Below, piece by piece: positions 1 to 53,712 of a stretch of 53,712 bases of DNA. Made by a program: the position numbers and the translations under genes. Position 1 is the first letter of the stretch; each line of letters starts with the position of its first letter. The DNA comes from a virus. The notes beneath the pieces were generated by a model, which saw only the letters and a list, made by a program, of their open reading frames with translations, was not told the DNA's origin and ran no database searches. The stretch is taken from positions 1 through 53,712 of the IMG/VR virus record IMGVR_UViG_3300008113_006113, one strand, 5' to 3'.

Positions 1-373
1 CGTTATTGGAGTCATAGATAACTATAGCCCAAAATCCATCCCAAGTTTGAATGTGCGGGGTATATGTGGCAGCAAAGAATTCTAAATTACCTCCTTTGTA
101 CCCGGAGAATAAGCTACACAAGTATTCTGTGTCAGAAGTATATAGGTTCTGATCATAGTTAAAAATCTCGCCATTGAACATTAAATAAACTCCAGGAGAT
201 ATCTCTCTTGGCTGAATCCAGTCATCACCATCTAAAGTTTGAATAGGTAGCCTATGATGACAAAGGGTAACGTTATCAAGTTCTTCAATAGATCTCTCTA
301 TACCTCTATGCTTTATCGTGTCTAAAATGTTGGGATTTTTTTCTGCCCTAGTTGTTAATAATATTCCGCACAT
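1..373 (-). CDS. Asparagine-synthase-type class II glutamine amidotransferase (partial, C-terminus outside window)
   Basis: I translated this open frame directly; it runs off the left edge, so only about the first 124 residues are present. The protein starts MCGI, placing the nucleophilic Cys at position 2 after Met removal, as in class II (Ntn) glutamine amidotransferases. It then shows the asparagine synthase B order of motifs: HRG near residue 22, CHHRLPI near 38, NGEIFNY near 66, SDTEYL near 77 and DGFWAIVIYD near 115. This domain releases ammonia from glutamine; the synthetase domain that would define the acceptor is outside the window. It could be asparagine synthase or an amidotransferase that modifies a nucleotide, sugar or peptide. 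It follows the P-loop kinase gene with 4 nt between them and probably shares its promoter. Confidence 0.82.
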   Translation of the reverse strand, partial: MCGILLTTRAEKNPNILDTIKHRGIERSIEELDNVTLCHHRLPIQTLDGDDWIQPREISPGVYLMFNGEIFNYDQNLYTSDTEYLCSLFSGYKGGNLEFFAATYTPHIQTWDGFWAIVIYDSNN

Positions 374-377
374 ATTT

Positions 378-938
378 TTAATTAAAAAGTATATCTTCAA
401 ACATTGAACCTATGTTGCTCACTGATTGATCATCAAATCCGTTTATAAATACCCATATTCTATCGAGACCAGCTTCTTGGAACATTGATATCACCTTTAC
501 GTAGGTTTCTCTTTCTCTAGGATCACCATCGATGTGATCCCATTGATCCTTATCTCTATCAGACTTATCAGGGTTATTGCCCTGAATGTAGATTATTGTT
601 ATTTGATCCAACAAAGAATACTTCTTCAATATTTCTATCTGATCTCTAGCTTCATCTTCCGTGATTCTACCCTCAAGTAATCCCCAAACCAAAACAGTCA
701 ATATTCCTCTGTCGTGAATAAAAGACTCGTGTTCAAGATCCTTAGCCAGCTGCATAAGCATAAACTCTTTTCCTAGAGAGAATGCATGTGCTTCCTTGCT
801 ATCCACACTTTTTAAATTTAGATCTTTAAAAAAGTTTGCAAATTTAAACTGGAATCTCGGTATATGAAAGGAGTCCGAGATGAACTCGGATAAAAATGTC
901 TTGCCTGAATTTCTGGGACCTTCGAATACGTATACCAT
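378..938 (-). CDS. P-loop nucleotide kinase-like protein
   Basis: A 186-residue protein with an N-terminal Walker A motif (GPRNSGKT, about residues 7-14) directly after a hydrophobic first strand, and a DRG motif near residue 76. The layout resembles deoxynucleoside or nucleoside-monophosphate kinases and T4-type dNMP kinases, but the substrate cannot be read. A longer reading starting at 983 is possible, but a TAnnTTTG promoter box at 981-988 would then overlap the start codon. I therefore take the ATG at 938, which immediately precedes the MVYVFEG strand and the P-loop. It is first in a short operon with the downstream amidotransferase. Kinase class is confident; specificity is unknown. Confidence 0.6.
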   Translation of the reverse strand: MVYVFEGPRNSGKTFLSEFISDSFHIPRFQFKFANFFKDLNLKSVDSKEAHAFSLGKEFMLMQLAKDLEHESFIHDRGILTVLVWGLLEGRITEDEARDQIEILKKYSLLDQITIIYIQGNNPDKSDRDKDQWDHIDGDPRERETYVKVISMFQEAGLDRIWVFINGFDDQSVSNIGSMFEDILFN

Positions 939-980
939 ATATTTCTTTCTATAGCGGAACACAATACATGTTCCACTTAG

Positions 981-988
981 CAAATATA
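981..988 (-). promoter_or_regulatory. Bacteroidota-type -7 box (TATATTTG)
   Basis: The minus strand reads TATATTTG, matching the TAnnTTTG -7 element of the Bacteroidota primary sigma factor. It sits about 43 nt upstream of the kinase ATG at 938 and just after the terminator at 1013-1042. The -33 region is only T-rich. The position supports the kinase start at 938 rather than 983. Confidence 0.55.
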
Positions 989-1012
989 ATAAATTAGTAC
1001 GGAAAGGCCACG

Positions 1013-1042
1013 AAAAACCCCAATCTTTTTAGATTGGGGTTT
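1013..1042 (-). terminator. Intrinsic terminator after the internal-protein operon
   Basis: A perfect 12-bp inverted repeat (AAACCCCAATCT at 1015-1026, its complement at 1031-1042) with a 4-nt loop. On the minus strand the stem is followed by a T run. It lies 5 nt past the last stop codon (1047) of the leftward transcript. Confidence 0.9.
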
Positions 1043-1046
1043 AGTA

Positions 1047-1256
1047 TTATTTAGTGTCGGTATTGACGCATTTAAAAGGTGCTTGTTGGGGAACCTCGCT
1101 AAATTCAGTAGCATTCATTCTCTTAACATGGGTTGCTATGCTAGGGTAAATGTCAGCAGCTATGTAATAACAATTGTTTCCAAGTATGCTTTTTATACCA
1201 CTTTCAGATCCCTTCATTTCAGCAAGAATACCCATTCCGTCAAGAGCAGAAGACAT
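1047..1256 (-). CDS. Small ORF or C-terminal extension of the 713-residue virion protein
   Basis: As a separate gene this is 69 residues from the ATG at 1256. The same frame is open all the way back to the UGA that ends the 713-residue protein (1332-1334), giving 94 sense codons after that stop. The 25 codons between the UGA and the ATG encode protein-like sequence beginning TYEGSKIIVGEYDNIKK, which resembles VYEGKIVI inside the upstream protein. The product could therefore arise by UGA readthrough, by reinitiation at 1256, or be a fragment split off by a recent nonsense change. No known domain recognised. A terminator follows immediately. Confidence 0.5.
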   Translation of the reverse strand: MSSALDGMGILAEMKGSESGIKSILGNNCYYIAADIYPSIATHVKRMNATEFSEVPQQAPFKCVNTDTK

Positions 1257-1331
1257 CTGTCTTTTTGATGTGGTCTTTCTCTTTTTGATGTTATCATATT
1301 CACCTACAATAATTTTTGATCCCTCGTAAGT

Positions 1332-3473
1332 TCAAAGTGGTCCAGTATCTGAATCATCCTCAGTTAGACCGAATATACTATCTTTAGAGATTCTTTTAGC
1401 TGTAGATGCTCCTAGTACGTTGTCATTGATCCATTTTATACAGCTTATGAATTTACTTCCGTCGAATGTAACGCAGTTAGCTATCATGATAAGAAAGTTG
1501 TTAATTGCGACGAATTCCTCTTTACCCAAATCTGGATTTTTGTCACTCTTCTGCAGAGCTATATTAAATGCTCTAGATACGTCTCCCTTAAGATTGTCAT
1601 AGTCAACAAAAGGAATTTCCCTGTTTTTGATAGTGGATTCCATCATTTCAAAAGGACCTGATAAATCTAAATCGTCATTATTAGAATTCTTTTTGAGTAA
1701 TGATTTAATACCATCATATCTCCACTGTGGTCTGATCATACCAAATGTTGTCCATCCCTTAAGATAATTTCTAAGGAATTCAGTAGCGTCCTCGTTACCT
1801 AAAGTTTTAATCTGTCTGGTCTCTGCCCACTTAGTCCAGTTACAAGGAGTTTTTAAAGAAGACGAAGCTAGATTGATGTTATAAACTGCTCCATTTGCAA
1901 AGAAGTAAGAGAATTCCTCAGCAGGACTCGCTTTATCTAAAGCTGCATTCCAATCTTTTATGAATTCCGTATTATAAGAAGATTTAAGAGATCCGTCCTG
2001 TTTAACGAAATCGTCAGACTCCACCTTTATATTATAATTCTGTCTAAGCTTTTTAGCTAAAGAGCGAACTCCTGAAGAAGATTTTCCACCCGAATGAGAT
2101 GATTCACCTTCCTTGCCTGAAGAATGGGAAATAGCTGAATTTGCCTTATACTGAACTTGTAGTTCTTTTTCAAATTCAGAATTGTTTATAACGATTTTTC
2201 CTTCATACACAGGAGAAAACATTTCAGATATACTCTTCACGTGGCCGGAAGCGAAAACGCTTTCGTTCATTTTAGATCCTATAGTATTTAAAGCCGTTTG
2301 TATTGCTTTTTTATCCTTAGCGGAAACCCAATCAGAAGAAATCATATCTTTTAAAAGAGTTTGATCTATTTGTCCATTAGCGTTCTTATTGCCGCTTAAC
2401 TTTTGAATAGTAGCAATAACGGAAGTCGTTGCTGGACCGTATTTACCATTTGGACCTCCTTTAGATTTTATCAATTTACCAGCCGAAGGTATACCATTAC
2501 AAAGAGCGGTTTGGATGGCAAAGATCAATCCACTTCCTTTAATCTTTCTGTCTTCGTTTTCGTCTTTTATTATTCTAACAGCTAATCCGTATTGTGTCTT
2601 AGCTCTAGTCATTAGATCCAATGCTTGGTTAACCAAATTAGTAACGTCCGAGTAAGTTGTGTAAACTTCCTCGTCATCTTCTAACTTCTGTAAAGTTCTA
2701 TTTGCTGTTTGGATCATAGAATTATAGAATTCTTCCTGAGCTTTCTCTACCTTTTTTTCGAGATCCTCTAAAGACTTTCTATTTCTATCCCCACCTTCGG
2801 TGTTATCTAATATCTTTCTTTGCTCATCGAAATCCAGAAAAATTCTTTTCCAGTCTTTACCGTATCCAGATTTTTGATCCTTGCCTTCTGACGAACTAAT
2901 TAGGTTGGTAAGATTTTTTCTAAGATTCTCAACCCTGTTTTTATATCCGGTAAAGATAGATTCATTTAAGGTATCTCCATATTCAAATCCTTCACTATCG
3001 TTTAGTTTTTTAGCTTCCTCCTCTGCTTGCTTAGCTATATTATCTATGGAATTTTGAAGCTTAGTAGCAGACAATTTAAACTGCTTAAATACAACATCAT
3101 CCTTAGACTTAGAAATCTCCGATGCTCTATCTAAAGCCTCACAGAATTTTTTAAGACTGTCTAAATAAAGTCTTTTCGTTTCAGCAAATCTAGAATCCAG
3201 CAAATCATTGTCATCCGCATAATCTATTAATTTTGCGGTTAATGATTTTACAGTTTTAGAATCTGCAACATCTGAAAGTTTAAGTCTAATAACATCAGGA
3301 TTTCTATCTCTCTTTGGGGCTAAATCGAATGTTAATATCTTAAAAGCATTTAAAGCATTATCGCAGACTTTAACAAGCAAAGAATCAACCTGCTCATTTT
3401 CTAAAAGTCTTGTGTGATATTCCTCTAATAAGGTCTTCGCTACCGGATTGTAAATGTATGGATTGTTATTCAT
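1332..3473 (-). CDS. Large helical virion-interior protein with a peptidoglycan-binding-like segment
   Basis: 713 residues, largely charged and helical. Residues about 315-378 resemble a peptidoglycan-binding (PF01471-like) fold: IQTAL, then a Gly-rich turn, KYGPATTSVIATIQK and NGQIDQTLLKDM. It carries candidate maturation-protease sites of the T4 gp21 type: LNE|S at 169-172, MNE|S at 402-405 and VYE|G at 422-425. The segment after the first site (SIFTGYKNRV) resembles those after sites in the next two proteins. It is the last complete gene of the operon starting at 5808, ends in a UGA, and has an in-frame extension. I infer a head-internal protein, possibly ejected with DNA. A tail or baseplate role is not excluded. 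Confidence 0.55.
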   Translation of the reverse strand: MNNNPYIYNPVAKTLLEEYHTRLLENEQVDSLLVKVCDNALNAFKILTFDLAPKRDRNPDVIRLKLSDVADSKTVKSLTAKLIDYADDNDLLDSRFAETKRLYLDSLKKFCEALDRASEISKSKDDVVFKQFKLSATKLQNSIDNIAKQAEEEAKKLNDSEGFEYGDTLNESIFTGYKNRVENLRKNLTNLISSSEGKDQKSGYGKDWKRIFLDFDEQRKILDNTEGGDRNRKSLEDLEKKVEKAQEEFYNSMIQTANRTLQKLEDDEEVYTTYSDVTNLVNQALDLMTRAKTQYGLAVRIIKDENEDRKIKGSGLIFAIQTALCNGIPSAGKLIKSKGGPNGKYGPATTSVIATIQKLSGNKNANGQIDQTLLKDMISSDWVSAKDKKAIQTALNTIGSKMNESVFASGHVKSISEMFSPVYEGKIVINNSEFEKELQVQYKANSAISHSSGKEGESSHSGGKSSSGVRSLAKKLRQNYNIKVESDDFVKQDGSLKSSYNTEFIKDWNAALDKASPAEEFSYFFANGAVYNINLASSSLKTPCNWTKWAETRQIKTLGNEDATEFLRNYLKGWTTFGMIRPQWRYDGIKSLLKKNSNNDDLDLSGPFEMMESTIKNREIPFVDYDNLKGDVSRAFNIALQKSDKNPDLGKEEFVAINNFLIMIANCVTFDGSKFISCIKWINDNVLGASTAKRISKDSIFGLTEDDSDTGPL

Positions 3474-3483
3474 AATTTGAATT

Positions 3484-3744
3484 TTAGTATATATTGTCTT
3501 TAGTTCCTTCCGCTTCAGATTTCTGCATTTCTGCAGAAAGTGATTTGAGTAAAACAGAGATTTCCTGGTATATCGAAGCTTGCTTATTTATGCTAGCAAT
3601 TTCAGAATTAAAGTCACCCTTTTTCTTGGAATCTTTAGCCCCTTTTATCTCGTCAAATTTCTGGGAAATGTTGGTTTTAATCTCCTGAACTTTTGTCTTA
3701 TCGCTATCAGCTTCTTTTATCAGAAATTCCTTAAACTTAAGCAT
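3484..3744 (-). CDS. Small head-internal (IPIII-like) protein
   Basis: 86 residues, highly charged and predicted coiled-coil. The N-terminus MLKFKEFLIKE|ADSDK resembles the T4 internal-protein capsid-targeting sequence, a short basic/hydrophobic peptide ending in an IxE|A cleavage site (T4 IPIII starts MKTYQEFIAEA). Its start overlaps the stop of the 309-residue gene upstream, indicating coupled translation. By this resemblance I infer packaging into the prohead core and cleavage on maturation. It could instead be a tail chaperone; no enzymatic motif is visible. Confidence 0.5.
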   Translation of the reverse strand: MLKFKEFLIKEADSDKTKVQEIKTNISQKFDEIKGAKDSKKKGDFNSEIASINKQASIYQEISVLLKSLSAEMQKSEAEGTKDNIY

Positions 3745-4666
3745 ATTTTCTTGCTATTGTTATTTTAGATCTAAGATCTCTGATCTCGTCCATATATTTC
3801 TCTCTGATCTCCTTAATTTTTTGAGAAGCGAATTCTCTAGCTTTATCCTTGTTTTCTGCGTTCTCAACTTCTTTGTTCAGAATATCTCTTTCCATATCCA
3901 TTGCAACGTATCTGTCATTTCTCTCTTTTAAAAGAAATGAAACTAGGCTTTTAGCTTGCTTAGACGAAAGATCTTTTACTGCATTAGTAAAATCTACTAA
4001 AGGTAACTTCGAAAGAAATTCAAAAGAAGCATCTGTGCCACCTCCTGCTTCGGATTCTCCACTTTCAGATCTTGTTCTGGTGGTTTTTTCTTTTTTGAAT
4101 CTTTCAGCATTCTCAATGTCCTTAGTCATGAGGTTACCGTATCTGTTTCTGAAATCAGTGTCTTTCTGTTTAGCTCTTAATACAGCAGCTTTATATTTAG
4201 CATATAAAGATCCGGAAAGTGAAGAATCAGCTAAATTCTTAGCTCTTTTGTACATCTCCTCTGCGATGTCAGCATCAACCTTGGTCTTCAGCTTTTCCCA
4301 ATAGAAACGAATTCTTTTATTTTCTCCGATAACGTCTCTAACTTTAACGAATATGCTTTCAGTCTTTTTCTCGTGAGATCTTGACTGAGCATTCATCAGC
4401 TCATGATTTCTTTGTATAAGTCTGTCTATTCTTTTAATCTCTGCGGGATCACTTTTAGTCTGGGATCTTTCGAGATCTAATTTATCGATCTCCACATTGA
4501 TATCTTCCCACTTTTCAACATACTCAAGTTCTGCTGATCTGTACTCGTTGGCTAATTTATCAAGTGCATCTATACTCCCTCCAAAAGTACTGCTCAACCA
4601 GTTTTTAATCTGATCGAATAAGCCAGCTTCATTTAAGCTGTTCCAATCTTTAAATTTTAAAGTCAT
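3737..4666 (-). CDS. Coiled-coil head-internal protein with N-terminal targeting/cleavage motif
   Basis: 309 residues, almost entirely charged heptad-like helix. The first 14 residues (MTLKFKDWNSLNE|A) look like a T4-style capsid-targeting peptide ending in LNE|A. The following GLFDQIKNWL matches the pattern after cleavage sites in the neighbouring 380- and 713-residue proteins: a hydrophobic, F, then IKN or YKN. A short acidic Ser/Gly-rich linker (SESGESEAGGG) lies near residue 205. Its start shares a TAATG junction with the upstream gene. The inferred role is prohead core or ejected internal protein. No catalytic motif seen. Confidence 0.5.
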   Translation of the reverse strand: MTLKFKDWNSLNEAGLFDQIKNWLSSTFGGSIDALDKLANEYRSAELEYVEKWEDINVEIDKLDLERSQTKSDPAEIKRIDRLIQRNHELMNAQSRSHEKKTESIFVKVRDVIGENKRIRFYWEKLKTKVDADIAEEMYKRAKNLADSSLSGSLYAKYKAAVLRAKQKDTDFRNRYGNLMTKDIENAERFKKEKTTRTRSESGESEAGGGTDASFEFLSKLPLVDFTNAVKDLSSKQAKSLVSFLLKERNDRYVAMDMERDILNKEVENAENKDKAREFASQKIKEIREKYMDEIRDLRSKITIARKYA

Positions 4667-5808
4667 TATTCGTCGTTTAGTTTATTCTTTGCTGATCTCA
4701 ATTTACCAAGATCGATAGTACCGGTAGATGTAACAAAAATATCAGAAATTATTTTCTTAGTTCCTGAATTAGCATCCTCGCCATCAACTATTCCCTGATT
4801 TATTAAATTAGCTAGCTGGGTAAACTCTTGCTCTTTACTTAGCTTTTTCTCTATATCCCCTTCGGTTTTGCCCAAGTTTCTGAACAATCTAAGGAGGTTT
4901 CTCTTAGCATCTAAAGCTGAGCTAATTTCAAGTAACTCTATTCTGCTTTTTTCAATATATGATTTACTAACCTTGTCTGGATTGGATTTAAGTCTCTTTT
5001 CCAAAACATTAATTTTTCTTTCCATATCCGCTTTTAGATCAGCAATTTCTTTCTCAAGATCTTTCTTTCTCTCTATTATATCCTTAGCTTTTCTGCTAGA
5101 AACTTTCTTCTTTTCAGCCTCCGGATCCACTGATAAATCTTCAACATTTTCAGGATTCTTAGATTTCTCGTCATCCTCCATTTTATCCTTAAGATCTTGA
5201 GCTTTTTCCTCCGCCTCTTTCTTTTTCTTCATTATTCTTTCCTCAAATTTCTTAATCTCCTCTGCATCAGCTTTATCTTTAGCCATTTGATATTCAAGCT
5301 CAGCTAAAGCGATTTCATCGTCTGCTCTTCCCGCTTCATAATACTCTCTTCTTCTTGTATTGTTGTCTATGGCTTTTGTTATGAAATCCTTTGCTTTTTT
5401 AATCTTAAGTGAATTAGATTTAAGGAAAGATTCGAACTCCTTAATCTTTGAATCTCTATCCCTTTCTAATGCAGTTATTCTTTCCTTATCGTTTATAGAG
5501 CTTAAACCATCTATTTGGGATTCTAGTTTATCAACAGACTCCTCAAAGGCTGCTTTTTTTTCGATCCCGTCTATTTCAAGTTCAACCAAGATCTTTCTAG
5601 CCTTGTCTATCATGCCAACGCTAGATAATGATCCTAAGAAAAATTTAGAAAGTGAATTTTTGATGTAATCCCCAAAAATTCCCTCATTTACTGTGTGATT
5701 AGGTTCTGCTGTTTCTAAAGAGTTGAACTCTTCTCTAAGATCAGAACTTGCAGTTTCGATCAGATACTCGTATTTTTTGAAATCATTAAATGATGGTAGA
5801 TTCTTCAT
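4666..5808 (-). CDS. Coiled-coil head-internal protein, first gene of its operon
   Basis: 380 residues with long Lys/Glu-rich coiled coils, roughly residues 70-330. The N-terminal 60 residues contain LIE|T near residue 18 and VNE|G near 42, the second followed by IFGDYIKNSL, the motif shared with the 309- and 713-residue proteins. The segment FNDFKKYEYL resembles FSDFKKVAYQL inside the 893-residue protein. A late-type promoter lies 27 nt upstream (5835-5842), so the gene is probably expressed with structural genes. I infer a capsid-internal protein; coiled-coil content alone would also fit a scaffold. Confidence 0.5.
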   Translation of the reverse strand: MKNLPSFNDFKKYEYLIETASSDLREEFNSLETAEPNHTVNEGIFGDYIKNSLSKFFLGSLSSVGMIDKARKILVELEIDGIEKKAAFEESVDKLESQIDGLSSINDKERITALERDRDSKIKEFESFLKSNSLKIKKAKDFITKAIDNNTRRREYYEAGRADDEIALAELEYQMAKDKADAEEIKKFEERIMKKKKEAEEKAQDLKDKMEDDEKSKNPENVEDLSVDPEAEKKKVSSRKAKDIIERKKDLEKEIADLKADMERKINVLEKRLKSNPDKVSKSYIEKSRIELLEISSALDAKRNLLRLFRNLGKTEGDIEKKLSKEQEFTQLANLINQGIVDGEDANSGTKKIISDIFVTSTGTIDLGKLRSAKNKLNDE

Positions 5809-5834
5809 TACTAAACAATAATATTTTTATACTG

Positions 5835-5842
5835 TATATATC
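5835..5842 (-). promoter_or_regulatory. Late promoter (GATATATA)
   Basis: The minus strand reads GGGATATATAC, 27 nt upstream of the 380-residue gene. It matches the motif upstream of other virion genes in this window. Confidence 0.65.
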
Positions 5843-5877
5843 CCTAAGCATTTTTATTCCTTAACCACACTACACAA

Positions 5878-5905
5878 AAAACCCTAGGATTGCTCCTAGG
5901 GTTTT
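5878..5905 (-). terminator. Intrinsic terminator after the major capsid gene
   Basis: 11-bp perfect stem (AAAACCCTAGG / CCTAGGGTTTT) with a 6-nt loop and a T run on the minus strand, 21 nt past the capsid stop codon. It separates the capsid transcript from the internal-protein operon. Confidence 0.9.
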
Positions 5906-5925
5906 AGTTATTAGGTTAGTTAAGA

Positions 5926-7650
5926 TTAAGCTAAACCACCAGCAGGTACGTTAACATAGAATGTCAAGTACATAGTTTCTGGTAAGAAACCAGCTTCTAC
6001 TAGAGCGTATCTTGATTTAACTGCGATTTTAGGTGACATTGTACCTTCAGAGATAGTCTGAATAGATTCAGCCATCATGTAAGGCATAAATTTGATACCT
6101 GGTTCGTCGTCTCCACCTTTTCTACCGATACAAACTCTTGTATCATTGTAGCTCATGTTTTGATCAACATATACAGTCATACCAGCAAGCGAACCTACAG
6201 GGTATAAAGTACCGTTGTTTTGAGTTAAAGTGTTAGAGAACGGTGCGAAAGTGAACTGAGAGATATCTTGAAGTGCACTTGCAACTGCAGCGTTTGTAAC
6301 GATGAAGTTAGCAGGACCTCTTCTACCTCTGTTAGCTACCACGTTAGCAGCTGCAAGGATTCTTGAGAATAATCTTCTTTGTAAAGTTGATAAGTTCTCA
6401 TAACCTCCTGATGCAGGACCTGCAGGGATTGTCATAGCTTGAGTAGTGTCGTCTTTCTTAACGTAAGCGGCTGTAGTACCAGCACCACCACCGATGATCA
6501 AGTTCAAGTTAAGGTTTTGGTTTTCAGTGTTAAGGAACTGAGTGTGGTTAGACCAACCTAAAGCAAATGTTCTTGAAAGGATGTGCTTGTTGATTGCTTG
6601 AGAAACCTCGTTAACCAATGCGTTCTCGATCATTGAAATAACGTCGATACCGAATTGTTTGTTAAGGTCTTGGATTTGCTCAGTTGTAACTGATGCAGCA
6701 ACTTGGAAAGTTTCAGCTTCTACGAATTTAGTGAAAGTTGAAAGACCCATTGAGTTGTAGTAAGTAGACTCAGCAACACCTCTTAACATTGGGTTGTAAG
6801 TTTTAGTACCATCAACGTAAGGACCTTGCCAAGCTTGGTCGTTGTTGAAACCAGCACCAGAGAAACCTTGGATGTGATCTTCTAAAGCTTTAACTAGCTG
6901 TGCAGCGTAGTTAACTGAAGATGCTCCAGTGTAGAAACCAGAACCACCTGCTGAAGTAACTACTTGTGCAGGAGTACCGTTGATGTAAGAAGCAACGTTA
7001 GAACCTGAAGCTAAACCAGTAACTTGGAAGATAGGGTAACCATCAATTCTTGATAGACCTACGAAAGTTAAAAGTAAAGTAGTACCAACAGAAGCAGTAG
7101 CACCTACAGTGAATGTACCAGCAGTAGCACCAGTAACACCTGTTCCAGTTGCTGATTGGTAAACTGGGAATTTAATTAATGAAGGAGCAGTAGCTAACTG
7201 ATCAGCAGCTGAAGAAGCAGCAGCAGCAGCAACTTTACCACCTGCGTATACGTAATCTAAGTAAGATAAGATACCAGTTGGACCTGACATAGGGATAACA
7301 GGAACGATATCAAAACCTACAGTCTTCGCAGCTACCTGAATAGCTAATGGAAGTAATGAAGGGAATTTATCTCCTGAACCTTGCCAGCTGTTGTTGTAGA
7401 AACCAGCGTTAGCGCCAGTTGATAGAGCAGCGCCACCACCGAATGATGCGCCTGGGAATGCTGGAGGAGCTACAGTACCCATACCGTTTACAACGCCTAA
7501 TGAGTTGTATGCACCAGCAGACTCGTTTAATGAATGGTAATGACAATATTTAGTCAACCAACCTTTTTTGCTTTCATCTGTGATACCAGCCTTGCTCTCG
7601 ATAAGAGGTGACCAAGTTTCATAGATTTCTTGTTCGTTAATCAATTTCAT
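5926..7650 (-). CDS. 23: Major capsid protein (T4 gp23-like)
   Basis: 574 residues. The segment SGDKFPSLLPLAIQVAA, the nearby PMSGPTG, and the C-terminal SRYALVEAGF region follow the T4 gp23 family pattern, and the length is near that of gp23 (about 520). A gp21-type cleavage site, LNE|S at residues 41-44, would remove a short N-terminal propeptide as in T4. It is followed by a strong terminator. A GATAAATAAA element 21-30 nt upstream of the ATG resembles the T4 late promoter TATAAATA. Codon use is more regular than in neighbours, as expected for a highly expressed gene. Confidence 0.93.
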   Translation of the reverse strand: MKLINEQEIYETWSPLIESKAGITDESKKGWLTKYCHYHSLNESAGAYNSLGVVNGMGTVAPPAFPGASFGGGAALSTGANAGFYNNSWQGSGDKFPSLLPLAIQVAAKTVGFDIVPVIPMSGPTGILSYLDYVYAGGKVAAAAASSAADQLATAPSLIKFPVYQSATGTGVTGATAGTFTVGATASVGTTLLLTFVGLSRIDGYPIFQVTGLASGSNVASYINGTPAQVVTSAGGSGFYTGASSVNYAAQLVKALEDHIQGFSGAGFNNDQAWQGPYVDGTKTYNPMLRGVAESTYYNSMGLSTFTKFVEAETFQVAASVTTEQIQDLNKQFGIDVISMIENALVNEVSQAINKHILSRTFALGWSNHTQFLNTENQNLNLNLIIGGGAGTTAAYVKKDDTTQAMTIPAGPASGGYENLSTLQRRLFSRILAAANVVANRGRRGPANFIVTNAAVASALQDISQFTFAPFSNTLTQNNGTLYPVGSLAGMTVYVDQNMSYNDTRVCIGRKGGDDEPGIKFMPYMMAESIQTISEGTMSPKIAVKSRYALVEAGFLPETMYLTFYVNVPAGGLA

Positions 7651-7670
7651 GATTTTAGTTGTTTTTTTTA

Positions 7671-7680
7671 TTTATTTATC
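7671..7680 (-). promoter_or_regulatory. Late promoter of the capsid gene (GATAAATAAA)
   Basis: The minus strand reads GATAAATAAA starting 30 nt upstream of the capsid ATG. It matches the window's late motif with A for T at the fifth base and is nearly the T4 TATAAATA box. It overlaps the stop codon of the protease gene. Confidence 0.6.
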
Positions 7681-9637
7681 TTTTTTGAAATTTTTGCTCA
7701 AGTGCAGAAGCGATATAATTCATGTAATCTGAAGAATATGCTTGTGTTTTTGCAGTCTCGGCTACATTTTCACTCTCATCAAGTTTTTGTACTCCAACTG
7801 GTTTAGCTCCAAGCTGACGAGTTGACCAGAAATTTTTGATCTGGTAAGGAGTATCTAAATTATAGAAGTGTGACTGAGCAACAATAGATGCTTGGTGTCC
7901 TTCTGATAAAGATTCCCATACCGGAGCATATTCTGCTGGCATTTCGTCAATAAACTTAAGACCTGTTTTAGTTGTGTTCTCTGACTCGTTAAGAGCTGTT
8001 TCGTTAGCCTTCTGTGTTTCGGCTGGGTTTACTGCTTTAGCAGCTTCGTTGATGTTTGAAGCGGTTTTTTGTGTCTTAACCGATTCTATTAATGAATCAA
8101 TCTGTGAAGTTAGGTTATCATAGTTTCCAGCAAAGCCAGATTCATTAAGACCTGCTTCTGCAGATAGATTTACACTCTCTTTTAATACTCCAGTACCATT
8201 AGATGGAATTTTAGTAGAAACTGACTCAGCGATGTATTCGCTATAAGCAATTCCTCTGTTTAATTTCTCTGCAAGATACTCAGAATAGTCTAATCCTTTA
8301 TTTAAGTTCTCTGCAAGATAGTCAGAGTACTCGATGCTCTTGTTTAAATTCTCAGCAACGTATTCAGTGTATTCGATTCCGTTGTTTAGTTTTTCAGCAA
8401 CGTATTCAGTATAAGCGATTCCTTTATCTAAGTTTTCTCCAAGATATTCAGAATAAGCGATTCCTTTATCTACGTTTTCTGCTAAGTACTCTGAGTATTG
8501 AATATTTTGATCCAATTTTTCTGCTAAGTATTTAGAGTACTCGATGTTCTTGTCAACGCTTTCAGCAACATACTCGGAATAAGAGATAGACTTATCTACG
8601 TTTTCAGCTAAGTACTTAGAATAAGAAATATTCTTGTCTAAGTTTTCTGCTAAATATTTACTGTAGTTGATAGTGCTGTCCAAGTTTTCTGCTAAATACT
8701 CACCGTATTTAATAGAATTTTCTAGATTCTCAGCTAAATACTCTGCATATTTTTCAAGCTTAGCAACTCTTTCTTCAAGAGCTTCATTAGCTTTACTTAA
8801 ATCTTCAGATTCAGTTAGCGATGCTTTTTGATTTTTAGCCTCTGCGATAGCGGCTTTCATCGAATCCATTTCTTTTTTCAAGAAGACTGAATACTGATTA
8901 AGCTCCTCCGCAGTAACAAATTCATTGTTCTCCATAAGGACTGATTTATTTTTATTATCTGATTTATTCACGATTTTGTTGAATTCTTCGTTATTTTCAA
9001 CTTTATATATCTTCAGTGAAGATTCTTTTTCGATACCTAAAGATTCATTTAAGCATTCTAAGCTATTTAATATGCTATTATTTTTCATTGCTTCGAATTC
9101 TTGAGATGTAAACCCTTGGCTTTCATACACTCTTTCAAGTTGTGCGTCCTTAAATCCAGGATCAGCTACTAGATCGTAAGTAAAAATTTTCTTAATTGCC
9201 ACCTTTTTATCATTACCTACTGAACCAGCTGCTCTTGAAGAAATAGAAAGAGGAACTCCAGCATCAACTAAGTTCTTAGCTATTCTACCCGCTGGGGTAT
9301 CTAAAAGTTTAACCTTAATCTTAAGCTCTCTGTTACCTTTATCGTAGTTAAGATCTGTTATGATGTGAGAGATGTTCTTAAGAGACACATCGAATTTCTC
9401 TGGGTGATCTAATTCACCAACCAGTCTATTCTGTGAGATCTTATCCTTCAAATATTCAAGGTGCGGTAAATATTCCTTCTCCTCGTATATTCTATTGTTG
9501 TTGTTCTCTTGCCCGAAAACAGCAGCAATACCTTCTAGAACGTAATCGTCAGATTCTGACTTTTTCGCTTCTAGTATGGAATTCTGTCTCTCAAGGATGA
9601 ATACCATATTTTCGTTTAATGATTGTAGTTGTGGCAT
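7676..9637 (-). CDS. 21: Prohead protease fused to a repetitive scaffold-like tail (T4 gp21/gp22-like)
   Basis: 653 residues. Residues about 30-165 match the gp21-type prohead serine protease: YVLEGIAAVFGQ strand, GELDHPE with catalytic His78, SISSRAAG with probable Ser133, and YDLVADPGF near 154-162. After a linker come 13 tandem 14-residue repeats (296-477) of the type YSEYLAENLDKGIA, predicted helical. The rest is acidic with several LNE or INE sites (LNE|S, INE|A). T4 has separate gp21 and gp22 genes ahead of gp23; here one gene occupies that place. I infer a protease-scaffold fusion that digests itself during maturation. A late promoter precedes it. Confidence 0.85.
   Translation of the reverse strand: MPQLQSLNENMVFILERQNSILEAKKSESDDYVLEGIAAVFGQENNNNRIYEEKEYLPHLEYLKDKISQNRLVGELDHPEKFDVSLKNISHIITDLNYDKGNRELKIKVKLLDTPAGRIAKNLVDAGVPLSISSRAAGSVGNDKKVAIKKIFTYDLVADPGFKDAQLERVYESQGFTSQEFEAMKNNSILNSLECLNESLGIEKESSLKIYKVENNEEFNKIVNKSDNKNKSVLMENNEFVTAEELNQYSVFLKKEMDSMKAAIAEAKNQKASLTESEDLSKANEALEERVAKLEKYAEYLAENLENSIKYGEYLAENLDSTINYSKYLAENLDKNISYSKYLAENVDKSISYSEYVAESVDKNIEYSKYLAEKLDQNIQYSEYLAENVDKGIAYSEYLGENLDKGIAYTEYVAEKLNNGIEYTEYVAENLNKSIEYSDYLAENLNKGLDYSEYLAEKLNRGIAYSEYIAESVSTKIPSNGTGVLKESVNLSAEAGLNESGFAGNYDNLTSQIDSLIESVKTQKTASNINEAAKAVNPAETQKANETALNESENTTKTGLKFIDEMPAEYAPVWESLSEGHQASIVAQSHFYNLDTPYQIKNFWSTRQLGAKPVGVQKLDESENVAETAKTQAYSSDYMNYIASALEQKFQKR
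8207..8752 (-). repeat. Coding tandem repeat, 13 x 42 bp
   Basis: Thirteen degenerate 42-bp units encode 14-residue repeats with the core Y-(S/T)-(E/K)-Y-L-A-E-(N/K)-(L/V) within the protease-scaffold fusion. The units differ at many synonymous positions, so this is an old, protein-selected repeat and not a recent slippage product. Confidence 0.9.
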
Positions 9638-9665
9638 GCTCTTTTTTACTACTTTTTATGTTACT

Positions 9666-9673
9666 TATATATC
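9666..9673 (-). promoter_or_regulatory. Late promoter (GATATATA)
   Basis: The minus strand reads TTGATATATAAG, 29 nt upstream of the protease-scaffold start, in the short gap after the 893-residue gene. Confidence 0.65.
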
Positions 9674-9697
9674 AACAGAAATTTTATTTTTTTCTGC

Positions 9698-12379
9698 TTA
9701 TTCGTACTTTATCCTGTCCTTAGTCTGTTCTACAAATCTTTTAGCAATCTCAAAGGCTTCGCCATCTGTTGCTCTATATTTTCTAGATTTGTCTCCAAAA
9801 GGAGCATATTTATTCTTAAACTTAACTTCTATGATATCCCCTTTGTTGTCACGGAGTTCTTTTGCGAAGGTAACAGTCTTCCAGTTTTCTATCTTTAAAG
9901 CTTCTTTTTCCTGCGAGGTTAATAGGGTATCGTATAAATTAACTCCACCCCCCATTGACATATCTCTGATTACTGTTGAGCTTTTTCTGTCCTTGATTTC
10001 AACATCCTCAGGACTAACTGTTATGTAATAGTCATCCTTTTTAGCTTCTATCTTATCTTTTTCTTCTTTATCATCCTTATCCGAATCGTCAGCGTCCTGA
10101 ACTTCGTCTTTTACGATAGGTTTGTCCTCTTCCTTCTTCTCGACATAAGTGTAAAGACCTCTTACGGTATCCTCCAGGATTTCATCGGTATTAGGATCAA
10201 TGTCTACCGGTGACCCGTTTCTAGCTTCCCAGTCTTTAGGATCTAATAAAAAGTTAGTGAATTCTCCAGTCTCATATTTTCCTCTTAATTTAGGATCTGC
10301 GTAATCTCTCTCTGTAACAAGGTATATTGCAATCTCCGCAGGTCCACTCATCTGATCAGGGGTTAAAGCTGGCATATTGCTAGATTTTGAATCCTCATCA
10401 TCCGATCCCTCTTCTGGATTACCCTTAGCTGTAGTGTTTCCTTCTTCCTCGTGTAATTGATATGCTACTTTTTTGAAATCAGAGAATCTTGTTATAACTT
10501 GAGATTCATTTAGAGCAGAAGCCCATCCATGATTTAAGCTATCGCTAACCTCAGCTGTTTCTGCTTCAGGCTCCTCAGTTTCCTCTGGTGCTTTTTCAGC
10601 TCCAGCTTTTATTTTAGATTCGGTCTCTTTTGAAATTGTAACACCGAATATTCTATTTAAGTCATCCTCAGAATATTTGGATAAATCTTCAGTAGAAACT
10701 TTTTTACCCACTACATTTATTATGTTATCCTCAGAATCACTAAAATGGAATTCGTATTCATCTGGTGCATTCGGATCGCTTATTAATAAACTACTGCTTG
10801 CATTATTGAACTCATCCTCAAACAAACTCCAATCGCAAGATCCTTGATAGTTGAAAAGAGAATTGAGATCTTGCTTACTACAAAACATGTCGAAATCAAG
10901 ATCGTCATTATCAATCAATCCGGTCTCAATCACGTCGCTATTATCAAAAGCTATAAGGGTAATATCATATTCAGCTATTTGTTTCTGAATTTCTTTAGCG
11001 TTTATTTGGGTCAATATGAATATTGATTTACCACCTCTTTCAGCAACCTTAATAAGTTCCATAGTGGTTCTGGTTTCATTTGTCCAGAGAAAAGAAACTG
11101 CTATCCCCCATCCACCAGCAGGCTGAGACCAACATATGGTAATAGGAACTCCTATATCTATAGCCTTAGGATCGAATCTATCTTTAGCAAAATCCTCCAC
11201 CTGACCAAGTCTAGGTGCTTGATTACCGCTATACCAATTCCATGTAGAACCTATCGCATTTATAGCTAAAAGTGCCCAACCTACAGGATTTGTCCATTCT
11301 GCTGCTTTGGTTGCTCCTGCTGCTGCTTTAGCACCAGTAACGAATCCCTTAACCATACCAACGGACTTAGCAACTAATCCTGCTCCCTCCATTGATCCAA
11401 GAGCTTTCTGAAGTTTAGCTCCTTCTATACCAGCTTTACCAATTCTTCCCCAGAAAGCAATAGCTTTCATCGGGCTAACCGCTCCCCAAAGACTTTTTAT
11501 TCCCTTTCCAGCTCTTGCTAGTCTAGTACCGTCTCTAGCGATTTTAGCCGCTCTAGCAGCTGCTGCTGCATCTTTACCTGTTCTTAAAAATTTGAGTCCC
11601 TTATATGCCTGTCTTAAAGCTACGCCTCTACCTAACCATTTGATACCAGCAAATATACCTCCTGCAGCAACTGCATAAACTCCATACTGAAGACCTTTAT
11701 TCAAAGCCTCTTGAGCTATACTAGGACCTGTAGCATCGTCTGGTATAGGTCCAGATATCATTCTATCTTTAATCTCAAAAAGTCTAAATTTAGCATCAGG
11801 GTTTTCAATCTCCATAGGAGCCATCTTGTAGGCATCCATCGTTTGTAATAGATTTTCTCCTGATTCAGCATCCTCTAAACAAAGAAATACTGCTTTATCC
11901 TGACCAGGTTTTTGATCTATAACGGAATATTCCTTATCCAACTTACCGTCAGATAGAAGTTTATTATATGAGAACGCCAGTTTTACCGCTTTTTCCTCTC
12001 CCTCTTTAACATTACTTTGTTTTGAATCGTCTTCAAAAACTGCAGAAGAGTAAAAGTCTGAAAAATTAGAAACTCTATTTTCTTCGTGGTCAATATACTC
12101 GTTTATCTCTCTGATTGCCTTGTTTAACGAATAACCACTCCCGCCTTTAGATTCTCTGATGATCTGTGAAATATCTTCATACTTGGTCATATCCTCAGAA
12201 TCTGCGACCCACTCTCTCGGATTTTTCTTAAGCCATTCTCTAAAGTCTTTTGAGTAAGCCCACCACTGAAAATCTTCTAAAGATTGACTGGTTGCACCTT
12301 TCATTTCTAATGGAATAGTAAATATCGGGAAGTCATTTCCCATAGAATATTTACCGTCCTTTGCTAAAAGTATTATCAT
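9698..12379 (-). CDS. 893-residue virion protein with long hydrophobic Ala/Gly region
   Basis: The middle (about residues 222-385) is rich in Ala, Gly and hydrophobics with scattered Lys/Arg, ending in NPVGWALLAINAIGSTW. It looks membrane-active or amphipathic-helical. Residues 390-560 are a soluble acidic domain. An LNE|S site at 623-626 follows a Glu/Pro-rich linker and is followed by FSDFKKVAYQL, resembling the targeting N-terminus of the 380-residue protein. The remaining 268 residues are charged. It lies between the nucleotidyltransferase and the protease genes. I infer a large head-internal protein cleaved by the protease, possibly inserting into membrane during DNA entry. Function unproven; no family recognised. 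Confidence 0.45.
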   Translation of the reverse strand: MIILLAKDGKYSMGNDFPIFTIPLEMKGATSQSLEDFQWWAYSKDFREWLKKNPREWVADSEDMTKYEDISQIIRESKGGSGYSLNKAIREINEYIDHEENRVSNFSDFYSSAVFEDDSKQSNVKEGEEKAVKLAFSYNKLLSDGKLDKEYSVIDQKPGQDKAVFLCLEDAESGENLLQTMDAYKMAPMEIENPDAKFRLFEIKDRMISGPIPDDATGPSIAQEALNKGLQYGVYAVAAGGIFAGIKWLGRGVALRQAYKGLKFLRTGKDAAAAARAAKIARDGTRLARAGKGIKSLWGAVSPMKAIAFWGRIGKAGIEGAKLQKALGSMEGAGLVAKSVGMVKGFVTGAKAAAGATKAAEWTNPVGWALLAINAIGSTWNWYSGNQAPRLGQVEDFAKDRFDPKAIDIGVPITICWSQPAGGWGIAVSFLWTNETRTTMELIKVAERGGKSIFILTQINAKEIQKQIAEYDITLIAFDNSDVIETGLIDNDDLDFDMFCSKQDLNSLFNYQGSCDWSLFEDEFNNASSSLLISDPNAPDEYEFHFSDSEDNIINVVGKKVSTEDLSKYSEDDLNRIFGVTISKETESKIKAGAEKAPEETEEPEAETAEVSDSLNHGWASALNESQVITRFSDFKKVAYQLHEEEGNTTAKGNPEEGSDDEDSKSSNMPALTPDQMSGPAEIAIYLVTERDYADPKLRGKYETGEFTNFLLDPKDWEARNGSPVDIDPNTDEILEDTVRGLYTYVEKKEEDKPIVKDEVQDADDSDKDDKEEKDKIEAKKDDYYITVSPEDVEIKDRKSSTVIRDMSMGGGVNLYDTLLTSQEKEALKIENWKTVTFAKELRDNKGDIIEVKFKNKYAPFGDKSRKYRATDGEAFEIAKRFVEQTKDRIKYE

Positions 12380-12386
12380 TTTTGTC

Positions 12387-13193
12387 CTATTTTTCGTTGT
12401 AGATTTTATCGTAAGCCTCTGAAGTCAGGTCTATCAATTTCTCTATATATCCTTCATTTCTGAGCTTTTTAAATGCCAAATTACCGATTGAGAATTCACC
12501 CTCCTTTCCAAGTCCCTCTTTCCTCATCTTCATGATTTTCTCCTTTAACTTCATACCTCTATTATATAGCTCTTTGGCATTATGAGGAAGTGCGGTAGAA
12601 GCAATCAATCTCGTGTGGAGCTGTTCTATTTCATATGCCATAGCATCTGTCTTCTTGTTCACGTCCATCTCATCTATCTCTGGCGGATCGAATACCGGAT
12701 TCTTTATCCATTCGTTATTCATTAGGGAGAACAGGCCAGAAGCTACGTGAGGCTCTTTTGCGTCCTGCACATATAGCTCCACGTCATATCCCCTGATTGA
12801 TATGTTGTGTCTTAGATTCCATATAAATCTTATACCGTCTAGTGCGGTCTTAAGTATCTTGGGATTTTCGTCATCTATACCTTCGAGGTTGACGATAACA
12901 TGGACATCAAGGTCAGATAGATTAGTGTAGTTGAAGTTTGCTAGAGATCCAGTTAATTGGATATCTACTATGTCCTTTTGTTTAAGAATCTCCTCAAACT
13001 TTTCAAAGAATTCGTCCGCTATTCTAAGGAGCTTTTTTCTTACCCTCTGATCAAATAACCATTCAACATCATCACCCTTCATTTTCTTCGTCCAGAAAAC
13101 AGGATTTAGTTCGTCGTGATAGAACGGGTTTACTTGTCTCTCCAGGATAGGTGAAGCATTAATAAATTTTTTATAAGATAAAACTGAACCCAC
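12387..13193 (-). CDS. MNT-type nucleotidyltransferase with targeting-like N-terminus
   Basis: 268 residues starting at a GTG; no in-frame ATG lies near. The motif TGSLANFNYTNLSDLDVHV (residues about 82-100) is the GS...DxD signature of the Pol-beta nucleotidyltransferase superfamily, which transfers a nucleotide to protein, RNA or small molecules. The N-terminus LSYKKFINASPILE|RQ resembles the capsid-targeting peptides of the neighbouring internal proteins. Its late-type promoter sits in the loop of the upstream terminator. The start is read from right after the terminator's T run. The gene is 7 nt from the 893-residue gene. I infer a virion-packaged nucleotidyltransferase; a tRNA- or antitoxin-like role is the alternative. 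Confidence 0.65.
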   Translation of the reverse strand: MGSVLSYKKFINASPILERQVNPFYHDELNPVFWTKKMKGDDVEWLFDQRVRKKLLRIADEFFEKFEEILKQKDIVDIQLTGSLANFNYTNLSDLDVHVIVNLEGIDDENPKILKTALDGIRFIWNLRHNISIRGYDVELYVQDAKEPHVASGLFSLMNNEWIKNPVFDPPEIDEMDVNKKTDAMAYEIEQLHTRLIASTALPHNAKELYNRGMKLKEKIMKMRKEGLGKEGEFSIGNLAFKKLRNEGYIEKLIDLTSEAYDKIYNEK

Positions 13194-13199
13194 AAAAAA

Positions 13200-13233
13200 A
13201 AAGCTTTTCTTGTATATATCAAAGAAAAGCTTT
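13200..13233 (-). terminator. Terminator hairpin with a late promoter in its loop
   Basis: 12-bp perfect stem (13200-13211 with 13222-13233) and a 10-nt loop. On the minus strand it is followed by a run of T. It ends the exonuclease transcript (stop at 13258). The loop contains GATATATAC. Confidence 0.88.
13213..13220 (-). promoter_or_regulatory. Late promoter in the terminator loop (GATATATA)
   Basis: The minus strand reads TTGATATATACAAG, 20 nt upstream of the nucleotidyltransferase GTG. The flanking bases form the stem of the terminator hairpin. Confidence 0.6.
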
Positions 13234-13257
13234 AGATGTTATTCGTAAATGACTTAT

Positions 13258-13965
13258 TTAGCTTTCAAAGCATATTTTAAGCATAACCTCCATAACTGTG
13301 CTTACGTCCAGTTCGCAGTACTTCTTAATGCCTTCATAGTCTTTATCAGTCCAAAAGGAATCATTTACCTTGGATCCGTCCATTAACTGCTTAGGGGATT
13401 CTACCCCAAGAGAACATGAAAGAAGATCCAAACTTAGATATTTTTGATGCGTCCAGCTTCCGAAAGCAAAAATATCAGAAGTATCCACGTACGGTATTTC
13501 CCATGGCTTCTTGTCCCATATTCTTATATTAGTCGGAGGGTTTATTCCATTATAGATCATTCTTTTGCCTAAACACGGAACGTCAAATCCTTTAATGTTG
13601 TGTCCACACAATTTCCAATTCTTGGCAGCAGCATTATTTAGTACCTTAGCTGACTTGGTCAGAATATCATGCTCATCCTCGCCGTAAAACGATGCAAATC
13701 TTTCTTGTCCATCGTCAGTAAAGGATCCGAAGGAAACACAAACAACTCTAGAAAATTCTGGTTCCAGACCTCCTTTTTGTTTATAGATTTCCTCGGAAGA
13801 AGCAGAAGCCAAAGTGGGATAAGCTCCCTTATAATAATCTTCTCTCTTTTTCCAGAGCTCCCATAATCTATGATTTTCATCGTGCATTACCTCTAACGAG
13901 GGGTAAAGGCCTGCAGTTTCAACGTCAAAATACAGGTACTTATAAATAGATTCCTTAGTGAACAT
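13258..13965 (-). CDS. DnaQ-like 3'-5' exonuclease
   Basis: 235 residues with the DEDD exonuclease order: FDVETAG near residue 13 (ExoI, DxE), CGHNIKGFDVP near 117 (ExoII, HN...FD) and YCELDVSTV near 220 (ExoIII region). WSWTHQK-like and LDLLSCSLG segments fit the family of predicted PolB-related exonucleases. It would remove 3'-terminal nucleotides from DNA in repair, proofreading or host-DNA degradation. A TAnnTTTG box 14 nt upstream suggests early or middle expression by host-type sigma, unlike the virion gene after it. A terminator follows. Confidence 0.82.
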   Translation of the reverse strand: MFTKESIYKYLYFDVETAGLYPSLEVMHDENHRLWELWKKREDYYKGAYPTLASASSEEIYKQKGGLEPEFSRVVCVSFGSFTDDGQERFASFYGEDEHDILTKSAKVLNNAAAKNWKLCGHNIKGFDVPCLGKRMIYNGINPPTNIRIWDKKPWEIPYVDTSDIFAFGSWTHQKYLSLDLLSCSLGVESPKQLMDGSKVNDSFWTDKDYEGIKKYCELDVSTVMEVMLKICFES

Positions 13966-13978
13966 TCTTTATTTTTTA

Positions 13979-13986
13979 CAAAGATA
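13979..13986 (-). promoter_or_regulatory. Bacteroidota-type -7 box (TATCTTTG)
   Basis: The minus strand reads TATCTTTG, matching TAnnTTTG, 14 nt upstream of the exonuclease ATG. A T-rich stretch lies about 19 nt further up. Confidence 0.5.
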
Positions 13987-14009
13987 ATACAATATCGCGA
14001 AATAAAAAA

Positions 14010-14912
14010 TTATTTCTTAGAGTTTTTGTTTATTACTATAGGAGGAAGTCCTCTATAATCCATTCTATATTTTAGACACGAATCCTCTCTTGCTGGGGAA
14101 TCTATTATCACGTCTATATCCAATCCAAAAGTTGGTATTCTGCTTTTAAGATATTCCGAAGTCTTTGAAGTGAGCGGGTATCCAATTTCATCACATTCTA
14201 AAGATTCTGAATGAATGAAGAAGGGTTTCTGTCCTGCCTTCCAGGTAGAACAGGAAAGAAACAAAGCTTCTCTTATGCTCAATCCTCCGTCGTTAAATTG
14301 GTGGGGTAGAAGTCTAAAGCAAATTGGTATCCCTGCCTTGTAGTATATCCCGGACAGAAGATCGGTAACAGAAAATAAGCTAGGCTTGTCGTCATTCATA
14401 ACACAAAGTTTGTCTATAACACACTGATCCAGATCTGAAAGTCTTTCACAAAATAGATCCATAGTATTTCTTCTATTCACGTATGCTGAGCCAACCCTGA
14501 CCATTATAGAAGGATAGTTTACACCTATGAGATCAAGAATCTCAGACAATCTAGAAAAGAGAACTAGTGTTGAGCTCTTTACGTTTTCCAATTGGGTGCC
14601 TAGAAAATATTCTCTATTAACAGAAAAGAGTATCTTTACATCGTTTTTAGCAATGAATGAATTTATCTCATCTATAATGGAAGAGATCTTTTCAGATTCC
14701 TCCTCTATAACCTCTCTAAAGAAATTTGGCGAATATGAAAAATCACATACATCAATGCATGTGATCTTTATGTCGATTTCTATATTAAGCTTTATGTTAT
14801 TTAAAATGACATAAAGCATCTCCTCGTATGAATTTATCTGAGACCTCAAATCACCAGATTCTGTGTGAGGTCCTATATAAGATATTTTTGGTGGAGTTTG
14901 TCCTGATATCAT
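14010..14912 (-). CDS. UV-damage endonuclease (UvdE/UvsE)-like TIM-barrel protein
   Basis: 300 residues. The order of motifs follows the UvdE family: RVGSAYVN near 143, a VMNDDKPSLFSVTDLL segment near 174 matching the LENDD...DLL pattern, ICFRLLPHQFNDGG near 202 with a metal-site His, then KPFFIHSES near 240 and a DVIIDSPARE segment near 269 like the DVMLEAKDKE ending. UvdE nicks DNA 5' of UV photoproducts using divalent metals. Several His of the canonical family look replaced, so activity is uncertain. It lies within the DNA-metabolism block, just before the exonuclease gene in the transcript. Confidence 0.65.
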   Translation of the reverse strand: MISGQTPPKISYIGPHTESGDLRSQINSYEEMLYVILNNIKLNIEIDIKITCIDVCDFSYSPNFFREVIEEESEKISSIIDEINSFIAKNDVKILFSVNREYFLGTQLENVKSSTLVLFSRLSEILDLIGVNYPSIMVRVGSAYVNRRNTMDLFCERLSDLDQCVIDKLCVMNDDKPSLFSVTDLLSGIYYKAGIPICFRLLPHQFNDGGLSIREALFLSCSTWKAGQKPFFIHSESLECDEIGYPLTSKTSEYLKSRIPTFGLDIDVIIDSPAREDSCLKYRMDYRGLPPIVINKNSKK

Positions 14913-14963
14913 CTAATCCTTTTTAAGATTGTACTGATAAAAGGTCTTTAAGTTTCCGTAAAA

Positions 14964-15452
14964 TTAGCCCCCAGTTGTTTCTAGGCCTAATTCGGATGAA
15001 TTGTAAACTGTCTTAGAATTATAGCTCTTGTCTGCAATCTCGCTATTTTTGTATTTAGTTACAGTTGCCATATTTCCGTGTTCGCCACCTTCAGCAAACT
15101 TAATAGAGTCTGATTTAACCTCTATTACTCTCTCAGTTTTTTTACCCTTGTTATAAACCTGGATAAAATATCTGAACTCTATATTATCAGGTTTTCTGAA
15201 AGATCTAACTATTACTCCTGTAACTTTGCTTTTGGAATCTAGAGGCTCAGCTATTACAACATCTCCTATTTTGTATTCAGATCCCTTTACATCAGTCTTC
15301 ATATTAGGATCGGTACCTACGGAAACTGATAAATCACTAAATGGCTTGTAGTTTATCTTTAAAACCCCATTTGCTCCGCCGTAACCGTAAGTGTCACCAA
15401 ATGCTCCACTTTCGCCACCGAAATCTTCGTTTATTGATTTGATGTATTTCAT
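14964..15452 (-). CDS. Unknown protein with targeting-like N-terminus
   Basis: I take the ATG at 15452 (162 residues), 4 nt after the stop of the upstream gene. A start at 15482 would overlap that gene. The new N-terminus MKYIKSINE|DFGGES resembles the targeting/cleavage peptides of the internal proteins. A Gly-rich segment follows, then a compact beta-rich domain (IGDVVIAEPLDSKSKVTGV) that could be KOW- or SH3-like. No family recognised. The neighbours are DNA-metabolism genes, so a virion location is only suggested by the N-terminus. Confidence 0.5.
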   Translation of the reverse strand: MKYIKSINEDFGGESGAFGDTYGYGGANGVLKINYKPFSDLSVSVGTDPNMKTDVKGSEYKIGDVVIAEPLDSKSKVTGVIVRSFRKPDNIEFRYFIQVYNKGKKTERVIEVKSDSIKFAEGGEHGNMATVTKYKNSEIADKSYNSKTVYNSSELGLETTGG

Positions 15453-15456
15453 TAGA

Positions 15457-16011
15457 CTATTTATCTTCAGCGGCCTCTCCATTCTGGAGCGCTAGAAGAT
15501 CTTTTATTTTTGAGGCCAGTTCATAGTTTTCTGAATCTAAAGCTTTCTTAAGCATAGCCTCTAAACGAGTGACATCGGACTCGTCGTGTGTTAGGTCATT
15601 CTTATCGGAATTACCTACTATATGGATTCTTTGTGGTGAATAAATAACTTCTAGACTTGAATCAAAATTAAAATTGATTCCAGCTTTGGTGTCGTGGTCG
15701 TCGTCATCATCATCGTCATCATCGTCCTCTCTTTGAATTTCTACCCATTCACCGTTTACCCAAAAGATCATCCAAGGCCCGTAAAAAAGTTCAGCTATAT
15801 CATTTTGGATAGCGTATTTAAGAAGTATCTTCAATTCTGATTTTATGTCGGTCTTTGTAAGCGAATCACTAAAAACCTTCCTCTTTAATCCCGGGATGAC
15901 CGATGTGCCTTCTCCTACCCCTATTTTAAAACATCTATTAACCTCAAGAATGGAATCCCAATCCAAGCTGCTAATAACCTTGTCGATCAATTTATTACTT
16001 TGCTTCGCCAT
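15457..16011 (-). CDS. Unknown acidic protein with Asp tract and UVR-like C-terminal helix pair
   Basis: 184 residues. Residues about 96-105 are an uninterrupted Asp tract encoded by mixed GAC/GAT codons. The C-terminal segment LEAMLKKALDSENYELASKIKDLL matches the UVR motif, the helical hairpin that links UvrB and UvrC and also occurs in Clp and Mcs regulators. The N-terminal part includes YGPWMIFWVNGEWVEI. It lies between the unknown targeting-like protein and a 139-residue unknown in the replication block. Function unknown; a protein-binding role is plausible. Confidence 0.6.
   Translation of the reverse strand: MAKQSNKLIDKVISSLDWDSILEVNRCFKIGVGEGTSVIPGLKRKVFSDSLTKTDIKSELKILLKYAIQNDIAELFYGPWMIFWVNGEWVEIQREDDDDDDDDDDHDTKAGINFNFDSSLEVIYSPQRIHIVGNSDKNDLTHDESDVTRLEAMLKKALDSENYELASKIKDLLALQNGEAAEDK
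15691..15727. repeat. Trinucleotide repeat coding for an Asp tract
   Basis: A run of (GTC/ATC)n on the plus strand encodes GAC/GAT Asp codons. The mixture of two codons suggests selection for the acidic tract as well as slippage. Confidence 0.7.
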
Positions 16012-16027
16012 ATCCCTTATATATTAT

Positions 16028-16447
16028 CTATTTTTGAAGTCCCGCTTGGTCGGATATGTCCGATGCCCATGAAGAGTACTTATCAGGATAAAACCTTTTA
16101 AGTGTTTCAAGGTCCCTTTTGGATATTCTGTATTTATCTCTTATAAAAGATTCTACTGCTTCTAAAGATTTAGTTTCCTCCGTTTTAATCGATTCTGCTT
16201 TTTTGGTTTTGGTGTATAACCAAGTAGGTGGTTTTGAAAATCTTGCAGATAAGGTATCGTGCCACCAATCAACTACCGGTGCGGGAACTACCTTCAACTT
16301 ATTGAACTGATTAGCCTGTATCGGAAACTGGATAGACATAATACGATTAATCATAAAAAAATTCCTAGACTTGTCTATCTTACCTACAGATTTCCACTCT
16401 TTAGGTTTATTGTTAAATATGAGTTTTATGACGTCAAAAAGTTGCAT
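16028..16447 (-). CDS. Conserved-looking unknown protein of the replication block
   Basis: 139 residues; no family recognised. The centre has a PAPVVDWWHDTL and PPTWLYTK segment, then a Lys/Glu linker and a C-terminal helical region. It is 4 nt from the upstream FEN-like nuclease gene, so it is probably co-expressed with replication functions. The T4 clamp-loader partner gp62 is otherwise not evident in the window, and this small protein near gp44 is a positional candidate only. I see no sequence similarity to gp62. Confidence 0.55.
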   Translation of the reverse strand: MQLFDVIKLIFNNKPKEWKSVGKIDKSRNFFMINRIMSIQFPIQANQFNKLKVVPAPVVDWWHDTLSARFSKPPTWLYTKTKKAESIKTEETKSLEAVESFIRDKYRISKRDLETLKRFYPDKYSSWASDISDQAGLQK

Positions 16448-16451
16448 AATT

Positions 16452-17600
16452 TTATTTTAAAAAGTGCTCGAACGGATCAAAACCTTTAGGCTGGCCTGCA
16501 GTAGATATCCATTCTGTTCCTTCTAATATTTTTATTCGGTCAAGTGTTACTGCTTTCTTTTCTAGCTTAATCCCCCTTGATGTTTCCAATTTACAGTTCA
16601 TAGAAACACTCTCAGGAATCACCATATCATCGAGCCACATTAACTTGAGATTTCTAAGAAAATTGTGTTTAACCTTAGCTCTGTTTTCTGTACTGTCTAC
16701 TCCCTTCCCTATCTTTAATATCAATGGGGAAATCCATCCCAGAAAATCCTCGTCCTCTATCAGTGATCTTATAGGGAGATTTCTCCAACTGGATTCTAGA
16801 AACATCGCATATATTTTCTCTGCACTTTTAGGTGTAAATCTACTGATCTTTCCATTAGACTCGAATTCCCATACACTAGGTACAGAGTCACCTTTATCTC
16901 CAACTAGGATTTTATTGAATATAAAAGGAAAACTGTCTATCTCTTCAATATCAACTTTCTTAAGAAAATCTTTTAGTCTTTCTTTCTCTGGAGAAATTGT
17001 AGAGCTCATGTTAAAAATGCTAACTTCACTTCTAGATTCATTTAACCAATTCTCTTTCCATCCAGTAGGGACTGAAAGGACATTTTTCTTAGAATTACTA
17101 TTCCAAGTGGCAGTCCAAACGTCCGGGCCCTTCATTCTAGCAAGCTGATGTAGATCCTTATCTCCACTTATAATAATACAGCTTTCGCCCTCGTCATTGA
17201 ATTTCTGAGACCAGTAAAGAAGTAGATCATCTCCCTCGGCACCTTCGATTTTAGAAAAAATGAATCCCATTTTTTCGAGATGAGAGCCAAACGATTGCAT
17301 AAGATCAAAAAATATGCTCCAATCAACATTTTCGTCCTTCACCCTACCAGATTTATATCCTCCATCTTCTATTTCCACATCCTTCCTCCAGCTTCTGCTA
17401 TCTGATGTGAAAATCAATCTGCCTCCAACGGGAAGCATTTTTAACGAAGCACAAAGATCAGTAGCAATCTTTCTAATAAACATAGATTGATCTGATTTGC
17501 TTTTAAGTACCTTTCCTGGATCGACATTTGATCCATATCCTGCGAATATGCCAAAGGTCTTGTGGAATATGTAGTTACCGTCTATAAGTATATTAATCAT
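16452..17600 (-). CDS. rnh: FEN-like 5'-3' exonuclease / RNase H (T4 Rnh-like)
   Basis: 382 residues with the FEN/T4 RNase H acidic motifs: ILIDGNY at residues 4-10, GGYKSGR near 80, EGAEGDDLLLYW near 119, ISGDKDLHQLA near 140 and ILVGDKGDSVP near 232, the last being the helix-hairpin-helix region. The family removes RNA primers and flaps from lagging-strand fragments. It is longer than T4 RNase H (305) because of a C-terminal extension. It overlaps the guanylate kinase gene by a few bases. Operon context with gp44 and ligase supports a lagging-strand role. Confidence 0.85.
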   Translation of the reverse strand: MINILIDGNYIFHKTFGIFAGYGSNVDPGKVLKSKSDQSMFIRKIATDLCASLKMLPVGGRLIFTSDSRSWRKDVEIEDGGYKSGRVKDENVDWSIFFDLMQSFGSHLEKMGFIFSKIEGAEGDDLLLYWSQKFNDEGESCIIISGDKDLHQLARMKGPDVWTATWNSNSKKNVLSVPTGWKENWLNESRSEVSIFNMSSTISPEKERLKDFLKKVDIEEIDSFPFIFNKILVGDKGDSVPSVWEFESNGKISRFTPKSAEKIYAMFLESSWRNLPIRSLIEDEDFLGWISPLILKIGKGVDSTENRAKVKHNFLRNLKLMWLDDMVIPESVSMNCKLETSRGIKLEKKAVTLDRIKILEGTEWISTAGQPKGFDPFEHFLK

Positions 17601-18117
17601 TTCTTCTTATTTTTTCCATTACCTCGTTTACTGTAAAATTGGGGTTTGTTATTATACAGTCAAAATCAGAAAAGTTTTTAAAATCTTCTCTATCAGCTTC
17701 AATTCTTCTTTCCGCTTTGTCTGCATCTCTTCTCCCCATTAATCTTTCCCTTAAAATGCTTTCGTCAATATCGATGAATATTATAAAGGATTCTTTTCTG
17801 TCCTCTGGTTTTAGTTTTGATATTCCTGTGGGTGTCATGATAAAAAGATTTGCTCTATAGAATTCATCCATAGATGTTCCATAGAACCACTTGTTAAATT
17901 CTACCCATTCATAAAAATCTCCCCCGTTGGCTCTTTCAATGGCTTCTTCGTAAGTAACGAAGTAATAATCAACGCCATTGAATTCTCCTTCTCTCGGGGG
18001 TCTGGATGTGTGAGAGACCGAATAGATTAAGCCTTCCACCCTCAATTGCTTAACTAGGTGATCCTTCCCCGAACCACCTTTACCTGCTATGATTATTCTC
18101 CTCCAGCTGTCATTCAT
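17593..18117 (-). CDS. gmk: Guanylate kinase
   Basis: 174 residues: P-loop GKGGSGKD at 11-18; the SHTSRPPREGEFNGVDYYFV segment that binds GMP; and the lid region RLMGRRDADKAERRI. It phosphorylates GMP/dGMP to the diphosphate. The chain is slightly short of the cellular enzyme (about 200) but has all core motifs. It overlaps the downstream FEN-like gene and follows gp44 by one base, so it belongs to the replication operon. It supplies dGTP precursors. The T4 dNMP kinase is a different family. Confidence 0.9.
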   Translation of the reverse strand: MNDSWRRIIIAGKGGSGKDHLVKQLRVEGLIYSVSHTSRPPREGEFNGVDYYFVTYEEAIERANGGDFYEWVEFNKWFYGTSMDEFYRANLFIMTPTGISKLKPEDRKESFIIFIDIDESILRERLMGRRDADKAERRIEADREDFKNFSDFDCIITNPNFTVNEVMEKIRRND

Positions 18118-18118
18118 A

Positions 18119-19063
18119 TTAATCCGTTAGTTTCTGTATTTGAAAAACTAGAGACAATAAAGAAACCATAGGATCAATAACCTGGGTTCTCTGAGCTTGG
18201 TGATCTGCAACTAATACGATTACTGCTGGGATTATTTTCTTCAATTCCGGCTTGTTGTTAATTATCCAGTTTATAAACTCTTCACCCAGAGCTGACATAA
18301 CTTCGTCAACCTTTCCTTGGTATTCTCCTGCGATACTCTGGTAGTTTTTCACTGGATCCTTAGAAGTGGTTATAAGGGTATAAAGATCTTCATAAGACCA
18401 ACCTAGCTCGTTAATCTTAGCGGAATCTACATTTTTAACTCCCTCTATCATCCAGGTCTGAATCTTATTCAAAGCTGATCTGAAATCGGGATAATAATTC
18501 TTCTGAAACTCGTTCAGCGAATCTGAATCTATGGTTATTCCAATTTTACCTAGAATTAAACCAATTCTCCTATTCCATTCTGACTTAAGAGCATTTTCTT
18601 CGTCACTGTTTACTGGATTGAAATCTATAACTTCGAATCTACTTTGGATTGCATCCGGAACCTTGTTGATATAGTTGCACGTAGCAATGAATCTAGCGTT
18701 GCTGGCGAACTTTTCGATTGTTCCCCTTAGTGCTTTATAGAATTGATCCGAAGCTCCGTCAAACTCATCTAAAATGACAATCTTCTTAGATGATTTACCG
18801 TCCATCACGGATATGGTGGAACAGAAGTCATTTATTTTTACCCGTATCGTTTCTACCGAGCTTTCATCAGAGACATTTATGAATATGCTAGGATATCCTG
18901 TTGCTAATATTTTAGCCAGTGTAGTTTTGCCACATCCTGGGGGTCCGCTTAATAAGACATTATGACCTAGACCGTTCTCGAATATCTTAGATATCCTCTG
19001 CGGAAGTATCATATGTCTAAGCTCCTTTGGGCGTAGTTTTTCTGTTAAGAGTTCTTGTATCAT
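18119..19063 (-). CDS. 44: Sliding-clamp loader large subunit (T4 gp44-like)
   Basis: 314 residues. N-terminal LRPKELRHMILP matches the gp44/RFC box, followed by Walker A GPPGCGKTT near 41-49, Walker B VILDEFD near 96-102, sensor 1 ATCNY and the SRF motif (QSRFEV) near 141. As an AAA+ ATPase it loads the gp45 clamp on primed DNA. The C-terminal helical domain is of normal length for gp44 (319 in T4). Located between ligase and guanylate kinase genes. Confidence 0.92.
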   Translation of the reverse strand: MIQELLTEKLRPKELRHMILPQRISKIFENGLGHNVLLSGPPGCGKTTLAKILATGYPSIFINVSDESSVETIRVKINDFCSTISVMDGKSSKKIVILDEFDGASDQFYKALRGTIEKFASNARFIATCNYINKVPDAIQSRFEVIDFNPVNSDEENALKSEWNRRIGLILGKIGITIDSDSLNEFQKNYYPDFRSALNKIQTWMIEGVKNVDSAKINELGWSYEDLYTLITTSKDPVKNYQSIAGEYQGKVDEVMSALGEEFINWIINNKPELKKIIPAVIVLVADHQAQRTQVIDPMVSLLSLVFQIQKLTD

Positions 19064-19096
19064 ATTATTTCTAGAGTTAAAAAAAGAAGTTGTTTC

Positions 19097-20443
19097 TTAA
19101 AATTTACTAGAAAGATCATCAGCAGAATTTTTATCGTGACGAACCTCGACAAATCGAGGCAAGAATAAAGATCTGTTCTCGTGTTTATCCGTGATCGTTA
19201 CGTTGTATTGTATTGCTGCAATCTTTCCGATGTGTGAATCCGGATCTTTACTAAGTTCCTTAAGATCGTTATCATTGAAACCAGATCCAATCTTAACATT
19301 AAGTGTTTTTGAAAGGTCTGTGCAAATAAATCCTCCGATAAGACCCTCTCTTTTTCCCTCTCCTGGATACCATCCAGTTATTTCAAGATCGCACTCGTTA
19401 ACTTCCTTGAATTTAACCCAAGATTTAGATCTCTTGCATTCATAAACTCCGTTATCCTTGCAGATAACTCCTTCGCCGCCAATATCTACTATTTTTTTAT
19501 AGATGGCAGTGATTTCAGAAGGATCTGACAATTCCCACATTTGAGCAAGCTTCACCGGAGAATCCTCCGATAATCCGCTAGTGATTTTTTCTAACGTATC
19601 TCTACGATCAACATATTCTAGAACCCCGCTTCCCTTATCTAGAGTAATGAGTTCATCAAAATCGAAAACATTAAAAAGAAATCCGCTTTCGATTTTATCG
19701 CTTGCCGTACCTTTAAGAATTTGTGTTACTTTACCGCTAACGGATTTTCTGTTCAAATCGGTTAATTCTCCATCGAAAAACCAGTTACCTGATAGTCCAG
19801 AGTTTATCATGCAGAGTTTTAAATCGAAAGTTATCTTCGGAAAGCAAGTAGCATCAAGTTCGTTGAATGCACGAGTAAAGTATGTGATTTCACCATTCTT
19901 GTAGATAGCTATTACACGTACGCCATCGTATTTTTCCTCACAGTAGATCTTGTCCCACTTTTCGATCACTTTATGATCGTCAGTAGCCAACATAAGAGAA
20001 GGATCAGGAATCAATTCCCTGCCTACTGCTTTGTTAATTAATTTTGCACCAATCCCTATGTTCATCCTTTTGGTAAGGATTTTCATTAGGTTTTTTCTCA
20101 ATTCAGTGTCCTCTGACTCGTTCTCAGATAACCTAGCTCCGAGTAGGACCTCTGCCCTAGATCTAAGGGAATCATTTGCAGCAGGTGCTTTCTTCAGATC
20201 CTCAACCAGATCTTTGAAATCTTCCCATAAATTGGGATTTTCTGAATTAGATTTTTCTGGGAAATTTAGCTTGTGAAGCTTTGTAGTAACAAAGGGGTTA
20301 AAACAAGTGTCGAGAATGTACTCCATTTTAGGATTGATCGACGTCTTGATTAATGATTGCTTTGCTTTTTGCGATCCCTCGCCGGTCAAAGATTCTAAAA
20401 CTTTAAGAATCTTGATGTTGTTTACCATTTCATCGAATACCAT
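19097..20443 (-). CDS. 30: ATP-dependent DNA ligase (T4 gp30-like)
   Basis: 448 residues. Motif I KYDGVRV with adenylated Lys171 follows EE and matches the KxDGxR signature. Further motifs are FTRAFNELD (motif Ia), WFFDGELTDL (III), GGEGVICKD (IV) and SWVKFKE (V). An N-terminal DNA-binding helical domain of about 150 residues and a C-terminal OB fold follow the T4 order. It seals nicks in replication. It has a TAnnTTTG box upstream and opens the replication operon that runs left to about 13.3 kb. Confidence 0.93.
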   Translation of the reverse strand: MVFDEMVNNIKILKVLESLTGEGSQKAKQSLIKTSINPKMEYILDTCFNPFVTTKLHKLNFPEKSNSENPNLWEDFKDLVEDLKKAPAANDSLRSRAEVLLGARLSENESEDTELRKNLMKILTKRMNIGIGAKLINKAVGRELIPDPSLMLATDDHKVIEKWDKIYCEEKYDGVRVIAIYKNGEITYFTRAFNELDATCFPKITFDLKLCMINSGLSGNWFFDGELTDLNRKSVSGKVTQILKGTASDKIESGFLFNVFDFDELITLDKGSGVLEYVDRRDTLEKITSGLSEDSPVKLAQMWELSDPSEITAIYKKIVDIGGEGVICKDNGVYECKRSKSWVKFKEVNECDLEITGWYPGEGKREGLIGGFICTDLSKTLNVKIGSGFNDNDLKELSKDPDSHIGKIAAIQYNVTITDKHENRSLFLPRFVEVRHDKNSADDLSSKF

Positions 20444-20460
20444 TTCTTATTATTTTTCTG

Positions 20461-20468
20461 CAAATATA
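20461..20468 (-). promoter_or_regulatory. Bacteroidota-type -7 box of the ligase operon (TATATTTG)
   Basis: The minus strand reads TATATTTG, 18 nt upstream of the ligase ATG, with a run of T about 17-19 nt further upstream. It is the likely promoter of the replication operon. Confidence 0.6.
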
Positions 20469-20552
20469 AGAAATGATCCCGGTTAAAAAAAATATTAAGG
20501 ACAAATTGTTAGAAGCATTTAAACCCTTCCTTTTGCTATTTTAACCGCCCTA

Positions 20553-20584
20553 TTTTGAAACCTGCGGTAAATTGCATATGTTTG
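20553..20584 (+). promoter_or_regulatory. Possible rightward (antisense) promoter
   Basis: The plus strand has TTTTG (20553-20557), exactly 19 nt, then TATGTTTG (20577-20584). This is a full match to the Bacteroidota TTTG-N19-TAnnTTTG consensus. It points right into the 3' end of the portal gene and would give antisense RNA. It is in a 194-bp gap that otherwise holds only the ligase promoter. Confidence 0.35.
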
Positions 20585-20637
20585 ATTAATAAATTATAAA
20601 GAGTGCCTATAAGTCAAATAAACGATGGATTACGGAA

Positions 20638-22263
20638 TTATAGAGTTACCTCCGGAGCTTCTCCTTCGCCCTCGCCCTCCGCTGGAGCGGCCTCGCCTTC
20701 AGCTCCGCCTTCCTCTTTCTTAGGAGCAGCTTTTGCTTCTTTTTTCAAATAGCTTTCGTTTGTAGCTATTTGATCCGGAGTTAACCCAAGGAATCTTTGT
20801 ATAAGATAATCATTATCAAAGTATGCTTTCTCTTCCTCTCCGACCTTAACTTTAAGCTCGCCTAAGCCTTTTATGAATTCGCTTCTCTTAGTAAAGTTGG
20901 TAAGTTGAACCATTTCTTCAAACTCACTTTCTCTGTGAAAATCCAATCCCAGATTTGCTTTAAAGCTTCTATCTCTTGACAACTCAGGAAAATCTAAGCA
21001 CATTTGAATATAAAGGGGCTTGACAAGTATCTCCTGGAAAATAGATCTTAATCTTCTTAGGAATTTCTCAAACCTTATCTCGTCTCTTTCCAACTGATCT
21101 ATACCTATCTGATAATTAACAGGACCAGCAGCCCTTGAAGCAAATCTAGCATAAGGTATTTTGGAATCCATTTTTAACTTGTTATAGAAATAAAGAACAT
21201 TATCCATAACATTAAAATCCGGACCATTAGGATTTAATGATTCTATCTGAGGTGATTGACCATTCTGTTCAGGAAATAGATAGTTTTTATAAAACTGAAC
21301 CTTAGGTCTTCCATTTACCGTTAATTCACCTGAAGCGTCATTAATGGTAATATCCTCCTTGTAGTTAGACATTAGCTGGCCTAAAGTCTGCATAGCTTTT
21401 TGAGGAGATTGGCTACCAGTAGGAATAATAAACTTCAATCTATAAGAAGCATTCATAACATTCCAGATGATTCTGGAATTCTCCATGATTCTTAGAATGT
21501 TGTAGGATCTAACGAGTCTTTCTATATAGCTAACCCTAGATACGCTATTACCCTTAGCATAAGAAATATAAATGATTTGCTCATTTGTTAGTTTCCTAGT
21601 CATTTGAGGATTTTTTGGATACTGAATCCAAAATTGTTGGTATTCATTTTCCCCTATCTTTTCAACAGCGGGTTGTAGAGAAGATGGATCAAGCTCTTTA
21701 AATCCGATTATCTCTTTTCCTTTGTTGTCATAGATAATCTCAAATGCGAGAAATCCGTCAATTAAAAATTGTTTGAAATACTGCCAAGCAAGTACGGAAT
21801 TTTGGAACCCAAATATATTGTACAGCCTATTATAATGTAGAGATATCTTATTTAATACCTTCTCCTTTAGATCTAAATTAAGGAAAGAAGGATTAGCAAA
21901 ATAATTTCTATCGTCATAAGTGATAGATTCGTCTGTAATCGTATCAATAATAAATTCAATTTCTCCATTTAGTGAAAATTTTCTTAAGAAGTTTCTTTTT
22001 TCTACATAGTCCTTATCGAAGTATGCGATGTATTTTCTTACCTTGGTATCCTGGTAAGAAGCTGTCCAGTAAAAAGCGTCATCCTGGGTAAATCCAGTTC
22101 CTTGCTGATTAAAGAAATAACTTTCTGTTTTACCTACGGCCTGAGAATTTCTAACGACCATGTCATCATACTGCATACCGAACTTGGATACTTTACCAAG
22201 GCTTCTCAGTATGTTACCTAAAGCTGACTCGTTAGGTCTTAAAAAATCTAAAAATCCTGCCAT
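20638..22263 (-). CDS. 20: Portal protein, copy B (T4 gp20-like)
   Basis: 541 residues. Features shared with gp20: the YDDMVVRNSQAVGK start, WQYFKQFLIDGFLAFEIIYD, GFKELDPSSL, IIYISYAKGN, SRVSYIERLVRSYN and the RFEKFLRRLRSIFQEIL clip/stem region. It ends in an acidic Gly/Glu/Ala/Pro tail encoded by unusually GC-rich DNA, finishing GEAPEVTL. The portal forms the dodecameric channel at the capsid vertex. It lies 9 nt downstream of a clearly homologous second portal gene (22273-23886). Both look intact. Confidence 0.92.
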   Translation of the reverse strand: MAGFLDFLRPNESALGNILRSLGKVSKFGMQYDDMVVRNSQAVGKTESYFFNQQGTGFTQDDAFYWTASYQDTKVRKYIAYFDKDYVEKRNFLRKFSLNGEIEFIIDTITDESITYDDRNYFANPSFLNLDLKEKVLNKISLHYNRLYNIFGFQNSVLAWQYFKQFLIDGFLAFEIIYDNKGKEIIGFKELDPSSLQPAVEKIGENEYQQFWIQYPKNPQMTRKLTNEQIIYISYAKGNSVSRVSYIERLVRSYNILRIMENSRIIWNVMNASYRLKFIIPTGSQSPQKAMQTLGQLMSNYKEDITINDASGELTVNGRPKVQFYKNYLFPEQNGQSPQIESLNPNGPDFNVMDNVLYFYNKLKMDSKIPYARFASRAAGPVNYQIGIDQLERDEIRFEKFLRRLRSIFQEILVKPLYIQMCLDFPELSRDRSFKANLGLDFHRESEFEEMVQLTNFTKRSEFIKGLGELKVKVGEEEKAYFDNDYLIQRFLGLTPDQIATNESYLKKEAKAAPKKEEGGAEGEAAPAEGEGEGEAPEVTL

Positions 22264-22272
22264 CTCTTATTT

Positions 22273-23886
22273 TTATAGTGTTACTTCTGGTGCTTCCCCT
22301 TCTTTTTCTTCCCCGCCTTCTTCTCCACCTTCTTTCTTCTCTGCTTTTTCCTTCTCCTTAGCTTTTCTCTCCATGGCTTCCTTATTTGCTATTATATCCT
22401 GTCTGGACATACCAAGGAAAGTCTCAATAAGGAAAGCGGTAGAGAAATATGGCTTCTCTTCGTCTCCGAGTAATCCTGCCATAGCAGTAACAGATTCTTT
22501 CCTTTTATTAATAACATCCATCTCCTGATTGAGCTTAAATGGATTATCAGAGAAATAATCTAGTCCCAATTGGCTCTTAAATAAGAAGTCCTTCTCCAGG
22601 TTAGGATATTTTTTAGCCATTTGAATCCAAAGTGGCTTTGTTAATATCTCCTGGAAAATTGATCTAAGTCTTTCTACAAACTTAGCAAATCTTATTTCTT
22701 CCTTATCTAATCCTTCCGCTCCGTTTGAATATGGAGAAGTGTTTCCACCGTCTGGAGTGTGAAACCTTGAAGGCGGAACTTTAGATTCTTGCACGAACTT
22801 ATCAAAGAAGTAAGACAAAGGTGCAGGATCATTTAGATTAGGTCCCTCAGTGGTAACAGGTTCTATGGTAGGCGTACCATTAACACCAGAGGGCATAAGA
22901 TAGTTTTTATAAAACTGGATCTTAGGTTTACCGTCAATTAGTAATTCCCCGCTCTCATCATTAAGCTGGACATCCTCCTTATAGATACTCATAAGTTCAC
23001 CCAAGGTTTGCATACCCTTTTGAGGTGATTTAGTACCGATAGGAACTGTCATCTTTAATCTAAAAGATGAATTCATAACAGACCAGATAACTCTAGTGTA
23101 TTCTATAATTCTCAGAATGTTATACGGTCTAATTAGCCTCTCGATATAACTTACCCTAGAGATTGCATTTCCTTTAGCATAAGAAATATAGATTATCTGC
23201 GGATCGTAAAGTATTCTTCTCCTTTTCGGGTCTTGTGGGAATTGGGTCCAGGTATTAACAAAAGTTCCGTCTACCTGTTTCTCTACACTCGGTATTATAG
23301 TAACAGGATCCAATTCTTTAAATCCTATGATATATTTACCCTCGTTATCGTAGATTATCTCAAAGCATAAAAATCCGTCAACTAAAAATTGTCTAAAGTA
23401 CTGCCATCCAGTAATGTCGTCGGTAAATCCCCAGATGTCATAAAGCTTTTTATAATTCTCATAAAGATCCTCTTTTAGCTTTTCATTTATGTCTGAAAGA
23501 TCTATGAAATCCGGGTATGCAAAGAAATTAGCGGGATCGTAAGAAATGGCTTCGTCACATATCGTATCTAGAACCCATTCTATCTCGGGATTAAGCGAGA
23601 ATTTTCTTAGATAATCCCTTTTGCCCTTATAGTCTTTATCGAAATATGAAATGAACTGCTTTGTTGTGATATCCTGCTTTGCTAAGGTCCAAAGCATGCT
23701 TTCGTCCTCTACATTAGCTTTGTTCTTATTTAAAAAAGCAGCCTCAGTAACACCAACAGCTTGTGAATTTCTGATGACCATGTCATCATACTTCATACCA
23801 AAAGTACTCAGTTTCCTCACTGATTCCCTGATCCTCTGTATAACAGGGGATTGAGATGGATCATTATTGTCTACAAAACCGGCCAT
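22273..23886 (-). CDS. 20: Portal protein, copy A (T4 gp20-like)
   Basis: 537 residues, colinear with the downstream portal copy along its whole length: YDDMVIRNSQAVG, WQYFRQFLVDGFLCFEIIYD, GFKELDPVTI, IIYISYAKGN, SRVSYIERLIRPYN and RFAKFVERLRSIFQEIL. The same acidic tail ends GEAPEVTL. Differences are spread throughout, so the duplication is old and both copies are under selection. A late-type GATATATA match lies 59 nt upstream (23945-23952), inside the preceding gene. One copy may form the portal and the other a related ring, or the two may mix. Confidence 0.92.
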   Translation of the reverse strand: MAGFVDNNDPSQSPVIQRIRESVRKLSTFGMKYDDMVIRNSQAVGVTEAAFLNKNKANVEDESMLWTLAKQDITTKQFISYFDKDYKGKRDYLRKFSLNPEIEWVLDTICDEAISYDPANFFAYPDFIDLSDINEKLKEDLYENYKKLYDIWGFTDDITGWQYFRQFLVDGFLCFEIIYDNEGKYIIGFKELDPVTIIPSVEKQVDGTFVNTWTQFPQDPKRRRILYDPQIIYISYAKGNAISRVSYIERLIRPYNILRIIEYTRVIWSVMNSSFRLKMTVPIGTKSPQKGMQTLGELMSIYKEDVQLNDESGELLIDGKPKIQFYKNYLMPSGVNGTPTIEPVTTEGPNLNDPAPLSYFFDKFVQESKVPPSRFHTPDGGNTSPYSNGAEGLDKEEIRFAKFVERLRSIFQEILTKPLWIQMAKKYPNLEKDFLFKSQLGLDYFSDNPFKLNQEMDVINKRKESVTAMAGLLGDEEKPYFSTAFLIETFLGMSRQDIIANKEAMERKAKEKEKAEKKEGGEEGGEEKEGEAPEVTL

Positions 23887-23918
23887 TTAGTATGTTTTAG
23901 TTATTCTACTATCAAAAC

Positions 23919-24524
23919 TTAAATTAATTTCGATTGGTATTCCTTATATATCCCCTGCAGATCTAAGCCCTCTACATCGCCCCTTCTCAGATAAGGTAAT
24001 TTATACCAGTCTTCTAAGTCCAAAACATGTATTTCTCTGATGAACCTTGTCTTGAATCCAAATAGAGAAAACTCATATCCGGTATTAGCAAGCATATTCT
24101 TAAGATTGATATTAGTTAAAGGCAAGGGAGATATAGCTCCTCCTTTTGTATAGTAATTCTGATTTTTTTCTATCATGGAAGAAAAGTTATCATAAACCTT
24201 TCCCACTATTTTCATTCTATACTCCGGAGGTGTTACGACAAGATCGATACCTCTTAATATCACACCATTTTCCGGTGTCGGGTAAGAATCTGTGCATAAT
24301 ACTATAGGATTTCTGTCTATAAACTTTCTCTTATCTGACAACTCGCTGTCAGTGGGATAGGGAAAGGCATATATTTCTCCTGGTATAAAAGGAGGGGAAA
24401 AACTCTTCTCTGAATTTCCTCCGGAGAAATATTTCTCGGAAAACACATCATCAGTATTCTTTACTAGCTCTGCAATACTGTTGAATTCTTTCTTGTATTG
24501 TAATACAGATTCTGAATATTTCAT
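23919..24524 (-). CDS. Virion assembly protein, possibly DNA end protector (gp2-like)
   Basis: 201 residues. The central segment PGEIYAFPY...DRNPIVLCTD...GIDLVVTPPEYR follows a pattern I associate with T4-like end-protector or completion proteins: G-x-[IM]-Y-x-F-x-Y, then DR-x-P, then GxxL and P-x-x-x-R. I hold this loosely. It overlaps the stop of the gp4-like gene by ATGA, and in T4 genes 2 and 4 are close neighbours. The role would be capping packaged DNA or finishing the head. No enzymatic motif was seen. Confidence 0.45.
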   Translation of the reverse strand: MKYSESVLQYKKEFNSIAELVKNTDDVFSEKYFSGGNSEKSFSPPFIPGEIYAFPYPTDSELSDKRKFIDRNPIVLCTDSYPTPENGVILRGIDLVVTPPEYRMKIVGKVYDNFSSMIEKNQNYYTKGGAISPLPLTNINLKNMLANTGYEFSLFGFKTRFIREIHVLDLEDWYKLPYLRRGDVEGLDLQGIYKEYQSKLI

Positions 24525-25006
24525 TTACTTTTAAATAGGAATTTTTCATCGACCACACCGAATCTAAATCCTCTTTTCTCAGCCCATTCTTTAGCTGCTT
24601 TGAATTTTGCTTGGTTCGTTATCCAAACCTGCATGTTGTGATTATATGATTTTAGCTTAGCAAGGGTCATAGTACCCTCATAAATGGGCTTTTGAGTCTG
24701 CCTCTCCGGCTTGATCTCTATTATCCACTGTTGTTCTTCGCCAGACTCTTTTAGAACTTTTATATAAAAATCTACATTGTAATCATGTTCCTTTTTGTCC
24801 AGAGGATTGATGTACTTGATAGCTATAGGTTCAGAACTCCATTTCATTATGGATTCATTAGTATCGCAATAAACACAGAATCGATATTCCCAGGAAGATC
24901 TGTATATTATGTTGTGGATATCTCCAATATACTTATCTGGGTTAGAGGGTTCAAATTTTCCGGATTTGTAATCCCCATTAGGTTTTACTTTTTTTATATC
25001 CGTCAT
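24521..25006 (-). CDS. 4: Head completion protein, TnsA-like nuclease fold (T4 gp4-like)
   Basis: 161 residues. GKFEPSNPDKYIGD, then NIIYRSSWEYRF, VYCDTNESIMKWSSEPIAI, YINPLDKKEHDYNVDFYI and IIEIKPERQTQKP match the T4 gp4 (gp50) head-completion family nearly motif for motif. The E/D/ExK residues (SSWE, VDF, EIKP) form the TnsA-type nuclease site. It acts after packaging to permit tail joining. It ends in TGA, which overlaps the start of the next gene. Confidence 0.88.
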   Translation of the reverse strand: MTDIKKVKPNGDYKSGKFEPSNPDKYIGDIHNIIYRSSWEYRFCVYCDTNESIMKWSSEPIAIKYINPLDKKEHDYNVDFYIKVLKESGEEQQWIIEIKPERQTQKPIYEGTMTLAKLKSYNHNMQVWITNQAKFKAAKEWAEKRGFRFGVVDEKFLFKSK

Positions 25007-25014
25007 GATAACTT

Positions 25015-25404
25015 TTATACGTTATACGAATTATCGTCACCTGTTATGTAGCTGAATGGGATAGTTTTAGGACTTTTTGGTGGGTGTAATTTTTTCCATC
25101 CCTTTGCAAATCCATTCTTTGCTATCTGGGTAAAGTAAGCAAAGGGATTGTTGGATTTTTCTGGATTGAATCTATCCCAATATTTACAAAGATCTTCCAT
25201 AGCAAAAGCCATGCAATCCTCTTTGTCCTCTGGATCTTTATAGGCCATTTTTTTGGATATACCCTGGATCATTAGGGTAAACATTCTTATAGTCTCAGGG
25301 GTAAGTTTACCCGCTTTTTTCGATTCTATAACAGCGACGATAAGATCACTATTTCTAACATAGTCTTTTGCCATTAATTCTTTATTATTTTGAAGGTTGG
25401 TCAT
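25015..25404 (-). CDS. 55: Late transcription sigma factor (T4 gp55-like)
   Basis: 129 residues. The N-terminal NNKEL, the GISKKMAYKD segment, and DCMAFAMEDLCKYWDRFNPEKSNNPFAYFTQIAKNGF align well with the gp55 core of T4 (ISK/LSKRF..., FD..KYKNPHAYITQ...F). The chain is shorter than T4 gp55 (185), losing the C-terminal region. It would direct RNA polymerase to late promoters, here presumably the GATATATA/GATAAATA boxes. It sits between the gp4-like gene and the frameshift gene; the latter's terminator is at 25445-25473. Confidence 0.78.
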   Translation of the reverse strand: MTNLQNNKELMAKDYVRNSDLIVAVIESKKAGKLTPETIRMFTLMIQGISKKMAYKDPEDKEDCMAFAMEDLCKYWDRFNPEKSNNPFAYFTQIAKNGFAKGWKKLHPPKSPKTIPFSYITGDDNSYNV

Positions 25405-25444
25405 TTCTTTCTAGTCGAAAAAAATAGAAATATTTCAAAAAAAA

Positions 25445-25473
25445 GAGAACGTAGCTTAAAAAGCTACGTTCTC
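25445..25473 (-). terminator. Intrinsic terminator after the frameshift extension
   Basis: 13-bp perfect stem (GAGAACGTAGCTT and its complement) with a 3-nt loop. It lies 16 nt past the stop codon of the -1-frame extension (25489-25491) and is followed by a T run on the minus strand. Confidence 0.9.
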
Positions 25474-25488
25474 AGTTATTTTTTTATA

Positions 25489-25647
25489 TTATTTAGAGTC
25501 TTCCTTAGAATCAGATTCTTCCTCTTGTTCCTCTTGTTCCTTACCTGTTGGTGCCTTGCTTAATTTACCTGCAGACGAATCAACAAATTCTTTTCCTGGA
25601 GTCTTCTGACTATCAAATTTCGGAGCGAAATAGAAGTTACGACTTAG
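25489..25647 (-). CDS. Minus-1-frame C-terminal extension (52 codons, no start codon)
   Basis: This open frame begins at the slippery site and runs 52 codons to a TAA at 25489-25491. It contains no ATG, GTG or TTG, so it cannot be a normal separate gene. It encodes LSRNFYFAPKFDS... and an acidic tail (GKEQEEQEEESDSKEDSK). The zero-frame gene stops right after the slippery heptamer. Frameshifting would give a 385-residue product instead of 333. The acidic tail is of the same type as the parent protein. A terminator follows directly, so the transcript is built to include the extension. Confidence 0.7.
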   Translation of the reverse strand, partial: LSRNFYFAPKFDSQKTPGKEFVDSSAGKLSKAPTGKEQEEQEEESDSKEDSK

Positions 25648-26645
25648 TTTTTTTTTAAATCGTCAGATTCGTCTAGGTTGTAACCCATCTCATCATTTAC
25701 TTCGAAATCTATATCACCTTCTGATCCTGGGGCTTCCGCTAAATTCATGAATTTATCTAAAGATGTTACATGTTTTGTCTCCTTAGCAGCTTTACCTTTT
25801 TCCGGTGCTTCTACTAAATTAGCATCTACTCCTTCTCTAAGATTGTATCCGATTTCTTTGTTCTTACCATCTGCGTCTTTACCCTCAAATTCAGTTTTAT
25901 CCTTAGTTTCTGGACCTTCAGCTAAATCATCTTCGCCTTCCACTTTACCTTTTTCTTTCTTATTGTTTCCTGGTGCTTTAGCCATAGCATCTGCTTTAGC
26001 CTTAGCTTCGTTAACTGTAAGATTGTAACCGTGCATATGATCGAGTTCCATCTCGATTTCGTCTCCTTCTCCCTTAGGTGCTTTAGTGAATCCGTGTCCG
26101 TCAGAGAAAGTTTTTAATAAAGCTTTTTGCTCCTCTAAGCTTAAACCAGATTTTTCAAGGGTTCTAGAGATTTCTGACTCTTTAACTTCTCCGCCTTCTT
26201 CCTCTTCTCCTTTATCATCAGAATTCTTTTCTGCTGCTTGGCTTAAAGCTTCTTCTAGATCAGAGATTTCATTAACTAGGAAATCTGAAGTTTTACCGGT
26301 ATCCAAAAGAACTGTATATCTTCCTGATGAAGCATCTACTGAAATGATCTTTCCAGTTTCGCCAGATTCTTTAACTTTGATATAGTCACCAATATTGAAT
26401 TTCTCATCTTCAGACAATGTTTCATATTCTGGTGAATCCTCGATCTTACTTAATTCAATATTGATCTGATTCCATTTTTCTCTTAATACTGAAAGTTCGT
26501 TATTAAGTAAAGCGTGAGCGGATTTCATTTCCTTTGAAGAAGCATATAAAGGATTGTTTTCCATTAGACCCTCAACCTTATTGATTTGATCTTCTATTCT
26601 AGAAATGTTTCGTTGATTCTTTGAAGGTAAATTTCGCTGTTCCAT
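25644..26645 (-). CDS. Acidic core/scaffold-like protein with repeated LxE sites
   Basis: 333 residues. The N-terminal half is helical (KNQRNISRIEDQINKVEGLME) plus a small beta domain around NIGDYIKVKESGETGKIISV. The C-terminal half repeats GYNL with LxE-type sites followed by small residues: LAE|G, VNE|A, LRE|G, LVE|A, LAE|A and LDE|S. These fit the gp21 consensus and would let the protease cut the tail into short peptides, as happens to T4 gp22 and gp67/68 core proteins. It ends at a TAA directly after A AAA AAC. The gene overlaps the 463-residue gene by 52 nt, in another frame. Function is inferred. Confidence 0.6.
   Translation of the reverse strand: MEQRNLPSKNQRNISRIEDQINKVEGLMENNPLYASSKEMKSAHALLNNELSVLREKWNQINIELSKIEDSPEYETLSEDEKFNIGDYIKVKESGETGKIISVDASSGRYTVLLDTGKTSDFLVNEISDLEEALSQAAEKNSDDKGEEEEGGEVKESEISRTLEKSGLSLEEQKALLKTFSDGHGFTKAPKGEGDEIEMELDHMHGYNLTVNEAKAKADAMAKAPGNNKKEKGKVEGEDDLAEGPETKDKTEFEGKDADGKNKEIGYNLREGVDANLVEAPEKGKAAKETKHVTSLDKFMNLAEAPGSEGDIDFEVNDEMGYNLDESDDLKKN
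25647..25656 (-). other. Candidate -1 ribosomal frameshift (slippery) site
   Basis: The minus strand reads TTA AAA AAA AAC TAA in the zero frame, i.e. nine A then C, containing the canonical heptamer A AAA AAC in the correct phase, with the stop codon immediately after. Transcriptional slippage that inserts one A would give the same product. I see no obvious stimulatory hairpin just downstream. Confidence 0.65.
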
Positions 26646-27985
26646 TTAATAAGGTTAACTGAAACTCCTTCGTAGATATTAGAAGTTATATTTTTAGCAA
26701 AGTCTAACTCAACGATGTTAGAGAAGTTTACGTAAAGATTGATGATATCACCAACTACTTGAGATTCATTAACTGCAAAGTGTGAAGCAGATTCTAAGCC
26801 TAATACTTTAGCCAATTCTCCTACGCTTCTGAAGTTTAGTTTAGATTTACCTAAGTAAACTGAAACACCTTCATTTTCTTCTACCAAGCTAACATATTTC
26901 TTTCCTAATTGGATTAAGATTCCGTTTTCGTTGATCTTAACATAAGGTCTAAGAGCAGAGTTAACCAAACTGATATAATCAGCTGGTACAGATCCAACTT
27001 CTTTTGTGCTTAATTTTCTTAGTGATTCTCCCTGAGCTTCAAATAAGCTATTTCCGATAGCAAAGATAGTTTTATCTCCCTCGATTAAGATTGGTGAGTA
27101 GATTCTTCCCACTTTTGATTCTCCTTGAGCATTAACAGGGATTTCCAATTTTCTAGAATCTGATGCCTCGTTAACATTTAAGTAATTGATTAAATTTCTA
27201 ACAACTGGATTAAAAGACCATTTTGAGATTTCTTTAGAAAGTAAACCTGAAGATTTGCTTTCAGAAATTAGCCAGTTGCTTAATGATTCACTAAGCTCAG
27301 AATAGAAACTGTTGTTTCCACTTTGTTTAATAGATTCTAAAACTTTAGAAACTTCTATTTCTCTCGAGAATTTATTAATCTTCTCTTTAAGATTTTCGAT
27401 GATAGGTAAAACCGTAACGTCCCATTTGAAAGATTCTAATTCAGCAACGAAGTTGTGAATAACTGAAAATTCTGGTACGCTCTTATTTGCAATGATATTT
27501 GCATACTGCTCACAAACGATTTTAACCTTAGGGTATTCGTAAATAGAAAGGCCTTTGATTTTTCCGATTGATTCAAGAACTCCTAAGTTTCTAAGTCCCT
27601 GAGCTTCAACGAAAGATCTTGTGCTATTGTCGTTTGTTTCTAAGTTATTTAGGCTCTCTAAAAGAGATTTGCTAGTTTCTTCTTTCTTTTCGTTTCCGAT
27701 ATAAGAACCAGAATTATTTAAAGAAGCATTGCCTCTTAAACCTCCCCAAGATTCCATTAAAGCTGAAGCTCTCTTTTTAGATTCCTCCATTTGCTCATTT
27801 TTTATAGAATCCCAGTGGCTTTTCATTTCTGGTGTTGCTTCTGCTGAAGCTTGCTCGTTAAGAGCGGCAAGAACCTGTGATTCGGTCATCTCAGAGGATC
27901 CGCTAAGATAACTCTCGCAAATTTGTCTAACCTCTGGTGATTTTGTTAGTTCTTTCAGTTTTTTAACTTGGTTTATAAAATCCAT
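26594..27985 (-). CDS. Virion-core-like protein with LNE/VNE cleavage motifs
   Basis: 463 residues; no family recognised. It is mostly helical with Ser/Glu/Asn-rich composition. Candidate gp21-type sites include LNE|Q near 44, VNE|A near 275, LFE|A near 315, VNE|S near 430 and IYE|G near 450. A late promoter precedes it by 25 nt. Its 3' end overlaps the acidic 333-residue gene by 52 nt. I infer a prohead core or internal protein. Dense serine and leucine use is unlike the DNA-metabolism genes. Confidence 0.5.
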   Translation of the reverse strand: MDFINQVKKLKELTKSPEVRQICESYLSGSSEMTESQVLAALNEQASAEATPEMKSHWDSIKNEQMEESKKRASALMESWGGLRGNASLNNSGSYIGNEKKEETSKSLLESLNNLETNDNSTRSFVEAQGLRNLGVLESIGKIKGLSIYEYPKVKIVCEQYANIIANKSVPEFSVIHNFVAELESFKWDVTVLPIIENLKEKINKFSREIEVSKVLESIKQSGNNSFYSELSESLSNWLISESKSSGLLSKEISKWSFNPVVRNLINYLNVNEASDSRKLEIPVNAQGESKVGRIYSPILIEGDKTIFAIGNSLFEAQGESLRKLSTKEVGSVPADYISLVNSALRPYVKINENGILIQLGKKYVSLVEENEGVSVYLGKSKLNFRSVGELAKVLGLESASHFAVNESQVVGDIINLYVNFSNIVELDFAKNITSNIYEGVSVNLIKWNSEIYLQRINETFLE

Positions 27986-28009
27986 GGTCTTTTGTTTTTT
28001 TAATCTTTT

Positions 28010-28017
28010 TATATATC
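28010..28017 (-). promoter_or_regulatory. Late promoter (GATATATA)
   Basis: The minus strand reads TGGATATATAAAA, 25 nt upstream of the 463-residue gene. It probably drives the core-protein and gp55/gp4/portal genes that follow. Confidence 0.65.
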
Positions 28018-28070
28018 CATGCTATGGACAAAAACTTTTTACTATATATTTAATCTGTGCCCCTATTTTA

Positions 28071-28556
28071 TCACTTGCAGACTAAGATTTCTAATTTAAC
28101 GTCTATATCTGTGTGTGGGTTACAGAAAACTATTCCTCCTAAATTTGAATATACCCCGGGTTTAGATAGTAGCCATCCTTCATAGATAGAGTCGCTCGCC
28201 GATATGCTTTTGCCTGAGAGTACCGTAAGTTCACCCATATAATAGGTATCATTCAAATATGTCCACTGGATATATTTTCTAGACTCGACTGTGGTTGAGG
28301 GGTAAACCGCCTTAACTGCTATAAAAGAAACATACCCTAGGTTGTCCCCTATATCGGTTTGACTTAACAAATAACACTTACCTGACTTTAGCATTACCCT
28401 ACTCTTACTGAAAGAAACTGATTCCTCCAGAAGATCGTCCATCTCAAGATATATCGGAAGTTTATTGGTGTTGCCCTCGTCAAGAACTAAATTTCCTCTA
28501 TAGAATCTGAATCCTGTTCCTTCGTCATACGGACATGTTATCGGTCTAGTTGCCAT
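28071..28556 (-). CDS. Probable virion protein, paralogue A
   Basis: 161 residues, no signal peptide. Its C-terminal half (QWTYLNDTYYMGELTVLSG ... GGIVFCNPHTDIDVKLEILV) resembles the C-terminal half of the next upstream gene (LLFWDYKNGG...MGKLMILTG...GGISFTNPTNRVVKLTII). The two look like diverged copies of a beta-rich fold. No known family recognised. Its position among virion genes suggests a decoration or fibre-associated protein. I cannot tell more. Confidence 0.55.
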   Translation of the reverse strand: MATRPITCPYDEGTGFRFYRGNLVLDEGNTNKLPIYLEMDDLLEESVSFSKSRVMLKSGKCYLLSQTDIGDNLGYVSFIAVKAVYPSTTVESRKYIQWTYLNDTYYMGELTVLSGKSISASDSIYEGWLLSKPGVYSNLGGIVFCNPHTDIDVKLEILVCK

Positions 28557-28560
28557 TTTA

Positions 28561-29235
28561 TTAATTAGCTGTTATTATAGTCAATTTTACGACCCTGTTA
28601 GTTGGATTGGTGAAAGAAATACCACCCGCTCCCACATCAGCCGGTCCAGTATGTCCGTAGGTTGAAAATGGATCCATATCCCATCCTCTCCAGTTAGTGC
28701 CTGCCTTAACTGCACCCGTTAGGATCATTAGTTTGCCCATTGTATTTCTTCCGCCGTTTTTATAGTCCCAGAAAAGCAGTCTTTCATCAGAATCCGCTTC
28801 AGGCAGATAGTAAGCTCTAGCAACTATCATCGATGCTTCTCCCGAGGTTCCTTCTAAACCCCCAGTGTCTATATTAACACTGTTTTGTGGACCTATTTCA
28901 AAGGTTTGCTTTTGGAAATCAGAAAAACTTTGGAGTGGATGAAAAAAGTCAGCAACATTAAGATAATCAAGGGTGTTGGCTTTCTGCGTTACAACAAAAG
29001 ACTCCTTTATAAATTTAAGTTCAGGCTTCTCGTTAAACTCTTTAAATGTAGCATCTATTCTAGGTAAATTTTCTCTAGTTATTGCTATATTGGTATAGAC
29101 AGTATCGAATCCACCGGTTGCCCCTGCCATCGGATTAAGAGCATATCCTGCTGATCCTGCTGACAAAGAGTCAGGGCCACTTGAAAGTGCCGATCCCCCG
29201 TCAAAATTATATGTTGTTGTATTTTGGTCTGACAC
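28561..29235 (-). CDS. Probable virion protein, paralogue B
   Basis: 224 residues. The N-terminus is Ser/Gly-rich and low-complexity (NFDGGSALSSGPDSLSAGS). The C-terminal domain is similar to the 161-residue neighbour. It lies 4 nt from that gene and 6 nt from the membrane protein gene, so it is in the same late transcript. I infer a beta-rich surface or adaptor protein. Function unknown. Confidence 0.55.
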   Translation of the reverse strand: MSDQNTTTYNFDGGSALSSGPDSLSAGSAGYALNPMAGATGGFDTVYTNIAITRENLPRIDATFKEFNEKPELKFIKESFVVTQKANTLDYLNVADFFHPLQSFSDFQKQTFEIGPQNSVNIDTGGLEGTSGEASMIVARAYYLPEADSDERLLFWDYKNGGRNTMGKLMILTGAVKAGTNWRGWDMDPFSTYGHTGPADVGAGGISFTNPTNRVVKLTIITAN

Positions 29236-29241
29236 TCCTTG

Positions 29242-29877
29242 TTAGCTTATTTTCATTGGGTCGACATGAACTGATGTCTCATATCTTCCTGTATTTATCG
29301 ACTCCATAGCTTCTGGTCTAGGTAAAGGCTCTGAACCCACGTTTGAGTCTATAATCGGATCAAGAGGGGTTTGTTCCTCTACCGTATCCACGATTTCTTC
29401 CGTAGCTGGTTCTTCTTTTTCTTCTGCGGTAACTAATTCCTCCCCTGTGGGTTTAATGTAATCTACTAGGGATTTTATAAACCCTAATGCAACAACCGGA
29501 AGGATTGCTCCACTTACTATAGAAAGAACCCTCTTTTGATAGATTAAATCTTCTTCAGTAAGGCCGAATAACTCTATCCATCCCTGAAAATCTCTCAGGT
29601 GGGTGTATGCGTAATAGGTGTTACCCATAGCTTGCATGAGTGTCAATATTATAAAAAGACCCCAAACTATGCCCTTATTCATCTTATCCAAAGTTATAAG
29701 GGAAGCAAGGGAAGCTGCGGCACCAACCTCAAAAGCAACAGCTAAACTTATAGCTAACCAATCTGGATTGGATAGCTTAAAGAAATCTATTACGTGTATG
29801 GTAGAAATTACCGAAACAAGCAAATATAGAGTAACGAACGTACCTATTATAAAATAACTCGTCGTTTTCTTTCCCAT
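29242..29877 (-). CDS. Four-helix membrane protein, unknown
   Basis: 211 residues with four hydrophobic stretches: FIIGTFVTLYLLVSVISTI, WLAISLAVAFEVGAAASLASL, IVWGLFIILTLMQAM and VLSIVSGAILPVVALGFI. An acidic Pro-rich tail follows (EEKEEPATEEIVDTVEE). Shared stop/start bases with the 99-residue TM protein indicate a translational unit. In a phage, a pair of late membrane proteins could be lysis (holin-type) or host-envelope functions. No holin signature can be assigned with confidence. Confidence 0.55.
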   Translation of the reverse strand: MGKKTTSYFIIGTFVTLYLLVSVISTIHVIDFFKLSNPDWLAISLAVAFEVGAAASLASLITLDKMNKGIVWGLFIILTLMQAMGNTYYAYTHLRDFQGWIELFGLTEEDLIYQKRVLSIVSGAILPVVALGFIKSLVDYIKPTGEELVTAEEKEEPATEEIVDTVEEQTPLDPIIDSNVGSEPLPRPEAMESINTGRYETSVHVDPMKIS

Positions 29878-30176
29878 TATTTAGAATTTTCTAATTTTTT
29901 AATCTCTAGATCAATCTGTGACTGACGGTTAACGTCCATAATTTTTCTGTCAGTGGATTGGATCATTCTTTTTTCTGCTTTTAATCCCTCTATTTCCACA
30001 ATCCTCTGAACTTCTTTCTTTGTGCAAATAGAATCTATGTAAGCGCTTTGTATTTTGGACTGCTTCTCCATTCTGTCTATATCTCTGTTAACACCACATT
30101 GTCTTAATAGAATCATAAGGACTAGAACTAGGGTTATTGCCCAAGAATATTCTTTGATTTTTTCTAATGTTTTCAT
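29877..30176 (-). CDS. Single-TM coiled-coil protein, spanin- or holin-partner-like
   Basis: 99 residues: a short cytoplasmic N-terminus, one TM helix (WAITLVLVLMILL), then a long charged helix (KEVQRIVEIEGLKAEKRMIQ). The N-in/C-out layout with a coiled coil resembles inner-membrane spanins. A Cys-Gly (QCGV) lies just after the TM. It is first in the unit with the four-TM protein, and a late promoter lies 23 nt upstream. Identity is inferred from topology only. Confidence 0.5.
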   Translation of the reverse strand: MKTLEKIKEYSWAITLVLVLMILLRQCGVNRDIDRMEKQSKIQSAYIDSICTKKEVQRIVEIEGLKAEKRMIQSTDRKIMDVNRQSQIDLEIKKLENSK

Positions 30177-30198
30177 ATAGCTGTTTTTTTAGTTTCTT

Positions 30199-30206
30199 TA
30201 TATATC
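30199..30206 (-). promoter_or_regulatory. Late promoter (GATATATA)
   Basis: The minus strand reads TGGATATATAAAG, 23 nt upstream of the single-TM gene and just past the terminator that ends the preceding transcript. Confidence 0.65.
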
Positions 30207-30225
30207 CACAACCAAACTCAACAAA

Positions 30226-30256
30226 AAAACCGGATTCTTTCAAGGAACCCGGTTTT
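30226..30256 (-). terminator. Intrinsic terminator
   Basis: 12-bp stem (AAAACCGGATTC with GAACCCGGTTTT; one G-U wobble on the minus strand) and a T run. It ends the transcript of the 175-residue gene (stop at 30277). Confidence 0.85.
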
Positions 30257-30276
30257 ATTTATGGTATGTTATATTT

Positions 30277-30804
30277 TTAGCCTAGTGAAACCCCCTGCAT
30301 AGCAGCTGCTAGCTGTTTTTCAAGATCTTTGATCTCTGCAACGTCTTTCTTAGCATCTCCTAATGCTTGGTCGAAAGGCTTATATAAGCTAATAAAAGTC
30401 TCAGCGCTAGCTAAGCCTTTACCTTTACCTTTAGAGATAAAGTAGTGACTTGCTTCAAGAGGTAGAGCTGGCATGTAAACCACACCACTTTTAACACCTT
30501 CTTTTTTAATTTTCTGAATCTGCTTATTAACTTCTTTCACGCCTAAAGCTTCTGTAGCATTCCATTCAGCTTCGTTAGCCATGAAGTTTTCATAGCTTTT
30601 TAAAAGCTCTTCGCTGAGGGAAACTGCGTAAACCTTAGTTTGGATCTCATCTTTCTTAGCTTTGATCTGGATTTCTAAAGAATCAACAAGATCCTTATCT
30701 ATAGAAAGACCTGACTCTTGGTTCAACGTATCAAAGTCGATAGCTGATGATGCTCCAGGACCTTGTAGATCTAGTGAAATTTTTTCGGAATTTTTCTTTG
30801 CCAT
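30277..30804 (-). CDS. Unknown helical protein
   Basis: 175 residues; no family recognised. Helices with Lys/Glu/Ala (AKKDEIQTKVYAVSLSEELL, VKEVNKQIQKIKK) and a central loop VVYMPALPLEASHYFISKGKGKG. It has its own terminator and no clear promoter just upstream, though its leader is AT-rich. Abundant Lys/Gly and a short acidic end fit a small virion or DNA-associated protein, but this is not evidence of function. Confidence 0.5.
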   Translation of the reverse strand: MAKKNSEKISLDLQGPGASSAIDFDTLNQESGLSIDKDLVDSLEIQIKAKKDEIQTKVYAVSLSEELLKSYENFMANEAEWNATEALGVKEVNKQIQKIKKEGVKSGVVYMPALPLEASHYFISKGKGKGLASAETFISLYKPFDQALGDAKKDVAEIKDLEKQLAAAMQGVSLG

Positions 30805-30851
30805 ATTATTTTTATGTTTATTTTTTTTAGTTACGGGTTCTTAAAATGTTT

Positions 30852-31658
30852 CTAATCTATAGAAAAAATATCAAAATCTACCCTATTGTCATTCAGATAT
30901 GCTCTTAGGGGTTCTCTTAAATCTTTTGTTCTATACAGCTTAGCAGGTCCCTCCGGACCTAGATGACATAAAAATCCGTCGTGAGTTTGTATATTAGCTT
31001 CCTCTTCTAAAATTAATCTGTATAGAGAAATCTGTATAGAATACTCGTTGTGGCTATTCTCATAAAGATGAGAGAATGGTCTGAGCAATTTTTTATATCT
31101 TCCCTTAGGATGATCGTCATGTTTAAAATCCCCATTAGTCTTCCAGTCACCTATTATAAGAAATGGCATGTCTAAATCATCTGCCCAAAAAAGGAATGGC
31201 TGATCTATCGTTCCTGCTAATCTCCATTTCCTTGAGAATATTTTTAGCTCAGATTTAAGGGGAAGCAATACGCTTAGTCTTTTATCGTAGATCTCCATGA
31301 ATTTATCAACTCTTTCTCTTAGCACTTCGTCTTCAGGAACTTCTGGAGCATTTCCGCTCCAAAAATCTTCTATCCATTTATGTACTCTAGTACCTAAACT
31401 ATTAGCTACATCGGCCTTTCCCTGCCATTCATTCAGAACAACTGAAACGTCCACCCCTCTTTCTTCGGCCTTTCTCTTAGACCAATATTCACGATCAAAT
31501 GGAACTTTGAAGGTCTTAAGGAAAGTTGTTACTGAATCAAACTTGGATGAACTGTATCTGTATACGTGAGAGGGTTCATCAAAGGTGAAATTTCTGTCAT
31601 TGAATACCTCGAGCTTCTTCTCTATCTCTTTCTTAGCACTTATCAGTCTAGGATCCAT
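30852..31658 (-). CDS. PD-(D/E)XK nuclease (RecB/Cas4-like)
   Basis: 268 residues. LGTRVHKWIEDF near 89-100 (His/Glu of the fold), WRLAGTIDQP near 145-155 (metal Asp), IGDWKTN near 167-173 (D...K of PD-(D/E)XK) and EYSIQISLYRLIL near 210 (the QY-type motif) give the order of RecB/Cas4-family exonucleases. It would degrade or process DNA ends. No iron-sulphur Cys cluster is visible, so it is not a canonical Cas4. One of a set of DNA-directed enzymes between virion blocks. Confidence 0.75.
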   Translation of the reverse strand: MDPRLISAKKEIEKKLEVFNDRNFTFDEPSHVYRYSSSKFDSVTTFLKTFKVPFDREYWSKRKAEERGVDVSVVLNEWQGKADVANSLGTRVHKWIEDFWSGNAPEVPEDEVLRERVDKFMEIYDKRLSVLLPLKSELKIFSRKWRLAGTIDQPFLFWADDLDMPFLIIGDWKTNGDFKHDDHPKGRYKKLLRPFSHLYENSHNEYSIQISLYRLILEEEANIQTHDGFLCHLGPEGPAKLYRTKDLREPLRAYLNDNRVDFDIFSID

Positions 31659-32104
31659 TAAAACAAATTAATTAGGTAACTTCTATTAGCTATAGCGAAT
31701 ATGATCAATCCGATTTCTAAGATGAATCTGAATATCCATATCCAGCTTAATTCTCTGAACACGTATTGGTAAACCACAAGATATGATTCATCGTTCGTTC
31801 CCTTTACCGGCTCTATACCGAGAGTTATTATCTCTTCCAAATTAAGAGACTTCAAATATTCATTCGTTGATTTCAGCTCATTCATCACAAACGAAGGTCT
31901 AGACTCCTTAGGGAGATCTGCAGAAAATATAACTTCAGGCGGGAGATTTACGACAGTATAAATCCTACCGAACCAATCTGCTCTTAGATTTTTTCTAGCC
32001 CATAGTGGAGAATTCTTAGATTCGTTTTCCACTATTTTAAGGTAATCCCGATATATTTTAATATCCTTCCAAACCTTGAAAAATTTTAATATAGCTAACC
32101 ACAT
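31658..32104 (-). CDS. Unknown protein with C-terminal membrane segment
   Basis: 148 residues; no family recognised. A soluble charged N-terminal part is followed by a hydrophobic C-terminal helix (WIWIFRFILEIGLIIFAIA), a possible tail anchor. Its stop shares bases with the start of the nuclease gene. The segment PPEVIFSADLP near residue 56 has no known match. Expressed with the sigma-factor and nuclease genes. Confidence 0.5.
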   Translation of the reverse strand: MWLAILKFFKVWKDIKIYRDYLKIVENESKNSPLWARKNLRADWFGRIYTVVNLPPEVIFSADLPKESRPSFVMNELKSTNEYLKSLNLEEIITLGIEPVKGTNDESYLVVYQYVFRELSWIWIFRFILEIGLIIFAIANRSYLINLF

Positions 32105-32137
32105 ATTATTCTTTATTTTTTATATCTGGATTTCCTG

Positions 32138-32743
32138 TTAATGTTTCCCGTCCATCTTTTTTCTGATTCTCCCTCTAGCTCTTCTAATCCTTGTTGCGAT
32201 TGATCTTTTCTTAATTCCGTACTTTTCGGCAATATCCTTGTACTTCATACCATTGATTTCCCGATCTATCATGATATCACGGTAAGTTTCAGGTAATGAT
32301 CTAATCTCGTCTAGCACCGATTCGTATACAGAGTCAATTGTATTTTCTTCACTAAAAAATCCGTAAGCCGGATCGTCTTCAATGGTATAAAACCCTCCCA
32401 GATCACCTATGGTATTTTTGGACGAAAGATACTCTAAATCAAGATCCTCGTGATTGATCAGTCTTTTTCTAGACTTCATTAAAAGCAGGGATTCGTTTCT
32501 GGCTATGTTATAGCACCATGTGGAAAAGTTACCCCTTTCCATATCGTACTGATCTATCTTAAGCCATATCTTAGACATGGTGTTAAGAAATGCGTCTTCC
32601 GCTAGTTCAGGATCTTTCAGAATCAGAAAACAATGGTTGGATACACCAGGTTTTAAACGATTAAATAAGTCTCCGAATGATTTGTCTGTTTTTGTTAGAA
32701 TAAAGTCTTCTGCTAGTTTTTGGATGTTGGTCTCTTTTTGCAT
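32138..32743 (-). CDS. ECF-like sigma factor
   Basis: 201 residues. Region 2: ILKDPELAEDAFLNTMSKIWLKIDQYDMERGNFSTWCYNIARNESL with the WCYNIARN signature. Region 4: LPETYRDIMIDREINGMKYKDIAEKYGIKKRSIATRIRRARGRIRKKM, a helix-turn-helix. The two-domain layout without region 3 is of ECF type. It would redirect RNA polymerase to some phage promoters. It is distinct from the gp55-like factor at 25015. The dCMP-deaminase-like gene is just upstream with 3 nt between. Confidence 0.85.
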   Translation of the reverse strand: MQKETNIQKLAEDFILTKTDKSFGDLFNRLKPGVSNHCFLILKDPELAEDAFLNTMSKIWLKIDQYDMERGNFSTWCYNIARNESLLLMKSRKRLINHEDLDLEYLSSKNTIGDLGGFYTIEDDPAYGFFSEENTIDSVYESVLDEIRSLPETYRDIMIDREINGMKYKDIAEKYGIKKRSIATRIRRARGRIRKKMDGKH

Positions 32744-32746
32744 TTG

Positions 32747-33352
32747 TTAAATTTGGTCAAATTGGTTAATTCTGTATAATTCAATCCCAGCCTCTATCAG
32801 AAAAGGAAGGGATTCAGGTTTTCTGTAAACACCCGAAAAAACTACTCTTTTTATCCCGGATTGTATGATCAGTTTTGAGCATTCAAAACACGGAGATAAT
32901 GTAACGTATAAAGTAGAGCCATCTGAGCTCTGTGTACTTTTTGCTAGTTTGGTTATCGCATTTGCTTCAGCATGGAGAACATACGGAAGTGTCACCATAT
33001 TTTCATCCTCGCAGATATTGGGAAATCCCGTTGGAGAACCATTATAACCGTCGGAGATTATCGATTTGCCTTTTACCATTAGGCATCCAACCTGCATTCT
33101 TTTACAATGCGAGTTTTTTCCCCAGGTTTTAGCCATCTGTAAGTAGATAAAGTCGTTTTTCATTGCCTTTGAATTTTCCCAATACAAAGGACTTTCCTTC
33201 ATGATATCGGAGTGATCCCACGATATGTCAAACGAGCTTCCAGTTTTTTTGACGCTCCAGTTATTGATGTTTAAAAAATCAGGATTTAAAAAATCAAAAT
33301 CTGAGGAAACAATTTCTCGGCCCGAATAATTCAATAGGGTAGATAACTCCAT
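32747..33352 (-). CDS. dCMP/cytidine-deaminase-like enzyme with N-terminal extension
   Basis: 201 residues. The C-terminal two-thirds is a zinc deaminase: HAEANA (His127, Glu129) and PCFEC (Cys155, Cys158) with CKRMQVGCLMVKG and GYNGSPTGFPN segments. dCMP deaminases supply dUMP for thymidylate synthesis. The first 60 residues (e.g. NNWSVKKTGSSFDISWDHSD) are extra and unrecognised. It begins an operon with the ECF-like sigma gene and has a TAnnTTTG box upstream, typical of the early or middle class. Confidence 0.85.
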   Translation of the reverse strand: MELSTLLNYSGREIVSSDFDFLNPDFLNINNWSVKKTGSSFDISWDHSDIMKESPLYWENSKAMKNDFIYLQMAKTWGKNSHCKRMQVGCLMVKGKSIISDGYNGSPTGFPNICEDENMVTLPYVLHAEANAITKLAKSTQSSDGSTLYVTLSPCFECSKLIIQSGIKRVVFSGVYRKPESLPFLIEAGIELYRINQFDQI

Positions 33353-33368
33353 TAGTTTATAATTTCTA

Positions 33369-33376
33369 CAAACATA
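33369..33376 (-). promoter_or_regulatory. Bacteroidota-type -7 box (TATGTTTG)
   Basis: The minus strand reads TATGTTTG, 17 nt upstream of the deaminase ATG, with a T-rich region further upstream. Confidence 0.55.
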
Positions 33377-33417
33377 AGAAATAGAATCGAGGAAAAAAAA
33401 TATTTTTTGATAAATTT

Positions 33418-35148
33418 TTAGATCCTTCTAGAATCAGGTCTAAATGGAGATTCTATGGGGGAAACGGTTAATGTACCTTCTAGTATAGAAGCTATCCTAG
33501 TGAGGGCATTCTTTATATCCTGAACATCCTTAGAAGTTCCGAGTTCGGAAGTGCTTTCTCCCTTTGATTCAGATTTTTTAGAAGATTCAGATTTAGGTGT
33601 TTCCTTGGGTGTAGATTCGGAGCTGGTAGCCTTCGGAGAAGATTTACTCTCCGGTGCTTCCTTACTTTCAGCCTTGGATTCATTTTTAGCAGTCGGTGCA
33701 AGCTTTTTAACATCGCTAACCAATGAAGGGGTTTTAGCGGTCCCTTTAGAAAGCTCCGTTTTATTCTCAGCAGATTTAGGTTCGTTACCTTTCCCTTTGT
33801 TGTCCATTGACTTTTTAAGAGCACCGAGTCCTTTCTTAGCCAGTGGACTAGCAATACCGAGTTTATCAGTAGCCGCACCAGCTGCTGAAAATAAAGCTCC
33901 CTCTGCACTCTTTCCCACTTTGGAAAGCAAAGACGATTTTTTATTCTCCTGCTTAGAATTGTCCTTATTCTCCCCCTCTGTCTTATTACCAAAAACAGGT
34001 TCTTTGGCTGCTAAGCTTTCTAAGCTTTCAACCTTCTCCGGCTGTTTCTCCTTCTTCGATTTTGAGAATAGACCTTTCTTATCTTTCTTGGATTCTCCTG
34101 GATTTACGACTTCCCCTGCTCCTAACTGTTTTTTACTTTCTGCTTCTTGTAATTTTGATGGGGATTCTTTAATCTCACTCTCGTTTTTCTTTCCCAAGTT
34201 TTCAGCTGCTCCCTTCTTCTCAGAAATGGATTGAGTAGCTAAAAGCTCTGCTTTGGCTATTGCGAGCTCATTATTGTAACTCCTTTGTGCGCTATCGTAC
34301 AATATCTGATCCCACAGTTTATCTTTTTGCTGTATCTCTTCTTTAGTAAATTTACTTTTTTCAAGAAGCTTTGCAGTCTCCCCGTTAATTTTAGAAACCT
34401 CCTGATCCATACTATAAAAACCAGTATCCATAAAATCTTCTATAGTACCCATGATATCGTCCATGGATTTTACTGTCTCCTCATCTTTAGCCTCATTTCC
34501 AAGTTTTTCGTATTTATTGACCAATTTTTTTAAATTTGTCCATTTACCGTCAGAGTCCACTAAAACGGGATTTCTGGCGACATCAAGAAAATCTAAGCTA
34601 TCATTTTTGCTATTTTTTAGAATATCCCTAAATTCGGGGACTTTTTTTAATCCCTCCATCATATCCTTAACGTTAATTGGTATAACCCCTGCACCTTTAG
34701 GAAGCTTAACCACTTCAGGACCGTTCTCGCCAACTAGATATTTACCCTCCTTCTGTGCAACTCCACCCTCTTGGAATGCTTTAATTATTCCTTTGAGTCC
34801 TCCTGCAATATTGGTGAAATCTTTGTTTGATCCTTCAGTTCCTTTGTTAGTGCCTTTTGCAATCCCCGCTATTTTACTCATCAGCGGCCCACCCTCTCCT
34901 AAAAGAGTGCTTATGACTTTCGTAAGATCTTTTATTGATTTATCGTTCTTCTCGCTCTCTTTAGGAATAGCCGTAGGAGCCTTATTGGAGGCCGTAGCTG
35001 ATTCCTTTTCTTTTTTATCAGATTTCTCTGTTGCAGAAAAAAGAGACTCCGTAGCGGAGGTATTTTTCTTAATAGACTCGGATAGTGAATTGATATTCCT
35101 ACCTAAATCCGCTATTTGTGAAAATAATTTCTGATTAGGATCTGCCAT
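33418..35148 (-). CDS. Tape-measure-like tail protein
   Basis: 576 residues, close to T4 gp29 (590). The motif GGVAQKEGKYLVGENGPEVVKLPKGAGVIP near residues 125-155 is the GG...VGE.GPE...PLP signature seen in tape-measure and other tail proteins. N-terminal coiled coil, a long Lys/Ser/Glu-rich low-complexity C-terminal half, and a short structured end (VQDIKNALTRIASILEG). A late-like AATATATAG box lies 20 nt upstream. It follows the gp26-like and 86-residue genes, the place of tail assembly genes before a tape measure. Sequence identity to gp29 cannot be claimed. Confidence 0.5.
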   Translation of the reverse strand: MADPNQKLFSQIADLGRNINSLSESIKKNTSATESLFSATEKSDKKEKESATASNKAPTAIPKESEKNDKSIKDLTKVISTLLGEGGPLMSKIAGIAKGTNKGTEGSNKDFTNIAGGLKGIIKAFQEGGVAQKEGKYLVGENGPEVVKLPKGAGVIPINVKDMMEGLKKVPEFRDILKNSKNDSLDFLDVARNPVLVDSDGKWTNLKKLVNKYEKLGNEAKDEETVKSMDDIMGTIEDFMDTGFYSMDQEVSKINGETAKLLEKSKFTKEEIQQKDKLWDQILYDSAQRSYNNELAIAKAELLATQSISEKKGAAENLGKKNESEIKESPSKLQEAESKKQLGAGEVVNPGESKKDKKGLFSKSKKEKQPEKVESLESLAAKEPVFGNKTEGENKDNSKQENKKSSLLSKVGKSAEGALFSAAGAATDKLGIASPLAKKGLGALKKSMDNKGKGNEPKSAENKTELSKGTAKTPSLVSDVKKLAPTAKNESKAESKEAPESKSSPKATSSESTPKETPKSESSKKSESKGESTSELGTSKDVQDIKNALTRIASILEGTLTVSPIESPFRPDSRRI

Positions 35149-35167
35149 TTAGTTTGGATATTATGTC

Positions 35168-35175
35168 TATATATT
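35168..35175 (-). promoter_or_regulatory. Late-promoter-like box (variant AATATATA)
   Basis: The minus strand reads GAAATATATAGA, 20 nt upstream of the tape-measure-like gene. It differs from the consensus at the first base. Confidence 0.35.
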
Positions 35176-35184
35176 TCAATAAGA

Positions 35185-35442
35185 TTACTTACTGAAACTA
35201 AACACCTCTTTAATTCCACCCTCTGCTTTAGCCTGAGCATTATCCTGTTCTATGACCTCGTTAAGTTTATCGATCCAGATTTGATATTCATAGAAGGGTA
35301 TACTTTCTATCCACTCCGGATCTAGACCGTGTTCCTTCCACAGTCTAAACTTAATATCAAAGAAGTTCTCTAAAGATATCTGAAATAAGGAAAAGAGATC
35401 TGATCCCGTTGGGAAAGGTGATCTTTGCGGTGACCTCCCCAT
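35185..35442 (-). CDS. Small tail-assembly protein overlapping gp26-like gene
   Basis: 85 residues from the ATG at 35442; a GTG at 35445 is also possible. It is mostly helical, with LEWEHG-like acidic/aromatic segments (EHGLDPEWIESIPFYEYQIW). It begins 86 nt inside the 3' end of the gp26-like gene, in the +1 frame, and precedes the tape measure. This arrangement resembles tail-assembly-chaperone gene pairs and T4 gp51-type genes. Overlap, order and size are the only evidence. A frameshift fusion is conceivable but no clear slippery site is present. Confidence 0.55.
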   Translation of the reverse strand: MGRSPQRSPFPTGSDLFSLFQISLENFFDIKFRLWKEHGLDPEWIESIPFYEYQIWIDKLNEVIEQDNAQAKAEGGIKEVFSFSK

Positions 35443-36445
35443 CACCGCAAACCGGGCATTTTTGTTTAACGTCTAACATTGTGCCCATCTTGATTCTTTC
35501 CGAAAGTTCAAAATATAAGCTAAATTCTTCTTTGGTCCAATAATCGCTTTCTCTCATTTTCATAAGAATCTTCTCGTAACTCAGATCCCTCCAGTCATTA
35601 AAGAGAAATGGTGCTATTGCTAAAAATCCCTCGTCAATTTCAACTTTCTTTCTGGAGCATTCACTCACAAAAGAAGTTATTTCCTGAGTTACACCAATAC
35701 TGGGTATAAATAGTTCTATAACCTTCTCTATTTTCTTTATGTTAAAGACAAAGCTTCTAGTTTCTGGATTATAGTATTTAGATACCTGTTCGTCTAGCTC
35801 ATACGAACTCAAAGCACCGGTTCTTAATTCTATACCATCATTAAAAGGACAATCCATTTTCTGATTGCAAGTCTTTTGTGGTTTCAGTATTATAGAATTC
35901 TCACCCTTAACAAAGGTAAGATCTCGGATAGCCATAATTATAAAGAATCTGTCTTCTTGTTTAAGATCCTTATAAGAAACCACACCTTCACCAGGAAACT
36001 CCATTCTAGAGCATCTATCAATTATGTGAGTTAGTTTTTCTTCAATGTCCAATTTATCATCTTCGTCAATGGTAGAGAAGTGTCTTATCTCTCTAACCTC
36101 CGCTGCTCGTATGGCTATTTTTGTGCCCTCAGGATAAAAGTCTCCCTTGGAAGGTAAGATGTCAACCGGAATATTTTTCCATCCCATTTCAAAAGAAAGC
36201 GGTCTACTAGAAGCCTGTGACTTACCTAAGGAAGATATCGGTTTATCCTGAGGTGCAGTTTCTCTTACTTCCCTTACTTCTCTTACCTCCCTTATTACGG
36301 GTTGCTCGAATTTAGTTTCTGGAGGAGTAACAGGATTTTCGGGCTCTCTTTGTGTAACTGGTTCCCTAACAGGATCATCATATACTAATCCCCCTGCTAT
36401 TTCTTTTCTTCTAAGTATTTCCTCTGGTGAAATATTATTATCCAT
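35357..36445 (-). CDS. 26: Baseplate hub/tail-chaperone protein (T4 gp26-like) with Zn-ribbon-like end
   Basis: 362 residues. ILPSKGDFYPEGTKIAIRAAEVREIRHFS near residue 95 follows the gp26-family start (LPSxGxxYPEG...EVxE), then DRCSRMEF, QEDRFFIIMAIRDLTF and a Cys pair near 205. A CPVCGDGEVTAKITFP segment near the C-terminus is a Zn-ribbon half. Residues 1-90 are a Pro/Glu-rich extension with (REV)n repeats that T4 gp26 lacks. The role is in building the baseplate hub or chaperoning the tail. It overlaps the 85-residue gene. Confidence 0.68.
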   Translation of the reverse strand: MDNNISPEEILRRKEIAGGLVYDDPVREPVTQREPENPVTPPETKFEQPVIREVREVREVRETAPQDKPISSLGKSQASSRPLSFEMGWKNIPVDILPSKGDFYPEGTKIAIRAAEVREIRHFSTIDEDDKLDIEEKLTHIIDRCSRMEFPGEGVVSYKDLKQEDRFFIIMAIRDLTFVKGENSIILKPQKTCNQKMDCPFNDGIELRTGALSSYELDEQVSKYYNPETRSFVFNIKKIEKVIELFIPSIGVTQEITSFVSECSRKKVEIDEGFLAIAPFLFNDWRDLSYEKILMKMRESDYWTKEEFSLYFELSERIKMGTMLDVKQKCPVCGDGEVTAKITFPNGIRSLFLISDIFRELL

Positions 36446-36466
36446 GTATTTAATTTGTTTTTCTTA

Positions 36467-36475
36467 TTATATAAC
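36467..36475 (-). promoter_or_regulatory. Possible late promoter (variant)
   Basis: The minus strand reads GTTATATAATAAG, 22 nt upstream of the gp26-like gene and just after the terminator at 36486-36512. It is a one-base variant of GATATATA. Confidence 0.3.
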
Positions 36476-36485
36476 AGAAAACAAA

Positions 36486-36512
36486 AAAGGAGACAAATTC
36501 CTTGTCTCCTTT
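36486..36512 (-). terminator. Intrinsic terminator after tail-tube gene 1
   Basis: 11-bp perfect stem (AAAGGAGACAA and its complement) with a 5-nt loop and T run on the minus strand, 22 nt past the tube stop codon. Confidence 0.88.
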
Positions 36513-36533
36513 CGATTATTATTGAAATTAATA

Positions 36534-37109
36534 TTAGATGAATAAATCTTCCCAGTAATCACAGATCCAAGAAGCTGATACTGTGTAGATAGCAGGATTC
36601 TCGTAATCCAACTGCATATCGTTAATAGCTGTGCTCAAAAAGCAAGAAGGAATTCTGATTCTTCTGAAAACATCCCCTCTTTTGCTGAAAACCGAAATAA
36701 CCATAGACCCAACATAATCACTCTTAATACCCATTGCTCCAGTTAAGGGGTTATAGATTAAATCGCTCCATTGTCTAAGTATCTTATAAACACTCATAGA
36801 GTTAGCATCATTTAGGTTGACTTCAAATTCCATAGTTAAAGTCATATCGGTTGTTGTAGGCTCGCCTGCAGCGTATCTTCTTTGAGCAAATTTGTACATT
36901 TGTTCAACGTTTCCGTTTGCTAAGATGTCTACAGTTAATCCAGCAATGGACTTAACCTGTTGAGTTAAAATAGACTCTCCTTTGAAAGTCGTGCTAGCAT
37001 CTACTATACCCGAAGGTGGGTTGATCAAAACCTCGAATTGGTTAAGATAAACCGGTTCGTAGTTGTTTATCGCGGCTTTAGAGTTTGTAAAATGTGGTAA
37101 ACCTGCCAT
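36534..37109 (-). CDS. 19: Tail tube protein, copy 1 (T4 gp19-like)
   Basis: 191 residues. YLNQFEVLINPP at the N-terminus, then LTLTMEFEVNLND, VYKILRQWSDLIYNPLTGAMG and a C-terminal CDYWEDLFI segment are characteristic of the gp19 tube family. It is near T4 gp19 in length (163). The preceding gene is a second, similar tube protein with a 17-nt gap. Monomers polymerise into the inner tube. Confidence 0.88.
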   Translation of the reverse strand: MAGLPHFTNSKAAINNYEPVYLNQFEVLINPPSGIVDASTTFKGESILTQQVKSIAGLTVDILANGNVEQMYKFAQRRYAAGEPTTTDMTLTMEFEVNLNDANSMSVYKILRQWSDLIYNPLTGAMGIKSDYVGSMVISVFSKRGDVFRRIRIPSCFLSTAINDMQLDYENPAIYTVSASWICDYWEDLFI

Positions 37110-37126
37110 TTATTTTTTGTGTTTTT

Positions 37127-37681
37127 TTATAAGAATAAATCCTCCCAGTAATCAACTGCCCATGTCATATCATCAATCTTGAATATATCAGTTGATGTGT
37201 AGTTAAGATTCATTTCATTTATGGCTTTAGTTGGATAACAATCTCTGCATGTTATTCTTCTGAAAACGTCCCCTTGTTTATTAAAAATCGAAACCACGAT
37301 AGTACCAGTATAATCATTCTTAAGCCCCATCGCACCTGTTAAAGGATTGTAGATTAAGTCACTCCATTGTCTCAATGTTTTAAAAACATACATTGAGTTA
37401 TCATCATTTAAGTTGACGGTAAAGCTTAAACTTAAATCCATATAAGTGTTATCGGGCTTAGCTCCAGCATAGTTCCTTTTAGCAAACTTATATTTTTGGG
37501 TAACCAATCCTGGGTTTTTGTCTAATGTAAGTCCACCAACCTTCGTAACGTGTTGTAGTAGGATCTCTCCGCCAGCAACAGCAGAAGGAGGTATAACGGT
37601 AACCTCGAACTGATTCAGGTAAACAGGTTCGAACTTGTTTATTGCTGATAATGAATTTTGATAATGTGATAATCCTGCCAT
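37127..37681 (-). CDS. 19: Tail tube protein, copy 2 (T4 gp19-like)
   Basis: 184 residues, colinear with the next copy: YLNQFEVTVIPPSA, LSLSFTVNLNDDN, VFKTLRQWSDLIYNPLTGAMG and VDYWEDLFL. Divergence is spread along the chain. Two tube subunits could form a mixed tube, or one could be a specialised tip or adapter ring. It follows the sheath gene. A GATAAATATA box lies 9 nt upstream of the ATG, too close for certain promoter use. Confidence 0.88.
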   Translation of the reverse strand: MAGLSHYQNSLSAINKFEPVYLNQFEVTVIPPSAVAGGEILLQHVTKVGGLTLDKNPGLVTQKYKFAKRNYAGAKPDNTYMDLSLSFTVNLNDDNSMYVFKTLRQWSDLIYNPLTGAMGLKNDYTGTIVVSIFNKQGDVFRRITCRDCYPTKAINEMNLNYTSTDIFKIDDMTWAVDYWEDLFL

Positions 37682-37717
37682 ATTCAGTTTATATTTATCT
37701 TAGTTGCCCAAAAGGCT

Positions 37718-37740
37718 CCAATTCGTATTATACGAATTGG
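37718..37740 (-). terminator. Near-perfect palindrome at the sheath stop codon
   Basis: 11-bp arms (CCAATTCGTAT / ATACGAATTGG) around one central base. The sheath stop codon (37728-37730) lies in the centre. A short T run (CCTTTT) follows on the minus strand. It could be a weak terminator or a processing site between sheath and tube. Confidence 0.45.
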
Positions 37741-40700
37741 ATAAAGCCTCCTGCTGCAATACCTCCTGTTCTTGTAACAGTAATTCTGTTAATGAATTTC
37801 TGAATACCTCTAGCAGGTTCGATAATAACATCTATAACTCCCATGTTCATATCGATAATTGCTGGTGTATTATTAGAAGCATCCATAACAGTTTGGTAGT
37901 TGTAGATTCCACCACCTGCTCTTACTCCGTCCAAGTAGTTATCAACCAATGTCTTAATTTCAAGTCTGATAGAATCATCATTGAAATCAAATAAGTAGTT
38001 TGAAAGGATAGACTGTACGTCGCTTTCGATACTTATTAACAAGTCTCTTACGTGAACTAAGTTGAATGCAGAGTTAACTTGTTGGTAAGCTGTTTGGTTA
38101 CCGAAGATTACCACTCCAACTCCTCTTCTCTTAATGATAGGATTAATTCCGAATGGTTCTAAGTTTGCTCTGTCCTCGTCAGTGAAGTCGTATTCTACTC
38201 CTACGATGTTACCACCTCCGCTTAAGATTCCTCTTTTCTGACCTGCGATGATTGCATAAGGTTCTCCTGTAGCGAATTTTCTAACAAAGTTATTAGATAC
38301 CATAGCAGCTGGTGGAACGTTCACGTTTCTATTAGACTCTCTGATAGTGATATAAGGAGCATAGAATGCAGCGAATTTAGCACCTTCTGCTTCACTAGGT
38401 AAGCTAAATGTGTAAGAAGGATTTAATGATAAGTTACCTCCGTCTGCGATATAAGCAGTATTTAAACTTGGGTAAGGATTAGAAGCTGTAGGCGCATTAG
38501 TAAATCTAGGATCGGTGCTAGCTTGGAATTGAGCCATCGATGGAGCGTTTATAAGCGCAAGTGATTGCTGTCTAAGCATTGCTAATCTACTTAACTGGTA
38601 TTTAGAGTTAGGTAAAATTTGTCCAGAGAATGTATCTACAATGTATCTGAAAGAAATAACGTCTTTAGAAGCTAATGTCTTAGCGATGTTAGTGTCGTAC
38701 ATAACATCAAGTATTTCAGAGACTCTAGCATCAGATCCGTTAGGTCTATGAGATTCTTTCATGGTGAATCCAGAAAGGTATGTGAAATCAAAAGATCTAG
38801 TGAACTGAGAGATTGATTTAAACTTCTGAACTCTTGATCCTGATCCATCACCAGAATAGTAAAGTACCGGTCTAGAACAGATAGCTTTGTAAGTTCCTGA
38901 AGTTGTTGTAGAAGCAACTGAAGTAATCTTAGCTAATCTGCTTTGTTGATTTCCTGTGGTAGGAACGCAGATGTCAAGGTCTGTACAAACTACCAAATCT
39001 CCAACGGATAGAGGAACGTTTCCGTTTGAATCCTCAACTACGTAGAATGAAGTGGTATCAATCTTCGTACAGTTAACAAATGAGTTAATTGAACCTTCCT
39101 GAGAAACTATGTCTATTTTCTGTGAAGTTACTGGTGTTCCGATGTTATCCGAAGCATAAGCAGTAGCAAATCCAGTTATGTTATTTATTGTGTTCCCTGC
39201 AAGTGATATGTTAGAGTGAGATCTTGTGTTAACATAGTTAAATTGATCCCTATCTACGGTAGATTCAAATGACAAGTACTGAAGACTTGTTCCTGCTGAG
39301 TTTAACCAAATTTGATCTCCGTCTGCCAACTCATTGTATTTAACATTTTGGAATAACGTAGAAGCATTATATCCTTGTAGTACGTTGGAAACTCCAAGAG
39401 GTGCGTTAGGTCCAGTTACACCGTTAGGGGTAACTTCACTAACGATATCCAAATAATCAGAGTTACCGAATTGGTAAGCGTTGCTATAGAAAGGCTTATT
39501 ACTTCCGGAAGCACCCGTATTATATGAATCGATTGTATAAACAGGGGATACAGTAATACCTTGTGATCTGTAGAAAGAAGTATCTAGAGGGTGAGTAAAG
39601 AATATTCTAAGCTCACCTCCAACATCCTGTGTTCCGGTAACTTTAAGTTTAATCAGATCATGCAATGCAAATTGGTTGATTAAAGCTCCAGTAGCACCGG
39701 ATATACCATTAACAACACCAACTATAAATTTCTGATCGTCCGAAGAATTAACAGTCAAGAAAGATTTTAATGCGTTCTTTTGAGAAGCATTTTGGAAATA
39801 TCCTGCTGTTCCTCCTGTTCCTAAAGTCTGAAGATAGTGTAACCCCCCGGCATAAGCATTAGGATCGTATGCTGCAAATGATTGGTAAACAACACCTGCA
39901 GTTGTACCAGCATCAAGGGTAAATAGTGTACCTACTTTAGTACCGTTTGCTGGACCGCTTAAACCAGTAGGTCCGATAAATGCAGTTGCTCCTGAACCGG
40001 TAACCCCAACCACGTTTTGTGTATAAAGGTAATCTGCAACTAAAGCCTGGTCGTAGCTTAAGAAATTAATCCTAGGATTAGCTAAATCTCTATCTCCAGT
40101 TAATTCGTCAATAAGGTGGTTACCCACTAAATCGATTGTATATGGATTAGCACAGATGTCGTCGAATGCTTGTTCATCTATAGCACAGAATAATCCTGTC
40201 GCTGGAGAGTTAGCATTTACTAAAGTCTGAATGTATTGATTAACCCCGTTAAGATCCACGAAGTCAGGGATAATACATCCAGTTACTGATGTAACGATGT
40301 TTACGTCCTGATCGCTAAGGAAAGCATCAATTTTGCTCTTAATGAATCCGTTATTGGTAAAGAACGCTGACCATTTAGGATCTAAAGCTAATGCTTGATA
40401 ATTTGTCCAATCTCCAGAAACTGCTATAACGTCGATAAAATAATCAGACATATAGTCGTAAGGGTGCATGAACGTAGGCACATTATTAGCACCATACCAG
40501 TCTATAGCAAAGATATCATATCCCTTTAATGGCTTAGAAGAATCTGTAGATTTTCTAATGATAACACTCATAGGGGATTTACCTAAGTTGGTTAAGCTGA
40601 AAAGTTTTCCTGTATCCGATGTGCTTAGAGTAGCTAGGAAATAATTAGGATCTGCAAACCAGAATCTCTCTTTGTTATAATAAGATGAGTATAACTCAGA

Positions 40701-41081
40701 AGTTACAACACCATTATATTGTTCAGTGTCCAAAGAGTAAGCTCTATACGTAACTTCGTCCGGACTAGCGCTATCAACATCATCATTAAGTTTTAATAGA
40801 TTCAATGCGAAAACAGGACCAGTGTTTAGACACGTTAGTATCGATCTATGGAAGAAAGATCCTTTATTTTCTAAGGATCTATCAATGTCTCCAAAAACAG
40901 AAATCATTGTCGTTGGATCTGGTATATAAACCGGAGTATTGAAAGGCCCCTTGTTAGAGAAGCCAACAACCAATCTAATCGTTTGAGATGTTAGTATGAC
41001 ACTTTGTGACGCGTCAAATTCAAGGGTATAAACCCCTGAGGCTTTAAACTGGGAATAGTCTATTTTAACCTTATTTGCCAT
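37728..41081 (-). CDS. 18: Contractile tail sheath protein (T4 gp18-like), oversized
   Basis: 1117 residues against 659 in T4 gp18. N-terminal VGFSNKGPFNTPVYIPD and the C-terminal core (PAAMVSNNFVRKFATGEPYAIIAGQKRGIL, NQTAYQQVNSAFNLVHVRDLLISIE, LVDNYLDGVRAGGGIYNYQTVMDASNN and FINRITVTRTGG) are of the sheath family. The extra length is in the middle: a large Gly/Ser/Thr/Asn-rich, beta-rich region (about residues 330-800), probably an exposed surface domain. Late promoter 31 nt upstream; palindrome at the stop codon. It contracts to drive the tube through the envelope. Confidence 0.9.
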   Translation of the reverse strand: MANKVKIDYSQFKASGVYTLEFDASQSVILTSQTIRLVVGFSNKGPFNTPVYIPDPTTMISVFGDIDRSLENKGSFFHRSILTCLNTGPVFALNLLKLNDDVDSASPDEVTYRAYSLDTEQYNGVVTSELYSSYYNKERFWFADPNYFLATLSTSDTGKLFSLTNLGKSPMSVIIRKSTDSSKPLKGYDIFAIDWYGANNVPTFMHPYDYMSDYFIDVIAVSGDWTNYQALALDPKWSAFFTNNGFIKSKIDAFLSDQDVNIVTSVTGCIIPDFVDLNGVNQYIQTLVNANSPATGLFCAIDEQAFDDICANPYTIDLVGNHLIDELTGDRDLANPRINFLSYDQALVADYLYTQNVVGVTGSGATAFIGPTGLSGPANGTKVGTLFTLDAGTTAGVVYQSFAAYDPNAYAGGLHYLQTLGTGGTAGYFQNASQKNALKSFLTVNSSDDQKFIVGVVNGISGATGALINQFALHDLIKLKVTGTQDVGGELRIFFTHPLDTSFYRSQGITVSPVYTIDSYNTGASGSNKPFYSNAYQFGNSDYLDIVSEVTPNGVTGPNAPLGVSNVLQGYNASTLFQNVKYNELADGDQIWLNSAGTSLQYLSFESTVDRDQFNYVNTRSHSNISLAGNTINNITGFATAYASDNIGTPVTSQKIDIVSQEGSINSFVNCTKIDTTSFYVVEDSNGNVPLSVGDLVVCTDLDICVPTTGNQQSRLAKITSVASTTTSGTYKAICSRPVLYYSGDGSGSRVQKFKSISQFTRSFDFTYLSGFTMKESHRPNGSDARVSEILDVMYDTNIAKTLASKDVISFRYIVDTFSGQILPNSKYQLSRLAMLRQQSLALINAPSMAQFQASTDPRFTNAPTASNPYPSLNTAYIADGGNLSLNPSYTFSLPSEAEGAKFAAFYAPYITIRESNRNVNVPPAAMVSNNFVRKFATGEPYAIIAGQKRGILSGGGNIVGVEYDFTDEDRANLEPFGINPIIKRRGVGVVIFGNQTAYQQVNSAFNLVHVRDLLISIESDVQSILSNYLFDFNDDSIRLEIKTLVDNYLDGVRAGGGIYNYQTVMDASNNTPAIIDMNMGVIDVIIEPARGIQKFINRITVTRTGGIAAGGFIQFV

Positions 41082-41111
41082 TATTTTTTAAGATATTTTT
41101 TGCTTCTGTAC

Positions 41112-41119
41112 TATATATC
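41112..41119 (-). promoter_or_regulatory. Late promoter of the sheath gene (GATATATA)
   Basis: The minus strand reads TCGATATATAGT, 31 nt upstream of the sheath ATG. Confidence 0.6.
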
Positions 41120-41154
41120 GAAATAGAAAGTAGAATATTAGATCCAGCATAGCT

Positions 41155-42996
41155 TTAAAGCAATTTATTAAAATCACCATAGCTTCTGCCATCCTTAGTT
41201 GAAGGACCTTTGTTTCCGTATCCGAATTCATCAGTTTCTCCTGGCATTCCCACCTCAAGTTTTGCAGATATCAGTTGCTTGTAATCGTTTTCTAACTCGT
41301 CAAACACATCACCTACCATCTGATTGAAATCATAACCGTCGAAAAGACCAGGTAAGTTCACTAAAGTCATAGCCACGTCATCGTGTCCGGTTTGACTGGA
41401 ATATGTTCCCCTGTTATTTAGTCCGAATGTAAAAAGCTCCGGGATGGTCCATTTTTTATCATTTACGAGGATCTTCCCCTCTCTTATAAGACTTCTGAGA
41501 AGTTCGCAATACTTCATCTTATTCTTTTCGTTGTACTTGATGCCAGGTTTTAAAACTCTTGCGGATTCAGAATGCTTAGTAAACAAGAACATCTCGTCAT
41601 AATAGTCATCGTCCGTCATCAACTTTTCGTATAGAAGCTCCCCTTTAAAGTTCATTTCTATAGCTAGCTTAACCCTATCGATGCCAACAACTTTTATTAA
41701 TCCCCTTAATAATTTAACAAGTTCCTCAAGTTTTATCTCGTTATCTCTGAAAACACCTACCTGAACCAGACCGAAAAAATCGGATTCGTCTTCATATTCC
41801 TGTATAGATTCTATCATTTTCTTAGGAAGGGGAGTAACTTTGAAGATATTAACAACGGTGAAATCACCTTTTACACCAGCACTTATATCAATAGAGAAAA
41901 CGAATTTTTTTCCAGGTGAATTTGCATTATCGATGTTAAATTTAGGATGCCATAGAAGATTCTCATAATTTAAGGACTCTTCATAATGTAAGCAATCTAT
42001 CTCCTTCCATTCATATTCAACCTCGTTTGTTTTGATCTTCTTTAATTCATTTGACCCGAGAAGCAAGGAAGAAGAGCTTAAAAACTGGTTACCGTATTCC
42101 TGATTAAAAAGTTCTTCGCTACCTAAGTTCCCAATCTCTTTTTGTTTCCATGCCTCATCTCTTCCGGGAACCTGCCACCAATCTACTCTGATTGGATTGA
42201 AGCTATTCTCTCCCATTAGAGCCCCCTGGTATATCTCATAAAACTTATTCATCCCATTAGGGGTGGAAGTGATTATGATTCTGGAGACCTTTGACGATGA
42301 TACGGTTGGGTAAGTTGATCTAAAAAAGGCTTCTATAAAGTTTGGATTAATGTGAGCAAACTCATCCATGTATAAGAAGTGTATAGTAAAACCGATACCG
42401 GATGTTTTAGTTGTGGTCTTAGCTAAGATTCTACATCCGTTGTCAAACCTCATGGACATCACGTTATTTACAACCATACCAGGTTTAAGGAAGAACGGAA
42501 GTCCCTTGATGATTGCTTTGATCTTGTCCATTAGCTCTTCTGCGGTATCGCCCACGTTAGCCAAAATCATCGCATTTTTATCGTGATTGAATAACAGATA
42601 CCAAACAAGAATTACCGAAGAGGTAATAGATTTACCAACCTGTCTAGGTGCTAAAAATATATTAAATCTGTTGGCTTGGTACTCTCTAAGAACTGAGGTC
42701 TGATAATCTCTAAGCTTGATGTAGTTCAAACCCTCATCGGTCATAACCTGACAATACTTAGCAAAATAAGTAACATCCTCCGCACACTTGCGCATTTCTA
42801 GGATTTCCTCCGGTGTATATTCCCAAAGAATATTTGCCCTTTTTAATTCGGGGTTGTTGTCATGGAATGGGTTGTCTACACTTTTATAGTCAAGCCCTTC
42901 CTCATCAACTCTTCTAAGAAGTTCATTTATTCTGGAGGTTGTCCAATAACTACTCTCCGTTTGTGAATCTTCTTTCTGTACTGCTTCTGAAAACAT
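41155..42996 (-). CDS. 17: Terminase large subunit (T4 gp17-like)
   Basis: 613 residues, equal to T4 gp17 (610). Walker A APRQVGKS at about 116-123, Walker B FLYMDEFA at 207-214 with catalytic Glu, coupling motif TSTPNG near 243-248, and a C-terminal RNase H-like nuclease with FSIDISAG (Asp370), EMNFKGE near 446 and the HDD motif near 565. It is the packaging motor and headful nuclease. It lies immediately after the proposed small subunit with a 1-nt gap. Confidence 0.95.
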   Translation of the reverse strand: MFSEAVQKEDSQTESSYWTTSRINELLRRVDEEGLDYKSVDNPFHDNNPELKRANILWEYTPEEILEMRKCAEDVTYFAKYCQVMTDEGLNYIKLRDYQTSVLREYQANRFNIFLAPRQVGKSITSSVILVWYLLFNHDKNAMILANVGDTAEELMDKIKAIIKGLPFFLKPGMVVNNVMSMRFDNGCRILAKTTTKTSGIGFTIHFLYMDEFAHINPNFIEAFFRSTYPTVSSSKVSRIIITSTPNGMNKFYEIYQGALMGENSFNPIRVDWWQVPGRDEAWKQKEIGNLGSEELFNQEYGNQFLSSSSLLLGSNELKKIKTNEVEYEWKEIDCLHYEESLNYENLLWHPKFNIDNANSPGKKFVFSIDISAGVKGDFTVVNIFKVTPLPKKMIESIQEYEDESDFFGLVQVGVFRDNEIKLEELVKLLRGLIKVVGIDRVKLAIEMNFKGELLYEKLMTDDDYYDEMFLFTKHSESARVLKPGIKYNEKNKMKYCELLRSLIREGKILVNDKKWTIPELFTFGLNNRGTYSSQTGHDDVAMTLVNLPGLFDGYDFNQMVGDVFDELENDYKQLISAKLEVGMPGETDEFGYGNKGPSTKDGRSYGDFNKLL

Positions 42997-42997
42997 A

Positions 42998-43783
42998 TTA
43001 TTCTATTATATCGTCCTCAATGATAAAATCGGTTTGATCCTCATCATCACTTTGTGGACGGAGTTGGTCATCAATTAGTTTCTTGTCTCTGGCGTTAACA
43101 ACCGCATTTGGGTTAACCTCTACTGGTTTAACATCAACAATCTCGGTTCCCAAAATGTCCCTTAGACCTTCCATTATTCCTCTTGTACCTCTAGATCTTA
43201 TTCCAGATCCGTCAGTATTTGAAGGGTAGAAAGTATTGGTCTCTCCTTCTAATCCAGTCTGTTGGTCCATCATAACACCTCCTGAGTGTCTTTTCTCTTC
43301 CAGCTCTGTGTTGACTCTCTTGTAGCTCTGTTCCATTTTTTCCAGATAAGTCTGATAATCCTTAGGCATTTGCATTATTTGTGACTGTAGCTGTGCAAGA
43401 ACTTCAAAAATTCTGGGGTGCATGTTCCCTAAATCTATTTCTTCGAGCAATTTTGTAATAGCGTGTTGAGCAGATTTCATCTGAAACATCATAGCTGAGA
43501 CGTTCATCGCATCGACTTTCTTCTTTAAATCTAGGAGTTCCACGTGCCCGTGAGCGCCCGGATCCACGTAAAATTTTGCAACCGAATCCATTAATGCTCT
43601 GGCTTCAGTGAGAGCACTAAGTTTTTCATCGGCAAAATTCATCAACTCAGAAGTCTTTAATCTAGGCAAATCATCGGAATCCAGCGAAACTGAATCTAAG
43701 GACTCCTCCATTATTATGGCATCAAGATTCTCTTTTATTTTCTCTTGAATTACCTTTTCTGGTTTCGGTTTTCTTCTTGGCAT
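42998..43783 (-). CDS. 16: Terminase small subunit candidate (T4 gp16-like position)
   Basis: 261 residues. Mostly charged helical: an N-terminal Lys-rich stretch (MPRRKPKPEKVIQEKIKEN), long central helices (ELLDLKKKVDAMNVSAMMFQ, MEQSYKRVNTELEEKR) and a Gly/Asn-rich linker before an acidic end. The gene abuts gp17 with one base between, as 16 and 17 do in T4, but it is longer than gp16 (164). No helix-turn-helix could be identified with confidence. It would recognise DNA and stimulate the motor ATPase. Confidence 0.5.
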   Translation of the reverse strand: MPRRKPKPEKVIQEKIKENLDAIIMEESLDSVSLDSDDLPRLKTSELMNFADEKLSALTEARALMDSVAKFYVDPGAHGHVELLDLKKKVDAMNVSAMMFQMKSAQHAITKLLEEIDLGNMHPRIFEVLAQLQSQIMQMPKDYQTYLEKMEQSYKRVNTELEEKRHSGGVMMDQQTGLEGETNTFYPSNTDGSGIRSRGTRGIMEGLRDILGTEIVDVKPVEVNPNAVVNARDKKLIDDQLRPQSDDEDQTDFIIEDDIIE

Positions 43784-43815
43784 ATTTTATCTATTTCTAG
43801 CGAACTTAGGTATGT

Positions 43816-46143
43816 TCAGCAATATACTTTATAGGCATTGTTTTCTGTTCCGTAGAAAGGACTGTTCTTATCAGTATTTATATCAGAAGGTGCGGAGAAC
43901 ACTATAGGATCTGTAAACATTCTAACTTCTTCATGAACCTTATTCAATTTACTAGTTTGCTCATTTGGATTAACCGGGTCGTAACTTAATGCCCAAATAT
44001 TAGCAGCAATTTGTTTGTAGATATTAGAAACGTTAACAACAACACCATACCAATCACCATATTCTGGTGTGAATTGTAAAGGCGAATTTATTATGGTGTC
44101 ATTTAATCTTATAACTAAACTTCCCTGGCCCAAGAAAGGATTAGTATTTTCGTCCATGATTCCAGAGTGAATGAGATCTATCCTTATTCCCTTCATATCA
44201 CTATTTGTATCAAGATAAAGACCGCTGATCAAATTCCTGCTTTGAGCTTTCTGTACTTTCCAAACTATAGTTCCTTGAGAGAAAGTGGTCGAATTGTTCT
44301 TAACTGTAAATCTATACTCGTCTATTACGTTGATAACTTCGTAACCTCCCGAGTGTAACTTATCGCCCTTTATAGCAACATATCCTTCGGGATTCGATGC
44401 ATAGGATTGCCATTTCTCCAATCGGTGTCTGTTTGGATAAGTACTGATATAAAGATAATTAGAATCAGAGCTTTCCAATGTTGCATTCAGTATCGGATAT
44501 CCTCTCTTCGTCATTTTACTGTTATCGTAGAAATCCCTTAGGCTAAACCAGCAAGTGTAAGCAAGCTCACCTCCTGTTTTAAGTTCAGGCAGCATCTTAT
44601 ACCTTATCGCATTTTTATATCGAGTAGGATCGTATTGGAATTCTGAAACGTCAGCAAAAGCTTCAGATAAGTCATAATAATTATTTAAAACTATAGTCCA
44701 GTTATTATTCAGATCATATTCTATGATAGGAAGATCCTTATAAACATAGGATCTAATCGGATCCTGAGCCATCTGTGTTATAGTGGTTGCGTACTGCTGA
44801 GGTTTAGATGATTTCAATTCCTCCGCTTTGACCTCATCACCAAATAGCTCCTGAGTTGTTACCGCTATACCTTCGAGTTCTTCTTTATAAGCAGGATCTT
44901 GGAAATACGTGTTACTTCTAGGACTATACTTCTGAAGTTCTATTTTAAAGTAAACTGGGGAGTTCATAAAATCCCTGAATAAATAAGTCGAATTTATTTC
45001 ATAGATTCTATTCGTAATTGGGAAATATATTATGTCTCTCTTTCTAGGCTGAGATCCCTTACCGAATATGCTTTCAAAATACCTCCTGTCTATCTGAATC
45101 TCAAAAGGATTTTCAAACTGCAGACCAAAAGGATCAAAGTTTATTTTGTTATCAGGAAACTGGTTTTGTGGAACTAGGATCTTAATACATTTTTCAGCAA
45201 CGACATTAAATAAAGTGTATTCTCTTAATATAACATCCTTGCCTCTTCCCTGTGGCTGAACTGAATAGTAGTTAGCTTCAAGACCAAATACTTTATTAAC
45301 CATTTGGCTAAGATCCTGATATAAGTTTAGTGCTCTATTTACTGCATAAGGATTGAAAGTGAAATTACAATCGCTAAATATGATGGGTCTAGTTGAAATC
45401 TCGTTAGAGCATATCGCTGCAGGCTTATAAATAACTACCTCCGGTGTGGCAGCATATTCAAGATCCAGGTCGAAATTAACAATAACTATACTCGGATCTA
45501 TAGGCTCTTCCGTGTTGTATATGATTGTCCCGTCGTCATTAACTAAAACAGAGGTGAATCTAAATTCGGGATAGAACTTATTATTAGGGTCCAGTGTTAT
45601 TTCAAATAAGTCAGAAAATTCATTAGTTAGCCCTCCTAATGCGGTTCCTACGTTTGTCCAGAGTGACCACGTTTTACCGTCTATGCTATATCTGAAATCT
45701 ATGGCTATGTCGTCTGCATTTAGTACGGATCCGCTGTTATTACTTCCTCCTGTGTCAATTATCCAACCTTTGAACTTAGTTACGTAAAGGAATGGGTTAT
45801 CCCAAGATAATACCCTGTAATTACCTATGTACGTGAAGTTTAAGGCACTATCGAGCTGTTCAATTCTAGTAGCATAGTAATCAGATGTCGAGCAAGGCTT
45901 GTAGTACGTATTTCCGTTTATTACAACGGTGTGGTATCCCCCGCATCCAATTTGAATGGCTCTGGCTTCTGCGGCATCTGTAGTAGCAAAAAGATCATCC
46001 ACAGAAGAATCTTTGACCTTCGTCGTGTTATCGAGGCCGTCGTGATATTTATACCTAATATCGGTGAGATCATATTGCTCACCACTACCATTATAAACTG
46101 GGGTTCCTTCTTTAGGAAACTTGTCCTCTGGATTAAAACTCAT
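43816..46143 (-). CDS. 14: Neck protein (T4 gp14-like) domain in a large virion protein
   Basis: 775 residues. The region near 355-415 (IDRRYFESIFGKGSQPRKRDIIYFPITNRIYEINSTY...YFKIELQKYSP) follows the gp14 neck pattern: a folded segment with PR..D[IL]IYFP[LI]..[RQ][IL][YF]EI and a KL.C.L.[YK]Y end. T4 gp14 is only about 256 residues. The rest is beta-rich: residues 80-300 and a C-terminal part (about 560-775) that looks like a LamG-type beta-sandwich. A late promoter is 24 nt upstream. It may join head to tail and carry surface domains. The gp14 assignment is for the middle region only. Confidence 0.55.
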   Translation of the reverse strand: MSFNPEDKFPKEGTPVYNGSGEQYDLTDIRYKYHDGLDNTTKVKDSSVDDLFATTDAAEARAIQIGCGGYHTVVINGNTYYKPCSTSDYYATRIEQLDSALNFTYIGNYRVLSWDNPFLYVTKFKGWIIDTGGSNNSGSVLNADDIAIDFRYSIDGKTWSLWTNVGTALGGLTNEFSDLFEITLDPNNKFYPEFRFTSVLVNDDGTIIYNTEEPIDPSIVIVNFDLDLEYAATPEVVIYKPAAICSNEISTRPIIFSDCNFTFNPYAVNRALNLYQDLSQMVNKVFGLEANYYSVQPQGRGKDVILREYTLFNVVAEKCIKILVPQNQFPDNKINFDPFGLQFENPFEIQIDRRYFESIFGKGSQPRKRDIIYFPITNRIYEINSTYLFRDFMNSPVYFKIELQKYSPRSNTYFQDPAYKEELEGIAVTTQELFGDEVKAEELKSSKPQQYATTITQMAQDPIRSYVYKDLPIIEYDLNNNWTIVLNNYYDLSEAFADVSEFQYDPTRYKNAIRYKMLPELKTGGELAYTCWFSLRDFYDNSKMTKRGYPILNATLESSDSNYLYISTYPNRHRLEKWQSYASNPEGYVAIKGDKLHSGGYEVINVIDEYRFTVKNNSTTFSQGTIVWKVQKAQSRNLISGLYLDTNSDMKGIRIDLIHSGIMDENTNPFLGQGSLVIRLNDTIINSPLQFTPEYGDWYGVVVNVSNIYKQIAANIWALSYDPVNPNEQTSKLNKVHEEVRMFTDPIVFSAPSDINTDKNSPFYGTENNAYKVYC

Positions 46144-46166
46144 TCTTTTAGGGGATATCTTTCTTT

Positions 46167-46174
46167 TATATATC
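46167..46174 (-). promoter_or_regulatory. Late promoter (GATATATA)
   Basis: The minus strand reads AGGATATATAAAA, 24 nt upstream of the gp14-like gene, in the gap after the glycosyltransferase block. Confidence 0.65.
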
Positions 46175-46202
46175 CTTCTAAATAAATAAGGGAAGTTTGC
46201 CG

Positions 46203-47384
46203 TTAGGGATTAAAGAATTCCCACTCCTTAATTAGAGAAAATACTTGGTCTGGAGTTATTGACTTAGTGCACTCAAAATGCCTGTCGGTATCCTTGTGTT
46301 CGGGACACCACATCCAGTCACCCTTGTCAAATTTATGTTCAACTCTATTAAAACATCCGTGGCATTTATCTTCGTTGATTATTCTAAGGGTTTTGTCAGA
46401 AAACTCGCAAAATTTATCGGTGAATCCGGAGATTAAAACTACAGGTACGTTCAAGCCCCAAGATAGCCAAGAAAGACCTGAGCTTATCCCTATAAAAAAT
46501 TCACAATTCAGTATATCGCTTACCCGATCTTCTATTGGTAAATCACCGGTTTTATCGATGACACCAGATAAGAAATTTCCTTGTCTATGAATAAGAATAA
46601 TCTCGTAGCCAATTTCTTTGAAACGATCTACGAGTTCCTGCCATCCGTTAGGATAGTTCCAGTGTTTAGCTGCAGCGGTAGACTCAGTTCCGATGCAAAT
46701 ATACTTTTTATCAGTGGGTCTCTGGCTGATGGTTCTTTTTATTCTAGGTTTTATTTCGCCTATGTAGTCTACGCCAAGTATGTCAGCAGCAACCTTCTGA
46801 AGAGGACAAATCCTAGGATCAACTTTGTGATAATTAACGTCATCCTCAATATACCAGCCAATACCTATAATAACATCAATATCATCTACACGATATCCAG
46901 GATGTTTGAACTGTATCTTATCATACTCGCTTTCAAAGAGATGATTCCAAAATGTAGTAACTATAACGTTGGAGCAGTTATGATCCTCAGCAAACTTATT
47001 AACATAGGGGATCCAAGCAATCGTATCCCCCAATGAACTGCTCTCCAAAGCTATTATAACTTTACCGGATTTTATTTTTTCAATAAGATTAAAACTGGCT
47101 ACCTCCGATCCATTCTTGTCATAAACCAATATATTTGTATCAGTAATCCATCTTCGATATGCGTAGGTAAAGAATCCTGTTTCTATTTCACTAGAATGAA
47201 AAATGTTACCCTCCGAATCAAGCATTTTAACGGTGTATGGTTCAACATTATAATCGCCAAAAGAGATTAATACTTTCGGTGAAAAGTCAAACCATATCTT
47301 GATGCTTACCTTATGTTTAAATATAGGGTAATCAGCTTTCTTTAAATCCTTATAGACCAATATTGATTCTTCGTGTATCTGCAT
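46203..47384 (-). CDS. TibC/autotransporter-heptosyltransferase-like glycosyltransferase
   Basis: 393 residues with a GT9/GT-B core: ALESSSLGDTIAWIPYVNKFAEDHNC, VTTFWNHLFE, GTESTAAAKHWNYPNGWQEL and GISSGLSWLSWGLNVPVVLISGF. The GDTIAWIPYV and TFWN.LF segments, and a metal finger made by Cys341, Cys344, Cys360 and Cys372, match the TibC/Aah family of protein O-heptosyltransferases, which use ADP-heptose to modify Ser of adhesins. A similar role on a phage surface protein is an inference. It is the last of four glycosyltransferase genes. Confidence 0.78.
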   Translation of the reverse strand: MQIHEESILVYKDLKKADYPIFKHKVSIKIWFDFSPKVLISFGDYNVEPYTVKMLDSEGNIFHSSEIETGFFTYAYRRWITDTNILVYDKNGSEVASFNLIEKIKSGKVIIALESSSLGDTIAWIPYVNKFAEDHNCSNVIVTTFWNHLFESEYDKIQFKHPGYRVDDIDVIIGIGWYIEDDVNYHKVDPRICPLQKVAADILGVDYIGEIKPRIKRTISQRPTDKKYICIGTESTAAAKHWNYPNGWQELVDRFKEIGYEIILIHRQGNFLSGVIDKTGDLPIEDRVSDILNCEFFIGISSGLSWLSWGLNVPVVLISGFTDKFCEFSDKTLRIINEDKCHGCFNRVEHKFDKGDWMWCPEHKDTDRHFECTKSITPDQVFSLIKEWEFFNP

Positions 47385-47389
47385 CGATT

Positions 47390-48346
47390 TTACATTTGTT
47401 TGATGAATCCAAGGATCTCTAGTATCCTGTACACATTTTTTTCTAAATCCTCTGTTAGATAATGTGCTAAATCATTATTATTATAGGAATTACTATAGGT
47501 TTCTAAATTTCTAAAGATAACAGGCGTTTTCCAGGAAAGGGATTCTTTTATGCACAAAGGATTAAGCTCAAAAACAGAGGTAAAAACAAAAAGATCTGCT
47601 GCTTGGTAAAAGGTATCTACGTCACTTCTTTCGCCCCAAACTCTACAATTACTGGGAAGTTCCTTCATTAAAGGATCCCAGTAATCAGAAAAATTAGGAG
47701 CTTGATTTCCTATAAAATGGAATTCTATCGGGAATTTCTGCAAAGCTTTAGCGTACTTAATTAATTCAGCCTGATTTTTTCCTGGAGTAAATAGACCAAC
47801 ATTTATAATGTGTTTCTTGTTGGAATCTAAATTAAGATCAGATAATGCTAGATCTCTATTAGGTCTTTTGTTTTCGATTGGATATTCAAGAAGTTCGCTG
47901 GGTATTCCGAGTACACTAAACTTATCTCTTATCCACTTAGAAACCATGACAAACTTATCTGGTTTATAAATTTTAATCGATGGATCTATTTGGGAACTGT
48001 GACAAGTCTCACAAATGAAATAACTCCTGTCCTTATCGTAAATAGATTTAAGTATATTATTATCAACAAAAGTTTCTACTATCTCCTCGAAATGCACGAT
48101 GTCGGGGGAGATAGTAGAAATTATTTCGATCAATTTAGATTTATCGTCTCCCAAGGAGATAAACTTGTCACCTAAAATTGAGATGACTTTATTTCTTTGT
48201 ACCACATAGGCATCTCCATAATAAGAGTATTCAACACAATAGATATCACTAGAATCATTAAAAGATTCTATTTTTTTGAGCAAGTATTGTGGTAATCCTC
48301 CTGTTGAGAAGTGCGGAGAGACGTATAATATCTTTTTTCTATTCAC
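47390..48346 (-). CDS. Glycosyltransferase family 4-like protein
   Basis: 318 residues, GT-B. STGGLPQYLLKKIESF near the N-terminus, then NVGLFTPGKNQAELIKYAKAL, FHFIGNQAP and VWGERSDVDTFYQAADLFVFTSVFELNPLCIKESLSWKTPVI, the classical GT4 C-terminal domain with the E-x7-E-like end. The donor sugar cannot be inferred. It lies 5 nt upstream of the TibC-like gene. Together they suggest stepwise glycan addition. Confidence 0.82.
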   Translation of the reverse strand: MNRKKILYVSPHFSTGGLPQYLLKKIESFNDSSDIYCVEYSYYGDAYVVQRNKVISILGDKFISLGDDKSKLIEIISTISPDIVHFEEIVETFVDNNILKSIYDKDRSYFICETCHSSQIDPSIKIYKPDKFVMVSKWIRDKFSVLGIPSELLEYPIENKRPNRDLALSDLNLDSNKKHIINVGLFTPGKNQAELIKYAKALQKFPIEFHFIGNQAPNFSDYWDPLMKELPSNCRVWGERSDVDTFYQAADLFVFTSVFELNPLCIKESLSWKTPVIFRNLETYSNSYNNNDLAHYLTEDLEKNVYRILEILGFIKQM

Positions 48347-48354
48347 TAAGAAAA

Positions 48355-48630
48355 TTAAGCTTCTTTGGTAAACATACCCGATTCGAAATCTAGCTTCCCT
48401 TGTCCATATTCAGCCACAACTTTTTGCTGAAGCTCCGCTTCTCTAATAGAGATGTCCTCAGCATAATCATAAAGGGCTTTAAGTTCTTGTTCAACTAATT
48501 CTAAATCTTTTCTGTGAAAAGCAGCTTCCACATTAAGTCTTCCGATTCTAATCACGTTCTGTGTTAGCTCGTCTCTTAATTTTTGGATTTCCATTAAGAG
48601 TTCTTCTGGTAATTTAATTTGTTCTGACAT
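48355..48630 (-). CDS. Small coiled-coil protein in the glycosyltransferase block
   Basis: 91 residues: a continuous charged helix (IQKLRDELTQNVIRIGRLNVEAAFHRKDLELVEQELKALYDYAEDISIREAELQ), then a short end GKLDFESGMF. Similar short coiled-coil proteins often occur in phage structural blocks, but I recognise no family. It may be a glycosyltransferase accessory or a fibre chaperone; neither is proven. Confidence 0.5.
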   Translation of the reverse strand: MSEQIKLPEELLMEIQKLRDELTQNVIRIGRLNVEAAFHRKDLELVEQELKALYDYAEDISIREAELQQKVVAEYGQGKLDFESGMFTKEA

Positions 48631-48643
48631 ATTTATTTTGTTT

Positions 48644-49846
48644 TTATTTTAAGAATGAAGGCCCTTGGGCTGACGTTAATACTTTATTTGGTTGAATGTC
48701 CTCCGTCGGAATCACATCTACTATCTCGTTTTTGTGATTTGCAATTTTATGGAGATCATGAACATATGTTCCAGTATCGGGGTAAGCAGAATTAGTTAGA
48801 AGAAAACATCTATTAGGAAATGGATTTTTTCTAGCCAGATCTGTTAATCTCCTTGTGCACCCAAGCATAGAATCATAGTCTCCCATAGATAGAAAAATTT
48901 CAGCCATCCACATTAGATGTTCGTTTCTTTCCGGACAAAATTGCTCGGCGTTCGCAAGATAAAAAAGTGCGGTTTCTTTATCTTCCATAAATCTGTACGC
49001 GTTAGCTATTAAGCACATACCAAGGTAGGACATTTCATTTTGGAAATGCCCAGTTTTCTTATTTTCCCAGTCGTGCATAACATTTAGATACTGTTCAAAA
49101 TAAAATATGGCTCTTCTTGCATACTCTATTGAGTGAGCTCTTTTAAATGGAAAGTTATCTGAATCCTCATAGCAATCGGAATAGCTTTTTCCAATATACC
49201 AAAGATGATATGTGTCTTCTAATACTTTACCGCTTGTTACTTGATCGGATTCTAGCTCCAGAGCATCCTTCAAAAACTTAGTTGGCGAAGCCCATGTTTG
49301 GCCGTCGTTGGTTATGATGTGTCTAAATGATCTAGGTAAATTTACTCTCTGAAATCCCTCGTCATTTGCACCGGATCCGGGCAATAATATCACCTCATGT
49401 CTTTTATCATGTTTAAAAGACCAGGGAAGTCTTGCGTTCCATAACCAAGTTCTGAAATAAACACTTCCCCCACCGTCAGCGGTTATATTAAAGCTCTGAA
49501 TTGAATGCTCATTTAAAATGTTCCAGTCAAAATCAGCATCAACAACAAGCTGTTCGTCAGCATCCATTCTTAAAATCCAATCGCATCCATGATCTGATTT
49601 TAAGCAGGTTTGCAAAGTATGATCTCTATTCCATCCTGGATATTCCCATTTAGTTTCGTAAAGAAATCCGGGAATTTGTTTTTCGTTAAAAAAGTTTCTG
49701 ATTAGATCCTGTGTTCCGTCTGTAGATCCATTGTCCTGAATAACCCAATAATCAACATATTGATAGCACGATTCCAGCATTCTCAGGATAGTTCTGGATT
49801 CGTTTGCTACCATAGCATTTAAACATATTTTACTTCTCCTTAGCAT
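48644..49846 (-). CDS. GT2 glycosyltransferase with C-terminal TPR-like helical region
   Basis: 400 residues. N-terminal GT-A fold: ICLNAMVANESRTILRMLESC, YWVIQDNGSTDGTQDLI (nucleotide-sugar motif), EWNRDHTLQTCL-type segment and WILRMDADEQL with the DxD metal site (Asp-Ala-Asp). The C-terminal 150 residues are helical repeats (YARRAIFYFEQYL, LANAEQFCPERNEHLMWMAEIFLS), TPR-like, as in some SP-beta-like glucosyltransferases. It overlaps the upstream GT gene by 17 nt, so the two are translationally coupled. Confidence 0.85.
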   Translation of the reverse strand: MLRRSKICLNAMVANESRTILRMLESCYQYVDYWVIQDNGSTDGTQDLIRNFFNEKQIPGFLYETKWEYPGWNRDHTLQTCLKSDHGCDWILRMDADEQLVVDADFDWNILNEHSIQSFNITADGGGSVYFRTWLWNARLPWSFKHDKRHEVILLPGSGANDEGFQRVNLPRSFRHIITNDGQTWASPTKFLKDALELESDQVTSGKVLEDTYHLWYIGKSYSDCYEDSDNFPFKRAHSIEYARRAIFYFEQYLNVMHDWENKKTGHFQNEMSYLGMCLIANAYRFMEDKETALFYLANAEQFCPERNEHLMWMAEIFLSMGDYDSMLGCTRRLTDLARKNPFPNRCFLLTNSAYPDTGTYVHDLHKIANHKNEIVDVIPTEDIQPNKVLTSAQGPSFLK

Positions 49847-51092
49847 ATATGTAATTTAGATAAGATTCCTCAATTCCGAATTTTAATTTTTCTCCGCCTT
49901 CGTGTTGTAGTCTAGGACTAGTAGCTGTTTCTGCATCCCAATCCCAATCAACCCCACCAAGATCTAATATTCTTTGGTGTATTTTCGGATTGTAGTAATC
50001 CCTTATTAGTCTAGCTCTCCTATTTATGTCAATTGAATTATTGCTCGTAGTGGTGTTTCTATCGCTGTATTGGAGATATAGCATCTCTTTAATATGTACC
50101 ATACGGGTATTAAGAAAAGTCCTTATAATGAGCTCAAAATCGTCCGCTACAGGGAATTTTGGATTGTGTCCGCCTATTCTATGATAGACATCCCTTCTCC
50201 ACATTCTAGCATGGTTTGGCATTCCTATATTAAATCTAATCGTCCTTGGATTTATATCTGCAGTGTGATGAGCTAAATATTCTTTCCCGTCTGCTACAAC
50301 CATCGTGTGTCCAGCATATCCCCAACAGTAGTAGTTATCCTCTCTGCCGTACCAGTTACCTGATCTGTCATAATCATAGCTTTTAAATTCACCGTCTTCG
50401 TAGAGTTCGCAGCAATCTGTGTATATGAACCCAACATCCTTATAAACGCTAGCTGCAGATGAACACATTTCTAAACAATTACTTATAAGTGCGTCGTCGT
50501 GATCTAATTCGAATAACCAATCACCTTCACAGAGCATAGCTGCTCTACGTTTAACTAGCCCAATGTTTCCCCCGCTAGTCGGTAACATTTTGTGAGGTTT
50601 AACCCTATAATCTTTCTCTGCTATTTCGTTTATAAGCTCCCACGTAGTTTTTCCTGGAGTATCGTCCAAAACAACCCATTCCCAATTTCCCATAGTTTGA
50701 GCCTTTAGACTTTCATAAAGTCTTTTCAATCTAAGAGGATGGGTGTCATAGGTCGGTGTGAATATAGAAAATTTAGGCTTAGACAAAGAGCAATTCCTGA
50801 ATGTGGATTGTGCTACTATATCATTAGCTAACACATTACCAGGAACCTGATAAGTGTAAACAAAGCTTATTTCCCTGAGTCTTTCGTCGGGAACGTTGAT
50901 TTCTTCTATTATGGATATGATTAAATCTGGCTTGTATTTAGAATAATCCTCTATTACATTCCCAGTATACTCCAGAGAATATACCGTGACCTGATCATAA
51001 AGTCTTTCCTCAAAATAAATGTCAGATTCAAGGGTAACTGATCCCTTAATAGGCCAGCCATAAACAATAGCACTTGGTTTTTTAGTTAGCAT
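49830..51092 (-). CDS. GT2 glycosyltransferase
   Basis: 420 residues. The GT2 domain begins near residue 105: FSIFTPTYDTHPLRLKRLYESLKAQT, WEWVVLDDTPGK, GNIGLVKRRAAMLCEGDWLFELDHDD (DHDD as the DxD site) and GGHNPKFPVADDFELIIRTF. The first 100 residues are an additional domain with an N-terminal GWPIKG start and a Glu-rich helical part. It is translated from a start sharing bases with the stop of the oxygenase gene. Acceptor unknown. Confidence 0.85.
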   Translation of the reverse strand: MLTKKPSAIVYGWPIKGSVTLESDIYFEERLYDQVTVYSLEYTGNVIEDYSKYKPDLIISIIEEINVPDERLREISFVYTYQVPGNVLANDIVAQSTFRNCSLSKPKFSIFTPTYDTHPLRLKRLYESLKAQTMGNWEWVVLDDTPGKTTWELINEIAEKDYRVKPHKMLPTSGGNIGLVKRRAAMLCEGDWLFELDHDDALISNCLEMCSSAASVYKDVGFIYTDCCELYEDGEFKSYDYDRSGNWYGREDNYYCWGYAGHTMVVADGKEYLAHHTADINPRTIRFNIGMPNHARMWRRDVYHRIGGHNPKFPVADDFELIIRTFLNTRMVHIKEMLYLQYSDRNTTTSNNSIDINRRARLIRDYYNPKIHQRILDLGGVDWDWDAETATSPRLQHEGGEKLKFGIEESYLNYIYAKEK

Positions 51093-51670
51093 TATCTCTC
51101 GGTGTTAAAAAAGAATAATTGGAATAATCTTCCGTTCTCCTTGTTATCTCCAAAATAATCAAGGGATACGTGGAATAGATCACCCCTATAAAGAACTAAT
51201 CTGTTGTAAACGTTTCCTATTCTATCTACAAGTTCCCACTTTGTATAATCCTGTGAGTACTTGTTGTGTATAGCATTTCGATTTTCTTCGTCTGTGTGTT
51301 CCGTATTTTTCCAGCTTCTTAATCCATTTTCTTTTAATTTAAAAAGTCCGGTTCCTGCAGATAAAGGTGCGTCTGGGGTTAAGTATAGAACCCCTGCCCA
51401 ATTTGTAGTGTAATCCGAATGGATCCAAGATCTGTCAGATGCAGTTGTGTATTGGAAGGATCCAGTATAGTCGTCACCCCACCAAGTAACATTACCTGCA
51501 AAGGGTCTAATGATATCTTGAATCAGGTCCTTAGCACTGTCAGTAATAAAGGAGGCTGTTCTATGCCCTGGATAATTTCCGTTCACACCAAAATCTTGCT
51601 GGAGTGCAAAATTTCTAACCTCGTCGACGTTGTTGTAGAAGTCATCGACTATTAAACACTGTACTTGCAT
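51092..51670 (-). CDS. 2-oxoglutarate/Fe(II)-dependent oxygenase-like protein
   Basis: 192 residues. The HxD...H...R signature is present: SWIHSDY (His84, Asp86), DLFHVS (His167) and GRLFQLFFF (Arg181 for 2-oxoglutarate), with AGVLYLTPDAP and GTGLFKLK segments, as in the DUF6445/prolyl-hydroxylase-like group. It would hydroxylate a protein side chain or small molecule. It lies between a collagen-like fibre and glycosyltransferases, so a fibre residue is a possible substrate (inference). The start of the next gene overlaps by one base. Confidence 0.78.
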   Translation of the reverse strand: MQVQCLIVDDFYNNVDEVRNFALQQDFGVNGNYPGHRTASFITDSAKDLIQDIIRPFAGNVTWWGDDYTGSFQYTTASDRSWIHSDYTTNWAGVLYLTPDAPLSAGTGLFKLKENGLRSWKNTEHTDEENRNAIHNKYSQDYTKWELVDRIGNVYNRLVLYRGDLFHVSLDYFGDNKENGRLFQLFFFNTER

Positions 51671-51737
51671 AATTTACAATTGAATTTATAAATTATACCG
51701 CAGTTGCAAGCTTAAGTTCCGTAAATTTGTTTATTAT

Positions 51738-52973
51738 TTAAGGGTAGATGGGTACAGTTTTGATGCGTAGGTCCTGTTTCTGAGTGTTTGTAAGTTCACC
51801 CCAATAAATATAAAATGCTCCAATCCTTCCGTTAATTATTCCAGTGTTAGTTAATGGTGTTCCTGTCTGATCTTGAGCAGAGCTACCTAGCAAGCCAAAT
51901 CCATTAGGTGACGAGTTAATCTGAGACGAATTAGTCCATACATAAGTACTAGTGCTTAAGGTTCCGTCTATGCAAACACCCAGATTACTGTTTTGAATGG
52001 CGAAGTTTGGCGAAATGGTGATATTGTGCCACGCACCAGTTGAGATTGCAGTAGAGTTAATCTTAGTGGGTGGAGGAATAGTTCCACCAACACGTTGAGG
52101 ATCTCCCTCGAAGTAGACATCACCAAAACTATCCACATAAATACACATCCAACAATTAAAAGATTGCGGAGTTCCTACGGGTCTATTCGTAGTTCCTGAT
52201 TGGGTATCAGTAATATTAAACAGGGTTTCTATAATATTATTACCAGGAAGTACTGCAAGATAAAACCATATACTCAGGGTTAGACTGTTAGTAGGATAAG
52301 TTGCAAGATCATAATTACTGAAAATTGTATTTGGTAGGGTAATATATCCACCAGAAACAATCACCACAGAGTTTTTATTAGTCGAATCCCAAGCGGCAGT
52401 TCCTTGAATTACCGCAGGGGTAGTGGTATTTCCGGTTAGATCATAAAGATCAGTCCCGGTTAATGGATAAGATGCAGAAAATGAAGGGTCGAAAGCAGAA
52501 ATCATTGGTGTGCTTTCGTTGTACATTATAGCGGGATAATTCCTGTTTGCAAGAAAATATCCATTAGTAACAAGCCAAGTTGCTGCCTGCGAATAAGTTG
52601 TGTGCTTAGTGACTGGGTACATCGCAGGAAGTTTATTAACTAGATTAAGAATATCTGTTGTTGAGTTTCCTGTAGTAACTCCCCAAACAACAGGCAAAGA
52701 ATTTCCAGAAGTAGTTGTTCCTTGGTTGTAAGTGTCTGAATATATTGTATAGTAAATGGGGAAATCCAAAGAACCGTTTGCGGTTCCCCCTATCTCCACA
52801 CCGTTTCTCCATGTGGTTGAACCGTACCCAGAGGCAAGATCCGGAAAAATAGCACCAGTAGCACCTCCTCCTGCATAAGCAGGCATATATGCTACGGTGG
52901 AATTTCCTGGAAGGAAAGCTCCGGATAGGAAAGAATTAGATTGTCTATATGCTGCTGAGTTTGGTAATGCCAT
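51738..52973 (-). CDS. LamG/concanavalin-like virion (fibre-associated) protein
   Basis: 411 residues. The N-terminus is Gly/Ala/Ser-rich, then a beta-sandwich typical of LamG_3-like domains: GYITLPNTIFSNYDLATYPTNSLTLSIWFYL, FNITDTQS, GAWHNITISPNF and GVCIDGTLS with aromatic-rich strands. The fold binds glycans. It directly follows the collagen-like fibre gene (8 nt) and precedes the oxygenase gene. Likely a receptor-binding or virion surface protein. Confidence 0.65.
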   Translation of the reverse strand: MALPNSAAYRQSNSFLSGAFLPGNSTVAYMPAYAGGGATGAIFPDLASGYGSTTWRNGVEIGGTANGSLDFPIYYTIYSDTYNQGTTTSGNSLPVVWGVTTGNSTTDILNLVNKLPAMYPVTKHTTYSQAATWLVTNGYFLANRNYPAIMYNESTPMISAFDPSFSASYPLTGTDLYDLTGNTTTPAVIQGTAAWDSTNKNSVVIVSGGYITLPNTIFSNYDLATYPTNSLTLSIWFYLAVLPGNNIIETLFNITDTQSGTTNRPVGTPQSFNCWMCIYVDSFGDVYFEGDPQRVGGTIPPPTKINSTAISTGAWHNITISPNFAIQNSNLGVCIDGTLSTSTYVWTNSSQINSSPNGFGLLGSSAQDQTGTPLTNTGIINGRIGAFYIYWGELTNTQKQDLRIKTVPIYP

Positions 52974-52981
52974 ATAGTTTA

Positions 52982-53710
52982 TTATTTACTTTTTCTAAGT
53001 TCATCTACTTGAGCAGAAAGCTCTTTAATAGCTTCAATTAAAAGTGGAACAATCTTCTCGTACTTAACCCCCTTGAATCCGTTGAATTTAGTGCTAACCA
53101 CTTCAGGAAGTACGTTTTCTATTTCTTGTGCAATTACCCCAACATCATGTCCCTCAAATCCATGCTCTTGTTTGTGCTCCAGTTTCCAATCAAACTCATA
53201 TCCTGATATAGATTCTACTTTACTCAAGGCATTTGATATTTTTACGAAATTCTCTTTCAAATTCATGTCAGAAGTTGAGTAAGCAACCACATCATTCGCA
53301 GCATCTATTCTACCTGCAACGTTTGCGTGTGTGGTTATAGTACCTACTTCTAGAGCGGTGGTTACGATCACACCACCACTTGATAGAGCATTTTGGGTCA
53401 CATCAGAATTACCTAGAGAGGATGCGCCGGTCCAATATGGAAATCTAGAAGTAGTACCTCCAGATAGACCACCACCTGCTGCTCCTTGTGCTCCTTGTGC
53501 TCCGTTGGTTCCGTTGGTTCCACCAGCTCCTTGTGCTCCTTGTGCTCCAGTTCCAGTAGCTCCCTGTGCTCCTTGTGCTCCGTTAGTTCCACCTGCTCCC
53601 TGTGCTCCTTGTGCTCCGTTTGTTCCTGCAGCTCCTTGTGCTCCATTTGTTCCTGCAGCTCCTTGTGCTCCATTTGTTCCTGCAGCTCCTTGTGCTCCAT
53701 TTGTTCCTGC
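52982..53710 (-). CDS. Collagen-like tail fibre with S74 intramolecular chaperone (5' truncated by window edge)
   Basis: This is one open frame of at least 242 residues; the track-like start at 53401 is internal. Residues 1-79 are Gly-x-y triplets (GTN, GAQ, GAA) forming a collagen-like stalk. Then comes a short linker (GLSGGTTSRFPYWTG), a beta segment (NVAGRIDAAND), and the C-terminal S74 chaperone of endosialidase: STSDMNLKENF, GYEFDWKLEHKQ, DVGVIAQEIENVLPEVV and a final coiled coil. The S74 domain trims itself after helping the fibre trimerise. The N-terminal attachment part lies outside the window. Confidence 0.85.
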   Translation of the reverse strand, partial: AGTNGAQGAAGTNGAQGAAGTNGAQGAAGTNGAQGAQGAGGTNGAQGAQGATGTGAQGAQGAGGTNGTNGAQGAQGAAGGGLSGGTTSRFPYWTGASSLGNSDVTQNALSSGGVIVTTALEVGTITTHANVAGRIDAANDVVAYSTSDMNLKENFVKISNALSKVESISGYEFDWKLEHKQEHGFEGHDVGVIAQEIENVLPEVVSTKFNGFKGVKYEKIVPLLIEAIKELSAQVDELRKSK

Positions 53711-53712
53711 AG
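53467..53712 (-). repeat. Collagen-like triplet repeat DNA
   Basis: Tandem GGAGCACAAGGAGCT-type units, the last four nearly identical 27-mers (GGAACAAATGGAGCACAAGG in part). It codes Gly-Ala-Gln and Gly-Thr-Asn triplets. Recent slippage is likely because repeats near the window edge are near-identical in DNA. Confidence 0.85.

Follow-up and report, generated by a model that had tools for sequence, protein, structure and literature searches.

Runs of nine A or T residues are described in bacteria as giving rise to mRNAs with extra bases (PMC5009743). Selection against slippage is reported to be visible at nine nucleotides in a large share of bacterial genomes; the same study took conservation of run length between homologues as a sign of purposeful slippage (PMC1088944). 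The dnaX gene of Thermus thermophilus resembles the phage gene described here in carrying A9 on the coding strand and in having two length forms (PMC1088944, PMC5009743). In dnaX, however, the long form is described as being in frame and slippage as truncating it, an arrangement that most phage members reverse and only a few in-frame members (5/73) resemble; moreover, dnaX encodes a polymerase subunit, whereas the phage gene is a late gene. Insertion sequences with 9A slippage (PMC1088944) and Shigella spa13 (PMC5009743) are described as yielding an extended or fused product, as would the phage gene. What is added in these cases is a transposase half or 112 residues, respectively, compared with a short tail with an acidic end in a late gene of large dsDNA phages. 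A -1-frame C-terminal extension of an assembly or capsid gene is described for lambda gpG/gpGT and for the major head protein of phage A2; these, in contrast, are ribosomal, while the present gene has a conserved run length and no conserved structure was seen. Finally, for the CPt10 methyltransferase, which carries a poly-A frameshift, the authors suggest that transcriptional slippage could express the phage gene. That case is described as a frame-shift mutation in one phage, whereas the two-form design considered here appears to be conserved across a clade (PMC2853527). In the open-access papers searched, we found no description of the slip site reported below.

The window, i.e. the whole stretch of 53,712 nt analyzed here, contains a minus-strand ORF that ends in GAC GAT TTA AAA AAA AAC TAA. 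The candidate slip site is the A9 run on the coding strand within the codons TTA AAA AAA AAC (25648..25656, minus strand). The zero-frame stop TAA (25644..25646, minus strand) is the next codon after those of the run and ends the short form. In the -1 frame, a tail of 52 codons plus stop (25489..25647, minus strand) reads LSRNFYFAPKFDSQK...KEDSK, with its codons at 25647-25492 and its TAA at 25489-25491; it comprises the motifs SRNFYFAP...QN...GKLSKAPTGK followed by an acidic end. This frame is open from 25662 and contains no ATG, GTG or TTG. Past the tail stop, after 15 nt, a terminator-like hairpin of 13 bp followed by T8 begins (25445..25473, minus strand). The coding strand of the window has no other run of at least nine A, but three A8 runs occur. 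Also on the coding strand, a T9 run (13194-13202) lies directly before the GTG of the gene at 12387-13193.

These features agree with the original prediction, which had placed the heptamer A AAA AAC in phase before TAA, had called the -1 frame open for 52 codons without ATG, GTG or TTG and had noted a terminator near the tail end. It had also held that ribosomal frameshifting and transcriptional slippage yield the same fusion, but the junction peptides differ by sequence: as read from the letters, one added A gives DDLKKKLSR and a ribosomal -1 shift gives DDLKKNLSR. The protein of 333 residues that it had described, moreover, proved to have the wrong length and N-terminus, both made by a deletion found only in the window. 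Four contigs (L003-L006) with a 99%-identical core have 163 nt more than the window at about 26609, which places the approximate junction of the deletion at 26600..26620 (minus strand). In L004-L006, both window ORFs form one ORF of 834 aa, while L003 is cut at its contig end. Since the window lacks the 163 nt that would join this ORF, the start of the 333-residue protein is not natural. The gene is therefore present in two pieces, a severed N-terminal part (26594..27985, minus strand) and a C-terminal part (25644..26645, minus strand) whose first residues are in another frame than in the relatives. The latter comprises a helical region, an SH3-like domain, and a low-confidence acidic region with protease-type sites. 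Among 33 complete aligned relatives, the zero-frame product measures 722-989 aa, with 834 aa in the closest. The deletion could be biological or an assembly fault. Separately, the gene of L059 is interrupted by an in-frame TAG at the position of a tryptophan in L006 (ISKWSFNPVV region), which may be a mutation, an error or a case of recoding.

Relatives were gathered via the protein (26 loci), via the neighbouring head completion gene (63 loci), and by a profile search, in which a profile built from 33 full-length homologues gave 99 relatives, 80 of them kept. Altogether 150 loci with a junction, many of which repeat one contig, reduced to 56 distinct junctions and, at 90% nucleotide identity, to 42 clusters. 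Junctions were located from protein matches, independently of any requirement for an A-run. Loci ending inside the gene (L028, L102, L113, L138, L145, L155, L157, and L158) were left out of the junction counts, and L029, L046, and L088 stop short of the junction. In L086, the head completion gene is present and the core gene is absent within about 1 kb upstream.

All 42 cluster representatives carry the A-run (A9 in 36, A10 in six), followed by C in 23, G in 12, and T in seven. The stop is the codon right after those of the run in 38 clusters, and in 40 the stretch from the upstream stop to tail codon 20 contains no ATG, GTG or TTG; the two clusters with a possible tail start codon are L058 and the in-frame L023. 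As a safeguard against circularity, a search with the tail only gave 112 pattern matches, of which 73 were confirmed, on 73 IMG/VR contigs. Every one of these contigs has A9 or A10 beside the tail, whose frame relative to the main gene is -1 in 68 (in three of them as a separate small ORF) and zero in five. Lack of conservation of run and extension, which the original prediction had named as the outcome that would speak against it, was thus not found.

As a control, we searched the 42 representatives (472,620 bases) for other sense-strand runs of at least nine A and found 21. The leader directly ahead of the gene accounts for 14 of these, and a run inside the gene is found in L022 and L056 only (one representative each). 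The pattern A9-V-TARG occurs a single time, at the slip gene, in seven of eight large contigs and is absent from the eighth, which is of the in-frame L026 type; the reversed pattern gave one match across all eight. The tail-only search, together with the codon columns described below, places the arrangement of the slip site far beyond chance. A homopolymer run of at least nine bases whose length is conserved among homologues, the hallmark used for programmed transcriptional slippage, is therefore present.

The same counts bear on the view that the gene is decayed or mis-sequenced, i.e. that the run has lost a base and that the tail is a broken ORF end. Homopolymers are prone to sequencing error, the window gene is broken elsewhere, and L059 has its in-frame TAG. 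Nevertheless, the same arrangement recurs in 65 of the 73 tail-found contigs, with three more having a separate ORF, and it spans 42 divergent clusters with a tail under protein-level selection. Given the conservation of run and tail across clusters and tail-found contigs, we rejected sequencing error or decay, the probability of which we regard as negligible.

Protein-level constraint on the tail in its own frame follows from the distribution of substitutions over codon positions 1, 2, and 3, which is 114/80/339 for 20 disjoint pairs that may not be independent. A further alternative is a tail translated separately, by re-initiation or from its own start, with the run only serving that purpose; in L058, L060, and L062 the tail is indeed a small ORF with its own ATG. 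However, this explanation appears highly improbable and was rejected, as no ATG, GTG or TTG is available up to tail codon 20 in 40 of the 42 clusters. For the same reason, ordinary ORF calling would drop the tail.

To what extent the run itself is selected was examined in a zero-frame codon alignment of the 33 genes, in which 735 columns have at least 25 residues. Only columns 831 and 832 show A at the third base wherever a row has a residue (mean share over columns 0.37). Both columns are in the run, and column 831 lies outside the heptamer; its amino acid is L, V, Q, E or S, with at least nine changes on the tree of 33. AAG is missing from just two of the 37 conserved lysine columns, 583 and 832, and column 833 has a single AAG among 31 lysines. 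Absence of AAG alone is thus not unique to the run, given that column 583 shares it. When read directly, the second and third codons of the run are AAA in all 42 clusters. The fourth codon, in contrast, is variable (AAC 22, AAG 11, AAT five, AAA two, and ACC one, the main gene of L058 having already ended), with at least seven changes on the tree of 33. On these alignments, the run appears to be under more selection than the protein and a ribosomal heptamer would require, as would be expected for slippage.

These patterns have to be weighed against programmed -1 ribosomal frameshifting, in which tandem tRNAs would slip on A AAA AAC or A AAA AAG (or A AAA AAA). The heptamer is in phase in the window and in most clusters (A AAA AAC, AAG or AAT in 38 of the 42, A AAA AAA in others), and a fairly stable hairpin before the run in L085 (z -1.88) speaks against slippage. 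Ribosomal -1 frameshifting is also described for phage tail genes (PMC5009743) and reported for capsid genes (PMC10885494). Against it stand the run length, which is always at least nine, the retention of A at the third base of codon 831, beyond the heptamer, and the variable fourth codon. In E. coli, moreover, the heptamers A AAA AAC and A AAA AAT act as weak frameshift sites. A consensus fold of 18 junctions, a search for simple stem-loops, contained 0 pairs as a candidate stimulator, and 12 single junction folds had z-values of -1.88 to 1.29, near the shuffle mean. We thus regard ribosomal frameshifting as the unlikely alternative, although it possibly acts alone or in addition to slippage.

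The kept run, the position of column 831 beyond the heptamer and folds that yielded no conserved structure favour slippage of RNA polymerase over ribosomal -1 shifting as the leading explanation for the tail-bearing form; such slippage would explain both the kept run length and a fourth codon that may be AAC, AAG, AAT, AAA or ACC. That the A9-A10 run is a programmed slip site at which RNA polymerase slips, giving two product forms, is in our judgement probable on the sequence comparisons. The ranking of the original prediction, in which the ribosomal heptamer came first and transcriptional slippage second, is thereby reversed: the conserved element is a run of at least nine A rather than just A AAA AAC, the fourth codon varies, and no conserved RNA structure was found. 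Published slippage thresholds agree in part with this reading. In an E. coli cell-free system, ribosome sliding is described as robust at A11 and as little at A9 or A10 (PMC4363877). Counting against slippage, E. coli RNA polymerase is described as slipping relatively weakly and as requiring more consecutive A than T residues (PMC6260861).

A few lineages depart from the common arrangement. The five in-frame contigs have CCCC after the run, such that one added A would give KKKPQS and then a stop. In L058, L060, and L062 (contigs L213-L215), with their separate tail ORF, one added A would give KKKS and then a stop. Both groups keep A9, which fits selection for both forms, but each is a group of close relatives, and retention of the run may therefore be mere inheritance. 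As five of the 73 contigs are in frame and three have a separate small ORF, the default product differs between lineages, which counts against the slippage reading. On the tree, the in-frame L026 lies beside the -1-frame L024 and L044 (the support for L026 and L044 being 92/62 only), and by this placement the in-frame state looks derived. The stop lies one codon later in L044 and eleven codons into the tail in L024. The in-frame-tail member L026 (L026:3168-5795) also has, in its N-terminal part, an insertion of 94 residues resembling a peptidoglycan-binding domain; a PF01471 match (E 3.9e-13) in one member was assigned to L026 from this insertion.

Homopolymer runs are classic contingency loci, and the run measures 9 or 10 depending on the lineage. 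Replication slippage at the DNA level might accordingly toggle the tail between virions. However, members with a run of 10 have different codons next to it and keep the same frame relation, and the in-frame members (5/73) differ in the C's after the run rather than in run length. Such phase variation is very unlikely on this evidence, which consists of contigs, i.e. consensus sequences in which minority run-length variants would be missed.

The protein with the slip site most likely belongs to the internal proteins of the head or prohead, as suggested by the late-promoter-like box and the protease-type sites. The box before the gene reads TATATAA in the window (28009..28015, minus strand); all 33 aligned relatives have a GATATATA box in front of theirs, and similar boxes precede some other window genes, e.g. 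the tail sheath and protease genes. A short way past the GATATATA-type box and ahead of the ATG, 14 of the 42 representatives (L015, L018, L021, L024, L044, L056, L058, L063, L064, L065, L069, L072, L116, and L152) have a further A9-A10 run in the 5′ leader; possibly, these runs allow slippage at transcription start. As for the sites, [ILM]xE[AGS] was counted over the 190 aa before the slip site in the 42 representatives (L078 contributing 48 aa only). We take this motif to be of the T4 maturation-protease type, the cleavage being putative since it is predicted by pattern only. It occurs 127 times compared with 31.3 in shuffles, in line with the protease sites noted at the outset. In 30 of the 42 (L058 was not scored as near), a site lies no more than 12 aa from the slip codon, often as YNLxE↓S, with the arrow marking the putative cut. 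The capsid protein of the window itself has LNE↓SAG close to its start.

Prohead core and internal proteins of T4 are cut by the gp21 protease. The slip-gene product resembles these in its [ILM]xE↓[AGS] sites, late-promoter-like box and head-gene neighbourhood. Unlike T4 core proteins, it has no detectable homology to PHROG or Pfam head families, and scaffold-like repeats are found in the protease gene at 7676-9637 rather than in the slip-gene product. An AlphaFold2 model of the 834-aa product of L006 (mean pLDDT 65.1, pTM 0.37) shows regions of order as far as about residue 640, while its C-terminal part is of low confidence. In Pfam, the main result was a weak SH3-like match, obtained for 24 of 33 members. 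PHROG gave no match for either window ORF of the gene and, over the 33 members at E ≤ 0.1, none matching more than five members, with strong endolysin matches from one member. No PDB match was obtained at E ≤ 0.001. At the same threshold, BFVD gave nine matches, eight uncharacterised and one labelled DNA ligase 1, and these include one from Tenacibaculum phage PTm1. Neither by sequence nor by fold did these searches find homology to a known head protein or a homologue with known head location.

The next gene encodes a late sigma factor (gp55-like; 25015..25404, minus strand; phrog_234, E 1.2e-15) and is followed by the gene for the head completion nuclease (gp4-like; 24521..25006, minus strand; phrog_218 (head closure), E 7.8e-48). 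Two adjacent portal-like genes (20638-22263 and 22273-23886) both match phrog_213. The head maturation protease gene (7676-9637) encodes a long C-terminal part of near-repeats (YLAENLDK...); perhaps the protease is fused to a scaffold, as PTm1 ORF-300 is annotated.

By the portal gene at 22273-23886, whose best matches are LR756500 (43.6%), LR756501-04, and LR745206 (635-735 kb), then Lak phages, the closest named relatives are the Lak / LR7565xx group of large phages. Several of the relatives lie on contigs of 270-435 kb. For the N-terminal part of the slip gene, matches were obtained to LR756500 and to 15 Lak records; when two relatives that are longer or more distant served as queries, LR756500 was the sole match. 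Among named phages, no homologue of the 333-aa part or of the tail was found. LR756500 and Lak-A1 (L091, L092), the two named records with the N-terminal part that were examined, gave no tail match, and the tail module therefore looks limited to one clade. In Lak-A1 (L092, 3182-8245), reading TAG as Q reveals a very acidic homologue of 1687 aa, in which no tail was found. A profile search of six regions (MaF61, LR756504, LR756502, LR756501, PTm1, and PAU) gave no homologue at E ≤ 10, and the consensus tail peptide had no match in plasmids. One bacterial genome contig (L167) matches residues 550-617 only. Moraphages are described as aquatic large phages with predicted Bacteroidota hosts (PMC12619734). 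They may overlap with the slip-site clade, as size and relation to Lak fit, and the main text of that paper makes no mention of frameshifting or slippage.

Slippage of RNA polymerase at the run would act as follows. RNA polymerase, presumably host core with the phage gp55-like sigma factor, would add one A, or drop two, in part of the late-gene mRNAs. Ribosomes on slipped mRNA would then translate the -1 frame, extending the C-terminus by a tail of about 50 residues, while unslipped mRNA would give the form ending right after the run. The product would belong to the interior of the head or prohead and be trimmed by the maturation protease, and cleavage at the site just before the slip codon would release the tail as a short internal peptide. 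Conservation of the run, the stop and the tail frame, protein-level selection on the tail and lack of a start codon are what the sequences show; we infer that the polymerase and not the ribosome slips, in what proportion the two forms are made, that the protein resides in the head, and what the peptide does there. Going further, we tentatively consider that this phage clade may use polymerase slippage on the fixed A9-A10 run to adjust how much of a short internal head peptide is made, with the protease freeing the tail in the head and selection keeping both forms; where the frame relation is lost, the run would stay and slippage would now make the short form. This combined reading is possible but rather doubtful.

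If true, the slip site would be a case of conserved programmed transcriptional slippage in a structural gene of tailed phages. The 42 clusters are naturally suited to telling polymerase slippage and ribosomal frameshifting apart. The phages themselves carry a conserved protein segment easily missed by annotation, and a two-form design is indicated for what is probably a head protein of large uncultured phages.
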